From Clostridia bacterium (GTDB taxonomy: Bacteria; Bacillota; Clostridia; Christensenellales; Borkfalkiaceae): a DNA stretch of 64,000 nt. The stretch is from the NCBI GenBank assembly GCA_014805025.1, contig JAAUYR010000021.1:1-64000 (forward strand), in the 5' to 3' direction. How positions within the stretch are numbered: the first letter of the stretch is position 1; every line of letters begins with the position of its first letter. The position numbers and the translations under genes were made by a program. Of this stretch, positions 1 through 64,000 are shown one piece after another. Under the pieces are notes generated by a model. The model was not told the DNA's origin and made no database searches. It saw nothing but the letters and a program-made list of their open reading frames with translations.

Positions 1-165
1 GCACTCTATGTATCCGCCCGTCTGCAAAATCTTTACCGCCTTTTGAACGGCCGGCTGAGATACGCCTATTCGGCGCGCCACGTCCACCCTGTGAACGAAC
101 TCGCTTTCACGCGATAATATCAAAATTGTTTCAAGATAATCTTCCGATGACTGATTACGTTTCAT
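1..165 (-). CDS. DtxR/MntR-family metal-dependent regulator, N-terminal part (runs off window)
   Basis: Partial gene, absent from the ORF track because the window edge cuts it. The minus-strand translation starts MKRNQSSEDYLETILILS and continues through a winged-helix segment with HRVDVARRIGVSQPAV, the usual N-terminal DNA-binding domain of manganese/iron-responsive DtxR-MntR repressors. Only 55 codons are visible, so the metal-binding and dimerisation parts lie outside. An in-frame TGA two codons upstream fixes the ATG as the first start. It is divergent from the DUF975 gene. Its -10 box ends only 6 nt before the ATG, so the mRNA is probably leaderless. Target metal cannot be told from this part. 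Confidence 0.8.
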   Translation of the reverse strand, partial: MKRNQSSEDYLETILILSRESEFVHRVDVARRIGVSQPAVQKAVKILQTGGYIEC

Positions 166-171
166 ACTTCA

Positions 172-200
172 ATTATATAATATAATATTTTTTATGTCAA
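172..200 (-). promoter_or_regulatory. Promoter of the DtxR-like gene
   Basis: TTGACA, 17-bp spacer and TATAAT on the minus strand. Six bases separate the -10 box from the ATG, leaving no room for a Shine-Dalgarno sequence. Confidence 0.75.
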
Positions 201-214
201 GATTAATAAAACTC

Positions 215-243
215 TTGACAAGTAACTGTACCCATTATATAAT
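215..243 (+). promoter_or_regulatory. Promoter of the DUF975 gene
   Basis: Perfect TTGACA-17-TATAAT. It is divergent from the DtxR-like promoter, with the -35 boxes 14 bp apart, so the regulator may control both directions. Confidence 0.75.
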
Positions 244-305
244 AACAGTGAAATTGCCGCATAAGCACGGTTTTTGCGGCATATCAATACAAAGGAGAAT
301 GTGAA

Positions 306-902
306 ATGTTAGTGGCAAAAGATTTCAGAAAACAGGCCTGGAACAGCCTGTCGGGCAAATGGTCGACAATGGCGGCTACAACCGTTATTTACTCGGTTAT
401 ACTGGGCGTATGCAGCGGACTTGCCTTTATAGTTCAAGGACCTTTGGACCTTGGTTACTATTTGATGACGGCAAACGTTATCCGCGAAAAAGACGTAGAG
501 CTTGAACAGCTGTTCGAAGGTTTTAAAAATTGCTTTTTGAACGCGCTGCTTCTGTATATTTTAAACGGCATATTTGTATTCCTGTGGTCGTTGCTGTTTA
601 TAATACCGGGAATTATCAAGAGTTATTCGTACAGTATGAGTTATTACATTCTTGCCGATAACCCCGATATGGACGCAAACGACGCAAGAAAGCAGTCAAT
701 GAAGCTCATGCACGGCAACAAGTGGAGACTTTTCTGCCTTGATTTCAGCTTTATCGGCTGGGGACTGCTCTGCGTTTTAACCTTCGGAATACTCTCGTTC
801 TGGGTAACCCCCTATCAGCAGACGGCGCACGCGGCGTTCTATCAGAGCCTTATTGCGGAGCAATATTCCACTCGACCCGCGGAAGAACCCTTCAACTATT
901 AA
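306..902 (+). CDS. DUF975-family integral membrane protein
   Basis: 198-residue membrane protein with several hydrophobic segments (about residues 25-48, 80-115 and 140-165) and the pattern typical of DUF975: an N-terminal FRKQAW, a GPLDLGYY segment, an IIPGIIKSYSYSM segment and YYILADNP with a following SMKLMHGNK. Function of the family is unknown. AAGGAG lies 8 nt before the ATG. It is a single-gene unit with a consensus promoter and a GC-rich terminator. The divergent metal regulator suggests, without proving, a link to metal response. Confidence 0.8.
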   Translation: MLVAKDFRKQAWNSLSGKWSTMAATTVIYSVILGVCSGLAFIVQGPLDLGYYLMTANVIREKDVELEQLFEGFKNCFLNALLLYILNGIFVFLWSLLFIIPGIIKSYSYSMSYYILADNPDMDANDARKQSMKLMHGNKWRLFCLDFSFIGWGLLCVLTFGILSFWVTPYQQTAHAAFYQSLIAEQYSTRPAEEPFNY

Positions 903-910
903 AATAATTA

Positions 911-941
911 ACGCGCGGCGAATTTCGCCGCGCGTTTTTTT
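911..941 (+). terminator. Intrinsic terminator after the DUF975 gene
   Basis: ACGCGCGGCG/CGCCGCGCGT stem with a 5-nt loop followed by seven T. It may also stop prfA transcription arriving from the other side. Confidence 0.85.
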
Positions 942-945
942 ATGT

Positions 946-2025
946 TCAGTTTTCTTCGCCTGCAAGCTGAGCCTCTCTCTCGGCAAGCGTAAGCGCTTCT
1001 ATCATGCCCTCGATATCGCCCATAATAAACGCGTCAAGCGAGTACAGCGAAAGCCCTATTCTGTGGTCGGTAACCCGTCCCTGGGGGAAGTTATAAGTAC
1101 GGATACGCTCGCTTCTGTCGCCCGTGCCGACAAGCGATTTTCTGTGCTCGTCGTAAGCAGTGCGGTTTTTGGAGTTGTAATAGTCGTAAAGCCGCGAACG
1201 CAGAACCTTAAAGGCCTTGTCCTTGTTTTTAAGCTGACTGCGCTCGTCCTGGCAGGTAACCACAAGCCCCGTGGGGAAGTGAGTAATTCGTATTGCCGTT
1301 TCGGTCTTGTTTACCTTTTGACCGCCGGCTCCGCTCGAACGGTAAACGTCCACGCGGATATCCTCTTCCTTAATTTCGACTTCTACGTCCTCTGCCTCGG
1401 GCAGAACTGCAACCGTCGCAGTCGAGGTATGCACGCGCCCCTGAGATTCCGTTTCGGGCACGCGCTGAACGCGGTGAACGCCGCTTTCGAACTTCAACTG
1501 TTTGTACGCGCCCTTGCCGCTTATGTTCAGAACTACTTCCTTAATGCCGCCAAGCTCGGTTTCGCTCTTGTCGACTTCCTCTATTTTGAGGCGGTGGCGC
1601 TCGCAGTAGTTTATATACATTCTGTACAGCTCGTAGGCAAACAGCGCTGCTTCCTCGCCGCCGGCTCCGCCGCGGATTTCCATTATGCAGTTTCTGTCGT
1701 CGTTTTTGTCCTTGGGCAAAAGCAGAATTTTAAGCTCTTCGCGCAATGCTTCAAGCTTTTCCTTGCAGGAAAGTATTTCCGCGCCGAACAGCTCCTTCAT
1801 TTCAGGGTCTTGCTCGGTCTTTTCCGCTTCGACCGCTTCTTCAAGCTGCCGCTCGACCTCTGCGTATTCTGCGTACTTTTGCGCCGTTTCCGCTATCTCC
1901 GACTGCGCCTTGGCTATTTTAGTCCACTCAGCAGTGTCGGATATTACGGCAGGGTCACTCATCTTTTCGGAAAGCTCGCAATACCGCGCGTATACTTCCT
2001 TTAATTTTGCTATCATTTTATCCAT
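946..2025 (-). CDS. prfA: Peptide chain release factor 1 (RF1)
   Basis: 359 residues, normal for RF1. It recognises UAA/UAG in the ribosomal A site and triggers peptide release. The [11 protein letters not shown] segment near residue 230 holds the catalytic GGQ whose glutamine is methylated by Prm[14 protein letters not shown] contains the PxT stop-codon recognition tripeptide that marks RF1 rather than RF2. It starts 3 nt after the stop of the DUF1385-PrmC fusion, so the modifying enzyme and its substrate are co-transcribed. Confidence 0.97.
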
Positions 2026-2028
2026 AGC

Positions 2029-3894
2029 TCAGAACACTATCTTTAAAAATCTTTCTACGCCGTTTAAATCTTTCAACACTATTGCGTAGTCGCGCTTGGG
2101 GAAGATTTTTAAAATATCCGTCGCCTGGTTTTCGCCGCACTCCATAATCAGCATACCGTCGCGCGTCAGATAGTTTTTGACGTTCTTGGATATCTGGCGG
2201 TAAAATTCCAGACCGTCCTCGCCGCCGTCAAGCGCAATGCGCGGCTCGTGCTCGCGCACTTCCCTCTGCAAAAACGGAATATCGCCGCTCTTAATATATG
2301 GCGGATTACATACTATTATATTGTATCTGCCGTGAACGTTCTCGAACAAATCGCTCACAACAAAGCTGACGTCCGCGCTGTTGTAGTTAGCGTTTTCCTT
2401 GGCGAGCATTATAGCCGCGTCGGATATATCCGCAGCGGTAACTGAAACTCCGCGCTTTTTGCAGGCCTTTGAAACGGCTATGGCAATACAGCCCGAGCCG
2501 GTGCACATATCCAGAACCTTATCGCCGTTTTCAACCGATTTGATTACTATATCGGCAAGCATTTCCGTTTCGGGACGGGGAATGAGCGCGCGCTCGTCCA
2601 CCTTAATGGTGCAGCCGTAGAACTCGGTATCGCCTATAATGTACCAGAGCGGTCTGCCCGTTAAACGCTTTTGAATAATCTCGGCAATTTTCTTACTCTC
2701 GTAAGAGCTTACCGTGCGCTCGACGGTGTACAAATCGCTGCGGTGTATCTTTAACACAAGCGCGTAAATCCACTCCGCGTCGCTCTCGTCGATGTCCTCG
2801 GCCGCAAACTTCTTTTTGGTTGCGTCCAGCATTTTTGAAAGTATGCCGCCCGTTACGAACTGCGACTCGGGCGAGGTTTCGTCCGCGTCCATTTCAAGCA
2901 CTTTATTGAACGCCGCAATTGCGACTTCTATCATATCCTCGGTCGGCTCGCGAGTTGTCAGGTATTTCTGCAACAGCATACCCGGAGCCTTGAATATGTT
3001 TACAAACTTGTTATCGAACTTAGCTAAAAGCTTTAAAATTTCGTAGGAAATTCCGGCAATTACCGGCAAAAGCACGATTTCGAGGCCTAATCTTGCTAAA
3101 ACTCGCAAAGGCCCGTTGGAAATCATGTTGACCCTGCACGCCCAGCTTACTACGGAAAACACGATAACGTTTATAAGCAATACTATAAACAGAAACGAAG
3201 TTCCGCATCTGTCGTGTATGCGCGAGCACTCCGTAACCTTTTCGGGCGTAAGCTCCACGCCGTGCTCGTACGCGTTAATGGTCTTATGCTCGGCGCCGTG
3301 GTACTGGTAAAGCCTGCGAATATCTTTAAGCAGCAGAATTGCGCCGAGATACCCCAGGAAAATAATAAATTTAATACCGCCTAAAATAAGCCCCGTCCAA
3401 AGCCCGTTCAAATCGCTGTAAACGAGCGCGTCGGGAAAGGCTTTCTGCAACAGTCCCACAAGGTAGTTGGGCAGGAAAAAGAACAGCGCCACCGCAAGGA
3501 TTACGCCGAGGCAAACGGATATAACGGTTACTATATCCATTAAGCTTACTTTGAATTTCTGCATTACCCAGTTTTCGACCTTGCCGGGCTCATCCCCGTC
3601 CTCGCCGTTGCCGTAAACGGTAGCCGAGCGCATAAGCGTTTTAGTGCCGCGCACGAGCGACGAGACCAGGTTGACGATACCGCGCACAAACGGAATTTTA
3701 GCTACGGTTTTAGCGGCGTCGCTTTTAACGATTCTCTGCGCTTCAATCTGAATTTCGCCGTCGGGGTCGCGCACGGCGGTAGCCATACCCGATTTCCCCA
3801 TCATCATAACGCCTTCTAAAACGGCCTGACCGCCTATGTACGTTCCGCACTTTTTGGGCTTTTTAATTTTTTCGGTTTTTTCTTTTTTTGACAT
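2029..3894 (-). CDS. prmC: DUF1385 membrane protein fused to release-factor glutamine methyltransferase PrmC
   Basis: 621-residue two-part protein. The N-terminal half (about residues 10-310) has the DUF1385 signature: GGQAVLEGVMMMG near the start, several membrane segments, and YHGAEHKTINAYEHG with DRCGTSFL. The C-terminal half (about 320-620) is a complete PrmC/HemK N5-glutamine methyltransferase, with a helical N-domain, the SAM site VLDMCTGSGCIAIAVS and the catalytic NPPYIKSG. I chose the ATG at 3894 (MSKKEK) instead of the ORF-track start, because GAAGGG precedes it and the DUF1385 homology begins just after. The two proteins are usually neighbouring separate genes; here the frame is continuous with no stop. 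It lies between rpmE and prfA. Confidence 0.9.
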   Translation of the reverse strand: MSKKEKTEKIKKPKKCGTYIGGQAVLEGVMMMGKSGMATAVRDPDGEIQIEAQRIVKSDAAKTVAKIPFVRGIVNLVSSLVRGTKTLMRSATVYGNGEDGDEPGKVENWVMQKFKVSLMDIVTVISVCLGVILAVALFFFLPNYLVGLLQKAFPDALVYSDLNGLWTGLILGGIKFIIFLGYLGAILLLKDIRRLYQYHGAEHKTINAYEHGVELTPEKVTECSRIHDRCGTSFLFIVLLINVIVFSVVSWACRVNMISNGPLRVLARLGLEIVLLPVIAGISYEILKLLAKFDNKFVNIFKAPGMLLQKYLTTREPTEDMIEVAIAAFNKVLEMDADETSPESQFVTGGILSKMLDATKKKFAAEDIDESDAEWIYALVLKIHRSDLYTVERTVSSYESKKIAEIIQKRLTGRPLWYIIGDTEFYGCTIKVDERALIPRPETEMLADIVIKSVENGDKVLDMCTGSGCIAIAVSKACKKRGVSVTAADISDAAIMLAKENANYNSADVSFVVSDLFENVHGRYNIIVCNPPYIKSGDIPFLQREVREHEPRIALDGGEDGLEFYRQISKNVKNYLTRDGMLIMECGENQATDILKIFPKRDYAIVLKDLNGVERFLKIVF

Positions 3895-3951
3895 TTCGCC
3901 CTTCACTAACAAAAATTTAAGCTCCAAAAACTTCTTTTGGAGCCGCAGATT

Positions 3952-4155
3952 TTAAATATTGTATCTTTTTTTGAACTTGTCTACACGGCCGCCTGTGTCA
4001 ACAAGCTTCTGCTTGCCGGTAAAGAAAGGATGGCATTTATTGCATATATCCACTTTCAGCGTATCCACATTTTTGGTAGTACCCGTAGTGAACGTTTCAC
4101 CGCAAGCGCATACAACCGTAACCTCGTGATAATCGGGATGTATTTCGGGCTTCAT
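3952..4155 (-). CDS. rpmE: 50S ribosomal protein L31, zinc-binding type
   Basis: 67 residues beginning [22 protein letters not shown]. The paired cysteines (CAC and CNKC) mark the zinc-containing form of L31. The ORF-track start is a GTG inside the Shine-Dalgarno GCGAGGTG; the ATG at 4155, with 6-nt spacing, fits better. First gene of the rpmE-prmC-prfA unit. Confidence 0.95.
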
Positions 4156-4193
4156 AGCTTTCACCTCGCTGTTATTTCATCTTATTCGCGTAT

Positions 4194-4222
4194 ATTATAT
4201 ATAAAATATGCGCGATAGTCAA
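4194..4222 (-). promoter_or_regulatory. Promoter of rpmE-prmC-prfA
   Basis: TTGACT-17-TATAAT on the minus strand, about 40 nt before the rpmE start. Confidence 0.75.
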
Positions 4223-4300
4223 TTGATTTTCAAGCGCCTGAAAAAGTTTTTGGCGGAAATTGCAAAAAAAACCGTATTTTTTATTTTTCTGTGTTTTTAG

Positions 4301-4329
4301 TTGCAAAAGTCGGTTTCGAGGCGTATAAT
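4301..4329 (+). promoter_or_regulatory. Promoter of the alcohol-dehydrogenase-like gene
   Basis: TTGCAA-17-TATAAT, with 16 nt between the -10 box and ATG. Predicted leader is about 10 nt and has no Shine-Dalgarno. Confidence 0.6.
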
Positions 4330-4345
4330 GTGCAATAGTTAGATT

Positions 4346-5368
4346 ATGGATAACTGGATTTTAAAAGGGGTTAATACCCTTGTAAACGAACCTTCGAGCG
4401 TTAACATTACCGCTCCTACCCAGGTTAAAGTCAAGGTTTCGCACCTGCTTTTAACCGATGATGACGCCATGCTTTATAACGGCGACGTTAAAACGACCTA
4501 CCCTAGGATTATCGGCAAAGCCGCCGTGGGTATCGTTACCGAGGCCGGAGATAACTGCTACGGCTTACAGAAAGGTTCAAGAGTTTACTTCGAGCCTTCC
4601 CGTGCCTGCGGAAACTGTCTTTCCTGCAAGAGCGGCAAACCCAAGGACTGCTCCGAGGTTGCCATTGCCGGAAGGGATTTCGACGGCTTTATGCGCGATT
4701 TCGTCGTATGCGAGTACGGCGACGTTGCAGCGCTGCCCGATTCCGTAAGCGATTTCCACGCGCTGTGCATAGAAACTATCGGTATTGCGGAAAATATTTA
4801 CGACAAACTCAATCTTTCCGCGGGTCAGAGGGTTGCGGTCGTAGGCGGCAGCTTTACGGGCAATATAATAGCCCAGGTGCTGTTGTACCACAAGGTTATA
4901 CCTATCGTTATCGATAACAACGCCGCCAACCTCGAAGCCGCCCAAAAGTGCGGCATAAGCTACGCTTTCGAGGCCAACGACGAGTTCGACGAGAATATCA
5001 GGAACGCCACAAGCGGAAATCTTTGCGACGCGGCAATTTACTGCGCTGCTTCAAGACTTCCCTTATCGCTCATCCCGAGGCTTGTCGGCGACGGCAAAAA
5101 AGTAGTTTTGTGCGCAAGTACGACGGGCAACGCAGTTATGGATATGCACGATATAATGGAAAAGAACCTTACCGTTTTCGGCGTTTCCAACGCGTACGGC
5201 TATACCGACGCAGTCATAAACATGCTTGTGCATAAGGCGGTCAACATCGACGTTTTCGAAAAAGAAGTGCTTACCGAGTTTAACCCGGCCGAGCTTCTCG
5301 ACGAAAAGTCGGCGTTCGTTACCTCGCCCAAGCGCAATATAATGACCGTGCTTAAAATGATTATCTGA
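4346..5368 (+). CDS. Zinc-type medium-chain dehydrogenase-like protein lacking catalytic-zinc residues
   Basis: 340 residues with the fold of zinc alcohol/polyol dehydrogenases: a GroES-like N-domain, then a nucleotide-binding domain with VVGGSFTGN replacing the usual GxGxxG. The structural zinc site is intact (CGNCLSCKSGKPKDC). The catalytic site is not: the usual CGICGSD is LLLTDDD here, and the GHE motif is GKAAVG, so the Cys and His zinc ligands are gone. A conventional zinc-dependent alcohol oxidation is therefore doubtful; it may be a zinc-independent reductase or a degenerate relative. No Shine-Dalgarno is visible. Substrate unknown. It is 17 nt upstream of the cardiolipin synthase gene. 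Confidence 0.8.
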   Translation: MDNWILKGVNTLVNEPSSVNITAPTQVKVKVSHLLLTDDDAMLYNGDVKTTYPRIIGKAAVGIVTEAGDNCYGLQKGSRVYFEPSRACGNCLSCKSGKPKDCSEVAIAGRDFDGFMRDFVVCEYGDVAALPDSVSDFHALCIETIGIAENIYDKLNLSAGQRVAVVGGSFTGNIIAQVLLYHKVIPIVIDNNAANLEAAQKCGISYAFEANDEFDENIRNATSGNLCDAAIYCAASRLPLSLIPRLVGDGKKVVLCASTTGNAVMDMHDIMEKNLTVFGVSNAYGYTDAVINMLVHKAVNIDVFEKEVLTEFNPAELLDEKSAFVTSPKRNIMTVLKMII

Positions 5369-5385
5369 CGCGCGCAAACTAATTT

Positions 5386-6801
5386 ATGCGCAATTTCCCT
5401 AAGTTTTTATTTTCTTTGAATTTTTTATATATAGCGTTAATTGCGGCACAAGTTGCCGCAATTGTTTTTTTATGTCTGTATATACCGGCGTTTTTGCCCG
5501 TTGCGGTAGTCGTTTTAACGGCCTGGGCGATAACTACCGTAACCGCGGTCATACTCTTTGCGCGGAGTAGCGCCGCAGAGGTCAAAAGCGCATGGTTCGT
5601 GCTGATTACCGCAATACCCGTTGCAGGCTCGGTAATTTACCTTCTTGCAACTTTAAAGCGCCCCGACTGCGGCGTTTTAGACGTCGAAAAAGAATACGTC
5701 GGCGGCGGCCTTGAAGCCGCCGCCAAAAGCCTTTGCGGAACGGTTGAATCCGGCTACGACCGCGCAGAATACTTTTCAAGCGGCACGGAGTATTTCAAAG
5801 TACTGATAAGCGAAATCGAGCGCGCCAAAGAAAGCGTGTATATCGAGTACTTTATAATTGCGCGCGGACATATCTTCAACGCCGTATGCGAGGCCCTGCA
5901 AAAAGCCGCAAAAAACGGCGCGGAAATAAAGATAATTTTAGACGGCATAGGCTCGCTTTTGCGTATAGGCAAAAGGGATATTAAGCGCCTTAAAGAGCTC
6001 GGCGCGGAAGTCAAGACCTTTCACCGCCTTACCCCCTACCCCCGTCCCAACCTGAACTTCCGCGACCACAGAAAGATTGTGACCGTCGACGGCAAAACGG
6101 CGTTCACGGGCGGCATCAACCTTGCCGACGAATACGCGAATATCACAAGCCCCTACGGCTACTGGAAGGACAGCGGCCTGGTTATTTACGGCGCGGCGGC
6201 AAAGATTTTCGAGGGAATGTTTCTTGCCGTGTGGCAAAAAAAGTATACTATGTCCGCACCGCGGGGCGGAAAGGCGCGCTGCCTGCCATTTTACGACAGT
6301 CCGCACAGCCGCGCGTTCTTCGAGGACGCGTGCGTCTACGCAATAAACAATTCCGTTGGCCGCGTGCATATAATGACACCGTACTTCTGTGTGAGCGAAA
6401 AAACCGCCGCGGCGCTCGTTTTCGCGGCGCGCCGCGGCGTAGATATAAAGATAATTCTGCCGCATATCCCCGACAAAAAGTACGCTTTTGAAATCTCCAA
6501 AGCGTACGCAAAAGAACTGCAACTTAGCGGCATCAAGTTTTACGAGTTCACCCCCGGCTTTATGCACGCAAAGTGCCTTGTGTGCGATAACCAGGTGTTT
6601 TTAGGCAGTTATAACTTCGACAGCCGCTCCACCCGGCTAAACTACGAATGCGGCGCGGTGTTCGGCGAGGAAATGACGGAAAAAGCCGAGCTGGACTTCA
6701 ACGAATGTCTTGCGCTTTCTTCGGAGTTTTCCGAGGGCAAAATTACCGCTTTCAGAAAGACTTACCGCTTTATTTTAAAACTGCTTGCACCGCTCATATA
6801 A
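5386..6801 (+). CDS. cls: Cardiolipin synthase (phospholipase D family)
   Basis: 471-residue membrane enzyme that condenses two phosphatidylglycerol molecules into cardiolipin. Two N-terminal membrane helices (about residues 10-35 and 38-60) plus a third hydrophobic stretch form the PLDc_N anchor. Two HKD catalytic motifs follow: HRKIVTVDG in the first half and HAKCLVCDN in the second, each with the downstream GG or S residue. Length is typical of Firmicute Cls. The ATG has no obvious Shine-Dalgarno and follows the dehydrogenase stop by 17 nt, so translation may be coupled. Confidence 0.93.
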   Translation: MRNFPKFLFSLNFLYIALIAAQVAAIVFLCLYIPAFLPVAVVVLTAWAITTVTAVILFARSSAAEVKSAWFVLITAIPVAGSVIYLLATLKRPDCGVLDVEKEYVGGGLEAAAKSLCGTVESGYDRAEYFSSGTEYFKVLISEIERAKESVYIEYFIIARGHIFNAVCEALQKAAKNGAEIKIILDGIGSLLRIGKRDIKRLKELGAEVKTFHRLTPYPRPNLNFRDHRKIVTVDGKTAFTGGINLADEYANITSPYGYWKDSGLVIYGAAAKIFEGMFLAVWQKKYTMSAPRGGKARCLPFYDSPHSRAFFEDACVYAINNSVGRVHIMTPYFCVSEKTAAALVFAARRGVDIKIILPHIPDKKYAFEISKAYAKELQLSGIKFYEFTPGFMHAKCLVCDNQVFLGSYNFDSRSTRLNYECGAVFGEEMTEKAELDFNECLALSSEFSEGKITAFRKTYRFILKLLAPLI

Positions 6802-6813
6802 ATTTGTTACAAT
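6785..6813 (+). promoter_or_regulatory. Promoter of the HAD phosphatase gene, inside the cls 3' end
   Basis: TTGCAC-17-TACAAT. Six bases separate the -10 box from the ATG, so the transcript should be leaderless. Confidence 0.6.
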
Positions 6814-6819
6814 TTACTT

Positions 6820-7608
6820 ATGATTAAATTAATTGCTTCGGACTTGGACGGAACGCTTCTGCCGCCGAGCAAGATACTGCCCGAAGAAACGTTCGATATA
6901 ATCGGAAAACTGCACTCGCGAGGAATTACGTTCGCGCCGGCGAGCGGCAGACAGCTGCCCAACCTTAAAAAGCTGTTTGCGCCCGTCCTCGATAAAATTG
7001 CGATAATCGCGGAAAACGGCGGACTTGTATGGTACGGCGGAGAGGTCATTTATTCCGACCCGACCCCGTCCGAGAGCGTGGCGTACGCACTGGATATTAT
7101 CCGCAAGGAACAAGGGCTTTACCCCGTTTTATCCTGCACCGACTGCGCATACTACTCGGACGACAACGAAAAGTTCGTTAAAACGCTGCTTGCCTCGTAC
7201 TCTTCGGCAAAGCGCGTTGATAATTTAAACGAGGTCTTAAAGGACAATACCGTGCTTAAAATTTCCGTCTGGGACGAAATACCGCCCTGCGCCGAACACG
7301 GCGGAGCAATTCTTCCGCCCAAAATCAAGGGTCTGCGCACGATGGTTTCGGGCTACGACTGGCTCGACGTATCGGTGACCGGCTCGTCAAAGGGCAAGGC
7401 GCTCGAAGCACTCATGGAAAAGCTGGGCGTGGATAAGAGCGAATGCGAGGCCTACGGCGACCATATGAACGATTTGGAGATGCTGCAAACCTGCGGCAAC
7501 CCGTTCGTTACCGCCAACGCATTTCACGCGCTGAAAGCCATAATCAGAAACGAAATCCCCTCAAACGCGGAATTCGGAGTAATTCAAAAATTAAAGGAGC
7601 ATCTATGA
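6820..7608 (+). CDS. Cof-type HAD-superfamily phosphatase
   Basis: 262 residues. Motif I is DLDGTLL near residue 8, with the catalytic Asp nucleophile; the conserved lysine lies in SSKGKALEAL, and motif IV is YGDHMNDLEML. The insert between motifs is the C2B cap of Cof/YidA-type hydrolases, which act on sugar phosphates, pyridoxal phosphate or flavin phosphates. Exact substrate cannot be read. It overlaps the following phosphoesterase gene by ATGA (4 nt), which implies translational coupling. No Shine-Dalgarno; see the promoter entry. Confidence 0.88.
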   Translation: MIKLIASDLDGTLLPPSKILPEETFDIIGKLHSRGITFAPASGRQLPNLKKLFAPVLDKIAIIAENGGLVWYGGEVIYSDPTPSESVAYALDIIRKEQGLYPVLSCTDCAYYSDDNEKFVKTLLASYSSAKRVDNLNEVLKDNTVLKISVWDEIPPCAEHGGAILPPKIKGLRTMVSGYDWLDVSVTGSSKGKALEALMEKLGVDKSECEAYGDHMNDLEMLQTCGNPFVTANAFHALKAIIRNEIPSNAEFGVIQKLKEHL

Positions 7609-8153
7609 AGTTAATTATTGCGTCGGATATTCACGGCTCGGCCAAGTATTGTACGTATTTATTGCAGGCTTTTAAAAGAGAAAACGCAGATAAACTGCTG
7701 CTTCTCGGCGATATTTTATATCACGGGCCGCGCAACCCGTTGCCCGACGAATACTCGCCCTCGCAGGTTGCCCAGCAGCTTTCGGAAGTAAAGCGCGATA
7801 TTTTGTGCGTTCGCGGTAACTGCGACAGCGAAGTCGACCAGATGGTTCTGCCCTTCCCTCTGCTTTCGGAGTACGCGGTGTTCTCGGTTGACGGAATTAA
7901 TTTTTATCTCTCGCACGGGCACAGGCAGGTTCCGCCCATGGGCAAGGGCGATATTTACCTTACGGGGCATACTCACGTTCCGCTTAAAAAGGTTGAGGCG
8001 GAAGGCTATCTGCACCTCAACCCCGGCTCGGTCTCGCTGCCCAAGGAAAGCAGTCCGCGCGGATATATACTCTACGACGACAAGACATTTTACTTTAAAG
8101 ACTTCAACGGAACGGTATACGATAAAATTGCGTATTGGGAATATCTCGCATAA
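7605..8153 (+). CDS. yfcE: YfcE-type calcineurin-like metallophosphodiesterase
   Basis: 182 residues. It contains the full metal-binding set of the YfcE/MJ0936 family: SDIHGS at the start, GDILYHGPRN, GNCDSEVD, LSHGH and TGHTHVP. These enzymes hydrolyse phosphodiesters with manganese, with no firmly known cellular substrate. The ORF-track start is 54 codons too early; the ATG at 7605 has GGAG 6 nt upstream and overlaps the HAD stop. Confidence 0.93.
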   Translation: MKLIIASDIHGSAKYCTYLLQAFKRENADKLLLLGDILYHGPRNPLPDEYSPSQVAQQLSEVKRDILCVRGNCDSEVDQMVLPFPLLSEYAVFSVDGINFYLSHGHRQVPPMGKGDIYLTGHTHVPLKKVEAEGYLHLNPGSVSLPKESSPRGYILYDDKTFYFKDFNGTVYDKIAYWEYLA

Positions 8154-8188
8154 AAAAAACGTCCGCGGTAAACCGCGGACGTTTTTTT
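8152..8188. terminator. Bidirectional intrinsic terminator
   Basis: ACGTCCGCGGT/ACCGCGGACGT stem with an A-run before and a T-run after, so it works for yfcE and for the convergent small membrane protein gene. Confidence 0.88.
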
Positions 8189-8197
8189 GCAAGTTTT

Positions 8198-8422
8198 TTA
8201 AACGGGCAAAATGCGCAGGATGTGCTTGCTGACAATCATAAGAATGAGGTCGCAAAGCCAAATGATGTTGAATCCGAAGAAAATACGGATAATCGCTGCA
8301 ACGATTTTGCCGTCCTGAATTCTGGTGATAATTCCGCAGAACCACGAGGTTACGGGAATAATAGCCAGAATCAAGCTAACTAAGTAGCCAAGTCCAAAGT
8401 AATCGCCCTTTTTAGCTGCCAT
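8198..8422 (-). CDS. Small two-helix membrane protein, copy 1
   Basis: 74 residues, mostly two membrane helices (about 12-35 and 42-64). Family not recognised. It aligns with the neighbouring 82-residue protein: both have an IP near the first helix, GI-x-x-I about ten residues on, and a DLI near the end of the second helix followed by a lysine and histidine. Good Shine-Dalgarno (AAAGGAGCG). Transcribed alone from a consensus promoter. Confidence 0.7.
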   Translation of the reverse strand: MAAKKGDYFGLGYLVSLILAIIPVTSWFCGIITRIQDGKIVAAIIRIFFGFNIIWLCDLILMIVSKHILRILPV

Positions 8423-8454
8423 TTTAAAACGCTCCTTTTGTTTTATTTAATTAT

Positions 8455-8482
8455 ATTATATCATAATATAAAAATATGTCAA
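8455..8482 (-). promoter_or_regulatory. Promoter of small membrane protein copy 1
   Basis: TTGACA-16-TATAAT followed by ATAAT. Nearly the same 16-bp spacing and -10 context as the promoter of copy 2. Confidence 0.7.
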
Positions 8483-8528
8483 CAATAATACAAAAAATGT
8501 CAATAAAATAGCATATTTTCGCGATTGT

Positions 8529-8777
8529 TTATGAGAACATTTCCTCTCCGAGCAAAAGCGCGTGACCCTTGGTAAGCACCCATATAAGGTCAAGTATCCA
8601 TATAAAGAACGCGCCGGGGAAAACCGTAAGTACGCCCAAAATAAGCCACACAATATCGTTTTTGACAGCGCCCTTTACTATACGGCATATCCCGTAGAAA
8701 ACGTCTACGCAGGGAATACACAAAAGCACCTTTACTATCAGCGGCAGCCCCTCGACAGCCTTTAACAATTCGTCCAT
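8529..8777 (-). CDS. Small two-helix membrane protein, copy 2
   Basis: 82 residues with two membrane helices and a short charged loop (KGAVKND) between. Function unknown; paralogue of the 74-residue protein next to it. GAGGAGC sits 5 nt before the ATG. Its consensus promoter resembles that of copy 1, which suggests that gene and promoter were duplicated together. Confidence 0.7.
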   Translation of the reverse strand: MDELLKAVEGLPLIVKVLLCIPCVDVFYGICRIVKGAVKNDIVWLILGVLTVFPGAFFIWILDLIWVLTKGHALLLGEEMFS

Positions 8778-8803
8778 AATAAGCTCCTCAAATATTTTAT
8801 TAT

Positions 8804-8831
8804 ATTATATCACTCGCATATAAAATGTCAA
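8804..8831 (-). promoter_or_regulatory. Promoter of small membrane protein copy 2
   Basis: TTGACA-16-TATAAT on the minus strand. Confidence 0.7.
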
Positions 8832-8833
8832 AA

Positions 8834-9034
8834 TTAAATTTTGCGACCTATTAATTCGTCTAAACTTATTCCGTAACAGTCAGCAAGCTTTACACAAAAA
8901 TCAATACTGGGGATAACATCTCCCCTTTCCCACCTTGTTATATTTTGATGTGATGTCGATAATTTTTTTGCTAACTCCATTACTGAAAGTCCAGCAAGCT
9001 CCCTTTGCTCTTTTAAAGCTTCTCCATAATTCAT
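8834..9034 (-). CDS. XRE (Cro/CI)-type regulator of paired module 1
   Basis: 66 residues, almost entirely one helix-turn-helix domain: an N-terminal LKEQRELAGLSVMELAKKL, then TSHQNITRWERGD with the recognition helix, then a LADCYGISLDELIG tail typical of XRE regulators. The ORF-track start is 5 codons early; GAGAGGC precedes the ATG at 9034. It is divergent from the 90-residue protein gene. Three palindrome-like sites lie between the two genes, so it probably represses both. Confidence 0.85.
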   Translation of the reverse strand: MNYGEALKEQRELAGLSVMELAKKLSTSHQNITRWERGDVIPSIDFCVKLADCYGISLDELIGRKI

Positions 9035-9059
9035 AAAACTGCCTCTCATATATTTTTAG

Positions 9060-9125
9060 CACAAATTTGTACCAAATAACTTGACAGGTACATAAATGTA
9101 CTTTATACTATGTACAAATATGTAT
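9060..9125. promoter_or_regulatory. Three operator-like sites of module 1
   Basis: CACAAATTTGTAC (centre about 9065), GTACATAAATGTAC (centre about 9094) and GTACAAATATGTAT (centre about 9118) share a GTACAnAnnTGTAC pattern. The middle one lies inside the 17-bp promoter spacer of the plus-strand gene. Confidence 0.6.
9081..9109 (+). promoter_or_regulatory. Promoter of the module 1 helical protein
   Basis: TTGACA-17-TATACT. The spacer is filled by the second operator-like palindrome. Confidence 0.75.
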
Positions 9126-9137
9126 TTGGAGGTGCTT

Positions 9138-9410
9138 ATGACTAATTCAATTTTATCAATGTTACTTGACGGTGGCAACGGGTTACACGAAGTTATAAAA
9201 GACAGCAAACAGTATATTGATTTGCAAAACGAAATAGACAAGATAATTACAAGATGCACCCCCAACCTAACGGAAGAGGAACGGCATAAAATTTTGTTCG
9301 ACATAGGACTTTTGCACTGCAAAATGGAGCTTGAAAAAACGACCCTCTTTTTCAAAGAGGGCGTAAAAACAGCGTTCAAGCTTTTTGTTGAAACCTGTAC
9401 TTACATATAA
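9138..9410 (+). CDS. 90-residue helical protein of module 1 (DUF6809-like)
   Basis: 90 residues from the ATG at 9138, which has GGAGGTG 4 nt upstream; the ORF-track start is too early. Predicted mostly helical, with a charged middle (NLTEEERHKI) and a C-terminal KMELEKT-x4-FKEGVKTAFKL. The closest family I recall is DUF6809, small Firmicute proteins of unknown function ending in a GF-x3-G-helix. It is a paralogue of the gene at 26632. Function not known; its only partner in sight is the divergent regulator. Confidence 0.65.
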   Translation: MTNSILSMLLDGGNGLHEVIKDSKQYIDLQNEIDKIITRCTPNLTEEERHKILFDIGLLHCKMELEKTTLFFKEGVKTAFKLFVETCTYI

Positions 9411-9436
9411 AAAAGCGGCGCAAATTGCGCCGCTTT
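9409..9436. terminator. Bidirectional terminator between module 1 and rplQ
   Basis: AAAGCGGCGCAA/TTGCGCCGCTTT stem with A- and T-runs. It ends the long ribosomal cluster on the minus strand. Confidence 0.8.
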
Positions 9437-9444
9437 CTAATTTT

Positions 9445-9951
9445 TTAAACTAATTCGATAATAGCTTCTTCGGCAGCGTCGCCGCGGCGTTCGCCGAGCA
9501 GATAAATCCTCGTATAACCGCCGCCCTGACCAAGCTCTTCCGCACGCTGCGCGTACTTGGGCGCAATCTCGTTGAAGAGTTTTTCCATCAGGGGATGACG
9601 GATATCCGCAGTCCTTGCCTTGAAGTCCGACTTCTTTTCGCTGAAAGGCTTAACTTCCTGCAAATCGCGGAGTTTACCCATAAGTTCGCGGCGAACCGCA
9701 AGCTTTTTGGGGCTGTCCTTAACGTTTTTAACGGTAATCTCCTTACCCTTAGCGTCGGTCTTTTTAACGTCGAACTCGATATTGTCGTCGTATACCTTGA
9801 TAGCCTTGGTTATAATCTTTTCAACGTACGGTTGAAGTTCCTTAGCCTTTGCCTTGGTAGTGGTAATTTTGCCGTACCACAAAAGCTCGGAAGCCTGATT
9901 TCTTAAAAGCGCTTCTCTTTGCTGCGCCGTTCTTCCCAATTTGCCGGGCAT
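9445..9951 (-). CDS. rplQ: 50S ribosomal protein L17
   Basis: 168 residues. The first half is typical L17 (MPGKLGRTAQQREALLRNQASELL, then TAKAKELQPYVEKIITKA). A roughly 30-residue lysine-rich insert follows (around DAKGKEITVKNVKDSPKK) before the conserved LFNEIAPKYAQR-x-GGYTRI end. L17 is more often 115-130 residues, so the insert makes this a long version. Last gene of the cluster, 3 nt after rpoA. Confidence 0.96.
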   Translation of the reverse strand: MPGKLGRTAQQREALLRNQASELLWYGKITTTKAKAKELQPYVEKIITKAIKVYDDNIEFDVKKTDAKGKEITVKNVKDSPKKLAVRRELMGKLRDLQEVKPFSEKKSDFKARTADIRHPLMEKLFNEIAPKYAQRAEELGQGGGYTRIYLLGERRGDAAEEAIIELV

Positions 9952-9954
9952 ATG

Positions 9955-10908
9955 TTAGTCCTCCTTGTTTGAAAGTGTAAGTCCGTACGATTGAAGCTTT
10001 AAAATAACCTCATCCAAAGACTTTCTGCCAAGGTTGCGCACCTTCAACATTTCGTCTTCGGTTTTTCTCGTAAGGTCTTCCACCGTGTGTATGTTTGCGC
10101 GCTTCAAGCAGTTGTAGGAACGCACCGAAAGGTCCATATCCTCAATTGCCATCGCAAGAATTTTTGCCTGCTTGTCGTCCTCGCTTTTAACGAGAATATC
10201 CATATCCTTAATGGAGTCGGACAAATCAACGAAAAGCGAAATGTGGTCCTGCATAATCTTTGCAGCCAAAGAAACGATTTCCTTTGCGGAGAACGCGCCG
10301 TTGGTCCACACTTCCAAAGTAAGCTTGTCAAAGTCGGTCTTCTGACCTACGCGGGTGTTTTCAACCGCATAGTTGACCTTTTTAACGGGCGTGTAGATAC
10401 TGTCGATGGGAATGTAATCCAAAAGCTCGGTACGGGTATGGTCAGCGCCCTTGTAGCCCCTGCCTCTGCCTATGGTTATTTCCATATCTATTTTGCCGCC
10501 CTCGTCTACGTAGCAGATATGCTGGTCGCCGTTGATAATTTCTATCTCGGCGTCGTCGCTTATATCGGACGCTTTAACCTCGCAAGGGCCTTCCTTGTAG
10601 AGGTGAACTACTTTGACGTAATCTTTATCGGTAACGGCGGTTTTTATAGCAAGCGTCTTTAAGTTGAGGATAATTTCCGCAACGTCTTCCTTAACGCCGG
10701 CAACAGCCGAAAACTCGTGCTTAACGCTTCCGTCTAAAAATCTTATTCCCTGCGCAGCAGCTCCGGGGAGCGCCGACAACAGTATTCTCCTAAGGCAGTT
10801 GCCTATCGTAAGACCGAAACCCTTTTCAAGAGGTTCAACGACAACCTTCGCGTAAGCGCGGTCCTCGCTTTCTTCCACCTCGATTTTGGGCATATCCATT
10901 TCGATCAT
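9955..10908 (-). CDS. rpoA: RNA polymerase alpha subunit
   Basis: 317 residues. The N-terminal domain (about 1-230) assembles RNA polymerase (GLTIGNCLRRILLSALPGAA, then VENTRVGQ and DKLTLEVWTNG). The C-terminal domain (about 240-310) contacts UP elements and activators (RSYNCLKRANIHTVEDLTRK and RNLGRKSLDEV). AAGGAGG precedes the ATG. Between rpsD and rplQ as in most bacteria. Confidence 0.98.
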   Translation of the reverse strand: MIEMDMPKIEVEESEDRAYAKVVVEPLEKGFGLTIGNCLRRILLSALPGAAAQGIRFLDGSVKHEFSAVAGVKEDVAEIILNLKTLAIKTAVTDKDYVKVVHLYKEGPCEVKASDISDDAEIEIINGDQHICYVDEGGKIDMEITIGRGRGYKGADHTRTELLDYIPIDSIYTPVKKVNYAVENTRVGQKTDFDKLTLEVWTNGAFSAKEIVSLAAKIMQDHISLFVDLSDSIKDMDILVKSEDDKQAKILAMAIEDMDLSVRSYNCLKRANIHTVEDLTRKTEDEMLKVRNLGRKSLDEVILKLQSYGLTLSNKED

Positions 10909-10932
10909 AAAACTTCCTCCTTTTTATTCTCG

Positions 10933-11553
10933 TTACTTGGAGTACAGCTCGACAATCATATGCTCTGCAATCTGACTGTCAATATCTTCTCTTTCGGGAT
11001 TTGCTAAAATCTTTCCCTGCAATTTCTCGGGGTCGAATTCGAGCCACTTGGGGGTGTTTACCTTGCTGGCTTTAACCGCCTCGAAATATTTATTGGAAGT
11101 TTTGCTCTCTTTAACGGTGATAATATCGCCCGCTTTAACTATATAGGAGGGTATGTTTACCTTTTTGCCGTTCACAAGGAAATGACCGTGGTTTACAAGC
11201 TGTCTTGCCTGCGACCTGCTTGCGCCGACGCCCATACGGAAAATAACGTTATCCAGTCTGCGCTCCAACAGCGAAAGCATGTTTTCACCGGTGATGCCCT
11301 TCATTCTGTCGGCCTTTTCGTAGTAAGCGCGGAACTGACCTTCCTGTACGCCGTAAATTCTCTTAACCTTCTGTTTTTCTCTCAGCTGCTTGCCGTATTC
11401 GGAAACCTTCTTGCGTGAAAGTCCGTGCGCACCGGGAGGCGTAGGTCTTTTTTCAAACGGGCACTTGCCGTTATAACATTTTTCGCCCTTTAAGAACAGC
11501 TTTCCGCCCTCTCTTCTGCACAGGCGGCATTTTGCTTCTCTGTAAGTTGCCAT
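10933..11553 (-). CDS. rpsD: 30S ribosomal protein S4, zinc-binding type
   Basis: 206 residues. The N-terminus has four cysteines (CRLC ... CYNGKC), the zinc form of S4. The S4 RNA-binding domain follows ([34 protein letters not shown]). It starts 30S body assembly on 16S rRNA. Confidence 0.97.
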
Positions 11554-11567
11554 AACTTTCTACCTCC

Positions 11568-11969
11568 TTATACTCTGCGGCGCTTAGGCGGCCTGCATCC
11601 GTTGTGGGGAATGGGAGACACGTCGGAAATCAAAGTAATTTCCACGTCGCACGCGCCAATTGCGCGGATAGCCGACTCTCTGCCCGCACCCGGTCCTTTT
11701 ACGTAAACTTCAACCGAGCGAAGTCCGTGTTCTTTTGCTGCTTTTACAGCCGTTTCGGTTGCCTGCTGAGCGGCAAACGGCGTGCCCTTTCTCGAACCCT
11801 TGAAGCCGAGGCTGCCTGCCGACGACCAGCTTATTGCGTTGCCCTGTGCGTCGGTTACGGTTACGAGCGTGTTGTTGAAGGAGGACTGAATGTGTACCTG
11901 ACCTCTGTCAACCTTTTTAAGCTCTCTGCGTTTTCTTGTAACGGTTTGCTTTTTCTGTTGCTGTGCCAT
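11568..11969 (-). CDS. rpsK: 30S ribosomal protein S11
   Basis: 133 residues, standard length. Conserved [27 protein letters not shown] and C-terminal [16 protein letters not shown]. Part of the 30S platform. Between rpsM and rpsD. Confidence 0.98.
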
Positions 11970-11980
11970 ATACTACCTCC

Positions 11981-12355
11981 TTACTTAGCGCCCTTCTTCT
12001 TAGCTACCGTGCGACGGGGCCCCTTACGGGTTCTTGCGTTCGTCTTGGTGGACTGTCCGCGAACGGGCAGACCCTTTCTGTGACGGATTCCGCGATAGCT
12101 GCCTATTTCCATAAGCCTCTTTATGTTGAGTGAAACTTCGGTACGAAGTTCGCCCTCAACCCTGATATTGTGGTCAATGTATTCTCTCAATTTGGATACG
12201 GTGGTCTCGTCCAAATCCTTAACTCTCGTGTTGGGGTCAACGCCCGTTGCGGCAAGGATTTTCTGCGAAGTTTTAAGACCGATACCGTAGATATAGGTGA
12301 GTCCGATTTCGACTCTCTTTTCTCTGGGTAAATCTACACCGGCAATACGTGCCAT
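11981..12355 (-). CDS. rpsM: 30S ribosomal protein S13
   Basis: 124 residues. [24 protein letters not shown] start, [14 protein letters not shown] motif and a basic C-terminal tail that reaches tRNA. A 155-bp gap separates it from infA. Confidence 0.98.
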
Positions 12356-12510
12356 CTTGATTTAATTCCTCCGTTAAAATTTTTGAATGTATATAAGCCG
12401 TGCTAAACCCTGCGCCGAAAAGTTGGAATGTAGCGCAAAATTTAAACGGAATTGTTTTCTAAAATTCTCACAAATTTTCTTATGCTTCTGCGCAAATAAA
12501 ATTCGTGAAC

Positions 12511-12732
12511 TCAGTTTTTACTGCGCCAAACAATGCGGCCCTTGGTTAAATCGTACGGACTGATTTCGAGCTTGACGTTGTCGCCCTCTATAATTCTGAT
12601 ATAGTTAAGGCGAAGCTTACCCGAAATGTACGCAGTTATAACGTGACCGTTTTGAAGCTTTACTTTAAAGTTTGCATTGGGAAGGCACTCTATTACCTTG
12701 CCCTCTGTTTCAATAACGTCGTCCTTTGACAT
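12511..12732 (-). CDS. infA: Translation initiation factor IF-1
   Basis: 73-residue OB-fold protein: [24 protein letters not shown] and [25 protein letters not shown]. It binds the ribosomal A site during initiation. Here it comes after rpmJ in the direction of transcription, the reverse of the common infA-rpmJ order. Confidence 0.97.
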
Positions 12733-12969
12733 AAATACCTCATAAATTGCGGCAGCCTAAAACGCAGAGAAGCAAATTACTTTAATTACGGCGCAAGCAA
12801 GGTTTCCTTGCGTTAGCGCGCCCCAATTTGCGCATACCTGCGCCTCAGCGGTGTGAATTGGCGCAATTATATAATAAGTTTGCACCTAAGATTGCGCCAA
12901 GAGCGGCAGAGCCGCTAAAATCACGGAAATTATCGCGCGCAGAATAGCGCGATAATTTCGTGAACATAC
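12733..12969. repeat. Structured 237-bp spacer between rpmJ and infA with a decayed repeat end
   Basis: It holds a 16-bp stem with one bulge (12922-12962, CGAAATTATCGCGC arms), a small AGCGGC/GCCGCT hairpin (12902-12916), and a 10-bp inverted repeat TTGGCGCAAT/ATTGCGCCAA (12858-12900). TAAAACGCAGAGAAGC at 12758-12773 is identical to one end of the 122-bp elements at 16279 and 36785. No ORF. Confidence 0.6.
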
Positions 12970-13086
12970 TTAGCCCTGGCGCTGCTTGTGGTTCTTATTC
13001 TTGCTGCAAATAACCATCACTTTGCCGTTTCTCTTGATTACCTTGCACTTGTCGCACATAGGTTTTACAGAAGGTCTTACTTTCAT
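12970..13086 (-). CDS. rpmJ: 50S ribosomal protein L36, zinc-binding type
   Basis: Too short for the ORF track. 38 residues, beginning [20 protein letters not shown], with zinc ligands CDKC, C and H in the usual spacing. It lies 11 nt after the KOW-protein gene and before infA. A long hairpin follows its stop within 8 nt. Confidence 0.95.
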
Positions 13087-13097
13087 AATTTTCTCCT

Positions 13098-13394
13098 TTA
13101 ATTTTCGCCCTCGTCGGGTTTTGGATAATTGTACGTTTTTAACGCCGAGTAAATTTCACTGTCGTAAACCTGCTTGCCCTCGGTAAGCTTCAAGGCAATG
13201 CTTTCGGCTTTCTCCGGCAGAAGTTTAAGATGTTTTAAGTTTTTTACTTTCGGCGAGGCAAGTTTTTTGAAGTTTCCGTCCACAACCGCGACTTTGCCGC
13301 CGTCCAAAACGGACGAAATCAAATAAAATCTGCCTTTATCTCTGCCCTGTAAGCTTTCGCAAATGCCGCCGACGGCAGGGGTTTTAACTTTCAT
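13098..13394 (-). CDS. KOW-domain RNA-binding protein (L14e/L6e/L27e-like)
   Basis: 98 residues. The first 50 form a KOW-type barrel ([33 protein letters not shown]), related to eukaryotic/archaeal L14e-type ribosomal proteins (COG2163). The rest is charged. Proteins like this sit between map and infA in many Firmicutes, and their role at the ribosome is not established. Six bp after map. Confidence 0.88.
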
Positions 13395-13400
13395 AATTAC

Positions 13401-14147
13401 TCACAACGTCAGAATTTCCACACCGTCCTCTTTTATAAGTACGGTGTTTTCGTAGTGCGCCGCGGGTTTTCCGTCCGCAGTAGTTACCGTCCAGCCGTCC
13501 TCACGGTTGAAGTTGACCTTGTACGTGCCCATTGCTATCATAGGCTCTATACAGATAGTCATTCCGGCTTTAAGACGCATTCCCGTACCCTTTTTACCGT
13601 AGTTGGGAACGGACGGGTCCTCGTGCATTTCACTGCCGATACCGTGCCCAGTCAAAGCCCTTACCACTCCGTAGCCGTTGGCTTCGGCGTGGGTCTGAAC
13701 TTTGTAGCCGATATCATACAGCGGAGTTCCGGCCTGCAAGCCCTCGATAGCTTTGAAAAAGCATTCTTCGGTAACCTTTACAAGCCTGCGCTTTTCTTCG
13801 GAAACCTCGCCTATTAAAAACGTTCTTGCAGCGTCGCCGTGATAACCGTTCTTTTCGGCTGTTATATCCACGCTGACGATGTCGCCGTCCAAAAGTATTC
13901 TGTCGCCGGGGATACCGTGGACTACCACTTCGTTGACGGACACGCACGAGCTTGCCGGATAACCCTCGTAACCGAGTTCGGAAGGATACGCTCCGCAGGA
14001 GGTTATATACCTGTAAACGAGTTCGTCCACTTCCTTGGTGGTCATACCGGCGCGAATGTTTTTGCCGACGAATTCAAGCGTTTCCTTGACTATGCGGCAG
14101 CTTTCGCGCATATATTCAATTTGCTGCGCGTTTTTAACAGTTACCAT
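13401..14147 (-). CDS. map: Methionine aminopeptidase, type I
   Basis: 248 residues from the ATG at 14147; the ORF-track start is 10 codons early and overlaps adk. It removes N-terminal methionine from nascent proteins. Metal ligands are recognisable: VSVDITAEKNGYHGDAARTF (two Asp), GHGIGSEMHEDP (His), ICIEPM (Glu) and the last Glu near NREDGWTV. The start overlaps the adk stop region by a hairpin that is repeated in front of adk. Confidence 0.96.
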   Translation of the reverse strand: MVTVKNAQQIEYMRESCRIVKETLEFVGKNIRAGMTTKEVDELVYRYITSCGAYPSELGYEGYPASSCVSVNEVVVHGIPGDRILLDGDIVSVDITAEKNGYHGDAARTFLIGEVSEEKRRLVKVTEECFFKAIEGLQAGTPLYDIGYKVQTHAEANGYGVVRALTGHGIGSEMHEDPSVPNYGKKGTGMRLKAGMTICIEPMIAMGTYKVNFNREDGWTVTTADGKPAAHYENTVLIKEDGVEILTL

Positions 14148-14164
14148 AAGCGTTCCGCTTAACC
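14145..14164 (-). repeat. 20-nt start-site repeat, map copy
   Basis: GGTTAAGCGGAACGCTTATG read on the minus strand. AAGCG/CGCTT forms a hairpin directly before the map ATG. Identical 20 nt precede adk. Confidence 0.75.
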
Positions 14165-14779
14165 GAGTATTTTGCAAATCTGAACAAACACTTCGTCGGG
14201 GCTGCCTTTGCCGCTGCGCACCGATTTGAGTTTGCCCTGCGCCTTGTAATAGTCGATTAAAGGCGCCGTCTGCGTATTGTAAGTTTCAAGACGGGACTTG
14301 ACCGTTTCGGGGTTGTCGTCCGCGCGCTGATAAAGCTCGCCGCCGCACTTTGCGCAGGTCGTTGCGCCGTTAAGCGTAGATACGTGATAGCTTTCGCCGC
14401 AAGCGCAAACGCGTCTGCCGCAAATTCTGTCCATAAGCAACGCTTCGTCAACGTCGATATTCAGACAAAGGTCTATCTTTGCAAACTTATCCAGCTCCTC
14501 CGCCTGAAAAACGTTACGGGGGAAACCGTCGAGCATGTAACCGTGCTTTGCGTCGTCCCAGGTCAGTCTGTCCTTGACAATGTCGCAGGTGACTTCGTCG
14601 GGAACGAGCTTGCCGGCGTCTATATACGATTTAGCGAGTTTGCCTATTTCCGTGCCGCCCTTGATGTTGGCGCGGAAAATATCGCCCGTGGATATGTGCA
14701 GCAGCTTGTACTTATCTGCTATTTTGCTCGCCTGAGTGCCTTTGCCCGCACCCGGCGCGCCAAGTAATATAATATTCAT
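14159..14779 (-). CDS. adk: Adenylate kinase, zinc-LID type
   Basis: 206 residues. It interconverts AMP + ATP and 2 ADP. P-loop GAPGAGKGTQ near residue 7, AMP-site LDGFPRN, and a long LID carrying cysteines (CGRRVCACGESYH ... CAKCGGELYQRADDNPETV), as in zinc-bearing Gram-positive adenylate kinases. Located between secY and map as usual in Firmicutes. Confidence 0.97.
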   Translation of the reverse strand: MNIILLGAPGAGKGTQASKIADKYKLLHISTGDIFRANIKGGTEIGKLAKSYIDAGKLVPDEVTCDIVKDRLTWDDAKHGYMLDGFPRNVFQAEELDKFAKIDLCLNIDVDEALLMDRICGRRVCACGESYHVSTLNGATTCAKCGGELYQRADDNPETVKSRLETYNTQTAPLIDYYKAQGKLKSVRSGKGSPDEVFVQICKILG

Positions 14780-14796
14780 AAGCGTTCCGCTTAACC
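14777..14796 (-). repeat. 20-nt start-site repeat, adk copy
   Basis: Same GGTTAAGCGGAACGCTTATG as before map, abutting the adk ATG. The TTAA is part of the real adk stop at the map junction, so this copy may come from a duplicated junction. Confidence 0.75.
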
Positions 14797-14847
14797 TCGT
14801 TTCTTAATTTGTTTACCGTTTGACAGGCTATCACTCAAATCAAACTA

Positions 14848-16203
14848 TTATTTTAAGAAGCCCTTATAATTCTTCATCATAAGCTGCGATTCGAGCTGCT
14901 TATCGAGTTCGAGCGCAACCGATACGACGATTAGAATACCCGTCGTGGAGAATACCGAAAGAAGCGCGGTATCGCTTACGACGTTCAGCGACGTCAATAC
15001 CATCGACAAAATCGAGGGGATAAACGCAACCAACGAAAGGTAAATTGCGCCGAACAGGGTAATTCTGTTGGAAATTTTCTTTAAATAGTCCGCAGTAGGT
15101 CTGCCGGGGCGAATACCCTGGATAAAGCCGCCGTTCTGCTGGATAGTTTTTGAAACGTCCTCGGGGTTGAACTGCATAGAAGCGTAGAAGAACGCGAATG
15201 CAAATATAAGAAGACACAGAACTATCATATAGATAAGCTGTCCGTACCAAGCGCCCGAGCCGGAGAACCACTGGGTTATGCCGTCGTTCGCGCTGCTGTT
15301 GGGCCAGAACAGGCTTATAATCATGTTGGGGAAGGATATAATCGCAAACGCGAAGATAAGCGGCATAACGCCAGAACCGGAAATTCTGATGGGAATAACC
15401 GAGGACTGTCCGCCGTACATCTTCCTGCCCTTTACCTGTTTTGCATACTGAACGGGTATGCGGCGCTCGGATAAGTCGACCGTAACGATAGCGGCAAACT
15501 CTACGATGGTAAGCAGTACGAAGCCTAAAACTTCCCAAAGTACGGAAGGTTCGCCCGTGAATGCTTTAATGAATTTGTCGACCAAAGTCAGGCCCGCGGT
15601 GGAAAGAATACCAACGAAAATTATAAGCGATATACCGTTGGATACGCCGTATTCGGTTATTCTTTCGCCCAGCCACATAACGAGCATTGCGCCGGCCGTG
15701 TACACTACCGTAAGGAAAATACCGGCTATCCACTTTGCACCCGTTTCGCCTATAACCGTGCTGCCGAAAAGCGCAAGCTTTAACGAACTGCCCTGAATAC
15801 CGAAGTTGACGATAATACCTATTGCCTGCGCAATTGCAAGCGCTATGGTTACGTAACGGGTAATCTGCGCAATTTTCTTTCTGCCGTCCTCGCCCTGCTT
15901 GGAAAGTCTTTCCAAAGCCGGAATGCCGACCGTTAAAAGCTGAATTATAATCGACGCGTTGATATACGGGCTTATACCTAACGCAAACAGCGTGGCGTTT
16001 TGAAGCGAACCGCCCGTAATGGACGAAAGCACGTTCAAAAATTCATTGCCCGTGATTTGTTCGCTGAACGTCGAGGTGGTAATGCCCGGTACGGGAATAT
16101 AACAGCCCAAACGGAAAATAAGCAGAAGTAACAAGGTTATAAAAATCTTCTTGCGTATTTCCTTGACCTTAAAACAATTTTTTATTGTTTCGAACATAAA
16201 CAA
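14848..16203 (-). CDS. secY: Preprotein translocase subunit SecY
   Basis: 451 residues, ten membrane helices. It is the protein-conducting channel of the Sec system. Conserved landmarks: FRLGCYIPVPGI near the start, the plug region after it, ALGISPYINASIIIQLL, ERRIPVQYAKQVKGRKMYGGQSSVIPI and a QQNGGFIQGIRPGRPT loop. Between rplO and adk. Confidence 0.98.
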   Translation of the reverse strand: MFMFETIKNCFKVKEIRKKIFITLLLLLIFRLGCYIPVPGITTSTFSEQITGNEFLNVLSSITGGSLQNATLFALGISPYINASIIIQLLTVGIPALERLSKQGEDGRKKIAQITRYVTIALAIAQAIGIIVNFGIQGSSLKLALFGSTVIGETGAKWIAGIFLTVVYTAGAMLVMWLGERITEYGVSNGISLIIFVGILSTAGLTLVDKFIKAFTGEPSVLWEVLGFVLLTIVEFAAIVTVDLSERRIPVQYAKQVKGRKMYGGQSSVIPIRISGSGVMPLIFAFAIISFPNMIISLFWPNSSANDGITQWFSGSGAWYGQLIYMIVLCLLIFAFAFFYASMQFNPEDVSKTIQQNGGFIQGIRPGRPTADYLKKISNRITLFGAIYLSLVAFIPSILSMVLTSLNVVSDTALLSVFSTTGILIVVSVALELDKQLESQLMMKNYKGFLK

Positions 16204-16278
16204 ATCTCCTCACGCAAATATTAGCCTATTCTGCGGCTTGTATTTGCAGTGAATTTCTGTGGGGCTATCCCACTTCAA

Positions 16279-16401
16279 TAAAACGCAGAGAAGCGAGCAA
16301 GACAAGGAGCGTGAGGCTTCCCGACGGGGAGTTTACTTTGCGTAAATGACCCAAGGGAACCGCAAGCGCGACACCGTATTGCGACGCTTATATGCGTTTT
16401 A
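16279..16401 (-). repeat. 122-bp palindromic repeat element, copy A
   Basis: Ends are TAAAACGCA and TGCGTTTTA, perfect inverted repeats with outermost TA. Interior includes CATTTACGCAAAGTAAAC, itself a hairpin. It shares most of its length with the element at 36785-36906. Its end forms the TAA stop of rplO. No coding potential. Looks like a MITE with a TA target duplication. Confidence 0.75.
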
Positions 16402-16845
16402 GATTATTTCGCAAGTGCCGCCGGCCTTCTCAATAGCTTCCTTAGCCGTAGCCGAGAACTTAGCCGCTTTAACGGTAAGGGCAACCTTAACTTCGCCCGT
16501 GCCGAGCACTTTAAGACCTACGGAGTCCTTAACTTCCTTAGCAAGACCGTTAAGACGAACGTAACCGAAGTCTACAACCGTGCCCGCAGGTACGCTTTCA
16601 AGCTGGCTTAAATTGATAATGGTATAATTTTTAGCCCATTTGTTGTGGAAACCGCGCTTGGGGATTCTTCTTGCAAGCGGCATCTGACCGCCCTCGAATC
16701 CGGGACGAACGCCACCGCCCGAACGCGCCCACTGACCTTTATGACCCTTGCCGGAGGTCTTGCCCAAGCCTGAGCCGATACCTCTGCCGAGTCTTTTTGA
16801 TTCCTTTCTTGCGCCCTCAGCGGGCGACAAAGTATCTATTCTCAT
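16399..16845 (-). CDS. rplO: 50S ribosomal protein L15
   Basis: 148 residues from the ATG at 16845 (MRIDTLSPAEGARKESKRLGRG), with AAGGAG 6 nt before; the ORF-track start is 11 codons early. Glycine-rich GSGLGKTSGKGHKGQ and GGQMPLARRIPKRGF are diagnostic. The stop codon is contributed by repeat copy A. Confidence 0.97.
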   Translation of the reverse strand: MRIDTLSPAEGARKESKRLGRGIGSGLGKTSGKGHKGQWARSGGGVRPGFEGGQMPLARRIPKRGFHNKWAKNYTIINLSQLESVPAGTVVDFGYVRLNGLAKEVKDSVGLKVLGTGEVKVALTVKAAKFSATAKEAIEKAGGTCEII

Positions 16846-16863
16846 AGTTAACTCCTTATTTCG

Positions 16864-16957
16864 TGAAAATCTCGGCAAGCCTGCGATTTTGCACGAGATT
16901 GCTGCGGACGTAAAACGCTTAACGGCGAAAATGAATTCCGCCTTGCGTTTTTCGGCG
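16864..16957. repeat. Intergenic repeat family 2, copy A
   Basis: Contains AAATCTC ... TGCGATTTT and then GTAAAACGCTTAACGGC ... CCTTGCGTTTTTCGGCG. The same two blocks occur in the same order between rplN and rpsQ. The second block has AAAACGC/GCGTTTT ends. Confidence 0.6.
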
Positions 16958-16978
16958 CAAATATTTCAGGAACTCTCC

Positions 16979-17152
16979 TTAAACCTGTTCAACCTTTACA
17001 AGGTGCGCAACCTTTTTAATCTGACCAAGGTTTGCGGGGGTTTCCTCCAAGGTTTTCGACTGGCGGATTTTTTTAAGTCCCAAAGCGGCAACGGTATCTT
17101 TAACCGATTTAATCTCGCCGTTGGTGCTTTTAATTAAAGTTACTTTAACCAT
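16979..17152 (-). CDS. rpmD: 50S ribosomal protein L30
   Basis: Below the ORF-track cutoff. 57 residues, starting MVKVTLIKSTNGEIKSVKD and containing ALGLKKIRQSKTLEETPANLGQ, the L30 core. GGAGG is 7 nt upstream of the ATG. Between rpsE and rplO as expected. Confidence 0.96.
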   Translation of the reverse strand: MVKVTLIKSTNGEIKSVKDTVAALGLKKIRQSKTLEETPANLGQIKKVAHLVKVEQV

Positions 17153-17163
17153 ACTTTGCCTCC

Positions 17164-17700
17164 TTATCGATTCAGCTCTTCAACGCTTATACCGCGTGCC
17201 GCCGCAATTTCTTCGGGCGATTTCAAATCGAAAAGTCCGCATACCGCAGCCTTTACGCAGTTGATGGGGTTGGAAGTGCCGTGCGACTTGGTTCTTACGT
17301 CCTTAACGCCTGCGGCTTCCATAACCGCACGCACGGGGCCGCCGGCAATAACGCCGGTACCTTCGGATGCGGGCATCATAAGCACGGAGCCTCTGCCGAA
17401 TACGCCGAGCACGGTGTGGGGAATGGACGTACCTTGAAGCGCAACCTTCCTCATATTCTTTTTAGCCTGTGCATTAGCTTTTTCGATAGCTTCGGGAACT
17501 TCCTTGGATTTGCCCATACCGTAACCTACCGAGCCCTTGCCGTCGCCTACGACAACGAGAGCCGCAAAGCGCATATTTCTGCCGCCTTTAACGGTCTTGG
17601 TTACTCTGTTAACCTGGATAAGCTTTTTGATTAAGCCGTCGTCTTCCTGCCTTCTTCTGTCGTTTGTTCTTCTTGCAGGTCTTTCTTTCTTTTCTTCCAT
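17164..17700 (-). CDS. rpsE: 30S ribosomal protein S5
   Basis: 178 residues. Conserved [19 protein letters not shown] and [21 protein letters not shown], then [17 protein letters not shown] charged N-terminal extension of about 20 residues ([17 protein letters not shown]) precedes the core. Acts in decoding accuracy. Confidence 0.98.
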
Positions 17701-17710
17701 AATACGCTCC

Positions 17711-18079
17711 TTAGAAATTAAGTCCGGCTTCTCTTGCGCCGTCTGCCAATGCCTGAACGCGACCGGTATAAATGTAGCCGCCTCTGTCGAACACTACGCT
17801 TTCAATGCCGAGCTTTTTAGCTTTTTCGGCAACCGTCTTTCCGACGAGCTTAGCTGCGTCCGTCTTGTTCAGTTTGGCAATTTTGCCCTTAACGTCCTTT
17901 TCTACGGTCGACGCGGCGCAAAGCGTTACGCCCTTAACGTCGTCGATAATCTGAACGTATATATGGTTTAAGCTGCGGAAAACGCACATTCTGGGGGTCT
18001 CCGCCGTGCCCGAAATCTTTCTGCGGACGCGAGCGTGCCTCTTTAAACGTTCTTCGTTTTTATCAATCTTATTAATCAT
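17711..18079 (-). CDS. rplR: 50S ribosomal protein L18
   Basis: 122 residues from the ATG at 18079 ([21 protein letters not shown]); GAAGGAG precedes it and the ORF-track TTG start is rejected. 5S rRNA-binding pattern [17 protein letters not shown] and [24 protein letters not shown] is clear. Confidence 0.97.
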
Positions 18080-18147
18080 TGTATCTCCTTCAAGCAAGCT
18101 GCCGCATAGCGGCTATTGTTTGCATTACGCCGCGTGGGCGTACGAAA

Positions 18148-18696
18148 TTACTTCTTGCCCTTGCCTCCCGTCTTACCTTCTTTGCGCTCGATAACTTCGT
18201 CCGAGTACGCAATTCCGTAGCCGTGGTAGGGTTCAGGAACTCTTATTTTGCGGATGTTTGCAGCGGTCTGACCTACGACGGTCTTATCGATGCCCGAAAC
18301 TACGATTTCGTTGGGGTTGGGGCACTCGAACTTAATGCCTTCGGGTTCAACGAACTCTACGGGGTGCGAAAAACCTACGTTAAGTACTATTTTGTTGCCC
18401 TGCTTTGCAACCTTCCAGCCGACGCCGTTTACTTTGAGGCTCTTTTTGTAGCCCTCGGTAACGCCTACGACCATGTTGTGAAGCAGTGCGCGGTACAAAC
18501 CGTGTTTTGCGTTAGCGTCGGCAGCTTCGGAAGTTTTAACAACCTCTGCCTCAGCGCCGTTTACTTTGATATCGATATCGCCCACAACCTTCTGGGTGAG
18601 CGTGCCCTTGCCGCCTTTAACCGTGATAAGTCCGTTTTCGAACGTTACGGTTACGCCTGCCGGCAGAGCTACGGGTAATTTACCTATTCTTGACAT
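18148..18696 (-). CDS. rplF: 50S ribosomal protein L6
   Basis: 182 residues. MSRIGKLPVALPAGV start, and near the end GQTAANIRKIRVPEPYHGYGIAYSDE, the conserved rRNA-binding part. Lysine-rich tail. Confidence 0.98.
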   Translation of the reverse strand: MSRIGKLPVALPAGVTVTFENGLITVKGGKGTLTQKVVGDIDIKVNGAEAEVVKTSEAADANAKHGLYRALLHNMVVGVTEGYKKSLKVNGVGWKVAKQGNKIVLNVGFSHPVEFVEPEGIKFECPNPNEIVVSGIDKTVVGQTAANIRKIRVPEPYHGYGIAYSDEVIERKEGKTGGKGKK

Positions 18697-18710
18697 ATAA
18701 AATTACCTCC

Positions 18711-19103
18711 TTACCAGATGTAGCAAAGCACTTCGCCGCCGACGTTCTGCGCCTTTGCCTGCTTATCCGTCATAATACCCTTGTTGGTGGAAAGTATTGC
18801 AATTCCCAATCCGTCCATAACCTTGGGCATGGTCTCAACGTCCGAATAAACGCGGAGGCCGGGACGGGAAACTCTCTTCAAGCCGTTGATAACCGACTTT
18901 TTCTTGCCAACGTATTTTAAAGTTAATACTATTTTGCCGTTGTGCTCGTCCGCTACGTGCTTAACGTCTGCAACGTAACCTTCTTTGAGCATAATTTCGG
19001 CGATAGCCTTTTTCATATTGGATGAGGGAACTTCAACCACATCCTTATTTGCACGAATCGCGTTGCGAACGCGTGTGAGCATATCTGCTATAGGGTCTGT
19101 CAT
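18711..19103 (-). CDS. rpsH: 30S ribosomal protein S8
   Basis: 130 residues. MTDPIADMLTRVRNA start and C-terminal LGIAILSTNKGIMTDKQA with VGGEVLCYIW, the rRNA helix-binding part. Follows rpsZ. Confidence 0.98.
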   Translation of the reverse strand: MTDPIADMLTRVRNAIRANKDVVEVPSSNMKKAIAEIMLKEGYVADVKHVADEHNGKIVLTLKYVGKKKSVINGLKRVSRPGLRVYSDVETMPKVMDGLGIAILSTNKGIMTDKQAKAQNVGGEVLCYIW

Positions 19104-19119
19104 TTTAATTCTCCTCCTC

Positions 19120-19305
19120 TTACCAACTCGATTTCTTTACGCCGGGTATCTGACCCTTGTAAGCGAGGTTTCTGAAACAGATACGGCAAACACCGTACTT
19201 TCTTAAAACCGCGTGCGGTCTGCCGCAAATGGAGCAACGGGTGTACGCTCTCGTCGAGTATTTAGCAGGCTTCTGCTGCTTGTTTATCATTGATTTCTTA
19301 GCCAT
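19120..19305 (-). CDS. rpsZ: 30S ribosomal protein S14, zinc-binding short type
   Basis: 61 residues with two CxxC pairs (CSICGRPH ... CRICFR), the short zinc form of S14. C-terminus [12 protein letters not shown] is standard. Between rplE and rpsH. Confidence 0.98.
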
Positions 19306-19315
19306 TTTCTACTCC

Positions 19316-19894
19316 TTACTTCTTGAAGGGCATACCCATCGCCCTCAAAAGCTCTCTCGCTTCTTCGTCTGACTTTGCGGTTGTTACGAAACAGATATCC
19401 ATACCCCTGATTTTTTCGACCTGGTCGTACTGAATTTCGGGGAAGATGAGCTGTTCCTTAACGCCCATGCAGTAGTTGCCCTTGCCGTCGAAACTTTCGG
19501 AGGGAACGCCACGGAAGTCGCGGACTCTCGGAAGAGCAATGGAAGTTAATTTATCGTAGAAGTCGTACATCATCTTGCCGCGCAGGGTAACTTTCAAACC
19601 TATGGTCATGCCCTCGCGCACCTTGAAGTTTGCAACCGACTTTTTAGCCTTGCACAGCACGGGCTGCTGTCCCGTAATCTGCTTTAACTCGTTCTGAGCT
19701 ATCTGAATGGACTTTGCATTGTCCTTGATATCGCCTAAGCCCGAGCTTATTACTATTTTAACAAGCTTGGGAACCTGCATCGGGTTCTTATAGCCGAACT
19801 TTTCGGTAAGTGCGGGCTTTACTTGCTTGTCGTAGTTTTCAAGAACACGCGACACGTAAACTTTTTCAGTAGTTTCTTTCTTCTTCGTAGCCAT
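19316..19894 (-). CDS. rplE: 50S ribosomal protein L5
   Basis: 192 residues. 5S rRNA-binding protein of the central protuberance. A short charged extension ([12 protein letters not shown]) precedes the conserved core with [34 protein letters not shown] and the C-terminal MGMPFKK. Confidence 0.98.
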
Positions 19895-19905
19895 TGCGCA
19901 CCTCC

Positions 19906-20340
19906 TTATTCAGCCTTATTGTCTTCCGCGGGAGCAGTCTCCGCGGTTTCTTCTTTCTTTGCGCGCTTTCTTACACGCTTTGCAGGCGCTTCCTTCTTAG
20001 CCGCCTTGCCCGTTGCCTTGCCGGAGTAGCCCTTGTCGAGCACTGCGCCGCACTTGGGGCAAACGCGAACCTTTTTGCCGTCTACAACGGAGTGTTTAAC
20101 CCTTATAGCCTTGTCGCAAGCCTCGCACAAAACCATTACGTTTGATGCGTTGAGGGGAGCTTCCTTTTCGACTATCTGAGAAACTTCGTTAGCTTTTCTT
20201 GCTTTCTGCGCCTTTTTGTGAATGTTTACGCCCTCTACGGTTACGGTATTGCTCTTGGGTGAAACCGCGATAACCTTGCCCGTTTTAGCTGCATATTTGC
20301 CGGTGATAACGACTACCGTATCATTTAATTTTACGTTCAT
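19906..20340 (-). CDS. rplX: 50S ribosomal protein L24 with zinc-ribbon cysteines and a long basic tail
   Basis: 144 residues, about 40 more than usual. The KOW part is standard ([28 protein letters not shown]). Two CxxC pairs (CEACDK ... CPKCG) suggest bound zinc. The last 40 residues are lysine/alanine-rich with an acidic end ([20 protein letters not shown]), similar in style to the rplU tail. Confidence 0.95.
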
Positions 20341-20356
20341 GGTCTTTCTCCTTTAA

Positions 20357-20725
20357 TTACAGCACTTCGGGTGCGAGCGAGATAATCTTCATGTAGTTCT
20401 TTTCACGAAGCTCTCTTGCTATCGGTCCGAAAATACGCGTTCCGCGAGGTTCTTTGTTGGTGTTGATTATAACCGCGGCGTTATCGTCGAACGTGATATA
20501 CGTTCCGTCGTCGCGTCTTATACCTTTCTTAGTGCGCACGATTACGGCTTTAACAACTTCGCCTTTCTTAACCGCGCCGCCGGGGGCTGCCGTCTTAACC
20601 GAGCAAACGATAACGTCGCCGATGTTGGCAAACTTTCTGAACGAACCGCCCAGCACCTTTATACACATAAGCTCTTTTGCGCCGCTGTTATCGGCAGCTT
20701 TAAGCCTTGTCTGAGGTTGTATCAT
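20357..20725 (-). CDS. rplN: 50S ribosomal protein L14
   Basis: 122 residues, exactly the family length. [27 protein letters not shown] start; [15 protein letters not shown] near the end. Interface protein bridging to 16S rRNA. Confidence 0.98.
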
Positions 20726-21005
20726 ATAAACTCCTTTCGCGCAAATCTCACTTCGTTGCGATTTGCCGCGATAATATTTAATTTTGTCGTAAAAACGCTT
20801 AACGGCAAAAGTAAATTTTACCTTGCGTTTTTTCGGCGTATTTTGTTTTGGAAAATTACTTTCCGTTGCCTTAAAGGCTGTTCCGGCGGAAATAAATTCC
20901 GCCTGCCTTTTGCGGCATATTTGAATTTATGCTAAAACTTACAACCGTTGCAGAGGATTGCTCCGTAATAGGTTTGCAATCGTACAACCTGAATATTAGT
21001 TTTAA
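20726..21005. repeat. 280-bp spacer between rplN and rpsQ with repeat family 2, copy B
   Basis: 20746-20838 repeats the pattern of 16864-16957: AAATCTC ... GCGATTTGC, then GTAAAAACGCTTAACGGC ... CCTTGCGTTTTTTCGGCG. Downstream, GGCGGAAATAAATTCCGCC makes another hairpin. No gene seen. Confidence 0.6.
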
Positions 21006-21266
21006 TTACTTAGCCTTTTCTATTATTTCGGCAACGCGCCAGTTCTTATCCTTCGACAGCTTGCGCGTTTCTACGATGCGAACCTTATCGCCTTCGCCGC
21101 ACGCGTTTTCCTCGTCGTGCGCCTTGAAACGGGTGGTACGGGTTATCGTCTTTTTATACAGGGGGTGTTTGGACTTTTCTACAACGGCAACAACGACCGT
21201 CTTGTCCATCTTGTCGGATACGACAATTCCAACCCTTTCTTTTCTGAGTGTAGTCCTGTTTTCCAT
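21006..21266 (-). CDS. rpsQ: 30S ribosomal protein S17
   Basis: 86 residues. [29 protein letters not shown] and [21 protein letters not shown] are diagnostic of S17. Primary 16S rRNA binder. Confidence 0.98.
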
Positions 21267-21281
21267 AACTTCTGCTCCTTT

Positions 21282-21476
21282 TTACGCCTTTAACTGCCTT
21301 GCGCGGATAACCGTGTTCACCCTTGCGATATCCTTTTTAACGAGGTTTATCGACATGGGATTTTCAAGCTGACCGCTCGCGTGGCGAAAGCGCAGATTAA
21401 AAAGTTCCGTTTTAAGCTCTTGAAGCTTTTTCAAAAGCTCCTCGTCGCTCAAATTTACTATTTCCTTAGCCTTCAT
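21282..21476 (-). CDS. rpmC: 50S ribosomal protein L29
   Basis: 64 residues from the ATG at 21476 ([20 protein letters not shown]), two-helix hairpin protein near the exit tunnel. The ORF-track start is 7 codons early. The start overlaps the rplP stop by 11 nt, which implies coupled translation. Confidence 0.96.
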
Positions 21477-21912
21477 TAGCCTCACCGCCTTCTTCAACTT
21501 GCTCGGGTTCTTTTACCAAGAACTTGCACTTAACGGGAAGTTTATGGCTTGCAAGGCGCATTGCCTCGCGCGCGATTTCCTCGTTTACTCCCGCCATTTC
21601 AAACATTACTCTGCCGGGTTTTACGTCTGCTACCCAATACTCAACCGAGCCTTTACCTGAACCCATACGGGATTCGGCAGGGTGCTTGGTTATGGGCTTG
21701 TGGGGGAATATGTCTATCCATACTTTACCGCCACGCTTAATAAATCTGGTCATTGCGATACGGGCTGCTTCTATCTGTCTGGAAGTAATTCTGCCGCCTT
21801 CCAGAGCTACGAGGCCGTACTCGCCGTAAGCGATTTTATTGCCCTTCTGAGCCTTGCCGCGAATTTTGCCGCGGTGCTGCATTCTTCTTTTAACTCTCTT
21901 GGGGATTAACAT
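21466..21912 (-). CDS. rplP: 50S ribosomal protein L16
   Basis: 148 residues. [21 protein letters not shown] start, [22 protein letters not shown] and [12 protein letters not shown] are standard. It helps place tRNA. A short acidic C-terminal extension is present. Overlaps rpsC by 1 nt. Confidence 0.98.
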
Positions 21913-22583
21913 TACTCTTCGCCTCCCTCCGAAATAATCAGACGTTTAGCCGTATCAAGCACTTCGCCCTTGTATATCCAGCACTTAATGCCGAGTACGC
22001 CGAAGGTGGTGTGCGCTTCCGCAAAGCCGTAATCGATGTCGGCGCGGATGGTTTGAAGAGGTATAGAACCCTCGTGGTAGCTTTCGCTGCCGGCGATTTC
22101 TCTGCCGTCGAGACGTCCGCCCACGGTAATTTTAACGCCCTTAACGCCGGTTTTTGCAACCTTTGCTATCTGCTGTTTAACCGCTCTTCTGTACGATACG
22201 CGCTTTTCAAGCTGCGAAGCAACCGCTTCTGCAACGAGCTGAGCGTCCTGGTCGATTTTTTCGACCTTTTTAACGTTTATTATGATGGCCTTGCCCTTTG
22301 CAAGCTTAGCCAAATCTTTTTTGATAACCTCTATCTCGGAGCCTGCCTTACCGATAAGCACGCCGGGACGACCGGTGTAGATGCCTACTTCGATTTTGTT
22401 AGCAGCTCTTATGATAGTGATTTTGCTTATAGCCGCGTCGTAATACTTCTTTTTTAAGAAGGTACGGATTTCATTGTCCTCTTTGATAAAAGCGGAAAAG
22501 TTTTTCTTATCAGCGTACCACTGGGTATCCCAAGCGGAAATTACGCCGACTCTCAAACCGTGAGGATTAACTTTTTGTCCCAT
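21912..22583 (-). CDS. rpsC: 30S ribosomal protein S3
   Basis: 223 residues. [15 protein letters not shown] start; KH domain around [22 protein letters not shown]-terminal domain with [22 protein letters not shown]. Part of the mRNA entry site. Confidence 0.98.
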
Positions 22584-22595
22584 AATTTTATCTCC

Positions 22596-22985
22596 TTATA
22601 CCTTCTTCGCGTCGAGTATGACGGTAACGTGGCTGGTTCTTTTCAGAATGGCGTGGCCGCGGCCCTTGGAAACGGGCTGCATTCTCTTTAAATGAGGGCC
22701 GCCGTTAGCAAAAGCTTCGGCAACGATAAGGTCGCTTCTGTCCATTCCGTTGTTGTGCTCGGCGTTAGCCGCCGCGGATAAAAGTACTTTTTTAACCTCT
22801 AAGCTTCCGCCCTTGTTGCAATAAGTTAAGATTGCTTCCGCCTCTTCTACGGACTTGCCGCGGATAAGCGCGAGAACCGTTCTTATTTTGTAGGGGGAAA
22901 TTCTGAGGTATTTAGCCGTTGCGTAAGGACGGTTATCCTTATTGGCGGCAATTCTTTCAACCTTTTTATTCATATTGCTTGCCAT
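22596..22985 (-). CDS. rplV: 50S ribosomal protein L22
   Basis: 129 residues. ATAKYLRISPYKIRTVLALIRG and C-terminal PVSKGRGHAILKRTSHVTVIL identify L22, whose loop lines the exit tunnel. A roughly 18-residue N-terminal extension precedes the core. Confidence 0.98.
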   Translation of the reverse strand: MASNMNKKVERIAANKDNRPYATAKYLRISPYKIRTVLALIRGKSVEEAEAILTYCNKGGSLEVKKVLLSAAANAEHNNGMDRSDLIVAEAFANGGPHLKRMQPVSKGRGHAILKRTSHVTVILDAKKV

Positions 22986-22996
22986 AATTCAACTCC

Positions 22997-23269
22997 TTAC
23001 TTCTTGGCGGTCTTAGCCGCGTGTCCCTTGAACGTTCTGGTGGGCGCGAATTCACCTAACTTGCAGCCTACCATATCCTCGGTTACGTATACGGGAACGT
23101 GTTTTCTTCCGTCGTAAACCGCGATAGTATGTCCTACCATCTGGGGGAATATCGTTGTCGCGCGCGACCAGGTCTTAACGACCTTCTTCTCGCCGGCAGC
23201 GTTCATCGCCTCGATTCTTGCCATAAGTCTTTCTTCGGCATAAGGTCCTTTCTTAACGCTTCTTGACAT
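22997..23269 (-). CDS. rpsS: 30S ribosomal protein S19
   Basis: 90 residues. [39 protein letters not shown] and [12 protein letters not shown] are all S19 hallmarks. Head of the 30S subunit. Confidence 0.98.
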
Positions 23270-23282
23270 TGTCTATTCCTCC

Positions 23283-24110
23283 TTAATTAATTCTCTTCAA
23301 AATGAACTTTGAAGTAGGGTTCTTCTTCTTTCTCGTCTTATAGCCGAGCGCAGGCTTGCCCCAAGGGGTCATAGGGCCTGCATGGCCGACAGGGCTCTTG
23401 CCTTCGCCGCCGCCGTGAGGGTGGTCGTTGGGGTTCATAACCGAACCGCGGACGGTGGGACGGATACCGAAGTGTCTCGTTTTACCGGCTTTACCCACGC
23501 GGATAATTTCGTGTTCGAGGTTGCCTACCTGTCCGATAGTAGCCTTGCATTTAAGCGAGATAAGTCTCATTTCGCCGGAAGGCATCTTGATGGTCGCATA
23601 AGCGCCCTCTTTTGCCATAATCTGCGCGGAGATACCTGCGGAACGCGCTATCTGCGCGCCGCGGCCCGGCTGCATTTCGATTGCGTGAACGACGGTACCT
23701 ACGGGGATATCCGCAAGGCAAAGCGCGTTGCCGCTCTTGATGTCCGCAGTGCTGCCCGAAAGGACTTTGTCGCCTACGTTCAGGCCTACGGGCGCGAGGA
23801 TATACCTCTTTTCGCCGTCTGCGTACGCAAGGAGCGCGATGTGCGCCGAACGGTTGGGGTCGTACTGAATGGACTTAACCGTTGCGGGAATGCCGTCCTT
23901 ATTGCGCTTGAAATCTATTATTCTGTACTTAATTCTGTTGCCGCCGCCGATATGACGAACGGAAATTTTACCTTGATTGTTCCTGCCGCCCGATTTGCGC
24001 TTATCGTGCAATAAGCTTCTTTCGGGCTTGTCGCCCGTAAGCTCGGTGTAAGCGCTTACCGTCATAAAACGGCGCGCGGGGGAGGTAGGTTTATACCTTT
24101 TAACTGCCAT
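23283..24110 (-). CDS. rplB: 50S ribosomal protein L2
   Basis: 275 residues, usual length. [34 protein letters not shown] and the peptidyl-transferase-proximal [23 protein letters not shown] are present. Confidence 0.98.
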
Positions 24111-24130
24111 AATTAGTGCCTCCTTGCTCC

Positions 24131-24421
24131 TTACGATAACGAGTTGAAGAACTCAATCGCCTTGGAGTCAGCTTTAAGCTGGACGACTGCCTTCTTGTAA
24201 TCGGGGGTGTAGCCCTCGTTTCTGCCCATTCTTTTAAGCTTGCCCTTGCAGTTCAGGGTGTTTACGCTTTCAACTTCAACGCCGAACAGCTTTTCAACCG
24301 CATGCTTAATCTGGGTCTTGTTAGCCGACTTTTTAACGATGAACGTATACTTTTTGTCGGCGATACCGTCGTAACCTTTTTCCGTGAGGAGAGGTTTTAA
24401 AATTATATCTTCGGCAAACAT
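24131..24421 (-). CDS. rplW: 50S ribosomal protein L23
   Basis: 96 residues. [12 protein letters not shown] and [24 protein letters not shown] identify L23, docking site for trigger factor and SRP at the tunnel exit. Overlaps rplD by 1 nt. Confidence 0.97.
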
Positions 24422-25047
24422 TATTCTCCGTAGACCTCCTCTATTTTCTTAACCGCAGCCTTGGTCAGAACGACCTTTGCGTTGGCAACCACTTCGTAAG
24501 TGGAAATCTGCGCTACGGGAAGGGTGGAAAGCTCCTGTATGTTCCTTGCTGCGAGAATTACGTTCTTGTCGTCGTTGTCCATAACGATAACGGCGGACTT
24601 GTCAAGCTTCAACGCCTTCTGGAACGCTACCATTTCTTTCGTCTTGCCTTCCTTAACTTTGAGGCTGTCCACAACGACCACTTCGCCGTCTGCAACCTTT
24701 TTGGAAAGCGCCGATATAAGTGCGGCAACCTTTGCCTTTTTGTTCATATCCTTGGAAAAGTCGCGGCTCTTGGGTGCGAACACAACGCCGCCCTTTATCC
24801 ACTGCGGTGCCCTTATAGAGCCCTGACGCGCATTACCCGTGCCTTTCTGTCTCCAAGGCTTTCTGCCGCCGCCCCTTACTTCCGTACGGGTCAAGGTCGA
24901 CTTTGTGCCCTGCCTTTCGTTTGCAAGACGGGTAACTACCGCCTGGTGAATGAGCGCTTCGTTGTACTCAGCGCCGAACACCTTGTCGCTTAATTTCATC
25001 GAACCGGCTTCCGTGCCGTCCATTTTATACACTTTAATACTAGGCAT
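24421..25047 (-). CDS. rplD: 50S ribosomal protein L4
   Basis: 208 residues. The exit-tunnel loop [26 protein letters not shown] is diagnostic. In many bacteria L4 also represses its own S10 operon; a structured leader exists here upstream of rpsJ. Confidence 0.98.
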
Positions 25048-25061
25048 ACTTTGGTACCTCC

Positions 25062-25691
25062 TTATTTAACGGTGTCGTTTATGGTAACGACAGCCCCGTT
25101 AGGGCCGGGAACAGACCCTTTAATAAGTAAGCAGTTTCTCTCAACGTCCACCCTTACGATTTCGAGGTTTTGTACGGTTACGTTCTCAACGCCGTACTGA
25201 CCTGCGAGGCGCTTGTTCTTGAATACCCTCGAAGGCGAGCTGTTCGCGCCCATAGAACCGGGTTCTCTGTGAACGGGGCCTACGCCGTGGGTTTCCTTCA
25301 ACCTGTGCTGATTCCATCTCTTGATAACGCCGGAATAGCCGTGACCTTTGGATACGCCGTGAACGTCTACCTTGTCGCCAGCTGCAAATACGTCTGCCTT
25401 GATTTCGCTGCCAACCTGATAGGAAGCGGTGTTTTCAAGACGGAACTCTTTAAGCACTTTGCAGGGCTTAACGCCGGCTTTCTTGAACTGTCCGAGTTCG
25501 GGCTTGGTCAAAGCCTTTTCCTTTGCTTCGTCAAAACCGAGTTTCAAAGCGGCGTAGCCGTCCTTTTCGACAGTTTTGATTTGCACTACGGGGCAGGGAC
25601 CTGCTTCGATAACCGTTACGGGTATCACCTTGCCCTCCGCCGTAAATATCTGGGTCATACCAGCTTTACGGCCGATGATTGCTTTATTCAT
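25062..25691 (-). CDS. rplC: 50S ribosomal protein L3
   Basis: 209 residues. [16 protein letters not shown] start, and the loop reaching the catalytic centre is [39 protein letters not shown] precedes the ATG. Confidence 0.98.
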
Positions 25692-25809
25692 TGATAAAGT
25701 TCTCCTTAAAAAATTTATTTTTTCAGATAACTCGTTCTAAGTAGCGCCGCTTTCGCGTCGGCATAAATCCGTTGGTTATCTATATTGACTTATTATATAT
25801 ATGGAATAA
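25692..25809. other. Structured 118-bp spacer between rpsJ and rplC
   Basis: GATAAC ... GTTATC arms enclose a GCCGACGCGAAAGCGGC hairpin on the minus-strand transcript. No clear promoter or terminator could be assigned. Possibly a processing site. Confidence 0.35.
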
Positions 25810-26109
25810 TCAGAGCTTGATTTTGATATCTACGCCTGCCGGAAGGTGCACGGTATCGAGCAATTTCGCGTTGGGGGTATAGATATCGATAATTCTCTTA
25901 TAAGTTCTCTGTTCGAACTGCTCGCGGCTGTCCTTGTATTTATGAGGCGAGCGAAGAATCGTTACTATCTCCCTCTCGGTGGGAAGGGGAATAGGTCCGG
26001 AAATTTTCGCGCCGCTCTTCTTCATAGTTTCAACTATGCGCTGAGCTGCAAGGTCAACCAATTCGTGGTCGTAAGCTGCAAGTTTGATTCTGATTTTCTG
26101 TCCTGCCAT
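25810..26109 (-). CDS. rpsJ: 30S ribosomal protein S10
   Basis: 99 residues. [23 protein letters not shown] and the [30 protein letters not shown] loop identify S10, also NusE in antitermination. First gene of the S10-spc-alpha cluster, with AGGAG before the ATG. Confidence 0.98.
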
Positions 26110-26340
26110 TTGTGAACTCCTGTACTAACTTGAAATTTTTTAGCTGTGTCAACTTAACCGTGTGTATCGCGGCTTTGAGTACTAAAAAACACCAAACGTT
26201 TGGTGTCGCTTTAAAGCCACGGTTAGTCGCAGGGGTCGCGCCCCTACATTTGTCAGCGCAAATTATCTGTTGCGAGAGCTTTTTTCGCACTTTTGCAGTA
26301 ACTTTACGCCTCAACCCAATACGCACCCATTGAACACGCT
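26110..26340 (-). promoter_or_regulatory. Structured S10-operon leader with an internal terminator
   Basis: About 230-nt 5' leader. ACACCAAACG/CGTTTGGTGT followed by TTTTT (26184-26206) is a good intrinsic terminator. It is enclosed by an outer stem, TAACCGTG with CACGGTTA plus GGCTTT with AAAGCC (about 26154-26225). An upstream AGGGG/CCCCT hairpin is also present. Suggests attenuation of the ribosomal operon; the regulator is not known from sequence. Confidence 0.6.
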
Positions 26341-26345
26341 TGACT

Positions 26346-26374
26346 ATTATATATAATCAAAAAGCTTTTGTCAA
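26346..26374 (-). promoter_or_regulatory. Promoter of the S10-spc-alpha cluster
   Basis: Perfect TTGACA-17-TATAAT about 235 nt before the rpsJ ATG. Confidence 0.8.
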
Positions 26375-26631
26375 CGGAATTTAAGCCCTATTTTTGCGGT
26401 TTTTTTAACTTTTTTGCCCTGTTTTACCCCGTTTTTGCCCGTTTTGAGGATACCCCGAAAAACCTTGCCGCAAGCCACAATATATTGACAAAATTCCTTA
26501 AAAAACCCCGTATTTAGTCCTTTGAAAACTATGCAAAAACCGCCAAAAAACTACTATTATATTTTCTTATACCCTTTTTAAAATGAAATATAACAGACTT
26601 TTTGAAAAATAGTTACAAAAAATCTGTTAAT
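26375..26631. other. AT-rich gene-free stretch
   Basis: About 257 bp with no ORF. It has T-rich runs (26395-26450) and a weak AACAGA ... TCTGTT inverted repeat (26588-26625) that might end the minus-strand gene at 26632. Nothing else was recognised. Confidence 0.4.
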
Positions 26632-26904
26632 TTAAGTGTAATTATCTTTTGAAACTTCCATACCGAGTAATACGCCGCTTTTAAAACCAACCCTATATGC
26701 GGTCTTTTCCGTCTCTAATTCAAGCTCTCCGTATAATGTATTAATTCTCGACAACATTTCTTTTTGCTTTTCATTTAAGGTACTGTCAAGCTTATCGCAA
26801 AGGTCTAATAATTCTTGTTTGTCTTGATTATACTTCTCCGTATTGCTTATCCCCTCGCATACGTCGCATTCATAATAATAAAAATCTTCTATTATTGAAG
26901 TCAT
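26632..26904 (-). CDS. 90-residue helical protein of module 2 (DUF6809-like)
   Basis: 90 residues from the ATG at 26904, with AAGGAG 9 nt upstream; the ORF-track TTG start lies in front of that Shine-Dalgarno. Helical; the middle LNEKQKEMLSRI corresponds to LTEEERHKI of the module 1 protein, and the end ELELETEKTAYRVGFKSGVLLGMEV corresponds to its KMELEKT-x4-FKEGVK end. Same length (90) as its paralogue. Function unknown. Divergent from an XRE regulator. Confidence 0.65.
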   Translation of the reverse strand: MTSIIEDFYYYECDVCEGISNTEKYNQDKQELLDLCDKLDSTLNEKQKEMLSRINTLYGELELETEKTAYRVGFKSGVLLGMEVSKDNYT

Positions 26905-26919
26905 AATTCTAAACTCCTT

Positions 26920-26992
26920 TATCAAAATATTGATATGGGCATTATAGTATCAAGATTTTGATAAGTCAATTACTTTAAGCAATATTTTGATA
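26920..26992. promoter_or_regulatory. Three operator-like sites of module 2
   Basis: TATCAAAATATTGATA (26920-26935), TATCAAGATTTTGATA (26948-26963) and AAGCAATATTTTGATA (26977-26992), spaced 28 and 29 bp apart. The middle site fills the promoter spacer of the minus-strand gene, as in module 1. Confidence 0.65.
26941..26969 (-). promoter_or_regulatory. Promoter of the module 2 helical protein
   Basis: TTGACT-17-TATAAT. The 17-bp spacer is TATCAAAATCTTGATAC, the operator itself. Confidence 0.75.
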
Positions 26993-27007
26993 TTTTGTAG
27001 TAGAACT

Positions 27008-27211
27008 ATGTACGGCAAAGAAATTAAACAAATACGTAAATCTTTAAATTTTACGCAAACACAAGTTGCACAGGCGACGGGCATTCCGCAAAATACTTTA
27101 AGTTGGATTGAGGCCGATAAAGGTATTCCAAATATACAGCAGTGTGTTTTGTTGGCCAACTTTTACGGTGTTACCCTTGAAGAATTGCTTGGTCTTGAAT
27201 TAAATAAATAA
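27008..27211 (+). CDS. XRE (Cro/CI)-type regulator of paired module 2
   Basis: 67 residues, one helix-turn-helix domain: MYGKEIKQIRKSLNFTQTQVAQATG, recognition helix around PQNTLSWIEADKG, then LANFYGVTLEELLGLE. The ORF-track start is 7 codons early. No clear Shine-Dalgarno before the ATG. The tail matches that of the module 1 regulator. Likely represses the divergent gene and itself through the TATCAA-type sites. Confidence 0.85.
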   Translation: MYGKEIKQIRKSLNFTQTQVAQATGIPQNTLSWIEADKGIPNIQQCVLLANFYGVTLEELLGLELNK

Positions 27212-27213
27212 TC

Positions 27214-27248
27214 TTAAACGCCCCACGGCAAAGCCGTGGGGCGCTTTA
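27214..27248. terminator. Terminator between the module 2 regulator and the EF-G-like gene
   Basis: CGCCCCACGGC/GCCGTGGGGCG stem with T-rich flank; convergent genes on both sides. Confidence 0.8.
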
Positions 27249-27249
27249 T

Positions 27250-29295
27250 TTATTTTTCTATTATTTTTTCTGCTAATTGCGGCGGCAGCTCCTCGTACCG
27301 CAAAAACTCGGTAGAAAATTTACCTTGCCCCCTAGTAAGTCCGCGCAAGTCTGTTGCGTACTTTGTAATTTCCGAAAGCGGAACTTCGGCAACGACCGTC
27401 GTTACGTTGCCCTCTGTCGAGCTGTCGGAAATTCTACCTCTGCGCTTGGATATATCGCCCATAACTCCGCCGAGGTATTCGCCGTCAACGGCAACTTTCA
27501 GCTTCATAACCGGCTCTAACAGCACGGGCGAAGCGTTTTTAATTCCCTCTTTAAACGCAAGCGCGGCCGCCGCCTTGAAAGCCATTTCCGAGGAGTCCAC
27601 ATCGTGGTAGCTTCCGTCGTAAAGCACCGCCCTCACTCCCGTTACGGGGTACCCTGCAAGCACTCCGCGCGAAAGGCATTCCCTAAGCCCCTTTTCAACC
27701 GCCGGTATGTACTGCTTGGGTACTGCGCCGCCCACAACCTCGTCGGCGAACTCAAACTCGCTCTCGCACGGCTCGAAGCGCACTTTGCAGTGTCCGTACT
27801 GTCCGTGTCCGCCCGACTGCTTTTTGTGTTTGCCCTCGGCGCTGGCTACGGCGCGTATAGTCTCGCGGTAAGGAATTTTCGGCTCGGAAAGCTTCACCTC
27901 TATGCCGTATCTCGATTTCAGCTTTTTAGCGAGCATTTCAAGGTGAACCTCGCCCTGACCGCTCAGTATCAGCTCGCCGGTGTCCGCGCGCTTTTCAACC
28001 GAGAATGTATAGTCCTCCTCGCGCATCCTTGCAAAGCCTGCCGCCATTTTGTCCTCGTCGCCCTTGACCGCGGTAGTAACCGCAAGCGAAATTGAGGGGC
28101 GCGGAAAACGTATGGGGTCGAAAACAAGGTTCGTGCCGACGGCGCAAAGAGTATGGTTCGTATCGGTGCTTGCAAGCTTGTTTACCGCGCCGATATCGCC
28201 TGCGGAAAGCTCGGTTACAAGCTCCGCCTTTTTGCCTTTGAGCGCAAATATCTGACCTATGCGCTCCTCAACCCCCGTGTTTGCGTTTAAAACGGTCATG
28301 CCCGTTTTCAGTCGGCCGCGGAAAATCTTAATATAGTTCATTTTGCCCGAGTACGCGTCGTACACGGTTTTGAAAACCTGCGCGGCGAAAGGCCCGTCCT
28401 CTTCGCAGGTGACGTTTATCATTTCGTCGGCGGCGAGGTCGGTTGCAAGCGAGTTTCTGCGCTCGTTTGCGGTGGGCATATAGCGCACTATTTCGTCCAA
28501 CAGATTTATAACGCCGCGGTTTTGAAGCGCGCTGCCCGACATTACGGGTATAACGTTGCCCGTTGCAATGCCGCGGCGAACGCCGTGAACGGTATCCTCT
28601 TTGGAAAGCGCGCCGTTCTCGAAGTATTTATCCAGCAGCAGCTCGTCGTTTTCCGCAGCGGTCTCCATAAGCGAGGCCTGCATTTCGTCCATATATTTTT
28701 TCAGCTCGTCGGGAACGGGTATTTCCTGCGGCCCCTGGGTGGAAAACTTGTAGGCTCTTTCCTGAATGGCGTTGACGTAGCCCGTCATTTTGCCGTCCGA
28801 CATTATGGGTATCTGAATGGGCGCAAGCTTGCCGGCGTATTTTTCCCTGAGCGCGTGCACAGTGCCCGCGTAGTCCGCGTTGGCTTTGTCCATTCCGTTT
28901 ATGAAAATTACAAGCGGTTTGCCGAGCTTCAAGCAGTACTCCACCACGCTTTCCGCGCCGACCGGCAGAACGCCGTTAGCGCCTATGACGAGCACCGCCG
29001 CGCCGCAGGCAGCAAGCCCCTCGTGCCGCTCGCCCTCGAAGTCGTAAAAGCCGGGCAAGTCCAAAAGGTTTATTTTTACGCCTTTCCAGACGAGGTATGC
29101 AACCGAAGTGTAAACGGAAAGCTTTTTGGCTTTTTCAAGCTCGTCAAAGTCCATTACGGTCGTGCCGTCCTCGACCTTGCCCATTCTGTCCGTTACGCCG
29201 CCGTTGAAAAGCATTGCCTCGCAAAGGGTGGTCTTGCCCTCGCCGCTGTGGCCTATTACCGCCACGTTTCGTATCTCTTTTGATGTTATGTTCAT
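27250..29295 (-). CDS. Elongation factor G-like translational GTPase
   Basis: 681 residues with EF-G layout: GTPase domain, domain II, and C-terminal domains III-V. The G motifs differ from canonical FusA: G1 is GHSGEGKTTL, G3 DLPGF in place of DTPGH, G4 NGMD in place of NKMD. The catalytic His after DxPG is replaced by Phe. This fits the EF-G-like (EF-G2-type) group seen beside ordinary EF-G in many Firmicutes, with poorly known role. It is not in a str operon, so I leave the symbol blank. AAGGGG precedes the ATG. Confidence 0.88.
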   Translation of the reverse strand: MNITSKEIRNVAVIGHSGEGKTTLCEAMLFNGGVTDRMGKVEDGTTVMDFDELEKAKKLSVYTSVAYLVWKGVKINLLDLPGFYDFEGERHEGLAACGAAVLVIGANGVLPVGAESVVEYCLKLGKPLVIFINGMDKANADYAGTVHALREKYAGKLAPIQIPIMSDGKMTGYVNAIQERAYKFSTQGPQEIPVPDELKKYMDEMQASLMETAAENDELLLDKYFENGALSKEDTVHGVRRGIATGNVIPVMSGSALQNRGVINLLDEIVRYMPTANERRNSLATDLAADEMINVTCEEDGPFAAQVFKTVYDAYSGKMNYIKIFRGRLKTGMTVLNANTGVEERIGQIFALKGKKAELVTELSAGDIGAVNKLASTDTNHTLCAVGTNLVFDPIRFPRPSISLAVTTAVKGDEDKMAAGFARMREEDYTFSVEKRADTGELILSGQGEVHLEMLAKKLKSRYGIEVKLSEPKIPYRETIRAVASAEGKHKKQSGGHGQYGHCKVRFEPCESEFEFADEVVGGAVPKQYIPAVEKGLRECLSRGVLAGYPVTGVRAVLYDGSYHDVDSSEMAFKAAAALAFKEGIKNASPVLLEPVMKLKVAVDGEYLGGVMGDISKRRGRISDSSTEGNVTTVVAEVPLSEITKYATDLRGLTRGQGKFSTEFLRYEELPPQLAEKIIEK

Positions 29296-29317
29296 AATAT
29301 TTTCCCCTTATATTTCT

Positions 29318-29346
29318 ATTATAATATAGGTTTTGTCATTTTACAA
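29318..29346 (-). promoter_or_regulatory. Promoter of the EF-G-like gene
   Basis: TTGTAA-17-TATAAT on the minus strand. Confidence 0.6.
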
Positions 29347-29354
29347 GGGGCAAT

Positions 29355-29388
29355 TTAAAAATTCCGCCCACAGCAAAGCTGTGAACGG
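29355..29388 (-). terminator. Terminator after the membrane protein/COG0523 gene group
   Basis: On the minus strand CCGTTCACAGC/GCTGTGGGCGG (two G-U pairs in RNA), then AATTTTTAAA. About 70 nt after the membrane protein gene. Confidence 0.65.
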
Positions 29389-29455
29389 AACGTTTGATTT
29401 GAGAGTTGCTTGTGTTAAGCAAAAGAATTTAAGATACTTTGATTAAACGGAACGT

Positions 29456-30592
29456 TTAAACCCTGTATTTTATATATTTAATTAATTGCGTCAACGCGCT
29501 TATAAAAATCAATACGCCTATACTCATAAAGAAGCACATACCGGCAAATATCGGCGAGAACGACGATAAAAACTCGTGCAGCGAGGAAATCGGCAGCGGC
29601 GTACCCGTATCTCCGTAAATAGCAATAAGCAGAAATACCGGCCCTACAATAAAAAACGCGCCGAACAGACAGGGTATTAAAAATATTTTAACTAACGCAA
29701 AGCTGTCGAAAGCGGTAAACATAACCAAAACTCCGCCACCGACGAAAAACGCGCCTATGCCCCAGGGTATCTGCTGATTTATCTTAAAGTGCAGCATTAT
29801 CACCACTACGCCGACCGCGGCGGCGATAAACCCCATAATCAGCCCTGCAAGGTGGTTGCCCGTAAAAGTCTCCTTTAAAGCGTTAGGTTCGGACTCGTAC
29901 TTGTCAACGTAATCGTATTCCTTGAATTTTTCCCTTTTGACTTTTCTCGGCTTTTCCACTTCCAGCAAATCGCCGAAAATCTCTTTAAGCTTATAGACTT
30001 CCTCTTTTTTTATATCTGCGTTGGAGTACTCCCATTCGCCGCGTATAGAATATATCGCCGTGCGATATGCGCTTCCGGCTTTTTGAAGCGTTACGCGTTT
30101 AATTACGTTCCGGTTCAGCCAGCGCGACTTGCCGTAGTTGATTATATTTATGTATTTTTTATAGATATACAGCGCGTATTTTTTGTCCGCGTTTCTGTCC
30201 GCCTCTTCAACCTGCGCTTCAATGCGCCTTCTGTCCTCGCGGTGGACGGTGTTGGTTCTCAGCGCAAAGCGCGCTAACTTGCCCCAAAGCCCGAACATAG
30301 TCACAAACAGTATAAGCTCGATTACCGCAAGCAGAAAAAACGACGGGATAAGCTCCGCAAGCCGAACCCAGTTTTCATAATTGACGGCTGCGGCTATAAA
30401 GCTGTACAGATACCAGAATACGAGAAACACCGCAACGGCAAAAAGATATATACCCGTAGGCGTTGACATAACCTGCTTAAAGTGCAGCTGTTTACCGTCG
30501 AACTCCGCCTTGCTGTTGTCGCTCTCGAAAACCGGAATACCGGCGTCCGCAGGCTCTTCTATATAAAATTTTTCGTAAACGTATTTAGACAT
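29456..30592 (-). CDS. Multi-pass membrane protein of unknown function
   Basis: 378 residues, not recognised. Two membrane helices at about 45-70 and 83-108, then a charged cytoplasmic-type middle (about 110-240, with the EAQVEEADRNADKKYALYIYKKYI stretch), then about four helices to the C-terminus. It begins 3 nt after the stop of the CobW-like/YcgQ-like fusion, so it belongs to that operon. A link to metal handling follows from context only. Confidence 0.6.
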   Translation of the reverse strand: MSKYVYEKFYIEEPADAGIPVFESDNSKAEFDGKQLHFKQVMSTPTGIYLFAVAVFLVFWYLYSFIAAAVNYENWVRLAELIPSFFLLAVIELILFVTMFGLWGKLARFALRTNTVHREDRRRIEAQVEEADRNADKKYALYIYKKYINIINYGKSRWLNRNVIKRVTLQKAGSAYRTAIYSIRGEWEYSNADIKKEEVYKLKEIFGDLLEVEKPRKVKREKFKEYDYVDKYESEPNALKETFTGNHLAGLIMGFIAAAVGVVVIMLHFKINQQIPWGIGAFFVGGGVLVMFTAFDSFALVKIFLIPCLFGAFFIVGPVFLLIAIYGDTGTPLPISSLHEFLSSFSPIFAGMCFFMSIGVLIFISALTQLIKYIKYRV

Positions 30593-30594
30593 TT

Positions 30595-31542
30595 TTAATA
30601 ATAGGTTACGACTACCTCTTCGGGTGGTTCGGCTCTTTCAGCCTTTTCCGCTATAAATACGGGGCCTTCCGACTGATAAGCCGAGTTGTATTCTATCTTG
30701 ATTTTTGCCGTTACCGTAAGCCAGTCACGCGTCTGCACGCCCTTTACAAGGTCGTTGAGCTTAACCGCAAAACCGTCGTAGGCAATGTCCGCCTCGCAAC
30801 AGGTCATTATATGCCTGCCCAAAACTATATAGCCCTTGGGAACTTTCCGCGATACCGCCGCCATCCCCTTGAACCGTACCGTCTTGCCGACGTACTCCGC
30901 CGTGTTTTCCGCCATGTCGCGGTAAAACCAGGCAAAATCCCTGTCCGCTATCTCGATAATGGGTGCGGTCTTGTCGAACGGCATAGGGTCTTCTATTTCG
31001 TCGAACTCGGGCTTGCCGCCTAAATATTCGTACACGATGTCGGGTCTGCGCGAAATTCCGCGCACTACCTTGTGGAAGTCCATTTTATCAAACTCGCCCT
31101 TGAAGCGGTTGAATACGACCATCTGCGTCATCTGAATTTTGTCGAAAACAAGCTGGCGCATATTTGCGTTGTAATTCAAAAACGTTGTCGCGTCGAAGAA
31201 CGTCATTATCTGGTTAATGACCCAGCTTTCGGGCATTGCGTCGAAAAACTGCTGCAACAGCCAGGTGCCGTTGTACTCTACCACTACGCGCTGTACCTTG
31301 TGCTTTTTGGTGAGCGCTTCGAGGTTTTCCATTGTAAGCTCTTCCGCGCTTTCAAGCGTTACAACCGCAACGTTTTGTACGGCAAACTTTTCGGGCGAGT
31401 ATTCAACCTCGCCTTCCTCGCAGACCAAAAGCATTGTCCTTTCGCCGTTTTCCATTCTCGGGTCTTCGAGCGTTTCCTGAATAAATTGAGTTTTGCCCGA
31501 TTCCAGAAAACCGAGAAACATATAAACGGATATCTCTTCCAT
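30595..31542 (-). CDS. COG0523/CobW-like P-loop protein with C-terminal YcgQ (DUF1980)-like domain
   Basis: 315 residues. N-terminal part (about 1-200): GFLESGKTQFIQ corresponds to the P-loop GFLGAGKT of COG0523 GTPases, but the GCxCC metal motif is missing. C-terminal part (about 205-305): VGKTVRFKGMAAV, then GRHIMTCCEADIAYDGFAVKL and RDWLTVTAKIK, which resemble the C-terminal domain of YcgQ/TIGR03943 proteins with their conserved CC-x-AD. YcgQ-type proteins are often encoded near zinc-related CobW genes. It follows a true CobW-type gene by 78 nt. A role in zinc or other transition-metal homeostasis is inferred. Confidence 0.7.
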   Translation of the reverse strand: MEEISVYMFLGFLESGKTQFIQETLEDPRMENGERTMLLVCEEGEVEYSPEKFAVQNVAVVTLESAEELTMENLEALTKKHKVQRVVVEYNGTWLLQQFFDAMPESWVINQIMTFFDATTFLNYNANMRQLVFDKIQMTQMVVFNRFKGEFDKMDFHKVVRGISRRPDIVYEYLGGKPEFDEIEDPMPFDKTAPIIEIADRDFAWFYRDMAENTAEYVGKTVRFKGMAAVSRKVPKGYIVLGRHIMTCCEADIAYDGFAVKLNDLVKGVQTRDWLTVTAKIKIEYNSAYQSEGPVFIAEKAERAEPPEEVVVTYY

Positions 31543-31620
31543 AACCTTACGTTAACGAGGTATCTTAATTTCTTAGCAGATACCCCGACAAACCTCCAAT
31601 CAAACGTATTAATCTGCGTT

Positions 31621-32706
31621 TTACACCCCAAAAAGTTCTGTTAATTCTTCCTTATCTATTTTACTGCCTATAACGCAAAGTCTGCCCGTGTACGAAGCTC
31701 CGCCCTCGCGGATATTGATTTCGCCCGGAATATAGTCGAAGTGCAGCCACTTGCCGTTTTCGCCTGCAACTATGCCCTTTGCGCGGAGCACAGTTCCGAA
31801 CCGAACCGCGTCCGAAAGCGCCGAAAGCATTTGGTTAAGCCCCTCTTTTGTGAACTTCTTGCCCGTTTCAACGCCCCAGCTTGCGAATACGTCGTCGGCA
31901 TGGTGGTGATGATGTTCGTGCTCGTGGTCGTGGTCATGGTGATGATGGCCACAACCGCATTCGCCGTGCTCGTGCTCGTGCTCGTGCTCGTGTTCTTCAT
32001 GGTCGTGGTCGTGGTGGCAGCAGTGGTGTTCGTGCTCCTCATGGTCGTGGTCGTGATGGCAGCAGTGATGCTCGTGCTCGTGTTCAAGCTCTTCAAGCGC
32101 GCCTTCGAGGGTATCGATATGCTCCATTGCCGAAAGTATATCCTTGCCGCTAAGCTCGTTCCAGGGCGTGGTAACTACGGTTGCGTGAGGGTTCTTTTCG
32201 CGCACGAGAGCTACGGCGGTATTCAGCTTGTCCGCCGAGGCAACGTCAGCGTGACTGAACACTATGCAGGCCGCGGTCTGAATCTGGTCGTTGAAAAACT
32301 CGCCGAAGTTCTTCATATACATTTTGCACTTAGCCGCATCCACAACGGCGGTGTAGGAATTAATTTTGCAGTCTTTGAGTTTTGCGCTTTCAACTGCGCG
32401 GATAACGTCGGAAAGCTTGCCCACGCCCGACGGCTCTATTAAAATGCGGTCGGGATGATACTCGTTGTAAACCTGTTGAAGCGCCTTTGCAAAGTCGCCG
32501 ACAAGCGAGCAGCATATACAGCCCGAGTTAAGCTCGTTTATTTTAACGCCTGCGTCCTGCAAGAAACCGCCGTCAACGCCGATTTCGCCGAACTCGTTTT
32601 CAATTAAAACAAGTTTTTCGCCTGCGAACGCTTCCTTGATTAACTTTTTGATGAGCGTGGTCTTGCCTGCGCCCAAAAAGCCGGAAAAAATATCGATTTT
32701 AGTCAT
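31621..32706 (-). CDS. COG0523 (CobW/ZigA-type) metallochaperone GTPase with His-rich loop
   Basis: 361 residues. P-loop GFLGAGKTTLIKKL near residue 8, metal motif NSGCICCSLVGD near residue 60, and ESP-type IEPSGVGKLSDV. Between about residues 205 and 265 lies a stretch dominated by His, Asp, Glu and Cys (HHCCHHDHDHEEHEH twice), a strong candidate metal reservoir. The C-terminal CobW_C domain follows. Such proteins insert or deliver zinc or related metals. GAGGTG lies before the ATG. Which metal is not decidable; no Zur-like box was seen in the short upstream gap. Confidence 0.92.
   Translation of the reverse strand: MTKIDIFSGFLGAGKTTLIKKLIKEAFAGEKLVLIENEFGEIGVDGGFLQDAGVKINELNSGCICCSLVGDFAKALQQVYNEYHPDRILIEPSGVGKLSDVIRAVESAKLKDCKINSYTAVVDAAKCKMYMKNFGEFFNDQIQTAACIVFSHADVASADKLNTAVALVREKNPHATVVTTPWNELSGKDILSAMEHIDTLEGALEELEHEHEHHCCHHDHDHEEHEHHCCHHDHDHEEHEHEHEHEHGECGCGHHHHDHDHEHEHHHHHADDVFASWGVETGKKFTKEGLNQMLSALSDAVRFGTVLRAKGIVAGENGKWLHFDYIPGEINIREGGASYTGRLCVIGSKIDKEELTELFGV
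31905..32085. repeat. Low-complexity repeat coding for the His-rich loop
   Basis: Short tandem repeats of GTGGTCGTGGT/GCTCGTGCTC type, including two near-identical copies of a roughly 45-bp unit coding for HHCCHHDHDHEEHEH. Likely length-variable by slippage. Confidence 0.75.
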
Positions 32707-32728
32707 AATTTCACCTCGTTTTATAATA

Positions 32729-32752
32729 CCCGCGAGAAATCTCGCGGGTGTA
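32729..32752 (-). terminator. Hairpin between the DUF2188 gene and the CobW gene
   Basis: CCCGCGAG/CTCGCGGG stem with a short loop. No good T-run on the minus strand, so it may be an attenuator or only a partial stop. Confidence 0.5.
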
Positions 32753-32757
32753 GAATT

Positions 32758-33243
32758 TTAATATGTCAGTTTGCGGAACGAACCGTCCTCTTTATGTATC
32801 ATAACGTTAGCGTCCTGATTTTCCGCAAGGGTCTTGCAATAGTCTATCGCTTCCTTCTGGGTCTTGAAAAGCTTCGTAGCCCTGCTTGCGCCGGCAGCCT
32901 TTATCTGCCACATATTGTCGTCCTTGCGCTTGGATATATGATAGGTTTTAGAAGCCGGTTTTTCAGCCGCGGCAGGTTTTGCCTCTGCCGGCTTTGCCGC
33001 AACGGGCTTTGCCGCAGGTTTTTCGGCAGGCTTTTGCACGGGTTTTTCTTCTTCGACCGGCTTAGCCTCTTGCTTCTTTTCCTGAACGGGCTCCTGCTTT
33101 TTTGCCGTTGCCGATTTTTTAGCTTTCTTCTTATTGGCGTTTACGACTATAATCAGAATTATTATCAGCAGTAACGCCGCCGCTGCAACCGCTCCGGCGA
33201 TTATCCACTGCGTAGTCGTAATTTCTATCGAGAGTAAATTCAT
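32758..33243 (-). CDS. Membrane-anchored DUF2188 protein
   Basis: 161 residues. One membrane helix at about 12-34 (IIAGAVAAAALLLIIILIIVV), a Lys/Glu/Pro/Ala linker with repeated KPAEKPAAKPVAAKP, and a C-terminal DUF2188-type domain (about 98-161: TYHISKRKDDNMWQIKAAGASRATK, KEAIDYCKTLAENQ, VMIHKEDGSFRK). Function of the domain is unknown. It starts 10 nt after the cyclophilin-like lipoprotein gene, so they share an mRNA. Confidence 0.75.
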   Translation of the reverse strand: MNLLSIEITTTQWIIAGAVAAAALLLIIILIIVVNANKKKAKKSATAKKQEPVQEKKQEAKPVEEEKPVQKPAEKPAAKPVAAKPAEAKPAAAEKPASKTYHISKRKDDNMWQIKAAGASRATKLFKTQKEAIDYCKTLAENQDANVMIHKEDGSFRKLTY

Positions 33244-33253
33244 CTGTGCACCT

Positions 33254-34225
33254 TTAATTCTTGGTAATCTTAACGCTCTTGATAATTATGGGCGTTTTAA
33301 CTGCCTTGAACGTTCTTTCGATATTCTTGTCGCTGTCTTCCTTTGAGAAGCCCTCTATGCTGTCAACGTACACGGTTGTGGTAACCGTCTTGTCGCTGAG
33401 GCCCGTACCGTAAGCTTCTTCAAGGTAGGTGTTTACCGCTTCGGCAAGCTCTGTAACGTCGTCAACGTCGTCGGCCTGAGCAAATACGCAGTACTCGGTT
33501 GACGAATACGACGAAGAACCTACCTGTACCGAGAATACCGAAGTTGCGCAGTTGGACTTGTAGTCCGCCTGAATAATCTGGTCGGAAGTCGGAGTTACGA
33601 ATACCTTTTGGGTAGTTTCCTTTTTATAGTAGAACATTTTAAGGCTGCCGACCTCGGCACTCAGCGCACCGCTGGTTATAACCTGGTTGATGTTGTTATG
33701 ATACTCGCCCATAAGCACGGGAAGCGCATACTCCGAATTTATAACGCGTACGGGGTTATTGTCGTCGTCGCGGACGATATTGCCGTTTTTATCGGTCTTG
33801 TAATCGGTATTGGAATACACCGAGGGCGTAAGCTTGCCGTTTTCGAACAGCGAGTAATAAACGCTCTCCTTGGAGTTATCGGTAAAGTAGCCCGACATTG
33901 TGTCGCCGCCGGACGAATACTGAGCGTACTGCTCGGCGTTGTACGAATACGCGCCCGTAAGCCAGTCGCCCGTGCCGTAGTCGTGCACGACCATATTATC
34001 GTAGAAGCCCTCGCGCGAAAGCTCGATAAAGTGGCGCACGGTCTGGGGATACATATTTCTGTACAAGGTATAGTCTACTACGTACTCCTTGTTGTTGAAC
34101 TCGAAAGTGATGCGCGCCTTGGGGTGCGAAGTTTCGATAGTGCAGGCCGATGCCGCTGCCGAAAACGCAACGACGCCTGCAAGAAGCGAACCCGTTATAA
34201 ATCTTTTAATTTTGCTGATAGCCAT
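33254..34225 (-). CDS. Cyclophilin-like lipoprotein, divergent
   Basis: 323 residues. Signal peptide with lipobox SAAASAC (Cys near residue 28), so anchored outside the membrane. YPQTVRHFIELSREGFYDNMVVHDYG resembles the cyclophilin [26 protein letters not shown] region, but the catalytic Arg is Asp here (HDY in place of HRV) and a long insert with Ser/Tyr/Asp follows. Peptidyl-prolyl isomerase activity is uncertain. Downstream half not recognised. First gene before the DUF2188 gene. Confidence 0.65.
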   Translation of the reverse strand: MAISKIKRFITGSLLAGVVAFSAAASACTIETSHPKARITFEFNNKEYVVDYTLYRNMYPQTVRHFIELSREGFYDNMVVHDYGTGDWLTGAYSYNAEQYAQYSSGGDTMSGYFTDNSKESVYYSLFENGKLTPSVYSNTDYKTDKNGNIVRDDDNNPVRVINSEYALPVLMGEYHNNINQVITSGALSAEVGSLKMFYYKKETTQKVFVTPTSDQIIQADYKSNCATSVFSVQVGSSSYSSTEYCVFAQADDVDDVTELAEAVNTYLEEAYGTGLSDKTVTTTVYVDSIEGFSKEDSDKNIERTFKAVKTPIIIKSVKITKN

Positions 34226-34332
34226 AATTTTGTTCCAGTTTAGCGTGATAATTATACTACTTTATTTTACTTTTAATTGTTGACTTCGTCAAGCGTTTTA
34301 ATTTGCGCCCGACAATTTTTTTTAAATAAAGT

Positions 34333-34366
34333 AAAACCGCTCGCAAGCGACGCTTGCGAGCGGTTT
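34333..34366 (-). terminator. Terminator of rplJ-rplL
   Basis: ACCGCTCGCAAGCG/CGCTTGCGAGCGGT stem followed by TTTTACTTT on the minus strand. No rpoB follows. Confidence 0.8.
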
Positions 34367-34381
34367 GATTTTGTTATTGAA

Positions 34382-34762
34382 TTACTCCAAAACTGCGGTT
34401 GCGCCGGCTGCTTTGAGGTCAGCAAGAATCTTTTCTGCATCCTCTTTAGCAACGTTCTCTTTAAGAACGCCACCCTTTTCAACAGCGGTTTTAGCTTCAA
34501 CAAGGCCAAGGCCCGTGAATGCGCGTACAACCTTGATAACGTCGATTTTCTTAGCGCCTGCGTCTTTAAGAACAACGTTGAACTCGGTCTTTTCCTCAGC
34601 TGCCGCTGCTGCGGGAGCTGCGCCTGCTGCAGGTGCAGCAGCTACTGCTACGGGAGCAGCGGCGCTAACGCCGAACTCCTCTTCGAGAGCCTTAACAAGC
34701 TCGCTGGTTTCAAGTAAAGTCAAAGTTTTGATTTCTTCGATTAATTTTTTGATGTCTGCCAT
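34382..34762 (-). CDS. rplL: 50S ribosomal protein L7/L12
   Basis: 126 residues. N-terminal dimerisation helices ([29 protein letters not shown]), alanine-rich hinge, and C-terminal factor-binding domain ([25 protein letters not shown]). Stalk protein that recruits translational GTPases. 86 nt after rplJ. Confidence 0.98.
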
Positions 34763-34848
34763 TTTATTTAATTCTCCTGATTATTTTTATATTTTAATTA
34801 TATTTTTTAATTTTGCGCTATGAGGTTGCGCCAACCGTTTCACTGTAA

Positions 34849-35370
34849 TTATTGCTTTGTTTGTGCCACAGCGTTAAGCGCACGCACAAGCCCTGCAACG
34901 ACGTTGTTGAGTACTCCCGCAAGATTTGTAGCGGGCGACTGCAACGAGCCGAGCATTTTTGCGACAAGCTCTTCCCTTGCAGGTATAGCCGCAAGCGCCT
35001 TGGCGCCGGCCTTGTCAACGTACGCGTTGTCAACGAAAGCGCTCTTTAAAACGATTTTGCCTTCAAGGTCTTTCGCGGCGTTAATCATAACCTTAGCCGC
35101 TCCGGTTTCGTCCGAGCCGAAAGTTACGGCGGTAGGGCCGTTGAGGTCGGCGTCGAAATCCTTATATCCCAAATCGTTAAAAGCTTTTCTTACAAGCGTG
35201 TTTTTGTATACCTTGTATTCGCAACCCGCCTTTTTGCATTTCTGACGGAGGTCGGATACTTCCTTAACGGTAAGCTTGTTGTAATCTACCAAAACAACCG
35301 ACTTAGAAGCCTTGATTTTTTCGGTAATTTCCTGTACTACTACTTTTTTAGCTTCGAAATTAGCTGACAA
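34849..35370 (-). CDS. rplJ: 50S ribosomal protein L10
   Basis: 173 residues from a TTG at 35370 (read as Met, then SANFEAKKVVVQEITEKI). AAAGGAGG stands 6 nt before this TTG; the ORF-track start runs through the attenuator and is wrong. Conserved KSVVLVDYNKLTVKEVSDLRQ and KNTLVRKAF present. L10 carries L12 dimers and represses its own mRNA through the leader. Confidence 0.95.
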   Translation of the reverse strand: MSANFEAKKVVVQEITEKIKASKSVVLVDYNKLTVKEVSDLRQKCKKAGCEYKVYKNTLVRKAFNDLGYKDFDADLNGPTAVTFGSDETGAAKVMINAAKDLEGKIVLKSAFVDNAYVDKAGAKALAAIPAREELVAKMLGSLQSPATNLAGVLNNVVAGLVRALNAVAQTKQ

Positions 35371-35400
35371 ATTTTTACCTCCTTTTCCGCATATCAAGCG

Positions 35401-35433
35401 AAAAATTCCCTGTTGCCGCACGGCAACAGGGAA
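35401..35433 (-). terminator. Attenuator terminator in the rplJ leader
   Basis: TTCCCTGTTGCCG/CGGCAACAGGGAA stem then TTTTT on the minus strand, about 30 nt before the rplJ start. Confidence 0.85.
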
Positions 35434-35536
35434 CAAGCAGCGCACAATACGCATTTAAAACTTATTATTCCTGCAACCTCGGTGGGATAATTAAGTCTTG
35501 CGACGCCCACTTTCTACGGCAGCAAATTTAATTTAC
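35401..35536 (-). ncRNA. Ribosomal protein L10 leader
   Basis: Minus-strand leader with AAGACTTAATTATCCCACCGAGGTTGCAGGAATAATA, matching what I recall of Firmicute L10 leaders (TTAAT...CCxACCGAGGT...), followed by the attenuator hairpin. Binding of L10(L12)4 would cause early termination. Confidence 0.75.
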
Positions 35537-35542
35537 TGTTCG

Positions 35543-35571
35543 ATTATAACGGTTAATTTTTATAAAGTCAA
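35543..35571 (-). promoter_or_regulatory. Promoter of rplJ-rplL
   Basis: TTGACT-17-TATAAT, beginning just after the rplA stop codon. Confidence 0.8.
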
Positions 35572-35578
35572 CCGTTTT

Positions 35579-36268
35579 TTAGCCTTTATTGTAATTTACA
35601 CGCACACCGGGGCCCATCGTAGAGGTCAAAGTAACGCTCTTAATATACTGGCCCTTTGCGGTTGCAGGCTTTGCCTTGACAATTGCGTCCATAAGCGCGG
35701 TGAAGTTTTCGGTGAGTTTTTCAACGCCGAACGACTTCTTGCCGATACCTACGTGGATAATTGCGGTTTTATCAAGACGGTATTCAACTTTACCGGCCTT
35801 AACTTCTTTAACCGCCTTGGCAACGTCCATAGTAACCGTGCCGCTCTTGGGGTTGGGCATTAAGCCCTTGGGGCCGAGGATACGGCCAATTCTACCTACA
35901 ACGCCCATCATATCGGGGGTGGTAATCATAACGTCGAAGTCGAACCAGTTATCCTTCTGGATACGCTGAATCATTTCTTCCGCGCCGACGTAGTCTGCGC
36001 CTGCCGCCGTAGCCGCGTCCGCCTTGTCGCCCTTTGCAACGACTAAAACCTTTTTGGTTTTACCGGTGCCGTTGGGAAGTACGAGCACGCCGCGAACCTG
36101 CTGGTCTGCCTGACGGGGGTCAACGCCTAAACGTACGTGAAGTTCGATAGTTTCGTCGAATTTAGCCTTTGCGGTATCGATAACTATTTTAGCCGCTTCG
36201 TTAAGGTCGTAAGATTTGGAACGGTCGTATGATTTAATGCTTTCCGCATACTTTTTAGCAAGTTTCAT
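35579..36268 (-). CDS. rplA: 50S ribosomal protein L1
   Basis: 229 residues. [45 protein letters not shown] and the C-terminal [19 protein letters not shown] are L1 landmarks. Stalk base protein. 11 nt after rplK. Confidence 0.98.
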
Positions 36269-36279
36269 ATGTGTCCTCC

Positions 36280-36705
36280 TTACTCCTCTACCGTAACGCC
36301 CATAGAGCGCGCAGTACCCTTAACCATAGACTTAGCCGCTTCGATATCGGTGCAGTTCAAGTCGGGCATTTTGGTTTTTGCGATTTCTTCAACCTGAGCC
36401 TTGGTAAGCTTGCCTACCTTATCCCTGTTGGGACGTGCGCTTGCAGTCTCCAAGCCGAGCGCTTTTTTGATAAGCACGGGCGTAGGGGGCGTTTTAAGCT
36501 CGAACGTGAAGCTTCTGTCCTGATAGATAGTTACTACGCAAGGAATGATAAGTCCTGCCTGTGCGGCGGTCTTTGCGTTGAACTCCTTGGTGAAGCCGGG
36601 AATGTTGATGCCGTGCGGGCCGAGCGTAGAACCTACGGGGGGCGCGGGGGTTGCTTTACCGGCAGGAAGCTGCAATTTAACTACCGCAGTAATCTTTTTT
36701 GCCAT
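36280..36705 (-). CDS. rplK: 50S ribosomal protein L11
   Basis: 141 residues, family length. [28 protein letters not shown] near the start; IEIAK-like C-terminal [25 protein letters not shown]. Needed for GTPase-centre function. Confidence 0.98.
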
Positions 36706-36784
36706 TTTTTATATCCTCCGTGTGGTTAAAACGAATATAACTTAAAAATTTGAAATATTCTCCCACTGATTTAACTTGTTTATT

Positions 36785-36906
36785 TAAAATGCAGAGAAGC
36801 GAGCAGAACGAGGAGCACGAGCACCGTCCGCAGGGAGTTTACTTTGTGTAAATGACCAAGGCGGCGCGGAGTGCGACAAAGTTATGCGACGCTTATATGC
36901 GTTTTA
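36785..36906 (-). repeat. 122-bp palindromic repeat element, copy B
   Basis: Ends TAAAATGCA and TGCGTTTTA. Same internal blocks as 16279-16401 (CGCATATAAGCGTCGCA, TTGTCGC, GGTCATTTAC-CAAAGTAAACTCCC, TGCTCGCTTCTCTGC). Its terminal TAA is the nusG stop. It separates nusG from rplK. Confidence 0.75.
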
Positions 36907-37449
36907 CTCTTCTATTTTGCGAATTTGAATAAACTCAACTTCAACGTCGGTATTTCTGCCGAACATCTGAATGTTGACTTTTGCTTTTTGTGCGGCTACG
37001 TTCAGCTCGGTAATTACACCCTCGAAGCCTTCGAGAGGGCCGCTGTCCACGCCGACCTTATCGCCGACTGCGAACGCGCCGGCCTCCACAACAACTTCTT
37101 CAAGGCGCATTTTGCGGATTTCGTCCTGCTTCATGGGGATAGGTCTGCCCTGAGGGCCTACAAAGCCCGTAACGCCTCTCGTATTGGTTACCCAGTACCA
37201 AAGCTGGTTGGAATATATCATTTTTATGAAAACGTAGCAGGGTAAAAGCTTGCGCTCAACAACCTTGCGCTTGCCGTTTTTTTCTTCGATAGTCTGTTCC
37301 ATGGGAATCTTGACGTCGAATATCATATTTTGCAGATTATTGTTTTCAATAAGCCGCTCCAAGCTGTCCTTTACCATTGCCTCGTAGCCCGAGTAGGTAT
37401 GAAGAATGTACCAGCAGGGATTTTCGGTATCTGCCACCATCGTTGCCAT
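36904..37449 (-). CDS. nusG: Transcription antitermination protein NusG
   Basis: 181 residues. NGN domain (CWYILHTYSGYEAMVKDSLERLI ... YVFIKM ... TRGVTGFVGP) and C-terminal KOW (VGDKVGVDSGPLEGFEGVITELN). It couples RNA polymerase and ribosome. The stop codon is supplied by repeat copy B. Confidence 0.97.
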   Translation of the reverse strand: MATMVADTENPCWYILHTYSGYEAMVKDSLERLIENNNLQNMIFDVKIPMEQTIEEKNGKRKVVERKLLPCYVFIKMIYSNQLWYWVTNTRGVTGFVGPQGRPIPMKQDEIRKMRLEEVVVEAGAFAVGDKVGVDSGPLEGFEGVITELNVAAQKAKVNIQMFGRNTDVEVEFIQIRKIEE

Positions 37450-37452
37450 AGT

Positions 37453-37686
37453 TTACTCTCCGATACCCGTAATTAAATTCAAAAGCGCCTGCAAGCCGTA
37501 GTTTATACCCGTAACGACTACGGTAAACACCACTACCACTACTAAAACGACGCAAGTTCCCCTGACCACCTTCGGAAACGAGGGCCAGGTAACTCTTTTA
37601 AGCTCGGAAAAAGTTTCTTTAAGTTTTCTGCCCATTCTTACGAATATGTTGGGCTTTTTAGCGTTCTTATCCGCCTGACTTGCCAT
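37453..37686 (-). CDS. secE: Preprotein translocase subunit SecE
   Basis: 77 residues: cytoplasmic amphipathic helix (MGRKLKETFSELKRVTWPSFPKVV) and one membrane helix (VLVVVVVFTVVVTGINYGLQ). It clamps SecY. 3 nt before nusG. Confidence 0.95.
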   Translation of the reverse strand: MASQADKNAKKPNIFVRMGRKLKETFSELKRVTWPSFPKVVRGTCVVLVVVVVFTVVVTGINYGLQALLNLITGIGE

Positions 37687-37705
37687 AATAACTCCTTATA
37701 AAGGC

Positions 37706-37873
37706 TTATTTCGATTCTTTATGCTCGGTGTGCTTTTTGCAGAAAGGGCAATACTTGGAAAGCGTAATTCTGTCAGGGTCGTTACGCTTATTCTTATAAC
37801 TGTCGTAATTGCGGTGCTTGCACTCCGTACATTCAAGAGTTATCTTGGTTCTTACGTCTGCTTTCTTAGCCAT
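37706..37873 (-). CDS. rpmG: 50S ribosomal protein L33, zinc-binding type
   Basis: Below the ORF-track cutoff. 55 residues, [18 protein letters not shown], then [33 protein letters not shown]. Two CxxC pairs make it the zinc form. First gene of the rpmG-secE-nusG-rplK-rplA unit. Confidence 0.95.
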
Positions 37874-37924
37874 TTTGGAAAAACTCCGTACAAAAAAATT
37901 ACACCCCCATTCGAGTGCTAATTG

Positions 37925-37953
37925 AGTTTAACACACAAAAGGGGGCTTGTCAA
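37925..37953 (-). promoter_or_regulatory. Promoter of rpmG-secE-nusG-rplKA
   Basis: TTGACA-17-TAAACT on the minus strand. Confidence 0.75.
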
Positions 37954-37971
37954 CCGTTTTTTGCGCCGTTA

Positions 37972-37999
37972 TTGACATTTTTGAAATAATATCTATAAT
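37972..37999 (+). promoter_or_regulatory. Promoter of the leucine-rich-repeat gene
   Basis: TTGACA-16-TATAAT, about 30 nt before the ATG. Confidence 0.7.
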
Positions 38000-38029
38000 T
38001 ATTTAAGGAATAATCAAGGAGTTTTTGCT

Positions 38030-39505
38030 ATGAAATACTGTTTACAATGCGGAGCTGAATGCCCCGACAATATAAAAAAGTGCGAAAGCTGCGGCAACGG
38101 CGCATTCGCTTCAACGCGCGAAGAGTACCTTGCCGGCAAGTTCGGCAAAGCGGCGCAACCGACGCTCGCCGCGCAAGCACCCCACGCTTGCGAAAGCTAC
38201 GACGAAGATTTATTTGATATTGTCGGGACTTACCTCGTGCTTTATAAAGGCGACGAAAAGAAAGTTGCAGTACCCACTTTCGTAACGGAAATTGACGAAG
38301 ACGCTTTCGGAGATACTTCGGAAATGGAAGAGCTGATACTTCCCGACGGCGTAAAGGTTTTGCCCGAGTGCATTTTTGCATACAGTGTAAACCTGAAAAC
38401 GGTTCGCTTCCCCTCAGAGCTTGAAAGAATAGAAGAGTCCGCATTTCAGGAATGCACCTCGCTTATTTCTGTAAATATCGAAAGCGTAGACGAAATCGGG
38501 GAATTTGCCTTTTCGGAGTGTAAAGGCCTTGAAAGCGTAAAAATTGCAAGTGGGCTTAAAAAGATAGGCGAGTACGCCTTTGACGATTGCGAAAACCTTA
38601 AAACGGTAATTCTGCCCGACGGGCTTGAAGAGATAGGCGAGCACGCATTTGACGGCTGTACGGATTTAAAAGAAATCCGTCTGCCCGACAGCGTAAAAAA
38701 GATAGGCCCTTCCGCGTTCGAGAAGTGCGTAAGTCTTGAAAAAATAGTAATACCCAAGAGCGTAACTTTAATTGATTACGACACCTTTTACGAGTGCAAA
38801 AATTTGAAGACGGTAGTTATTCACGACGGCGTAAAGGAAATTGCCGCCTCCGCTTTTGAAGACTGCGACAGCTTAACCGAAAAGCCCTGCGTTACACAAG
38901 CCGATACGGATTTTAAAATGGACGGCACCACCCTTGAAGACTATACCGGCACGGCTCGGGATGTAACTATTCCGTCTTACGCCGACAAAATAGGTGATTT
39001 CGCGTTTGAGGGTTACGATATTAAAACGGTTACCGTAAGACAGGGCGGCTCGTACGACTTCCCCGAGGGTTGCTTTGCAAATTGCAAGAGCTTAGAAAAG
39101 TTGTATCTCCCCAACACCATTTGGTCGTTCGGCGAAAAGTGTTTTGAAAACTGCCTCTCCCTCGTTGAATTCGAGTGCCCGGCTCGGCTTATTTTTATTT
39201 ACGACTGGGCTTTTGCCGGATGTAAAAATCTTAAAAGCATTACCCTTAGCGAAGATTTGGCGCAAATCAAAGACGAAGCGTTTAAAGACTGCGCAAGCCT
39301 TGAAAGCATAACCATACCCGAGAACGTAAGTAAAATGGGCGCGAATATATTTTTAGGATGTGAGAATATTACCGTCTACTGCGAAGCTAAACAAAAGCCC
39401 TCAGGCTGGAACAATAACTGGGACGTTTACCGCACGGGGCTTTTTAAAAAGCGCGTAAAGGTCGTATGGGGCGTAGAAAAGAAATCCGATGACGACGAAG
39501 ATTAA
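38030..39505 (+). CDS. BspA-type leucine-rich-repeat protein with N-terminal zinc ribbon
   Basis: 491 residues. N-terminus MKYCLQCGAECPDNIKKCESCG is a zinc ribbon, so the protein is probably cytoplasmic; no signal peptide. From about residue 75 the LRR_5 unit (IGEYAFDDCENLKTVILPDGLEE type, about 23 residues) repeats some 15 times. The end has a distinct module with KQKPSGWNNNWDVYR and a VVWG end, shared with the protein at 41642. Function unknown. AAGGAG precedes the ATG. Confidence 0.85.
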   Translation: MKYCLQCGAECPDNIKKCESCGNGAFASTREEYLAGKFGKAAQPTLAAQAPHACESYDEDLFDIVGTYLVLYKGDEKKVAVPTFVTEIDEDAFGDTSEMEELILPDGVKVLPECIFAYSVNLKTVRFPSELERIEESAFQECTSLISVNIESVDEIGEFAFSECKGLESVKIASGLKKIGEYAFDDCENLKTVILPDGLEEIGEHAFDGCTDLKEIRLPDSVKKIGPSAFEKCVSLEKIVIPKSVTLIDYDTFYECKNLKTVVIHDGVKEIAASAFEDCDSLTEKPCVTQADTDFKMDGTTLEDYTGTARDVTIPSYADKIGDFAFEGYDIKTVTVRQGGSYDFPEGCFANCKSLEKLYLPNTIWSFGEKCFENCLSLVEFECPARLIFIYDWAFAGCKNLKSITLSEDLAQIKDEAFKDCASLESITIPENVSKMGANIFLGCENITVYCEAKQKPSGWNNNWDVYRTGLFKKRVKVVWGVEKKSDDDED

Positions 39506-39515
39506 CCAAATAATA

Positions 39516-39550
39516 AAAGGCCCCCGACCTTTGCAAGGTCGGGGGGCTTT
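39516..39550. terminator. Terminator between the LRR gene and secB-like gene
   Basis: GCCCCCGACCTTTGCAAGGTCGGGGGGC with flanking A- and T-runs; serves both convergent genes. Confidence 0.85.
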
Positions 39551-39560
39551 ATTGTTTTAC

Positions 39561-39998
39561 TTAGTTCAAATTGTCGCCGCCGACGGAGAACGCGTACTGG
39601 TCTCTGTCCTCGGGGAAAATCGGGCCGGAAATTACGGGCAGGTTCAAAGGCGCGATATAAGCGCTTGCGGTAAGGTTGGTAACTGCCGCGCGCAAATACG
39701 GGTAAACGAGCTTGGTAGCCTCGATAACGAAGCGTCTTTCTTCTGCGTCGTTTTTAACGTCCTCCACCTCGAACACGCCGACCATCGTCACGAAGATATT
39801 GAAGGGCTTGGGCTCTTCCTCGGTGCTCTCTATTTTAACGGACAGCGCCAAAAAGTTGAGCTTGTCGTTGCCGTTTACCTTGCGCACCTGGCGCGAGAAC
39901 TGGGGCTTGATATCCAGCTTGTCCTCGGGGTTGAGTCTTACCCTGTTGAGCTTGAAGGAAATTTCCTCGCCTGTTATGCCTTTAAATTCGTATTTCAT
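39561..39998 (-). CDS. SecB-like export chaperone family protein
   Basis: 145 residues. Beta-rich first part and a C-terminal segment YPYLRAAVTNLTASAYIAPLNLPVIS that strongly resembles the SecB signature (YPyaRe-x2-n-l-x2-g-fppl-L-Pi). SecB holds preproteins unfolded. Classical SecB is proteobacterial; Clostridial relatives exist but are little studied. Stand-alone gene, no toxin-antitoxin partner next to it. AAGGAG 11 nt before the ATG. Confidence 0.75.
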   Translation of the reverse strand: MKYEFKGITGEEISFKLNRVRLNPEDKLDIKPQFSRQVRKVNGNDKLNFLALSVKIESTEEEPKPFNIFVTMVGVFEVEDVKNDAEERRFVIEATKLVYPYLRAAVTNLTASAYIAPLNLPVISGPIFPEDRDQYAFSVGGDNLN

Positions 39999-40029
39999 AT
40001 TTAATTTATCTCCTTAATAATATGTTTTT

Positions 40030-40058
40030 ATTATACAATGCCGCGCCGCCGTTGTCAA
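40030..40058 (-). promoter_or_regulatory. Promoter of the secB-like gene
   Basis: Perfect TTGACA-17-TATAAT, divergent from the RNase gene promoter. Confidence 0.75.
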
Positions 40059-40087
40059 CAAACCTTGGGTTTTTGGCGCTTTTTTTA

Positions 40088-40116
40088 TTGATAAATTTGC
40101 TTTATTGTAATATAAT
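40088..40116 (+). promoter_or_regulatory. Promoter of the RNase E/G gene
   Basis: TTGATA-17-TATAAT, nine bases before the ATG; the transcript would start at or next to the start codon. Confidence 0.65.
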
Positions 40117-40125
40117 GACAGCGTT

Positions 40126-41610
40126 ATGTCTAAGAAAACGCTTTACTTTGACTGCCACTGCGGCTATATAATTTCCGCCGTTACCGAAAACGGCTTATTG
40201 AGCGAGTTCGCTTACGAAAAAATTTCCGACGGCAGTATTATAGGCAACGTATATAAGGGCAGGGTTGAAACGGTTTTACCGGGAATGCAGGCCGCGTTCA
40301 TAAACTGCGGTTTGGAGCGCAACTGCTATCTTTCTGCCGAAGAGTTGCCCGACTGCGACAGGTACGGCGACGAGCCTTCCGCGGTATTCCCCGAGCTTAA
40401 AGAGGGCGACGAAATTCTCGTTCAGGTTACAAAAGCCCCCGTCGGCAAGAAGGGCGCGAAGGTAACCGTGCACCCCTCGTTTGTCGGAAAGTGCCTCATA
40501 TATATGCCCGAAACTCCGTTTATCGGGGTCTCCCGTAAAATTGCCGACGACGAACTCCGTAAAAATCTTGCGTTCTGCGCCGAGCGCCTCAAAAGCCCAA
40601 ACGAGGGTCTTGTAGCGCGCACCGCCGCCCCGTACGCAAGGCGCGAGCAGCTTGAAACGGAATTCAAATACCTTAAAAATTTATATGCGGAAGTTAAACA
40701 GGCTTTTAAAACCGCGGCCGTCGGCGAGCTTCTGCATACCGACTTTTCGCTGCCCGTGCGCGTTCTTCGCGACACGCTTTCAAACGATATAGAAAGCGTT
40801 ATTGTCGGCGATAAAGCGCTTAAAGAAAGCATAGACAAAATTGTCAAAATGTATCCTACGCAAAGGCGCTTGCCCGTCAAACTTCACGATACGGGCAGGG
40901 ATATGCTTGAAGAAACGGGTATAGCCGAGCAGATTACGGCAGTATCTTCCAACCGCGCCGAGCTGGAAAACGGCGCGTATCTCATAATAGAAAAGTGCGA
41001 GGCGCTGACCGTTATTGACGTAAACACCGGCAAGTATACGGGCGACGACAGCCTGGAACACACGGTATACTACACCAACGTTCTGGCCGCTCGCGAAATT
41101 GCGCGGCAGGTGCGGCTGAGGAATATCGGCGGCATAGTCGTGGTCGATTTCATTGATATGCACAACGCGGCGCATAAAAAGGCGCTGTGCGAAGAGCTTG
41201 AACGCGCTTTAAGCACCGACAAAGCAAAGTGCGCGGTTGCGCCGATGTCGCGCTTCGGGCTTGTGGAGTTCACCCGTAAGCGCACTGGTACAAGCCCTGC
41301 GAGCCTGCTCGTAAAGCCCTGCAAGCACTGCAAGGGAACGGGACGCGGATTGACGCACGAGTTTATTATTTTCGGCTTGCGCGCAAAGCTTATGGAGCTT
41401 GTTTTAAGCGGTCAAAAGGAGCTGCGCATAGATATGAACGCCGACGTCTTAAATTATTTATTGAAGTGGCGCGAATGTCTTAACGATTTGAACGCGCGTT
41501 TAAACGGCGCAACCGTTTACGCCGTGCCGCACCGCACCTATAACGAGGAGCAGATTAATATCCGCCCCACCCCGTTCGATATTCCGACAGACGCCGTAAA
41601 ATTAGTTTAA
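40126..41610 (+). CDS. rng: Ribonuclease E/G family endoribonuclease
   Basis: 494 residues. S1 domain near the start (IGNVYKGRVETVLPGMQAAFINCG), catalytic magnesium sites in VIDVNTGKYTG and VVDFIDM, and zinc-link CKHCKGTG. It has RNase G size without the long C-terminal scaffold of RNase E. Processes rRNA and mRNA 5' ends. No Shine-Dalgarno; probably leaderless. Confidence 0.95.
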   Translation: MSKKTLYFDCHCGYIISAVTENGLLSEFAYEKISDGSIIGNVYKGRVETVLPGMQAAFINCGLERNCYLSAEELPDCDRYGDEPSAVFPELKEGDEILVQVTKAPVGKKGAKVTVHPSFVGKCLIYMPETPFIGVSRKIADDELRKNLAFCAERLKSPNEGLVARTAAPYARREQLETEFKYLKNLYAEVKQAFKTAAVGELLHTDFSLPVRVLRDTLSNDIESVIVGDKALKESIDKIVKMYPTQRRLPVKLHDTGRDMLEETGIAEQITAVSSNRAELENGAYLIIEKCEALTVIDVNTGKYTGDDSLEHTVYYTNVLAAREIARQVRLRNIGGIVVVDFIDMHNAAHKKALCEELERALSTDKAKCAVAPMSRFGLVEFTRKRTGTSPASLLVKPCKHCKGTGRGLTHEFIIFGLRAKLMELVLSGQKELRIDMNADVLNYLLKWRECLNDLNARLNGATVYAVPHRTYNEEQINIRPTPFDIPTDAVKLV

Positions 41611-41640
41611 AAAAATTCCGCCGTGTCCGGCGGAATTTTT
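41611..41640. terminator. Terminator between rng and the second LRR gene
   Basis: AAAATTCCGCCG/CCGGCGGAATTTTT, usable from both sides. Confidence 0.82.
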
Positions 41641-41641
41641 A

Positions 41642-42358
41642 TTATCCTTTAAAACCCCAAACGGTTTTAAGTCGCTTTGTAAATATAAGGCCTTTCCACT
41701 TATCCCAGTTTTTATCCCAGCCCACGGGCTTTTTCTCGGCGGCGCAATGCACCACTATATCCCCCGTGCCGAAAAATACCGAGCCGCCCATCTTTTGAAC
41801 GCTCAAAGGAATGACCGCCTCCGTAAGCTTATCGCAGCCGCTGAACGCGTTGTCGCCTATTTCCGTAACGGCCGCAGGGATAATTACCGACTTTAAAGAC
41901 AGGCACTCCAAGGCGCATTCGCCGATATATTCCAGCCCCTCGGGCAACTTTATATCTTCTAAGGCAAAGCAGTTTGCAAACGCGAACCCCTCTATTCTTT
42001 TAATGCTTTGCGGCAGGTTAATGCTTTTAAGCTTGCCGCAGAACCAGAACGCGCCCTCGGGTACGGCTTTTAAGCCCTCGGCAAGCACTACCTTTTCAAG
42101 CTTTTCGCACTCGTAAAAAGCCCTGTCCCAGCTTTCGAGGGTAGAAGGCAGCGTTACCTCTTCAAGGTTTTCGCAGTGATTAAACGCAAGCTCGGCAATG
42201 GTCTTTACCCCCTCGGGTATTATCAGCTTTTTGAACGTCGCATCGAAAAACGCCACGTCGTCTATCGCCGTCACCCCGTCGGGAATAACCACCGTTTCCG
42301 CCTGCCCGTTATACTCGGTGAGCAGTCCGTTCTCTATTACAAATTCTTTATTTTCCAT
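41642..42358 (-). CDS. BspA-type leucine-rich-repeat protein, short
   Basis: 238 residues. LRR_5 units from about residue 18 to 190 (VVIPDGVTAIDDVAFF, IIPEGVKTIAELAFNHCENLEEVTLP and so on), then the same C-terminal module as the 491-residue protein (KKPVGWDKNWDKWKG and VWGF). No signal peptide, no zinc ribbon. Overlaps the acetyltransferase gene by 11 nt. Confidence 0.82.
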   Translation of the reverse strand: MENKEFVIENGLLTEYNGQAETVVIPDGVTAIDDVAFFDATFKKLIIPEGVKTIAELAFNHCENLEEVTLPSTLESWDRAFYECEKLEKVVLAEGLKAVPEGAFWFCGKLKSINLPQSIKRIEGFAFANCFALEDIKLPEGLEYIGECALECLSLKSVIIPAAVTEIGDNAFSGCDKLTEAVIPLSVQKMGGSVFFGTGDIVVHCAAEKKPVGWDKNWDKWKGLIFTKRLKTVWGFKG

Positions 42359-42842
42359 TTTTGCACTCGCAATTATTCAAATCGGTTTTTTCGTAAACCG
42401 CGCAGTCAAGCTCTAAGCAGTAATCTTCGGTTTTATTATAACCGCACGCCGTGAAAAAGTCTTCCGTGCCGCTTGCAGGCAGCGCGTAAGTTTTTGATAC
42501 TCCGCTCTCTTTAAGCTTCATTTCGGCGGTATATAACAGGAACTTTCCGTAGCCTTTTCGGCGGCGAGCCGGCGCAACGTAAATTTCGCGGATGTCCCCC
42601 CAGCCCTCTTTAAAGTTCCAGTCGTTGTCTATATCGTCCGTCTGGTAAATGACGAAGCCGGCGTAAACTTTGCCTTCCTGCAACATATCTATTTTTATAA
42701 GCCCTGCCAGAAGGTCGGGCAAAATATATTCTTTGAGAAGGTGCGGAACGTCATCGTCGCAACCGAGCTCGGCGTAATATGCGGCAAAGAGCATTTCGAA
42801 TTCTTTTTGTGTTTTGTCGTTAAGCGGTGAAACGGTAATCAT
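42348..42842 (-). CDS. GNAT-family N-acetyltransferase
   Basis: 164 residues. Acetyl-CoA site IYVAPARRRKGYGKFLLYTAEMKL is clear (R/QxxGxG), with an acidic N-terminal half and CGYNKTEDYCLEL near the end. Substrate unknown. No obvious Shine-Dalgarno. In an overlapping pair with the LRR gene. Confidence 0.85.
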   Translation of the reverse strand: MITVSPLNDKTQKEFEMLFAAYYAELGCDDDVPHLLKEYILPDLLAGLIKIDMLQEGKVYAGFVIYQTDDIDNDWNFKEGWGDIREIYVAPARRRKGYGKFLLYTAEMKLKESGVSKTYALPASGTEDFFTACGYNKTEDYCLELDCAVYEKTDLNNCECKNGK

Positions 42843-42856
42843 AAAAACCTATAAAA

Positions 42857-42884
42857 AAACGAGGGCAAAAACACCCTCGTTTTA
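42857..42884 (-). terminator. Terminator of rplU-rpmA
   Basis: AAAACGAGGGC/ACCCTCGTTTT stem and T-rich flank. Confidence 0.78.
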
Positions 42885-42892
42885 ATTTTAAA

Positions 42893-43171
42893 TTATTCTG
42901 CAACGGGGTAGATAGAAACCTGCTTGCCGTCTCTGCCTACTCTTTCGAACCTGACAGTGCCGTCGATAAGCGCGAACAAGGTATCGTCCTTGCCCATGCC
43001 AACGTTATTGCCTGCCTTGAATTTAGAGCCGCGCTGTCTTACAAGAATGTTTCCCGCAAGCACGAACTGACCGTCCGCGCGCTTAACTCCGAGCATTTTG
43101 GGATTACTGTCTCTGCCGTTGTGCGAAGAGCCCGTACCTTTTTTATGGGCGAATAATTTGATAAAAATCAT
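42893..43171 (-). CDS. rpmA: 50S ribosomal protein L27 with Firmicute N-terminal extension
   Basis: 92 residues. [24 protein letters not shown] is mature L27. The preceding MIFIKLF corresponds to the extension that Firmicutes remove with the Prp protease. The prp gene, usually between rplU and rpmA, is not here. L27 reaches the peptidyl-transferase centre. Confidence 0.96.
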
Positions 43172-43187
43172 AATTTAATCCTCCTGA

Positions 43188-43613
43188 TTATTCAGCCTTA
43201 GCTTCGGTAGCTTCGGCCTTTGCGGTTGTGGGCTTCTTTGCCGCAGGCTTTTTAGCTGCTGCGGGTTTTTTAGCGGCGGTGGTCTTTGCAGCCGGCTTTT
43301 TAGCCGCTTCCTCGCCGATAGCCGTAACCTTTACAAGCGTATAGGGCTGTCTGTGACCCTGCTTCTTTCTTTCGTTTTTCTTGGGCTTGTACTTGAATAC
43401 GATAATCTTTTTATCCTTGCCCTGTAAAACGACCTCCGCAGTCACTTTAAGGCCGGAAACCTCCGCGCCTGCCGCTACACCCTTTTCGCCCGACGTAAGC
43501 AGAACGGGGAATTCTACGGTAGCACCTACCGCGGCGTTGAGTTTTTCAACCTTGACCGTATCGCCCACGCAAGCTTTATACTGCTTGCCGCCGTTTTCAA
43601 AAATTGCGTACAT
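43188..43613 (-). CDS. rplU: 50S ribosomal protein L21 with Lys/Ala-rich tail
   Basis: 141 residues from the ATG at 43613 (MYAIFENGGKQYKACVGD); the ORF-track start is 46 codons early, in the leader. Core ends at about residue 103 (RQPYTLVKVTAIG). The last 35 residues are AAKKPAAK-type repeats, like the rplX tail. Confidence 0.95.
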   Translation of the reverse strand: MYAIFENGGKQYKACVGDTVKVEKLNAAVGATVEFPVLLTSGEKGVAAGAEVSGLKVTAEVVLQGKDKKIIVFKYKPKKNERKKQGHRQPYTLVKVTAIGEEAAKKPAAKTTAAKKPAAAKKPAAKKPTTAKAEATEAKAE

Positions 43614-43716
43614 TGTGTGATAATACCTCCTCAAACCAGTCTCGCCGGATACGTTGTTGCCAAAGGCATAGGCGGCGCGAATTGCGCACTTAAAAAAGCC
43701 CGTTCCGAGCGGCTCG
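43614..43716 (-). promoter_or_regulatory. Candidate rplU leader
   Basis: About 100-nt leader with GAGCCGCTCGGAACGGGC and GCGCAATTCGCGCCGCC structures before GAGGAGG. Many Firmicutes have an L21 leader here, but I cannot match the consensus by eye. Confidence 0.4.
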
Positions 43717-43722
43717 TTATCA

Positions 43723-43751
43723 AATTTATCATAAGAAGAATTTTTAGTCAA
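43723..43751 (-). promoter_or_regulatory. Promoter of rplU-rpmA
   Basis: TTGACT-17-TAAATT on the minus strand. Confidence 0.65.
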
Positions 43752-43773
43752 GCGTTTTTTTATACTTATAATG

Positions 43774-43803
43774 AAAAAACCGCCCGTTTGACGGGCGGTT
43801 TTA
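43774..43803 (-). terminator. Terminator of the lipoprotein gene at 43812
   Basis: AACCGCCCGTTTGACGGGCGGTTTT with A-run on the plus strand, so a T-run in the minus transcript. Confidence 0.85.
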
Positions 43804-43811
43804 AATATTTT

Positions 43812-44753
43812 TTAATCTTTTTCCTTGTCTGCCTTGGCCTTGTCTATAACCTTGGTTATATCCTTTGTTGCCTTTTTGGAAACGTCGGTACTCTTAACGT
43901 CGGTTATGCCGCACTTTGCGTCAAGCTTGTAGGAATACTTAATATCGTAATAATCCTTTAAGTAGAGGTTTGCGTTTTTAACGTTGATTTTTATGCCGTA
44001 GCCTACTGCGCAACCGTCCTTAATGCTTACCGTAACCTTGCATTCAAGCAAATCGGACAGGTTGTAATCTTCGCTGACTTCCTGATAGTAATATAAGGTT
44101 GCCTTATAAACGCCGCCGGAATACTTGAATTTGTCGTACAGATTTGCAAGCTTGGCGCGCTTTGCGGTATCCTTGTCGTTGCTGTCGTAGAAATAATCGT
44201 TGAACACGTACGCTGCCTGGTTAGACGAAAACGAAAGAGATTCGTTTGCATACCAGTAATTTTCGGTATAATTCTCGCCCTCTTCGGTCTTGGTTTCGCT
44301 CTTGGAATAGCTTGCTCTCCAATAAGTGTCGATAAGCGAATTGCTTTCGCAGAGCGTGTAATACTGCTTGTTGGTAGTTTTTCTCGAATAATTTGATTCT
44401 TCGTCGTCCGCGGTTGATTTGCCCTTGCTCTCCGTCGTATATTCGGCGTAGGAAGTATGTCCGTCTTTATCGTAAAGAAACAGCTGGTTAGAAGAAGTGC
44501 TTACAGTACTTTTAACTTCTACTTTTTTGCTGCCTTTGGCAGTTACCGTGCCCTTTAAATTGATATCTAAATCGCTCGACGAATTTAAAGTGTAGTTAGT
44601 AAATTCCGTGGTTTTGTCAAACGCGTTTTTCCAGGCCTCTTCGGTTACCTGTTCGCCCTTGGGTATGCTTGCTCCGCCGCAGGCCGCAAGACCCATAACG
44701 GTCGTAGCCGCCACTGCGCCAACCAGTATTGTTGCTAAAATTCTCTTTTTCAT
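43812..44753 (-). CDS. Lipoprotein of unknown function
   Basis: 313 residues from the ATG at 44753 (MKKRILATILVGAVAATT), with AAGGAG upstream; the ORF-track start is 28 codons early. Signal peptide with lipobox GLAAC (Cys near 25). The rest is polar, rich in Ser, Thr, Tyr and Lys, with a lysine-rich end (DKAKADKEKD). No family recognised. A perfect 16-bp palindrome overlaps its -10 box. Confidence 0.7.
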   Translation of the reverse strand: MKKRILATILVGAVAATTVMGLAACGGASIPKGEQVTEEAWKNAFDKTTEFTNYTLNSSSDLDINLKGTVTAKGSKKVEVKSTVSTSSNQLFLYDKDGHTSYAEYTTESKGKSTADDEESNYSRKTTNKQYYTLCESNSLIDTYWRASYSKSETKTEEGENYTENYWYANESLSFSSNQAAYVFNDYFYDSNDKDTAKRAKLANLYDKFKYSGGVYKATLYYYQEVSEDYNLSDLLECKVTVSIKDGCAVGYGIKINVKNANLYLKDYYDIKYSYKLDAKCGITDVKSTDVSKKATKDITKVIDKAKADKEKD

Positions 44754-44772
44754 AGTAAATCTCCTTATGTCT

Positions 44773-44788
44773 ATAATTATAGACTTAT
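44773..44788. promoter_or_regulatory. Palindrome over the lipoprotein promoter -10
   Basis: GTCTATAATTATAGAC is a perfect 16-bp palindrome covering TATAAT. Its GTCTATA arms recur upstream of the AraC-type gene at 45856-45883. Confidence 0.55.
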
Positions 44789-44804
44789 ACTTTAATAAAT
44801 TCAA
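44776..44804 (-). promoter_or_regulatory. Promoter of the lipoprotein gene
   Basis: TTGAAT-17-TATAAT on the minus strand. Confidence 0.65.
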
Positions 44805-44862
44805 CTTTTTTTGCATATTTTTCGCCAAACGCCGCAAAATAAATTGTAATAACGGAGGAATT

Positions 44863-45303
44863 ATGGAAGAAATTAAAAAAGACAGCGAAATACTCGCCGA
44901 AATTTACCGCAACGCACAGCTCGGTTTAACGAGTATCGCGGATATTCTCCCCGAAATAGACGATTTGCCCATCAAGGAAGAAATTTTACGCGAACACGAA
45001 GAATACGAAAGAATTTGCAGCGAAGCGGCGTCAATTGCGCGCAAGTACGATTTGGAGCTTAAGGAGCCCAACCCCATGAAAAAGGCAATGATGTGGAGCG
45101 CCATTAAGATGGGTACGGCTGCGGATAACTCACCTTCGAACATCGCACAGATGATGATTAAAGGCACGGTTCAGGGTATTACCTCGCTTAAAACCTCGCT
45201 TTCCGAAAGCGAGCACGTTATGGACGAGGAAGTCAAAAAACTGCTTATGGACTTAATAGAAATTGAAGAGAGCTTCGAAGAAAAGTTAAAGTCTTTCTTA
45301 TAA
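44863..45303 (+). CDS. Helical cytoplasmic protein of unknown function
   Basis: 146 residues from the ATG at 44863 (MEEIKKDSEILAEIYRNAQLG), with GGAGG 4 nt before; the ORF-track start is far too early. Predicted all-helical, four-helix-bundle style: conserved-looking pieces are LTSIADILPEIDD, PMKKAMMWSAIKMGTAAD and IAQMMIKGTVQGI. It reminds me of Clostridial ferritin-fold hypotheticals, without certainty. Not an enzyme I recognise. Confidence 0.65.
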   Translation: MEEIKKDSEILAEIYRNAQLGLTSIADILPEIDDLPIKEEILREHEEYERICSEAASIARKYDLELKEPNPMKKAMMWSAIKMGTAADNSPSNIAQMMIKGTVQGITSLKTSLSESEHVMDEEVKKLLMDLIEIEESFEEKLKSFL

Positions 45304-45310
45304 TAAAAAA

Positions 45311-45340
45311 TAAAACCGCCGGACGGCGGTTTTATTTTTT
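45311..45340 (+). terminator. Terminator after the helical protein gene
   Basis: AAACCGCCGGACGGCGGTTT followed by TATTTTTT; likely shared with the convergent TerB-like gene. Confidence 0.82.
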
Positions 45341-45342
45341 TA

Positions 45343-45795
45343 TCAGCTGCAAAGCTGCTTTATATACTTCTTTTCTTTAAGCGAAATTTTGCCGTCTATC
45401 GAAGTTACCAACAGGCACAGCGATATTATATCCACGCCCAGCTCTTCGTCAACGTAGCTTAAAATACTGTGTAAGTCCTTGGTGTACTGCGCCACGGCCT
45501 TTTTAACGTCCTTTGATACCTTGTATGCGTTTTTGATTGTAGCAAAGTCGAACTCTTCGCCGAACGCTTCTTTAAGCGAGGGATAAATGCCGAGATAGTT
45601 CATTTCGTCGATAACTCCGTCGGATACGACCGAGCCCACTATAAACGCCGCCAGCGTTTCAACGGGGTCGGCAAACGGCAAGTCCAGCTCCTTTAAGCTT
45701 GCAAGCACCTTAACGGATTTTTCGGCAAGCAATACCTGCCTTTCCAACGAGTTGAGCTTTTCGTACTCGTTGCAGAGTTTATTGAATTCAAACAT
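45343..45795 (-). CDS. TerB-like helical protein
   Basis: 150 residues, all-helical. Two similar units: AAFIVGSVVSDGVIDEMNYLGIYPSLKEAFG and CLLVTSIDGKISLKEKKYIKQL. The DGKIS-x2-EKKYI pattern is that of TerB/TerB-like domains, whose acidic residues bind metal or act in stress sensing. Distant assignment. Divergent from the AraC-type regulator. Confidence 0.55.
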   Translation of the reverse strand: MFEFNKLCNEYEKLNSLERQVLLAEKSVKVLASLKELDLPFADPVETLAAFIVGSVVSDGVIDEMNYLGIYPSLKEAFGEEFDFATIKNAYKVSKDVKKAVAQYTKDLHSILSYVDEELGVDIISLCLLVTSIDGKISLKEKKYIKQLCS

Positions 45796-45821
45796 AGTTT
45801 TCTCCTTTGTTTTTTTGTTTT

Positions 45822-45850
45822 AGTTTACAACTCTTTTAAAAACTTGTCAA
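45822..45850 (-). promoter_or_regulatory. Promoter of the TerB-like gene
   Basis: TTGACA-17-TAAACT on the minus strand. Confidence 0.7.
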
Positions 45851-45855
45851 CACAC

Positions 45856-45883
45856 TGTCTATAAATTTTTAAATATATAGACA
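45856..45883. promoter_or_regulatory. Inverted repeat in front of the AraC-type gene
   Basis: TGTCTATA and TATAGACA, 12 bp apart. The right arm contains the -35 box of the AraC-type gene. Confidence 0.5.
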
Positions 45884-45906
45884 AAACGGATATATTATGT
45901 TAAAAT
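45878..45906 (+). promoter_or_regulatory. Promoter of the AraC-type gene
   Basis: TAGACA-17-TAAAAT with six bases to the ATG; leaderless transcript expected. Confidence 0.6.
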
Positions 45907-45912
45907 ACGGAT

Positions 45913-46587
45913 ATGAACAAAATAGTTTTCGTCGGCGAGCTTGAAGCCGCCGGCGGCGAAAAAACGGATAAGTATTTTAAAATTGCAGTGCCCGACGACG
46001 ACGGCGGCGAAATAGTTTTGGTACCGCCAAACGTTAAGTATACTTTTGCTTTTAAAAGCGCGACTTTGATTTTACTTGAACAGGCGCTTTTGCCCGTAAA
46101 GGAAGTTACTTTAATTCCAGACGACAACCTCGGAAGCATACGCAGCGCCGCCTCCTCCGCGCGCGAATACTTCGGCAAAAGCCAAATTGTTTTGTCTGCA
46201 CTCGGAAATCTTTTAGCGGCGTACGTAACGGCGTTCACGGCGCGTGATAAGTTTTCGCCCGTGGTCGCTATCGTGCGCGAGGATATTATAAAGAACGTTT
46301 CCAACCCCACCTACTACCTTGACGACGCGCTTAAAAAACTGCCGCTCAACTACGACTACGTTCGCAAGCTCTTCAAAAAGGAAACGGGCGCAACCCCTCA
46401 CGAGTTCCTTTTACAGCAGAGAATGGAGCTTGCGGCAAATCTTTTGCACAGCGGAATAACCAACAGGTATTCGGGTTACACCGTTTCGCAGATAGCCGAG
46501 GCCTGCGGTTTTTCCGAGCCGCTGTATTTTTCGAGGGTGTTTAAAAAGTATTACGGAATGGCTCCCAGTGAATACCAGAGTAAATAA
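45913..46587 (+). CDS. AraC-family transcriptional regulator
   Basis: 224 residues. N-terminal beta-rich sensor part (about 1-110), then two helix-turn-helix motifs: LDDALKKLPLNYDYVRKLFKKETGATPHEFL and YTVSQIAEACGFSEPLYFSRVFKKYYGMAPSEY. Ligand unknown. It may control itself and the nearby lipoprotein, whose promoters share GTCTATA arms. No Shine-Dalgarno. Confidence 0.9.
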   Translation: MNKIVFVGELEAAGGEKTDKYFKIAVPDDDGGEIVLVPPNVKYTFAFKSATLILLEQALLPVKEVTLIPDDNLGSIRSAASSAREYFGKSQIVLSALGNLLAAYVTAFTARDKFSPVVAIVREDIIKNVSNPTYYLDDALKKLPLNYDYVRKLFKKETGATPHEFLLQQRMELAANLLHSGITNRYSGYTVSQIAEACGFSEPLYFSRVFKKYYGMAPSEYQSK

Positions 46588-46588
46588 T

Positions 46589-46617
46589 TTGTCTTTATTG
46601 ATATATTGTGATATAAT
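46589..46617 (+). promoter_or_regulatory. Promoter of the lipid kinase gene
   Basis: TTGTCT-17-TATAAT; the gene has a CGGAG Shine-Dalgarno further down. Confidence 0.6.
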
Positions 46618-46643
46618 AATAAAAAATTTACTACGGAGAAAAT

Positions 46644-47483
46644 ATGTTTAAAGTACTTTATAATCCCCTTGCCGGGCATTCGGACGAAAACCAACTTAAA
46701 AACAGTTTAAAAGCTCTCGTCGAGGACGAGCTTGAATTTTACAACGTTACCGAAATCGAGAACCTGCAAACTTTTATCGACGGCTTTGACAAATCGGATA
46801 AAGTTTTGCTTGTCGGCGGCGACGGAACGCTTAACAAGTTTATCAACGCCGTTGACAATATTAAAAACAGCGTATGGTACTACGCGGCAGGCAGCGGCAA
46901 CGATTTCTGGACGGATATCGGCAAAAAGCTCGGCGATGCGCCCGTCTGCATTGACGAATATTTAAAAGATTTGCCCGTCGTAATTATTGACGGCAAAGAA
47001 TACAAGTTTATTAACGGCGTCGGTTACGGCATTGACGGCTGGTGCTGCGAGGTTGCCGACCAGCTTAAAGCCAAGGGCAAAAAGGTCAATTATACCTCTA
47101 TTGCAATTAAGGGACTGTTGTTCAAGTTTAAGCCGGCAAACGCAACCGTTACCGTGGACGGAGTTACCAAGACCTATAAAAGGTGCTGGATAGCGCCCAC
47201 CATGAACGGCAGATGCTACGGCGGCGGAATGTACGCAACCCCGGCGCAGGACAGATTAAACGAAGAACGCAAAGTTTCCTGCTGTCTTATGTACAAGGCA
47301 GGCAAAATAAAAACGCTGATGGTCTTCCCCTCCATTTTCAAGGGCGAGCACGTTAAAAAGACCAAGCAGGTTGAAGTATTGAGCGGCAAACAGGTTACCG
47401 TCAAGTTCGATAAACCCGTCGCGGCGCAAATCGACGGCGAAACCATTTTGGGAGTTACCGAATACACAGTCAAAACGAAATGA
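46644..47483 (+). CDS. Diacylglycerol kinase-family lipid kinase
   Basis: 279 residues. FKVLYNPLAG start, VLLVGGDGTLNKFIN (GGDGT nucleotide site), AGSGNDF, and C-terminal beta domain ending QIDGETILGVTEYTVK. Family enzymes (DgkB/YegS type) phosphorylate diacylglycerol or related lipids with ATP. Exact lipid not decidable. GGAG 7 nt before the ATG. Confidence 0.9.
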   Translation: MFKVLYNPLAGHSDENQLKNSLKALVEDELEFYNVTEIENLQTFIDGFDKSDKVLLVGGDGTLNKFINAVDNIKNSVWYYAAGSGNDFWTDIGKKLGDAPVCIDEYLKDLPVVIIDGKEYKFINGVGYGIDGWCCEVADQLKAKGKKVNYTSIAIKGLLFKFKPANATVTVDGVTKTYKRCWIAPTMNGRCYGGGMYATPAQDRLNEERKVSCCLMYKAGKIKTLMVFPSIFKGEHVKKTKQVEVLSGKQVTVKFDKPVAAQIDGETILGVTEYTVKTK

Positions 47484-47494
47484 AAGTCGTATCC

Positions 47495-47531
47495 CGTCAT
47501 TGCGAGGGTGCTTGCACCCGAAGCAATCCAG
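47495..47531 (+). repeat. CGTCATTGCGAG palindromic repeat, copy 1
   Basis: CGTCATTGCGAGGGTGCTTGCACCCGAAGCAATCCAG, with internal GGGTGC/GCACCC hairpin. The AT-rich 40 bp after it (agtaatagtgaagtagtaaaaagt) also matches the sequence after the copy at 62510. Confidence 0.85.
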
Positions 47532-47578
47532 AAGCAAAGTAAAAGTAATAGTGAAGTAGTAAAAAGTTAGATATGTTT

Positions 47579-47950
47579 ATGAAAAAAATATTAAATATTC
47601 TTTCTTTAACAATTTTAATTTGCTGTATAGCTGTTTTATTTACAGCTTGCACCGAAAATGGGCATAAGACAATTACAACGGATTATGCAAAACTACACAA
47701 TGTTGACGAAAGTGAAATAAGTTTTACTTGCTATGCAGAATTTGAAGGTACGCATGTTTTAATGTTAAACGGATATTATCCTGACGCATTGTCTATTGAG
47801 GTTGTTGACGGTGTTGTGTTTAATCATTCACAAATCAAAACTTTTACCGTATATAGCAACGGCGAATTTTATAGCTTACAAGAAGCGTTTGATAGTGGCT
47901 TGGTAACGCACGATAATCTTTTAACTTTGCGCGAAATATACAACGGTTAG
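47579..47950 (+). CDS. Small AT-rich lipoprotein, possibly acquired
   Basis: 123 residues from the second ATG (47579), or 125 from 47573. MKKILNILSLTILICCIAVLFTAC is a signal peptide with lipobox FTAC. The rest (FTCYAEFEGTHVLMLNGYYPD and so on) is not recognised. Base composition is clearly more AT-rich than its neighbours, and no Shine-Dalgarno is evident. It directly follows a palindromic repeat, so a recent arrival is plausible. Confidence 0.65.
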   Translation: MKKILNILSLTILICCIAVLFTACTENGHKTITTDYAKLHNVDESEISFTCYAEFEGTHVLMLNGYYPDALSIEVVDGVVFNHSQIKTFTVYSNGEFYSLQEAFDSGLVTHDNLLTLREIYNG

Positions 47951-47982
47951 ATTTAAATTTATTGCTTTAAACAATTCACAGT

Positions 47983-48018
47983 TAAAAGCTCCCGAACATT
48001 TTTGTTCGGGAGCTTTTT
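47983..48018. terminator. Terminator between the small lipoprotein and the GH28-GH105 gene
   Basis: AAAAGCTCCCGAACA/TGTTCGGGAGCTTTTT; works for both convergent genes. Confidence 0.87.
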
Positions 48019-48021
48019 AAT

Positions 48022-50718
48022 TTACTTTCTGAGCCGTCTTATTTCTGTATAAGCCATTACGAACGGGCCGGTGCCCTTCGCGTCGTTTTCAACTACGGGT
48101 TCGGAAATGTAATACTCGAACGTGCCGTCGCGCTGCGGCTTATCCTCGGGGCCGAGGCCGGCCATAAGGCAGATACCGCCGAGGTTGAGCTTGCCGTCCG
48201 TTTCGGTCAGATAGCGCTTGCAAATGCCGTTGAACACCCTTTCGCCAACGGAAGCAAACCGCCTTTCAACGTAGCCGAGGCGCGCGCCCTTCATCATAGC
48301 GTAAGCTATCATTGCGCTGCCAGAGGTTTCAAGATAGTTGCCCTCTCTGCCGCCCTGGTCAACGACCTGCCAAAACATATCGCTCTTTTGGTCTATGTAC
48401 TGCTCCAAGCCCGTTATTGTCTTTCTGAATATGGTTATAAGCTCCGCCTTTAAGTTGGGCGCGCTCGTATCGAAATAGCTGATAGCGTCAACAAGGCCTA
48501 CCGTGTACCAGCCCACCGAACGCAGCCAGAAGCTCTTTGAAAGCCCCGTTTCTTCGTCCGCCCAGAACGCTTTTTTGGTGCAGTCCCAGCCGTGATAGTA
48601 AAGCTTTTTGTCGGTATCGTACATATTGTTGTACACGTTGCGGAACTGCTTTACTATGTCGGCGTAGTTCACGCCGCGGTTGAACTCCGTTTCGTAACGG
48701 GTATAGAATACCTGCGCCATATACAGTCCGTCAAGCCATACCTGGTTGGGGTAAATTTTCTTGTGCCAGAAGTTGCCCGTAGGCGTGCGCGGCTGACCGA
48801 TAATCTGACGGTGCAGAAGGTCTATGGCCTTTTTGTACTTTTGCTTGCCCGTGTCGCGGTATAAGTCGAACAGTACTCTGCCCTCGTTGATGTTATCTAC
48901 GTTGTAGTCTTCAACGTCGTATCCGCGGATAGTTCCGTCGTCGAAAACGTAGTAGTCAACGAACTTATCGATAAATTCCAGATATTTTCTGTCGCCCGTC
49001 TGCTTGTATATGGTGTACAGCGAGGTCATCATACAGCCGTCAATATAGTTCCAGCCCGGCTTCTTGCCGTGTTGCAGGTTCTCTATATTCCATACGGGTG
49101 CGTCGGGAGTGGTGTCCTCGATAAGCCTGTCAATGTATCTTTCAATAATCGAATAATCCATAATTTTTTTCCTCTTTTGTTTTTCTATTACTTTGCCGCA
49201 GTTTTTAACTATTATCTTTTCGCCGACAACGCCGTCAAACCTGACGTTTTTAAGCACGAGCCTTTCAACGTTGTCAACGTACAGCCCCTCTTTGCAGTAC
49301 TCGCGAACGTTTTCGAGCATGGCCGGCAAAAACGGTTTTGCATCCGCCTTGTAGCTAAAACTTACGTTTTCGAGAACTATTTCTTTTATAGGCTGCTCGA
49401 CAAGCCCGTCGAAGTAACCCGCCATGCACTCGCAGTCAACGCATTCCAAATCGCGGAAGGCGAACCTGCCAAGGTAGGGCGTGCCGTCGTCCACGGGGGT
49501 TTTGGGGTTGCGCGACCAAACGTATTCGGTATGACCGTCCGGGTCGCAGAAATAATACATATTGATAACGAGCGGAGTAATAACGTTTTCCATTCTTATG
49601 TTTTCGAAAACTACTCCGTCGATTATTCCGTTTTTGCCGCGGCCGCGACGGGATTTAATTCTCAGTCCTCTGTCCGTATGGCAGAAAAGGCACTGTCCGA
49701 CCGTAAGGTTTTTTACGCCGCCGCTCATTTCACTGCCCAAAGTTATTGCGCCGTGGCCGTCTTGGAACAAATTGTTCCTCAGCGTATGGTTGTTTGCAGG
49801 CGTATGATAGGTTTTGCCCATGTACAGCTTGCCGCTCTTTATCGCGCAGCAGTCGTCGCCTACGCTGAACTGACAGCCGATTATATCCACGCCGTCGCAG
49901 CTTTCGGGGTCGAGGCCGTCGGTGTTGGGTGCGTTAGCCGGGCATTTTATTTTAATATCGTAAAATTTAAGGTTCTTAGAGAAGAACGGGTGGAAATTCC
50001 ACGCAGCCGAGTTAGTACCAGTTACGCCGTGGAAAACTACGTTTTCGCACTTGTTTAAAAATACCAGGCGCGGACGGGCTATTTTTCTGCCCTTGGGGGT
50101 CTTCCACCAGGTTGAGTTGTCGGCGTTGCCGTTAATTACGCCCTCGCCCACGACTTTTATATTCTTCTGCTTATACGCCGAAACGAAGGACTGATAGCAG
50201 TCGTACGGGTCGCCCTCCCAGGATGCGGTAATTTCTTCCTTGCCGTCCAAATAAATACGCGCCGGAATTACGGGATAGTGCCCTTCGTCGGGGTCGCCGA
50301 GAAGCTGCGCGCCCTTTTTAAGCTCTAAGGTTATATTGCTTTTCAAGGTCACGGGACGAACGAGATAGTTGCCCTCTTCAAGCACTACTCTGCCGCCCTC
50401 GGGGCACATTTCTATGGCCTTTTGAACAATAAACGTATCGTCGGAAACTCCGTCCGCCTTAGCGCCGAGAGCTTTAACGTAGATTACTCCCGTTTCCGGT
50501 TCGGTTTTGAAAGTAAGCTCGGTATCGTCGCAAGTAGTTTTAACGGTGTATTTCGTTGCCGGCTTTAAGTCGAACAGCGAAAAAACGTTGGTGTTGCGCT
50601 CGCCGCCGATTTCGCGGCCGTTGAGAATGACCTTATAGCTCTGCGTGTTGTAATAAGGGTTTTTGTTGGCGAACTCGAAGCACGCCGTCGTGCTTGAAAC
50701 GAACAGCTTATTAAACAT
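48022..50718 (-). CDS. GH28 polygalacturonase fused to GH105 unsaturated galacturonyl/rhamnogalacturonyl hydrolase
   Basis: 898 residues in three parts. 1-75: fibronectin-III-like beta domain. 75-515: GH28 right-handed beta-helix with the catalytic set NTDGLDPESC, VGDDCCAIKSG, GHGAITLGSE and RIKS. 520-898: GH105 (YteR/YesR-type) alpha-toroid, with WLDGLYMAQVFY, SFWLRSVGWYTVGLVDAI and GSAMIAYAM. A basic linker (EKQKRKKIMDYS) joins them. The first would release galacturonate from pectin fragments, the second split unsaturated ends left by lyases. No signal peptide, so cytoplasmic. Last gene of the transport operon; overlaps the membrane gene upstream by 8 nt. Confidence 0.88.
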   Translation of the reverse strand: MFNKLFVSSTTACFEFANKNPYYNTQSYKVILNGREIGGERNTNVFSLFDLKPATKYTVKTTCDDTELTFKTEPETGVIYVKALGAKADGVSDDTFIVQKAIEMCPEGGRVVLEEGNYLVRPVTLKSNITLELKKGAQLLGDPDEGHYPVIPARIYLDGKEEITASWEGDPYDCYQSFVSAYKQKNIKVVGEGVINGNADNSTWWKTPKGRKIARPRLVFLNKCENVVFHGVTGTNSAAWNFHPFFSKNLKFYDIKIKCPANAPNTDGLDPESCDGVDIIGCQFSVGDDCCAIKSGKLYMGKTYHTPANNHTLRNNLFQDGHGAITLGSEMSGGVKNLTVGQCLFCHTDRGLRIKSRRGRGKNGIIDGVVFENIRMENVITPLVINMYYFCDPDGHTEYVWSRNPKTPVDDGTPYLGRFAFRDLECVDCECMAGYFDGLVEQPIKEIVLENVSFSYKADAKPFLPAMLENVREYCKEGLYVDNVERLVLKNVRFDGVVGEKIIVKNCGKVIEKQKRKKIMDYSIIERYIDRLIEDTTPDAPVWNIENLQHGKKPGWNYIDGCMMTSLYTIYKQTGDRKYLEFIDKFVDYYVFDDGTIRGYDVEDYNVDNINEGRVLFDLYRDTGKQKYKKAIDLLHRQIIGQPRTPTGNFWHKKIYPNQVWLDGLYMAQVFYTRYETEFNRGVNYADIVKQFRNVYNNMYDTDKKLYYHGWDCTKKAFWADEETGLSKSFWLRSVGWYTVGLVDAISYFDTSAPNLKAELITIFRKTITGLEQYIDQKSDMFWQVVDQGGREGNYLETSGSAMIAYAMMKGARLGYVERRFASVGERVFNGICKRYLTETDGKLNLGGICLMAGLGPEDKPQRDGTFEYYISEPVVENDAKGTGPFVMAYTEIRRLRK

Positions 50719-51415
50719 TTGCCGCTATCTCCTTTTTCCCGCGTTTCTTTACAAGACGGACTATTCCGTCCTTTATCCCGATAAAAATCATATCTACAAC
50801 TACCGTGTAAACGCCGAACAGCAGCGGCTCGACGCCCGTCCAAACGCTGGCCGAACCGTTGATATGAATTACAAGGTTTGTTATTCCGGCGTATATGAAC
50901 ATTACGCAGGTCACAACTAAAACGTAATAGAGTATGTTCGTAAAAAACGTCCAGAATGCCTTGAACGGGAACGGAAACATCATATAATCGTTATATTCTT
51001 TTCTGTCCGTTTCCATATATCTGAACAGGGGGTTTACAAGAACGTCTACTATAAGGCCGAGCACTGCGCCCAACAGCACCATCTGGTCGAGCGCGTCAAG
51101 GCCGCTAAGCCCCCACATTACAAAATAACAAACTACTCCGGCAAACCACCACTTTACAAAAATCGCCTTTATCCAGGTCGGTATGCGCCCCAAAAAGTCG
51201 GTTTTGTAAGGGTCGAACTGCTTTTGCTTGCCGCTACGGGTTACGTTTTTGGGGTCGTCTATACCCGTGCAGTCGGATATGTTCATAGATATATCGCCCT
51301 GCGGCTCGTAGCTGTCGTCTTTAAGTGCCGCGACAAGCTCGTCGATTTTGTCAACCCTTAAATCGTAAAAGTTTTCGATAGTAGTTTCTTTGAAATTCTT
51401 TTTCTTTTTAGCCAT
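50711..51415 (-). CDS. Membrane protein M1 of the pectin transport cluster
   Basis: 234 residues from the ATG at 51415 (MAKKKKNFKETTIENFYDLRVDKIDELVAALKD). N-terminal third is soluble and charged. Then about four membrane helices (about 92-112, 118-138, 160-185, 198-220). No family recognised. It lies between membrane protein M2 and the GH28-GH105 gene, overlapping the latter by 8 nt, so it is part of the same operon. A transporter-accessory role is inferred from position only. Confidence 0.6.
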   Translation of the reverse strand: MAKKKKNFKETTIENFYDLRVDKIDELVAALKDDSYEPQGDISMNISDCTGIDDPKNVTRSGKQKQFDPYKTDFLGRIPTWIKAIFVKWWFAGVVCYFVMWGLSGLDALDQMVLLGAVLGLIVDVLVNPLFRYMETDRKEYNDYMMFPFPFKAFWTFFTNILYYVLVVTCVMFIYAGITNLVIHINGSASVWTGVEPLLFGVYTVVVDMIFIGIKDGIVRLVKKRGKKEIAANV

Positions 51416-51474
51416 AGTCCTTCTTGGAAAAATAACCGACAAAATAATTTTTGCCGGTTATCGTTTTATAAAAA

Positions 51475-52116
51475 TTAAACCTCTTCGCTTGTATCAATCG
51501 CTTCTTTGATAACGTTTTCTTCAAGCACTTTTCTGGTGTTGATTTTGCCGATAAGCTTGCCGTAAAGCGGATACGTTGCGGTGAGTAACGCCGCGATTGC
51601 AACGAATATTGCGTGAACAAGCACGCCGTTTATTGCGCCGTAAATGTATTTTTCGCGGACGGCTTTCTGCGATTCGTTCAGTATTTTAAGTGCCTCGGTC
51701 CAGGCGTTTGTCCACTGAACGTAAAGCAGAATATCCATACCAATCATAACTGCCATAAACACAAACGTGAATACCAGCATTACGATTTTGGGCTTTTTAG
51801 CACGCTTGGGGAAGGAGTACATAAAAAGCAGCAATACCAGAATACTGAACAGCGTGTTTATGAACAGCGCTACGGGAACGCCCGTTTTGGGATATTCAAG
51901 TCCGGCCTGCGAGATGCTACCAAGCATAAACAGGTAAATGAGCGAGGATACGATGAGCACGAAGAATGCAATGTTCATCGGTCTGCGTTTTAATTTAACT
52001 ACGAACTTACGCAGCCACTCTTTAACGCCCCCGATAAATTTAGCGCCCTTGGAAGGCTTTGATGATTCGGGTGCGGTTTCAACGGTGTTTTCCATTACGG
52101 TTTCGTTTTCTGCCAT
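51475..52116 (-). CDS. Membrane protein M2 of the pectin transport cluster
   Basis: 213 residues. A polar N-terminus (about 1-45, ending in a basic KLKRRP) is followed by four membrane helices (about 48-68, 82-100, 113-133, 163-183) and a charged tail. Not recognised. It starts 13 nt after the ATPase gene and is clearly co-transcribed. Confidence 0.6.
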   Translation of the reverse strand: MAENETVMENTVETAPESSKPSKGAKFIGGVKEWLRKFVVKLKRRPMNIAFFVLIVSSLIYLFMLGSISQAGLEYPKTGVPVALFINTLFSILVLLLFMYSFPKRAKKPKIVMLVFTFVFMAVMIGMDILLYVQWTNAWTEALKILNESQKAVREKYIYGAINGVLVHAIFVAIAALLTATYPLYGKLIGKINTRKVLEENVIKEAIDTSEEV

Positions 52117-52129
52117 TTTTTATCCCTCC

Positions 52130-53223
<1,094 letters not shown>

Positions 53224-53224
<1 letters not shown>

Positions 53225-53829
53225 TATTGCACCTCCTCTGCTGTGTTGACAGGCTGTGCCTCAACCTGAGCCTTTGCCGCCTCTTCATCGCTTTCGATTT
53301 TCTTAATTGCCGCCATAACGTCAACTTCGCCGTTGTCGATTTTCTTCTGGAAGTTTTCGTGCTTGGTGGCCTGTATCCAGCCAAGTACTGCGGAAGCTAT
53401 AAGGCAAGCTGCCGAAGCGCAAAGATATACGGTTAAAATTACGAATTCTACCCAGCTCTGTTCAGCCGTGGGATAAAAACCGAAGTAGCCTGCGGTTAAA
53501 AGCTGATGACGAAGTCCGTAAAGAGGATATCCGAATATACGGAGTATCTGGAAAGCCGCAATTACCAAAAGTACGTACGTGAACTTTTTGTTGTAGCCTT
53601 TAACGCCCTCGGACGAAAGGAACGTTATCAAAAGAACGACAAGCGTTAATATGACCGAAAAACCTATGGTTATGGTCTGAAAATAGCTGTCGGTATAAGC
53701 GTACAAAAGCATAAAGTACAGGCAGTTGAACACCAGCCCCAAAAGAGCCAGCGACGACGCGAGTTTGTTACTCTTGTAGCGCAGTATATCGTGCTGTATA
53801 ATTTCCTGCTCGGGAGTTAATTTTTTCAT
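53224..53829 (-). CDS. Membrane protein M3 of the pectin transport cluster
   Basis: 201 residues. Short soluble start, four membrane helices (about 25-45, 52-72, 83-102, 127-152), then a charged, probably cytoplasmic tail (QKKIDNGEVDVMAAIKKIESDEEAAKAQ). Not recognised. Coupled to the ATPase gene by a 1-nt overlap, so stoichiometric production with the ATPase is likely. Confidence 0.6.
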
Positions 53830-53832
53830 AGC

Positions 53833-54429
53833 TTACGCCACCTCCTTTACAAGTCCTTGGCTTAAAAGAGCTTTTTCGCCCTTCATAAGCTTTATTTTCC
53901 AAACAAGGTTAAGTACGAAGCCTACGGCGTTTACTATAAGTATTCCGGCCATAGCGTACCCGACGGGGAAAGTCCAAGTACTTTCCTTCCACATTCCGGG
54001 TAAAATTTCTTCGTATTCCCTTTGTGCTTTTTCTAAATCAATTGAGTTAAGAATACTCTGGCAGTCTGCTACCAATGCAATTATAACTATTGCAACCACT
54101 ACCTGCGCAAGTATAACCACGCCGATTGCAACATAATTAGTTACGTAATAATTACGCCTTGAATGAGTGCCCATTATGTAATTGAGGCACACCGCAAGTA
54201 TAACTACGATACCCAAAATAAGGCAGGTATCGCTTACTCCTTGCGAAGCGTAAAACAGGTCGCCCGCACCAGCGACGTATTCCTTATTTTTCTCAACGTC
54301 GAAAATACTGGGTTGCGACATCTGATAAAGAGTGCCCGAGCAGAAGATAAGCGAGAACACTACTACGAGCGCCGCGATTATCAGCGATACGAGCATAAAG
54401 ATTTTTTGAAATCTCATTTGAGTTTTCAT
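53833..54429 (-). CDS. Membrane protein M4 of the pectin transport cluster
   Basis: 198 residues. Four membrane helices (about 10-32, 66-86, 97-120, 154-176) and a roughly 30-residue polar stretch (NSIDLEKAQREYEEILPGMWKES) between the last two. Not recognised. 3 nt before M3. A strong hairpin separates it from the solute-binding protein gene. Confidence 0.6.
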   Translation of the reverse strand: MKTQMRFQKIFMLVSLIIAALVVVFSLIFCSGTLYQMSQPSIFDVEKNKEYVAGAGDLFYASQGVSDTCLILGIVVILAVCLNYIMGTHSRRNYYVTNYVAIGVVILAQVVVAIVIIALVADCQSILNSIDLEKAQREYEEILPGMWKESTWTFPVGYAMAGILIVNAVGFVLNLVWKIKLMKGEKALLSQGLVKEVA

Positions 54430-54455
54430 ATCATTTCCCCGAAAAGCTTAACCTT

Positions 54456-54483
54456 ACTGCGCCCGCCCGAAAGCGGGCGCAGT
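54456..54483 (-). other. Intercistronic hairpin after the solute-binding protein gene
   Basis: ACTGCGCCCGC/GCGGGCGCAGT stem without a T-run. Such hairpins often protect an abundant binding-protein mRNA segment from 3' decay. Confidence 0.6.
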
Positions 54484-54532
54484 TTGGTTAAACAGAATTT
54501 TAGTTTTTAAGCTTTAAAGCTTACAGTTGAAA

Positions 54533-57223
54533 TTATTTCTTCGTAAGGCTATTGTAATAAGTTTTAACCTTATCCCAAGCCGAAGTCATAAAGCCGGATA
54601 CGGTGTTAAGACCGGACTCGTTAAGCAACGATATTATGCCCTGAGCATCGCCAGGAAGCGCACCGCCGCCACCACTGTGTATCGTCTTGCTGGTATCGTA
54701 ACCGTAGTACATAACGTCGGTCAAAATGTTGTAGTTTTCTTCCTTATTTGCATAGAAGTAGTTATCAGCACTGGATTTACCTGCACAAACCTTTGCATAA
54801 TTGTCGGACATAGCCGTGGACTGAGCCTTTGTGAAAGGTAACAGCGTAGGCACAAGGGTGTACCAGTAGTTGTTAGCATCAATGCCGGGAAGCGTGTGCT
54901 TGATAGTACCGTTAACTTCCGCAATAGCCCAGATATCTGCGCCTACAAGTCCGCAAGTTGCGGTGCACTGATATTCGAAGCCCTGGTCCTTGTTACCGAA
55001 GTTAAGAGCGGAACCGATAATCTGACGAGCATAGTTTGTAAAGTTACCATTACCGATAGCGGTATCGATAAATGCGTCGTAGCTTGCAGTGGTCATTGTG
55101 GGAACCATCTTGCCCTTATAGTAAGTACCGGTGTAAAGCTTGTTGCCGTAGCAGAAGTACTGACCCTGATATTTTTCGGTTACGTAGTACTGTTTATCGT
55201 CGTGAGTATCAACGATACCGTCCTTGAACGCCTTGTTGATATCCATATTTACGGGAGTGCCGTACCAGGTACCAACGGTACTGTCAACGGTTGCCGCCTG
55301 AGCGGTAGTAACGTTGCCTTTTTCAGAGAAAGGTCCGTAGGTCAATACCATCTGACCGTCGTTGGAGTACATCCAGTCGATAAGGGTAAGAATAGCCGAA
55401 AGTTTTTCGGGCTGGTCCTTAACGTACGATTTAAGTACGCAGATACCGCCGTCTTTAACGCCACGCCAACTCTCGGTAAATCTCATAACGGTTTCGTGCG
55501 AGCCGTTATCGTCGGTATCCCATCTGGAAACGGGGGTAAGGATAGGCGCGTAGTTGTAACCGTCTTCGGTAGTTACAAGCTTAAAGCCGCCGTTCTTGGT
55601 CTGAGTCTGAACGTAGTCGGTAGAGCTGTAAATCTGAACGCCGCCGTTACCGGAAGCCGCAATAGAACCTACGTCTACTTTTGTACCGAGACCTGTGTAA
55701 TAGAGGCCCTCTTCTGCAAGCGCGTGCATTTTTGCAAGAGCGTCCCACATATCCGTCTTGGTACGAGCGTCTACTATGCCGCCGTCTTTATTGATATACG
55801 CATAAAGCGAAGAATATCTGGAAGTAAGTCCGCGAACGCCGTATAATTCGCCTGCCATAGAAGCAACGTCGTACGTTCTGTCGGTCTTGCCGTAACGCGA
55901 GCCGAGGAAGTAAGCCGTTTCACCCTTGGAAGCGTTGCCAAGAAGCGCGCTGGAAGATACCGCACATCTGCCGAGCGCTACGTAAAGGTCAACGTCCCAT
56001 GCAGCGTATGCGCTGTTGAATACGTCGGAAAGCTTGGTATAGAAAGGCGCGGTTTCGCCGGTCTTATGATAAGCAACCTTGATGTATTCCTGTAAAACTT
56101 TGATAAGTTTTGCGCCGGTTACAGCACCCTGAGTATCGTCGATAATCTGGTTCTGAATGTCAACGATGTTACCGGAAGCCTTCTGAGGAGTTGCAACGCC
56201 TGCCGCAACAACTGCTTTATAAAGCTCGCTGTCGCTGTTGCCCAAAGCCGTGATAACTGCGCCGTAGTCAACGGTAAGTTCTACTACGTTCATCTTCTTG
56301 CTTTCGTCAACTTTATGAAGGTTATTACCGTACGTAGCCGTACCGGTTAAAGCCGCAGGGTCGGTTACGTTAATTTTGTAATTTTCCGCAGCGGTTTTAC
56401 CCATAAATGATTCAACCGAGTGAGCCGTTCCCTTAGCGGTTACTTCTGCCTGGTTGGACGTAACTGCATTCTTTGCAGCTGCCTGGCCTGCAAACGTGCC
56501 GGTTGCTGCTGAAACGTCTGCGGTGTCGAGCAGTTTTTCAACTATATCCTTACGCATTAAAACGTATTTTTCGATATCGTCGTTACCGTCGAAGTAAGGA
56601 ACCATATACATAGCACCCGTATCGGTATCAGCGGTAATCGCCATACGAACGACTGCGTTGCTTTCAAGGAACGCCTTGTAGTTAGGCATCCAGTCAAGAT
56701 AAAGGTTCAGGTTAAGAAGGTTATCGGTAGTCGTACCTTCGGTGGAGATAATCGAGGAAGACTCGGTGATTATGCCGTAATTACCAAGGTTGTTGGTAGT
56801 CTTGATATTATCAAGGTTTTCACCCGTCTTTTTCATATTAGCTACCCAGTCATCCTTAACGGTAATTCCAAGGGTGTCTGAAAGTGCCTGCCAAGCGGGT
56901 TTCAAGTCGCCGGAAACGTAAGTTTTACCTGCAACTACTGCGCTCGAAGCGGTAGTATCTTTCGCCGCCGTCTGAATCAGTTTACTGTTGTAGGTTATAC
57001 CTGTTTCAGTATTATTGTAGCCCATTCTGGTAGCGATTTCAGTGCCTTCGGAATAGGTCATTCTGCCGTCTTTGTCTATTTGAGGACGGTAGCCTTCTTC
57101 AAGCTCGTCAACCGAAGGCGGAGTGTAACGTCTGTTAGGTCCGCACGCAGCCATCGAAGCGAGCATTGTGCCTGCCATAACGGTTGAAACAACCGCCATA
57201 ACAATTTTCTTGTTCTTGTTCAT
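54533..57223 (-). CDS. Very large extracellular solute-binding lipoprotein
   Basis: 896 residues, against 430-550 for common CUT1 binding proteins. Signal peptide with lipobox SMAAC (Cys about 27). Binding-protein features are in the C-terminal two thirds (MWDALAKMHALAEEGLYYTG; SAILTLIDWMYSNDGQMVLTYGP; QYFCYGNKLYTG), resembling LplA/YtcQ-type proteins for oligosaccharides. An inserted region of about 200 residues (about 200-420), rich in Ala, Thr and Val, is unusual. It would capture oligogalacturonides for the permeases upstream. Confidence 0.85.
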   Translation of the reverse strand: MNKNKKIVMAVVSTVMAGTMLASMAACGPNRRYTPPSVDELEEGYRPQIDKDGRMTYSEGTEIATRMGYNNTETGITYNSKLIQTAAKDTTASSAVVAGKTYVSGDLKPAWQALSDTLGITVKDDWVANMKKTGENLDNIKTTNNLGNYGIITESSSIISTEGTTTDNLLNLNLYLDWMPNYKAFLESNAVVRMAITADTDTGAMYMVPYFDGNDDIEKYVLMRKDIVEKLLDTADVSAATGTFAGQAAAKNAVTSNQAEVTAKGTAHSVESFMGKTAAENYKINVTDPAALTGTATYGNNLHKVDESKKMNVVELTVDYGAVITALGNSDSELYKAVVAAGVATPQKASGNIVDIQNQIIDDTQGAVTGAKLIKVLQEYIKVAYHKTGETAPFYTKLSDVFNSAYAAWDVDLYVALGRCAVSSSALLGNASKGETAYFLGSRYGKTDRTYDVASMAGELYGVRGLTSRYSSLYAYINKDGGIVDARTKTDMWDALAKMHALAEEGLYYTGLGTKVDVGSIAASGNGGVQIYSSTDYVQTQTKNGGFKLVTTEDGYNYAPILTPVSRWDTDDNGSHETVMRFTESWRGVKDGGICVLKSYVKDQPEKLSAILTLIDWMYSNDGQMVLTYGPFSEKGNVTTAQAATVDSTVGTWYGTPVNMDINKAFKDGIVDTHDDKQYYVTEKYQGQYFCYGNKLYTGTYYKGKMVPTMTTASYDAFIDTAIGNGNFTNYARQIIGSALNFGNKDQGFEYQCTATCGLVGADIWAIAEVNGTIKHTLPGIDANNYWYTLVPTLLPFTKAQSTAMSDNYAKVCAGKSSADNYFYANKEENYNILTDVMYYGYDTSKTIHSGGGGALPGDAQGIISLLNESGLNTVSGFMTSAWDKVKTYYNSLTKK

Positions 57224-57285
57224 TTTTTTCTCCTTATTATATATTTAAATTCTTCACGGGGTAACCCCCCCGAATTTAATCTTTA

Positions 57286-58221
57286 TTACTCTTTTACGCC
57301 GCCCATATTTACGCCCTTTGCAAAGTACTTTTGTATGAAGGGGTAAATTACGAGTATGGGTATCATTGCAAATACTACCATTGCGTAAGCTATCGAGGTA
57401 CCTTTACCTAAATCCATCTGAGCGGCTTCCGACGTCCACTTTCCGGTTAAGTTGGTATTTATCTGAATAAAGTCACGCATATAAACCTGTACGGGCCAGG
57501 AATAGTTTTGTCCTGCCGCGCCCGTTACCTTGTACGCCCAGAAGTAACCGTTCCAACGGGAAATTCCGAAGAACAATGCAACTGTTGCAATTGTTGCCTT
57601 ACTCATGGGGATATATACCTTTGTTAAAATCTGCAACTCGGTAGCGCCGTCTATACGCGCCGCTTCCTCTATTTCGGAAGGCACGCCCTCAAACGAGTTT
57701 CTTAAAAGAACTATGTTGGTTGCGTTCATACCCATTGCAAGAACGATAAGCCATTTAAGGTCGATATCGCCCATATTGGTGCTACCTGCAAAAATCGTAG
57801 CCATAATTCTGCCCGTCTGCTGATAGTTGAGGAACTGGGGCACAACGCCTGCCGAGAACCACATTGTGAAAACAAGGAAGAAGTTAAAGCCGTGTCTGCC
57901 CAAAAGTCTCTTTTTGGAAAGTGCGTACGCGCCGAGTATTGAGTATATTAAGCACCATATAGTACCTATAAAGGTTACGAATAAGGTGTTAGAATAGCTT
58001 ACCCAAAAGTTAGAACTTGATAAAACGTATTTTGCAGCTTCTATCTGCAAATCGCCGGTGGGCCAAAGAATAACCTCGTTATTGCCTACCTCGTTAAAGC
58101 CGCTGAACATCGAGCTGAGCGCGAATACGAGAGGGTAAACGCAAAGTACCGCAAAAATTATAAGAAATACGTAAGCGATGATTTTGAATATCAGCTCGCT
58201 GACTTCAATTTTTCTTTTCAT
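57286..58221 (-). CDS. LplC/YtcP-type sugar ABC permease
   Basis: 311 residues, six membrane helices. The EAA loop NSFEGVPSEIEEAARIDGATELQILTKVYIPMSK is the ATPase contact. Typical of CUT1 oligosaccharide importers for pectin or xylan fragments. 16 nt after the LplB-type gene. Confidence 0.93.
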   Translation of the reverse strand: MKRKIEVSELIFKIIAYVFLIIFAVLCVYPLVFALSSMFSGFNEVGNNEVILWPTGDLQIEAAKYVLSSSNFWVSYSNTLFVTFIGTIWCLIYSILGAYALSKKRLLGRHGFNFFLVFTMWFSAGVVPQFLNYQQTGRIMATIFAGSTNMGDIDLKWLIVLAMGMNATNIVLLRNSFEGVPSEIEEAARIDGATELQILTKVYIPMSKATIATVALFFGISRWNGYFWAYKVTGAAGQNYSWPVQVYMRDFIQINTNLTGKWTSEAAQMDLGKGTSIAYAMVVFAMIPILVIYPFIQKYFAKGVNMGGVKE

Positions 58222-58237
58222 AACTCCGCCCCCCCTA

Positions 58238-59296
58238 TTAATACAACGATACGTTGGCAGCCTTTCTGGATATCGTGTTAGCGCCTATAACCAAAATCAT
58301 ACCTATAAGGTTGTTGGTCATTTCGCCTGCGATACCGTAAGCCTGCGTGGTATAGTCACCCATTGCGTTAGCCCAAGTTGAAACTACGGTTGCAACATTG
58401 TAGTTGGCGTAAGACGAGCCGGGGCATAACAGGTACAGCTTTTCGTAGCCTACGGAAAGAAGTCCGCCTATCTTCATAATAAGCATTATAACTACCGTAG
58501 AAAGTATGCTGGGAAGCACTACGTAACGCATCTGCGCCATCTTGCCGGCGCCGTCTATCTGAGCCGCCTCGTACGAAGTGGGCGATACGGCGATAACCGC
58601 TGCGAAGAACACTATTGAGTCATAGCCGGCATGCTCCCAAATATCGGTTACTATGTAAATAGCCCTGAAATACTCAACCGTGTAAACAAGTCCGCCCGAA
58701 AGCTTGTCGTGAAGAACGGGGTCTGCCGATATTGCGTCGAGAAGTTTTGAAATAACGCCGACTTCGCCGCCCGATTTGTTGCCACTGAAAAGCGCCAGGG
58801 TAAGCGAAGTTACTATAACGGTGGAAATAAATTTGGGAAGATATACGCAAACCTGCATTATCGACCTAGCTATATTCGACTTTACCTCGTTGAAGAACAG
58901 TGCCAGAATTATAGGCGTAGGGAAGCCGAACAACAGTCCGTAAAACGCTATAATAAACGTATTCCTGAACGCCATCCAGAACTCCGCCGACTTATCACCG
59001 AAGTAGATATTCCGGAAGTTTTCAATTCCAGCCCAAGGGCGGTCGGTAACGTACTGGAAGTCACCGTATCTGAACGCGCCGGTAAGCTCGGTCATCGGGG
59101 CGTACTTCCAAAGCAGGTACACTAAAATCATAGGTACGAGCATCAGGTACAGTCGCCAGTCCTTTAAGATGGTGAACCCCGTGGACTTCCATTTGTTCCT
59201 CTCAGTTTCGTCCCTTACCTGCTGCTCGGCCGACATCGAATAGCTGCCCGTCGCCTCGTCGTAGATAAGGAAGTCGTCACATTTGAGTTTGAACAT
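58238..59296 (-). CDS. LplB/YteP-type sugar ABC permease
   Basis: 352 residues, six membrane helices after a roughly 45-residue soluble N-terminus. EAA loop SPTSYEAAQIDGAGKMAQMRYVVLPSI. Forms the channel with the LplC-type protein. GGAGG precedes the ATG. First structural transporter gene after the palindromic region. Confidence 0.93.
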   Translation of the reverse strand: MFKLKCDDFLIYDEATGSYSMSAEQQVRDETERNKWKSTGFTILKDWRLYLMLVPMILVYLLWKYAPMTELTGAFRYGDFQYVTDRPWAGIENFRNIYFGDKSAEFWMAFRNTFIIAFYGLLFGFPTPIILALFFNEVKSNIARSIMQVCVYLPKFISTVIVTSLTLALFSGNKSGGEVGVISKLLDAISADPVLHDKLSGGLVYTVEYFRAIYIVTDIWEHAGYDSIVFFAAVIAVSPTSYEAAQIDGAGKMAQMRYVVLPSILSTVVIMLIMKIGGLLSVGYEKLYLLCPGSSYANYNVATVVSTWANAMGDYTTQAYGIAGEMTNNLIGMILVIGANTISRKAANVSLY

Positions 59297-59357
59297 ATTT
59301 TTCCTCCATATCCTAATTACTGTTTAAAGTAATTTTTTAATACATTTAACGTTTTTT

Positions 59358-59399
59358 GCGTGCTTATTATCCAATAAGCACGCAGGGGACGTCCCCTGC
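59358..59399. repeat. Two abutting perfect palindromes upstream of the LplB-type gene
   Basis: GCGTGCTTATT-ATCC-AATAAGCACGC (11-bp stem) and GCAGGGGACGTCCCCTGC (9-bp stem, no loop). Neither has a T-run in the minus direction, so they may be operator or RNA-processing structures. Confidence 0.6.
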
Positions 59400-59417
59400 A
59401 CGGTTGTGTTTTGAATT

Positions 59418-60131
59418 TTAATAAAGGTCGTCGTCTTTCTTATTTAATATGGAAAGGCTTTCCTCGTCGATATCGATAGGCTCGTCGCCGTAGCTGTCGT
59501 AGCGCATCTTGTCTTTGCGCTCCTTATCGATACGTTTCAAATAACTAATCTGGTCTTCGAACATTCCGTCCAGCCGGCGCATGACCAGTACCACTATTAT
59601 TGCGATAGCCAGCGATAACAAATCCCAAAGCTGACCTACAAGCGCGCCCACAAAACTGAAACCGCATATTGCCGAAACTGTCGCCTTGCCTAAAAACACC
59701 AGCACCCAGCCCAAAACGGCAAACAGCGCAGAGAAGTACCACTTCCCCGCTATTTTGTCCTTGCCGAAAAACTTTACGGCAAGCAGTAAAAGCATTATGA
59801 ATAAGTTGCCTACTACGTTTATCGCAAACAGCTTGGGGGTGTAGCCCTCGCTGTTTAAACGCAATAAGGTTATAAGCAGTCCGTCGCCGGCGGCAAAAAA
59901 CACCGACCACCAGCCCCAGCGCATCATTACCATTAAAATTATGGGAACGGCAAGGCTGAACGAATAAATTGTTGACGATGCCGGCTTCGGAACGTAAAAC
60001 GTGATAACCTCGGCAACGACAAGTATTACCGCGAACAAAAACAAATCTGTAAGGCGATATTGCCGTATTGAAATTAATCTTGAACCGTTCTTTCGCATAA
60101 TTTTAATTGCGCACATTTTTGCATAGGCCAA
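59418..60131 (-). CDS. Membrane protein upstream of the sugar permease genes
   Basis: Up to 237 residues. The ORF-track start is a TTG; ATGs at 60116 and 60098 are alternatives and no Shine-Dalgarno decides. Five or six membrane helices (about 30-190), some Gly/Trp-rich (MRWGWWSVFFAAGDGLLITLLRL, VGALVGQLWDLLSLAI), then an acidic cytoplasmic tail (DEPIDIDEESLSILNKKDDD). The layout recalls ECF-type substrate-binding membrane proteins, without a firm match. Confidence 0.55.
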   Translation of the reverse strand: MAYAKMCAIKIMRKNGSRLISIRQYRLTDLFLFAVILVVAEVITFYVPKPASSTIYSFSLAVPIILMVMMRWGWWSVFFAAGDGLLITLLRLNSEGYTPKLFAINVVGNLFIMLLLLAVKFFGKDKIAGKWYFSALFAVLGWVLVFLGKATVSAICGFSFVGALVGQLWDLLSLAIAIIVVLVMRRLDGMFEDQISYLKRIDKERKDKMRYDSYGDEPIDIDEESLSILNKKDDDLY

Positions 60132-60160
60132 AATGTGATAATCTTACACCTAGCTTACAC

Positions 60161-60189
60161 ATTATAACATGGCGTTTTTTAAAAATCAA
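60161..60189 (-). promoter_or_regulatory. Promoter of the transport cluster
   Basis: TTGATT-17-TATAAT on the minus strand, divergent from the pectinesterase promoter 11 bp away. Confidence 0.65.
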
Positions 60190-60200
60190 TACTTTTTTTA

Positions 60201-60229
60201 TTGTTTCACAAAAAAATATGTGCTATAAT
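60201..60229 (+). promoter_or_regulatory. Promoter of the pectinesterase gene
   Basis: TTGTTT-17-TATAAT; ATG follows 26 nt later with AAGGAG. Confidence 0.65.
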
Positions 60230-60255
60230 AAGCTTACTTTAAAAAGGAGCGTTTT

Positions 60256-61182
60256 ATGAAAAAATTATACCTCACGCCCGAGGACGATTTGCAGCATATA
60301 TTGGATAATATATCCGGCCCGACCACAATATATTTGAAATCGGGAGTTTATAGACAGAAAGTCGAAATTGCAAAGAATGACGTAATTCTGATAGGCGAAA
60401 ACCGTGAAACCTGCGTTATAACCTACGACGATTACGCGAAAAAAATTGACAAAAACGGAGTTGAGTATACTACCTTCCGAACCTATACTTTGTGCGTTTC
60501 CGGCGAGCGTGTAAGGCTTGAAAATCTTACCGTGGAGAATTCCAACACCGCGCCGGAAAAAGTCGGGCAGTGCGTGGCGCTTTCGGTAAACTGCCGAAAT
60601 TTCAGTGCGGAAAACGTTGATTTGCGCTCCACCCAGGATACGCTGTTTATGATGCCCTTCCCCGACGATTTGGTTATAAGATACCGCGATTTTCTTCCTG
60701 AAAGGCAGTTGTATATGCAGGGCACTTCGCTGCACCTTTTTAAAAACTGCCGCATTTACGGCACGGTGGACTTTATTTTCGGCGGAGCGGAAGCGTATTT
60801 TAAAGGCTGCGAGATAGTTTCCGTACACGATAACCGCAATATGGGCTTCGTTGCCGCGCCCTGCCACTCGCTTACGCAAAGATGCGGTTTTTACTTTATT
60901 GACTGCACTTTGCGCTCGGAAAACGTCGAGGATAACACGATATATCTTGCGCGGCCGTGGCGCGACTTTGGCAAAAGCACGTTTATAAATTGCCGCTTGG
61001 GCAAGCATATAAAGCGCGAGCTGTTCGATAAATGGAACGACACAAACCGCGACCAAACGGCGAGGTTCGAATACTTCGGGCTTGACTGCGAGTTTACCCC
61101 CTCTCCCGTCAAGTGGGCGCGCGAGCTGACCTCTGCCGAGGCAAATGAAATTATAAATGAATGTAACAAGCATTTTAAGTAA
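60256..61182 (+). CDS. Pectin methylesterase (CE8), without signal peptide
   Basis: 308 residues. Right-handed beta-helix with CE8 motifs in order: NTAPEKVGQCVALSV, RSTQDTLF (first catalytic Asp region), YGTVDFIFGGAEAYF (second catalytic Asp), and YLARPWRDFGKSTF (Arg, Trp). It removes methyl groups from galacturonate. The protein begins MKKLYLTPEDDLQHILD without any signal peptide, so it acts in the cytoplasm on imported fragments. Divergent from the transport genes. Confidence 0.92.
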   Translation: MKKLYLTPEDDLQHILDNISGPTTIYLKSGVYRQKVEIAKNDVILIGENRETCVITYDDYAKKIDKNGVEYTTFRTYTLCVSGERVRLENLTVENSNTAPEKVGQCVALSVNCRNFSAENVDLRSTQDTLFMMPFPDDLVIRYRDFLPERQLYMQGTSLHLFKNCRIYGTVDFIFGGAEAYFKGCEIVSVHDNRNMGFVAAPCHSLTQRCGFYFIDCTLRSENVEDNTIYLARPWRDFGKSTFINCRLGKHIKRELFDKWNDTNRDQTARFEYFGLDCEFTPSPVKWARELTSAEANEIINECNKHFK

Positions 61183-61217
61183 TAATTAAAACGAATTTGA
61201 CGAATAACCGCGAGGAC

Positions 61218-61253
61218 GAAAAAACCGCCGCGGCGCAACTGCGCCGCGGCGGT
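61218..61253 (-). terminator. Terminator of the PPC-like lipoprotein gene
   Basis: ACCGCCGCGGCGCA/TGCGCCGCGGCGGT stem with T-run on the minus strand. Confidence 0.85.
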
Positions 61254-61274
61254 AAAGTTATTTATTGATAATAA

Positions 61275-62243
61275 TTAGTCGTTAGCCTGTGTTACGGTAA
61301 ACGTACCACCATAACCCATTATATAATAGGTGCCGGCTGCAAGTTGTTTGGTTTCAGTTGATTGATAATTACTACCGTTCTCGTTAGAAAATTCGATAAT
61401 ATCTTGTACACCTTCACCATCGGTTTCTTTACCAAGCATTACATCATAAAGGCCTTCACTTGAAGTTGTAGTAAAAGTATAGTTGCCGGCGGTTGTAATT
61501 ACTAATTTGTAGATTGTTTCATCCCCATCATAAGCAGTACCAAGCGTAATTTCGTCATATTCATCTTCATCACCGCCGCCAATTACAGTGTCTGCAACTG
61601 TAAGAGTAACGGTTACGCTTGCAACGTCGTTTTCTGCGGTCAGTTTAAGCGTTGCAACGTTATCAAAACCCACGTATTCGGAACCGTCAAAAGTCTCAGG
61701 ACCGGCATAGTTGTTTCCCAGCTTGCCAACGAACAATACGTCATCGCTGTTTACATCTACGGTATAAGTTTTACCTGTCTGAGTGTTAACAGTTATGAAA
61801 AATTCATCGCCTGCTTTAAGGTCAGTAACAACCACGGGTGTTTCTTCCGTCAGGGCGAAAGTGGTTTGTTTGGGAATTTCGGGCGCGGTGTACGCTTCCA
61901 TAACAACGGTTACGTTTTCAACGTCGCCGGAAGTTGCCTTAAAAGTTGCGGTGCAGCCCTCTTTATACGTAAAAACTACAAATTCCGTATTCTGTGCGTC
62001 GCCTACTTCAATTAAAACGGCATCGCTAGCTTCGCCGTCCACTTTTGCGGTTAATTTGTATTCGGTATCAACCGTGCCTTCAACACTGTAAGTTGAGCCT
62101 TCCGCGGTTACTTTACCGATATTTGTTTCGCCGAGTTTGATTACCACTTCCTCATCATCGCCGCAAGCAGCCAGACCGATTGCGCCGCATACAAGGCACA
62201 CCAAAGAAAGCAAAGCAACGAGTAAAGTACTTTTTTTCTTCAT
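61275..62243 (-). CDS. Extracellular lipoprotein with beta-domains
   Basis: 322 residues. Signal peptide with lipobox GLAAC (Cys about 27). Acidic, Thr/Val-rich, beta-strand-like repeats. The last 90 residues (YKLVITTAGNYTFTTTSSEGLYDVML ... LAAGTYYIMGYGG) resemble bacterial pre-peptidase C-terminal (PPC) domains. Role unknown; no enzyme part seen. Promoter TTGCGT-17-TAACAT with AAGGAG before the ATG. Confidence 0.75.
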   Translation of the reverse strand: MKKKSTLLVALLSLVCLVCGAIGLAACGDDEEVVIKLGETNIGKVTAEGSTYSVEGTVDTEYKLTAKVDGEASDAVLIEVGDAQNTEFVVFTYKEGCTATFKATSGDVENVTVVMEAYTAPEIPKQTTFALTEETPVVVTDLKAGDEFFITVNTQTGKTYTVDVNSDDVLFVGKLGNNYAGPETFDGSEYVGFDNVATLKLTAENDVASVTVTLTVADTVIGGGDEDEYDEITLGTAYDGDETIYKLVITTAGNYTFTTTSSEGLYDVMLGKETDGEGVQDIIEFSNENGSNYQSTETKQLAAGTYYIMGYGGTFTVTQAND

Positions 62244-62465
62244 AAATTTCTTCTCCTTAAATTTATTTGTGTGTTATGTTACCACATATAATTACAAAAC
62301 GCAAGTTTTTTTATTGGTAAATTTTATAAAAATATACAATTTATCATATAATCTATACTTATATACACAATTTTGTGCATAATTATAAATTTTAACAAAA
62401 AAAGCGGCGCGTGAAAGCGCGCAGCCTGTTTCGTCATTGCCAGCCACTGTTTCGGTCGTCTTTCA

Positions 62466-62502
62466 CGTCATTGCGAGGGTGCTTGCACCCGAAGCAATCC
62501 AG
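62466..62502 (+). repeat. CGTCATTGCGAG palindromic repeat, copy 2
   Basis: Same 37-bp sequence as the copy at 47495. Confidence 0.88.
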
Positions 62503-62509
62503 CCCACCC

Positions 62510-62636
62510 CGTCATTGCGAGGGTGCTTGCACCCGAAGCAATCCAGAAGAAAAGCAAAAAGTAATAGTGAAGAAGTAAAAAGTATGGTATAAATAATCTG
62601 AACGCTGGATTGCTTCGCCTACGGCTCGCAATGACG
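62510..62636 (+). repeat. Composite palindromic element from repeat copies 3 and 4
   Basis: Copy 3 (62510-62546) points right, copy 4 (62605-62636, CTGGATTGCTTCGCCTACGGC, then TCGCAATGACG) points left. Between them is about 58 bp of AT-rich sequence with agtaatagtgaagaagtaaaaagt, as after copy 1. Confidence 0.8.
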
Positions 62637-62694
62637 TTGGGCAAAGCGCTCAGGTTTAATGAATGCAACGCCTTCGCTTATTTGTATAAAGTAA

Positions 62695-62723
62695 ACGGCG
62701 CGAGCAAAACTTGCTCGCGCCGT
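62695..62723. terminator. Hairpin downstream of uxaC
   Basis: ACGGCGCGAGCAA/TTGCTCGCGCCGT with weak T-run. Confidence 0.5.
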
Positions 62724-62737
62724 AAAAATTCGTGAAC

Positions 62738-64000
62738 TTAGAACCCGAAGTACTCCGCAGCGTTGTTGTAGCAGACGTCCTCTACTATCTTGCCGAGACG
62801 GGGAAGCTCCTCGGCAGGATACTGACCGCTTTCCACAAGGCGGCCGAGCATCTGGCACAAAAGCCGTCTGTAATACTCGTGACGGGGATACGCAAGGAAG
62901 GAACGGCTGTCGGTAAGCATACCCACCGACTGTGCAACGAGACCTACCTGCATTAAAGTTTCAAGGTTCTGACGCATACCGTCCTGCTGGTCTAAGAACC
63001 ACCAGGCAGTGCCGACCTGTACCCTGCCCTTAACGCCTGCTTTCTGGAAGCAGCCTGCAAGCACGGTCAAAGCGTAATTGTCGCGCGGATTAAGGCAGTA
63101 CAATATAGTTTTGGGCATATTGCCGTCCTTATCAAGCTCGCCCAAAAGCGCGGAAAGCTTTTCCATATACACCGCGTCCTCGATAGCGTCGAAGCCGGTA
63201 TCGGGGCCGATTTTTTCAAGCATACTCTTGGAGTTGTTCCTGAGTGCGCCTATATGATACTGCTGCGCCCAGCCGTACTTTGCGTACTCCTTGCCGAGGA
63301 ATACCAGTATGTAGCCCTTGTATTTATCCTGCTCCTCCTCGGAAATCGCGCCGCCTTTCATGCCCTTTAAAAAGATTTTGTTGGCCTCGGCGTAAGTTGC
63401 CGGCGCGTAGTGAACTACGTCCAGAGCGTGGTCGGAAAGTTTTGAACCCATTTCGTCGAAGAATTTAATTCTTTCGGCAAGCGCGTCGCACAAGTCCTGT
63501 AAACATTTGATGGGTTTGCCTACGACGCCGGCAAGCTGATTTACCCAGTCTTTAAACCAGCTAAGCTCAACGTTTATCGCCTTATCGGGGCGGAACGCAG
63601 GGCGAACGCGAACTTTAAGCGTTTTGTCCTCGTTCATTTTTTTGTGCCATTCGAGGCTGTCAACGGGGTCGTCGGTAGTGCACACAGTTTTAACGTTAAA
63701 CTTGTACATCATTTCGCGCGCGGTCAGTTTTTCAAGAACCTTGTTGGCCTTGTCCCAAATGACTTTTGCGTTCTCTTTATTGATAATTTCGTCTATCCCG
63801 AAGTACCTGCGCATTTCGAGATGCGACCAGTGATAGAGCGGATTGCCCACGAAGTATGGCATACTTTCGACGAATTGAAGGTATTTTTTGTAGTCGTCGT
63901 CAGGGCCGGAAATACTGTCTTCCTCGTAGCCGCGAGCGCGGAGCGCGCGCCACTTGTAATGGTCGCCGTATCTGTCGCCTGCGCCCAGCCAGACCTCCGC
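62738..64000 (-). CDS. uxaC: Uronate isomerase (C-terminal 421 residues; start outside the window)
   Basis: The ORF track starts at an internal Met; the frame stays open to the window end and reads EVWLGAGDRYGDHYKWRALR, then MPYFVGNPLYHWSHLEMRRYFGI, which is UxaC. Further conserved pieces: TTDDPVDSLEWHK, VRPAFRPDKA, QYHIGALRNN, and DSRSFLAYPRHEYYRRLLC. UxaC converts D-galacturonate to tagaturonate (and glucuronate to fructuronate), the first catabolic step after the hydrolases encoded nearby. The visible length implies about 45-50 missing N-terminal residues. Confidence 0.95.
   Translation of the reverse strand, partial: AEVWLGAGDRYGDHYKWRALRARGYEEDSISGPDDDYKKYLQFVESMPYFVGNPLYHWSHLEMRRYFGIDEIINKENAKVIWDKANKVLEKLTAREMMYKFNVKTVCTTDDPVDSLEWHKKMNEDKTLKVRVRPAFRPDKAINVELSWFKDWVNQLAGVVGKPIKCLQDLCDALAERIKFFDEMGSKLSDHALDVVHYAPATYAEANKIFLKGMKGGAISEEEQDKYKGYILVFLGKEYAKYGWAQQYHIGALRNNSKSMLEKIGPDTGFDAIEDAVYMEKLSALLGELDKDGNMPKTILYCLNPRDNYALTVLAGCFQKAGVKGRVQVGTAWWFLDQQDGMRQNLETLMQVGLVAQSVGMLTDSRSFLAYPRHEYYRRLLCQMLGRLVESGQYPAEELPRLGKIVEDVCYNNAAEYFGF

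Follow-up and report, generated by a model that had tools for sequence, protein, structure and literature searches.

The window, a 64,000-nucleotide stretch of a Clostridia bacterium contig, carries two small divergent genes separated by an intergenic region of 103 bp. The first (8834–9034, minus strand; coding 9034 to 8837) encodes a 66-residue XRE (Cro/CI-type) repressor with a single helix-turn-helix (HTH) domain, which matches Pfam HTH_3 at 55.4 bits (E=6.5e-15; curated cut-off 23). Its recognition helix is TSHQNITRWERG, and the nearest solved chain is the ICEBs1 XRE regulator (7t8i, 1.1e-8). The second (9138–9410, plus strand; coding 9138–9407, the stop ending at 9410) encodes a 90-residue all-helical protein, here called the cargo. 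Open reading frame coordinates and the HTH_3 match agree with an earlier note on this DNA, which had described the two as divergent. A terminator at 9412–9436 is common to the cargo gene and rplQ, and an equivalent hairpin is present at the near-empty site of a sister genome.

That note had also placed three palindromic sites between the genes, the middle one inside the cargo promoter, and both observations are borne out. The predicted 14-bp operator O_M (GTACATAAATGTAC, 9088–9101), an exact instance of the pattern, lies within the 17-bp spacer between the -35 TTGACA (9081–9086) and the -10 TATACT (9104–9109) of the plus-strand promoter of the cargo gene. Two further predicted operators, each 14 bp with one mismatch to the pattern, stand on either side: O_3 (GTACAAATATGTAT, 9112–9125) across the likely cargo transcription start, and O_X (GCACAAATTTGTAC, 9059–9072) in the XRE promoter. 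The palindrome centres are 29 bp (O_X to O_M, as in most modules described below) and 24 bp (O_M to O_3) apart. Genome-wide (1.32 Mb), the exact O_M pattern has no second instance. The repeated-palindrome score of the region is 12, and none of 1500 dinucleotide shuffles of the same 103 bp scored as high (mean 6.1, s.d. 1.0, maximum 10; p<1/1500). O_X adjoins the extended -10 of the XRE gene (TGCTAAAAA, 9053–9061, minus strand); thus, there is an operator at both promoters of this locus, hereafter module 1. The extended -10 beside O_X and the position of O_3 over the start site were absent from the earlier note.

The cargo is a remote member of DUF6809 (PF20648). Against the Pfam model it scored 14.5 bits (E=0.066), under the gathering cut-off of 27. 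Against a lineage profile built on 116 DUF6809-type sequences of this bacterial family, with the module 1 protein left out, it matched over residues 4–85 at E=8.6e-11, indicating full-length homology. Its AlphaFold model has four helices, the last of ~44 residues, with a pLDDT of 78; the model of the DUF6809 protein of module 2 (below) is poorer. No significant match to DUF6809 was found in the PDB by sequence or by fold, single-protein searches with the 90-residue cargo gave no match in genome contigs, plasmids or phages, and no open-licence paper was found to mention DUF6809 by name. Four solitary DUF6809 genes (L162, L164, L165 and L166), all encoding 94 residues, have near-equal profile scores in genomes of three different families, which suggests recent horizontal transfer.

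Comparison with congeners indicates that module 1 is accessory. The nearest relative among the genomes sampled has a 94% identical rplQ; it aligns up to 8507 and again from 9442, with 75 bp between. The intervening segment (8508–9441), which holds a small membrane-protein gene, the XRE and the cargo, is missing at this site in three congeners, where 75 bp (G139), 52 bp (G159) or ~123 bp (G169) replace the ~930 bp of the window; these near-empty sites mean that a ~900-bp segment is present here and absent there. A fourth congener, G184, carries a related cassette elsewhere, between a different pair of conserved genes, and the three sites of this cassette are arranged alike. This cassette (L366, ~3800–4800) is flanked by repeat-like CGGAATGACG / TGTCACCCCGAGC, the conserved genes on its two sides are adjacent in the window (4250/4299), and its cargo is a different helical protein unmatched by the DUF6809 profile. 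Upstream of rpsJ, four genomes have DUF6809 at the site, and two others have an XRE there but no DUF6809.

A second module lies further along the window. Its DUF6809 cargo (26632–26904, minus strand) passes the cut-off at 52 bits, and its XRE (27008–27211, plus strand) has 67 residues and the recognition helix IPQNTLSWIEAD. The cargo promoter, TTGACT-17-TATAAT (26969–26941, minus strand), holds the predicted operator ATCAAGATTTTGAT (26949–26962) in its spacer, with predicted operators ATCAAAATATTGAT (26921–26934) and AGCAATATTTTGAT (26978–26991) beside it. The module 2 operator ATCAAnnnnTTGAT is unlike that of module 1, and the module has an XRE of its own. A pattern-scan site at 27000 was rejected as a further operator, as it overlaps the module 2 start codon.

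DUF6809 was searched in 201 genomes of the family and the gene surroundings were read. A divergent short XRE lies directly upstream of 76 of the 117 distinct DUF6809 genes in the family; elsewhere in the class, 2 of 52 genes from other families have one. A near-consensus sigma70 promoter toward the cargo is present in 72 of 73 intergenic regions (the first set analysed); its spacer is 17 bp in 61 modules, with the palindrome at its centre (combined p 1.6e-13 versus spacer shuffles). Sister operators stand at preferred distances, mostly 29 bp toward the XRE and 24–30 bp downstream. On the XRE strand, an extended -10 (TGnTAWAAT) is kept at the same offset behind the XRE-side operator in ~67 modules, and therefore the XRE promoter is of the same design. 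The XRE start codons fall into two classes, ~33 or ~46 nt from the cargo -35, module 1 being of the second. In the ~33-nt class, about half of the modules (e.g. L087, L118 and L147), the XRE begins ~7 nt behind its own -10 and has no ribosome-binding site, which suggests a leaderless mRNA; in the other half the leader is 12–16 nt longer and has a ribosome-binding site. The geometry is constant across modules and the palindrome sequence is particular to each.

As a control, short XREs not associated with DUF6809 were taken from these genomes, with spacers counted as palindromic at >=6/7 pairs and promoters found by a consensus-only scan. Among all strong promoters gathered, palindromic spacers occur in 59 of 119 XRE-divergent ones and in 9 of 203 others (p=1e-21; 3% in shuffles), and in about half of the XRE-divergent promoters the spacer palindrome is imperfect or undetected at this strict cut-off. 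By class, the counts are 27/48 for short XREs without DUF6809 and 1/11 for long XREs; outside the family the layout is rarer (2/7 short XREs, a small sample). The control XREs, too, face away from palindromic-spacer promoters, which drive unrelated genes: zinc-ribbon/DUF4190, YccF membrane, small CxxC and leucine-rich-repeat-like proteins and, once, another XRE. The same helix and operator accompany different cargos in L078/L266/L252/L274, L004/L282 and L128/L306, same-specificity XREs are found with DUF6809 and with other cargos, and cargo labels are mixed at well-supported forks of the XRE tree. Therefore the XRE-operator unit is conserved while the cargo is exchanged; judged by these comparisons, the unit behaves as an exchangeable cassette.

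Two further observations concern the short XREs. A recurring cargo of ~90 residues beside them (L283, L286, L288, L293, L303 and L306) has a conserved CxxC and later cysteines (NCxNCKHY...), and the one member tested matched no Pfam family over cut-off. On contig C30 of the window's own genome, two XREs (L023/L036) are mutually divergent across TTGACA-ATCCCTAATTAGGGATGA-TATACT, a CI/Cro-like pair.

Near-identical recognition helices go with matching palindromes, even where the rest of the XRE differs. For example, the helix IPVSTYANWEQGRR pairs with TAGTCAA in four modules; outside the helix their XREs are 33–49% identical, and their cargos are 13–38% identical. Recognition-helix similarity tracks operator similarity (Mantel r=0.36), and does so when the rest of the XRE is controlled for (partial r=0.26; p=5e-4). 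Similarity in the rest of the XRE tracks the operator too (r=0.36), so the covariation is partly shared ancestry. Cargo and operator similarities are uncorrelated (r=0.08), and those of XRE and DUF6809 scarcely covary (r=0.13). The seven strongest helix/operator matches among otherwise diverged XREs all come from two clusters, so that the covariation is good evidence, though not independent.

These results bear on the term 'paired regulator module' used in the earlier note. As a predicted regulator-operator pair that represses the divergent gene, the term is well supported by the geometry of ~70 modules, the helix-operator covariation and the control promoters. For the 90-residue protein the pairing is doubtful: it is a DUF6809-type cargo, and same-specificity XREs would control unrelated cargos. 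The weak XRE-DUF6809 covariation and the cargo exchange also oppose the specific contact expected of a bistable switch, in which DUF6809 would bind and antagonise its own XRE in a self-reinforcing, SinI/SinR-like escape. A small helical protein encoded opposite an autoregulated XRE would suit such a switch, DUF6809 outside the family also adjoins XREs in other orientations, and a surface common to all these XREs may offer a target; DUF6809 has no fold match in its favour, and we regard this feedback as unlikely.

We give still less weight to a type II-like toxin-antitoxin (TA) system with DUF6809 as toxin and the XRE as antitoxin and autorepressor. The modules do resemble TA loci in being small, two-gene, patchy and multi-copy, and a TA role was predicted for pairings of an XRE with a small protein, XRE-DUF397 among them (PMC2701414). 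Yet here the genes are divergent and form no operon, the XRE is an HTH alone with no spare toxin-binding region, the XRE-DUF6809 covariation is small, XREs of one specificity accompany cargos as different as membrane and leucine-rich-repeat-like proteins, and no PADLOC or NCBIfam TA family was matched over cut-off. Moreover, 14 XRE-DUF397 pairs that were tested had no TA behaviour (PMC10364602). DUF6809 as a type II toxin was considered and found unsupported. The Streptomyces XRE-DUF397 (WhiJ/BldB-like) pairs, suspected TA systems (PMC2701414, PMC10364602), resemble the present modules in being accessory and in numbering many paralogous XRE and small-protein pairs per genome. They differ in that their XRE is of ~300 residues and co-directional with a downstream DUF397 gene, as opposed to 66 residues, divergent orientation and fixed spacer-operator geometry here; no DUF397 match was found at module 1.

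The XRE has close relatives in filamentous phages. The best phage matches to the module 1 XRE are to repressors of small gut phages: inovirus bajarodino 17 comes first (60.6%), followed by records of microviruses and other inoviruses, and the module 2 XRE matches the same group. In bajarodino 17, 31 and 4, the repressor is divergent from a TTGACA/TATAAT promoter whose spacer is filled by a palindrome that has more copies to its left and right; a 5.8-kb faecal phage likewise has a repressor facing away from a palindromic-spacer promoter with copies on both sides. The layout was not found for the caudoviral XRE relatives used as controls. A supported clade (99/96) joins the window XRE with three chromosomal XREs and the repressor of bajarodino 17. 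Most likely, the regulatory half shares descent with inovirus switches. The tree has 69 columns and few phage sequences, so that transfer may have run in either direction, and convergence is possible. Scans of viral contigs with the XRE and inovirus repressors returned none or only remote relatives, and that for the module 2 operator in a promoter returned none. One contig from the scan with the module 1 operator in a promoter was set aside as a chance hit, having a lytic-type replication region and no XRE.

This kinship raises the possibility that module 1 is a degenerate remnant of an integrated filamentous phage in which the repressor region was kept. The shared operator layout would fit, as would family member G075, in which ~1.5 kb separates a Zot gene from an XRE that has the palindromic-spacer layout. 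Against this, the ~900-bp segment between conserved chromosomal genes has no Zot, Rep or coat gene, the open reading frames of cargo and XRE and the operators are intact, Zot occurs in only 8 of the 201 genomes while cassettes are many per genome, and DUF6809 was not found in the inoviruses examined. A remnant thus appears quite improbable. The module 1 XRE scores 52 bits against the RstR family (NF041951, NCBIfam; cut-off 80), and in place of the rep/zot context of that family its neighbours are rplQ and conserved chromosomal genes.

In function, the module 1 XRE is paralleled by RstR of CTXphi and by Pf4r of Pf4, the Pf4r motif being found at three sites upstream of pf4r (PMC8402870). Like module 1, the repressor regions of these inoviruses and of bajarodino have a small divergent Cro/CI-type repressor with several operators between; unlike them, the window cassette is without phage genes and its cargo is DUF6809, and their repressors are C-terminally tailed (87–93 versus 66 residues). 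The 434/lambda-type CI-Cro switches and ICEBs1 ImmR share the HTH fold, divergent promoters and multiple operators, and in sequence the module 1 XRE matches both the 434 repressor and the ICEBs1 regulator. They differ from module 1, which has one repressor of a single domain, with no protease-sensitive or oligomerising domain, and a chromosomal cargo.

Taking together the anatomy, recurrence, specificity covariation, cargo exchange, accessory status and phage resemblance read from these sequences, we consider that module 1 is probably an autoregulated, single-domain Cro/CI-type two-promoter switch of inovirus-like plan, an exchangeable cassette with a chromosomal cargo. Sigma70 polymerase is kept off a promoter that has a Cro/CI-type dimer bound to an operator between its -35 and its -10. 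We infer DNA binding, autorepression and repression by polymerase occlusion, for which the earlier note expected a full block, as follows. A dimer of the XRE would bind three copies of its private palindrome, with O_M occupying the cargo-promoter spacer and O_3 the site where cargo transcription starts; O_X would fill the spacer of the promoter that drives the XRE gene itself, which has a weak -35 and an extended -10. Held on these three sites, the XRE would keep the cargo off and limit its own level; control of its own gene, which the earlier note did not include, is almost certain. As the XRE has no sensor domain, the cargo might be expressed upon repressor dilution, proteolysis or competition, or when the cassette enters a cell without one. 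A converse arrangement, with the XRE acting at O_M as activator of the cargo and repressing only its own gene, is very improbable: the cargo promoters, TTGACA/TATAAT in most modules, come close to the consensus and need no activator, and between -35 and -10 is the most used operator position for repression (PMC5495784).

The divergent small-repressor switch is, as a kind, already known; among open-licence papers we found no earlier description of its expansion as an exchangeable chromosomal cassette, of the tie to DUF6809 or of the inovirus match. The cassettes would form a large, lineage-expanded set in this gut Clostridia family, with constant geometry and swapped cargo, whose specificities have diversified so that paralogues need not cross-react. 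More tentatively, and with somewhat more doubt than belief, an inovirus-type lysogeny switch may have become a general cassette, dozens of private, non-cross-reacting units per lineage being inserted and exchanged between cargos and possibly conferring chromosomal immunity to phages that use the same operator. The modules would provide a natural set of switches, each of one gene and one repressor, in which the geometry is fixed and the specificity changes. Such a set would serve as a test bed for the evolution of HTH specificity under pressure against cross-talk and as a source of compact orthogonal repressors, and it would concretely tie the immunity systems of filamentous phages to the control of chromosomal genes in gut bacteria not yet cultured. 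DUF6809, an uncharacterised family, gains its first regulatory context.

Beside module 1 lie two tandem genes for small membrane proteins (8198–8422 and 8529–8777, minus strand), distantly similar to each other (31% over 67 residues); the second belongs to the accessory segment. Both have a perfect TTGACA-16-TATAAT promoter with a TG before the -10 (8482–8455 and 8831–8804). The only Rfam match within the window is an L10 ribosomal protein leader (RF00557) at 35392–35537 on the minus strand.
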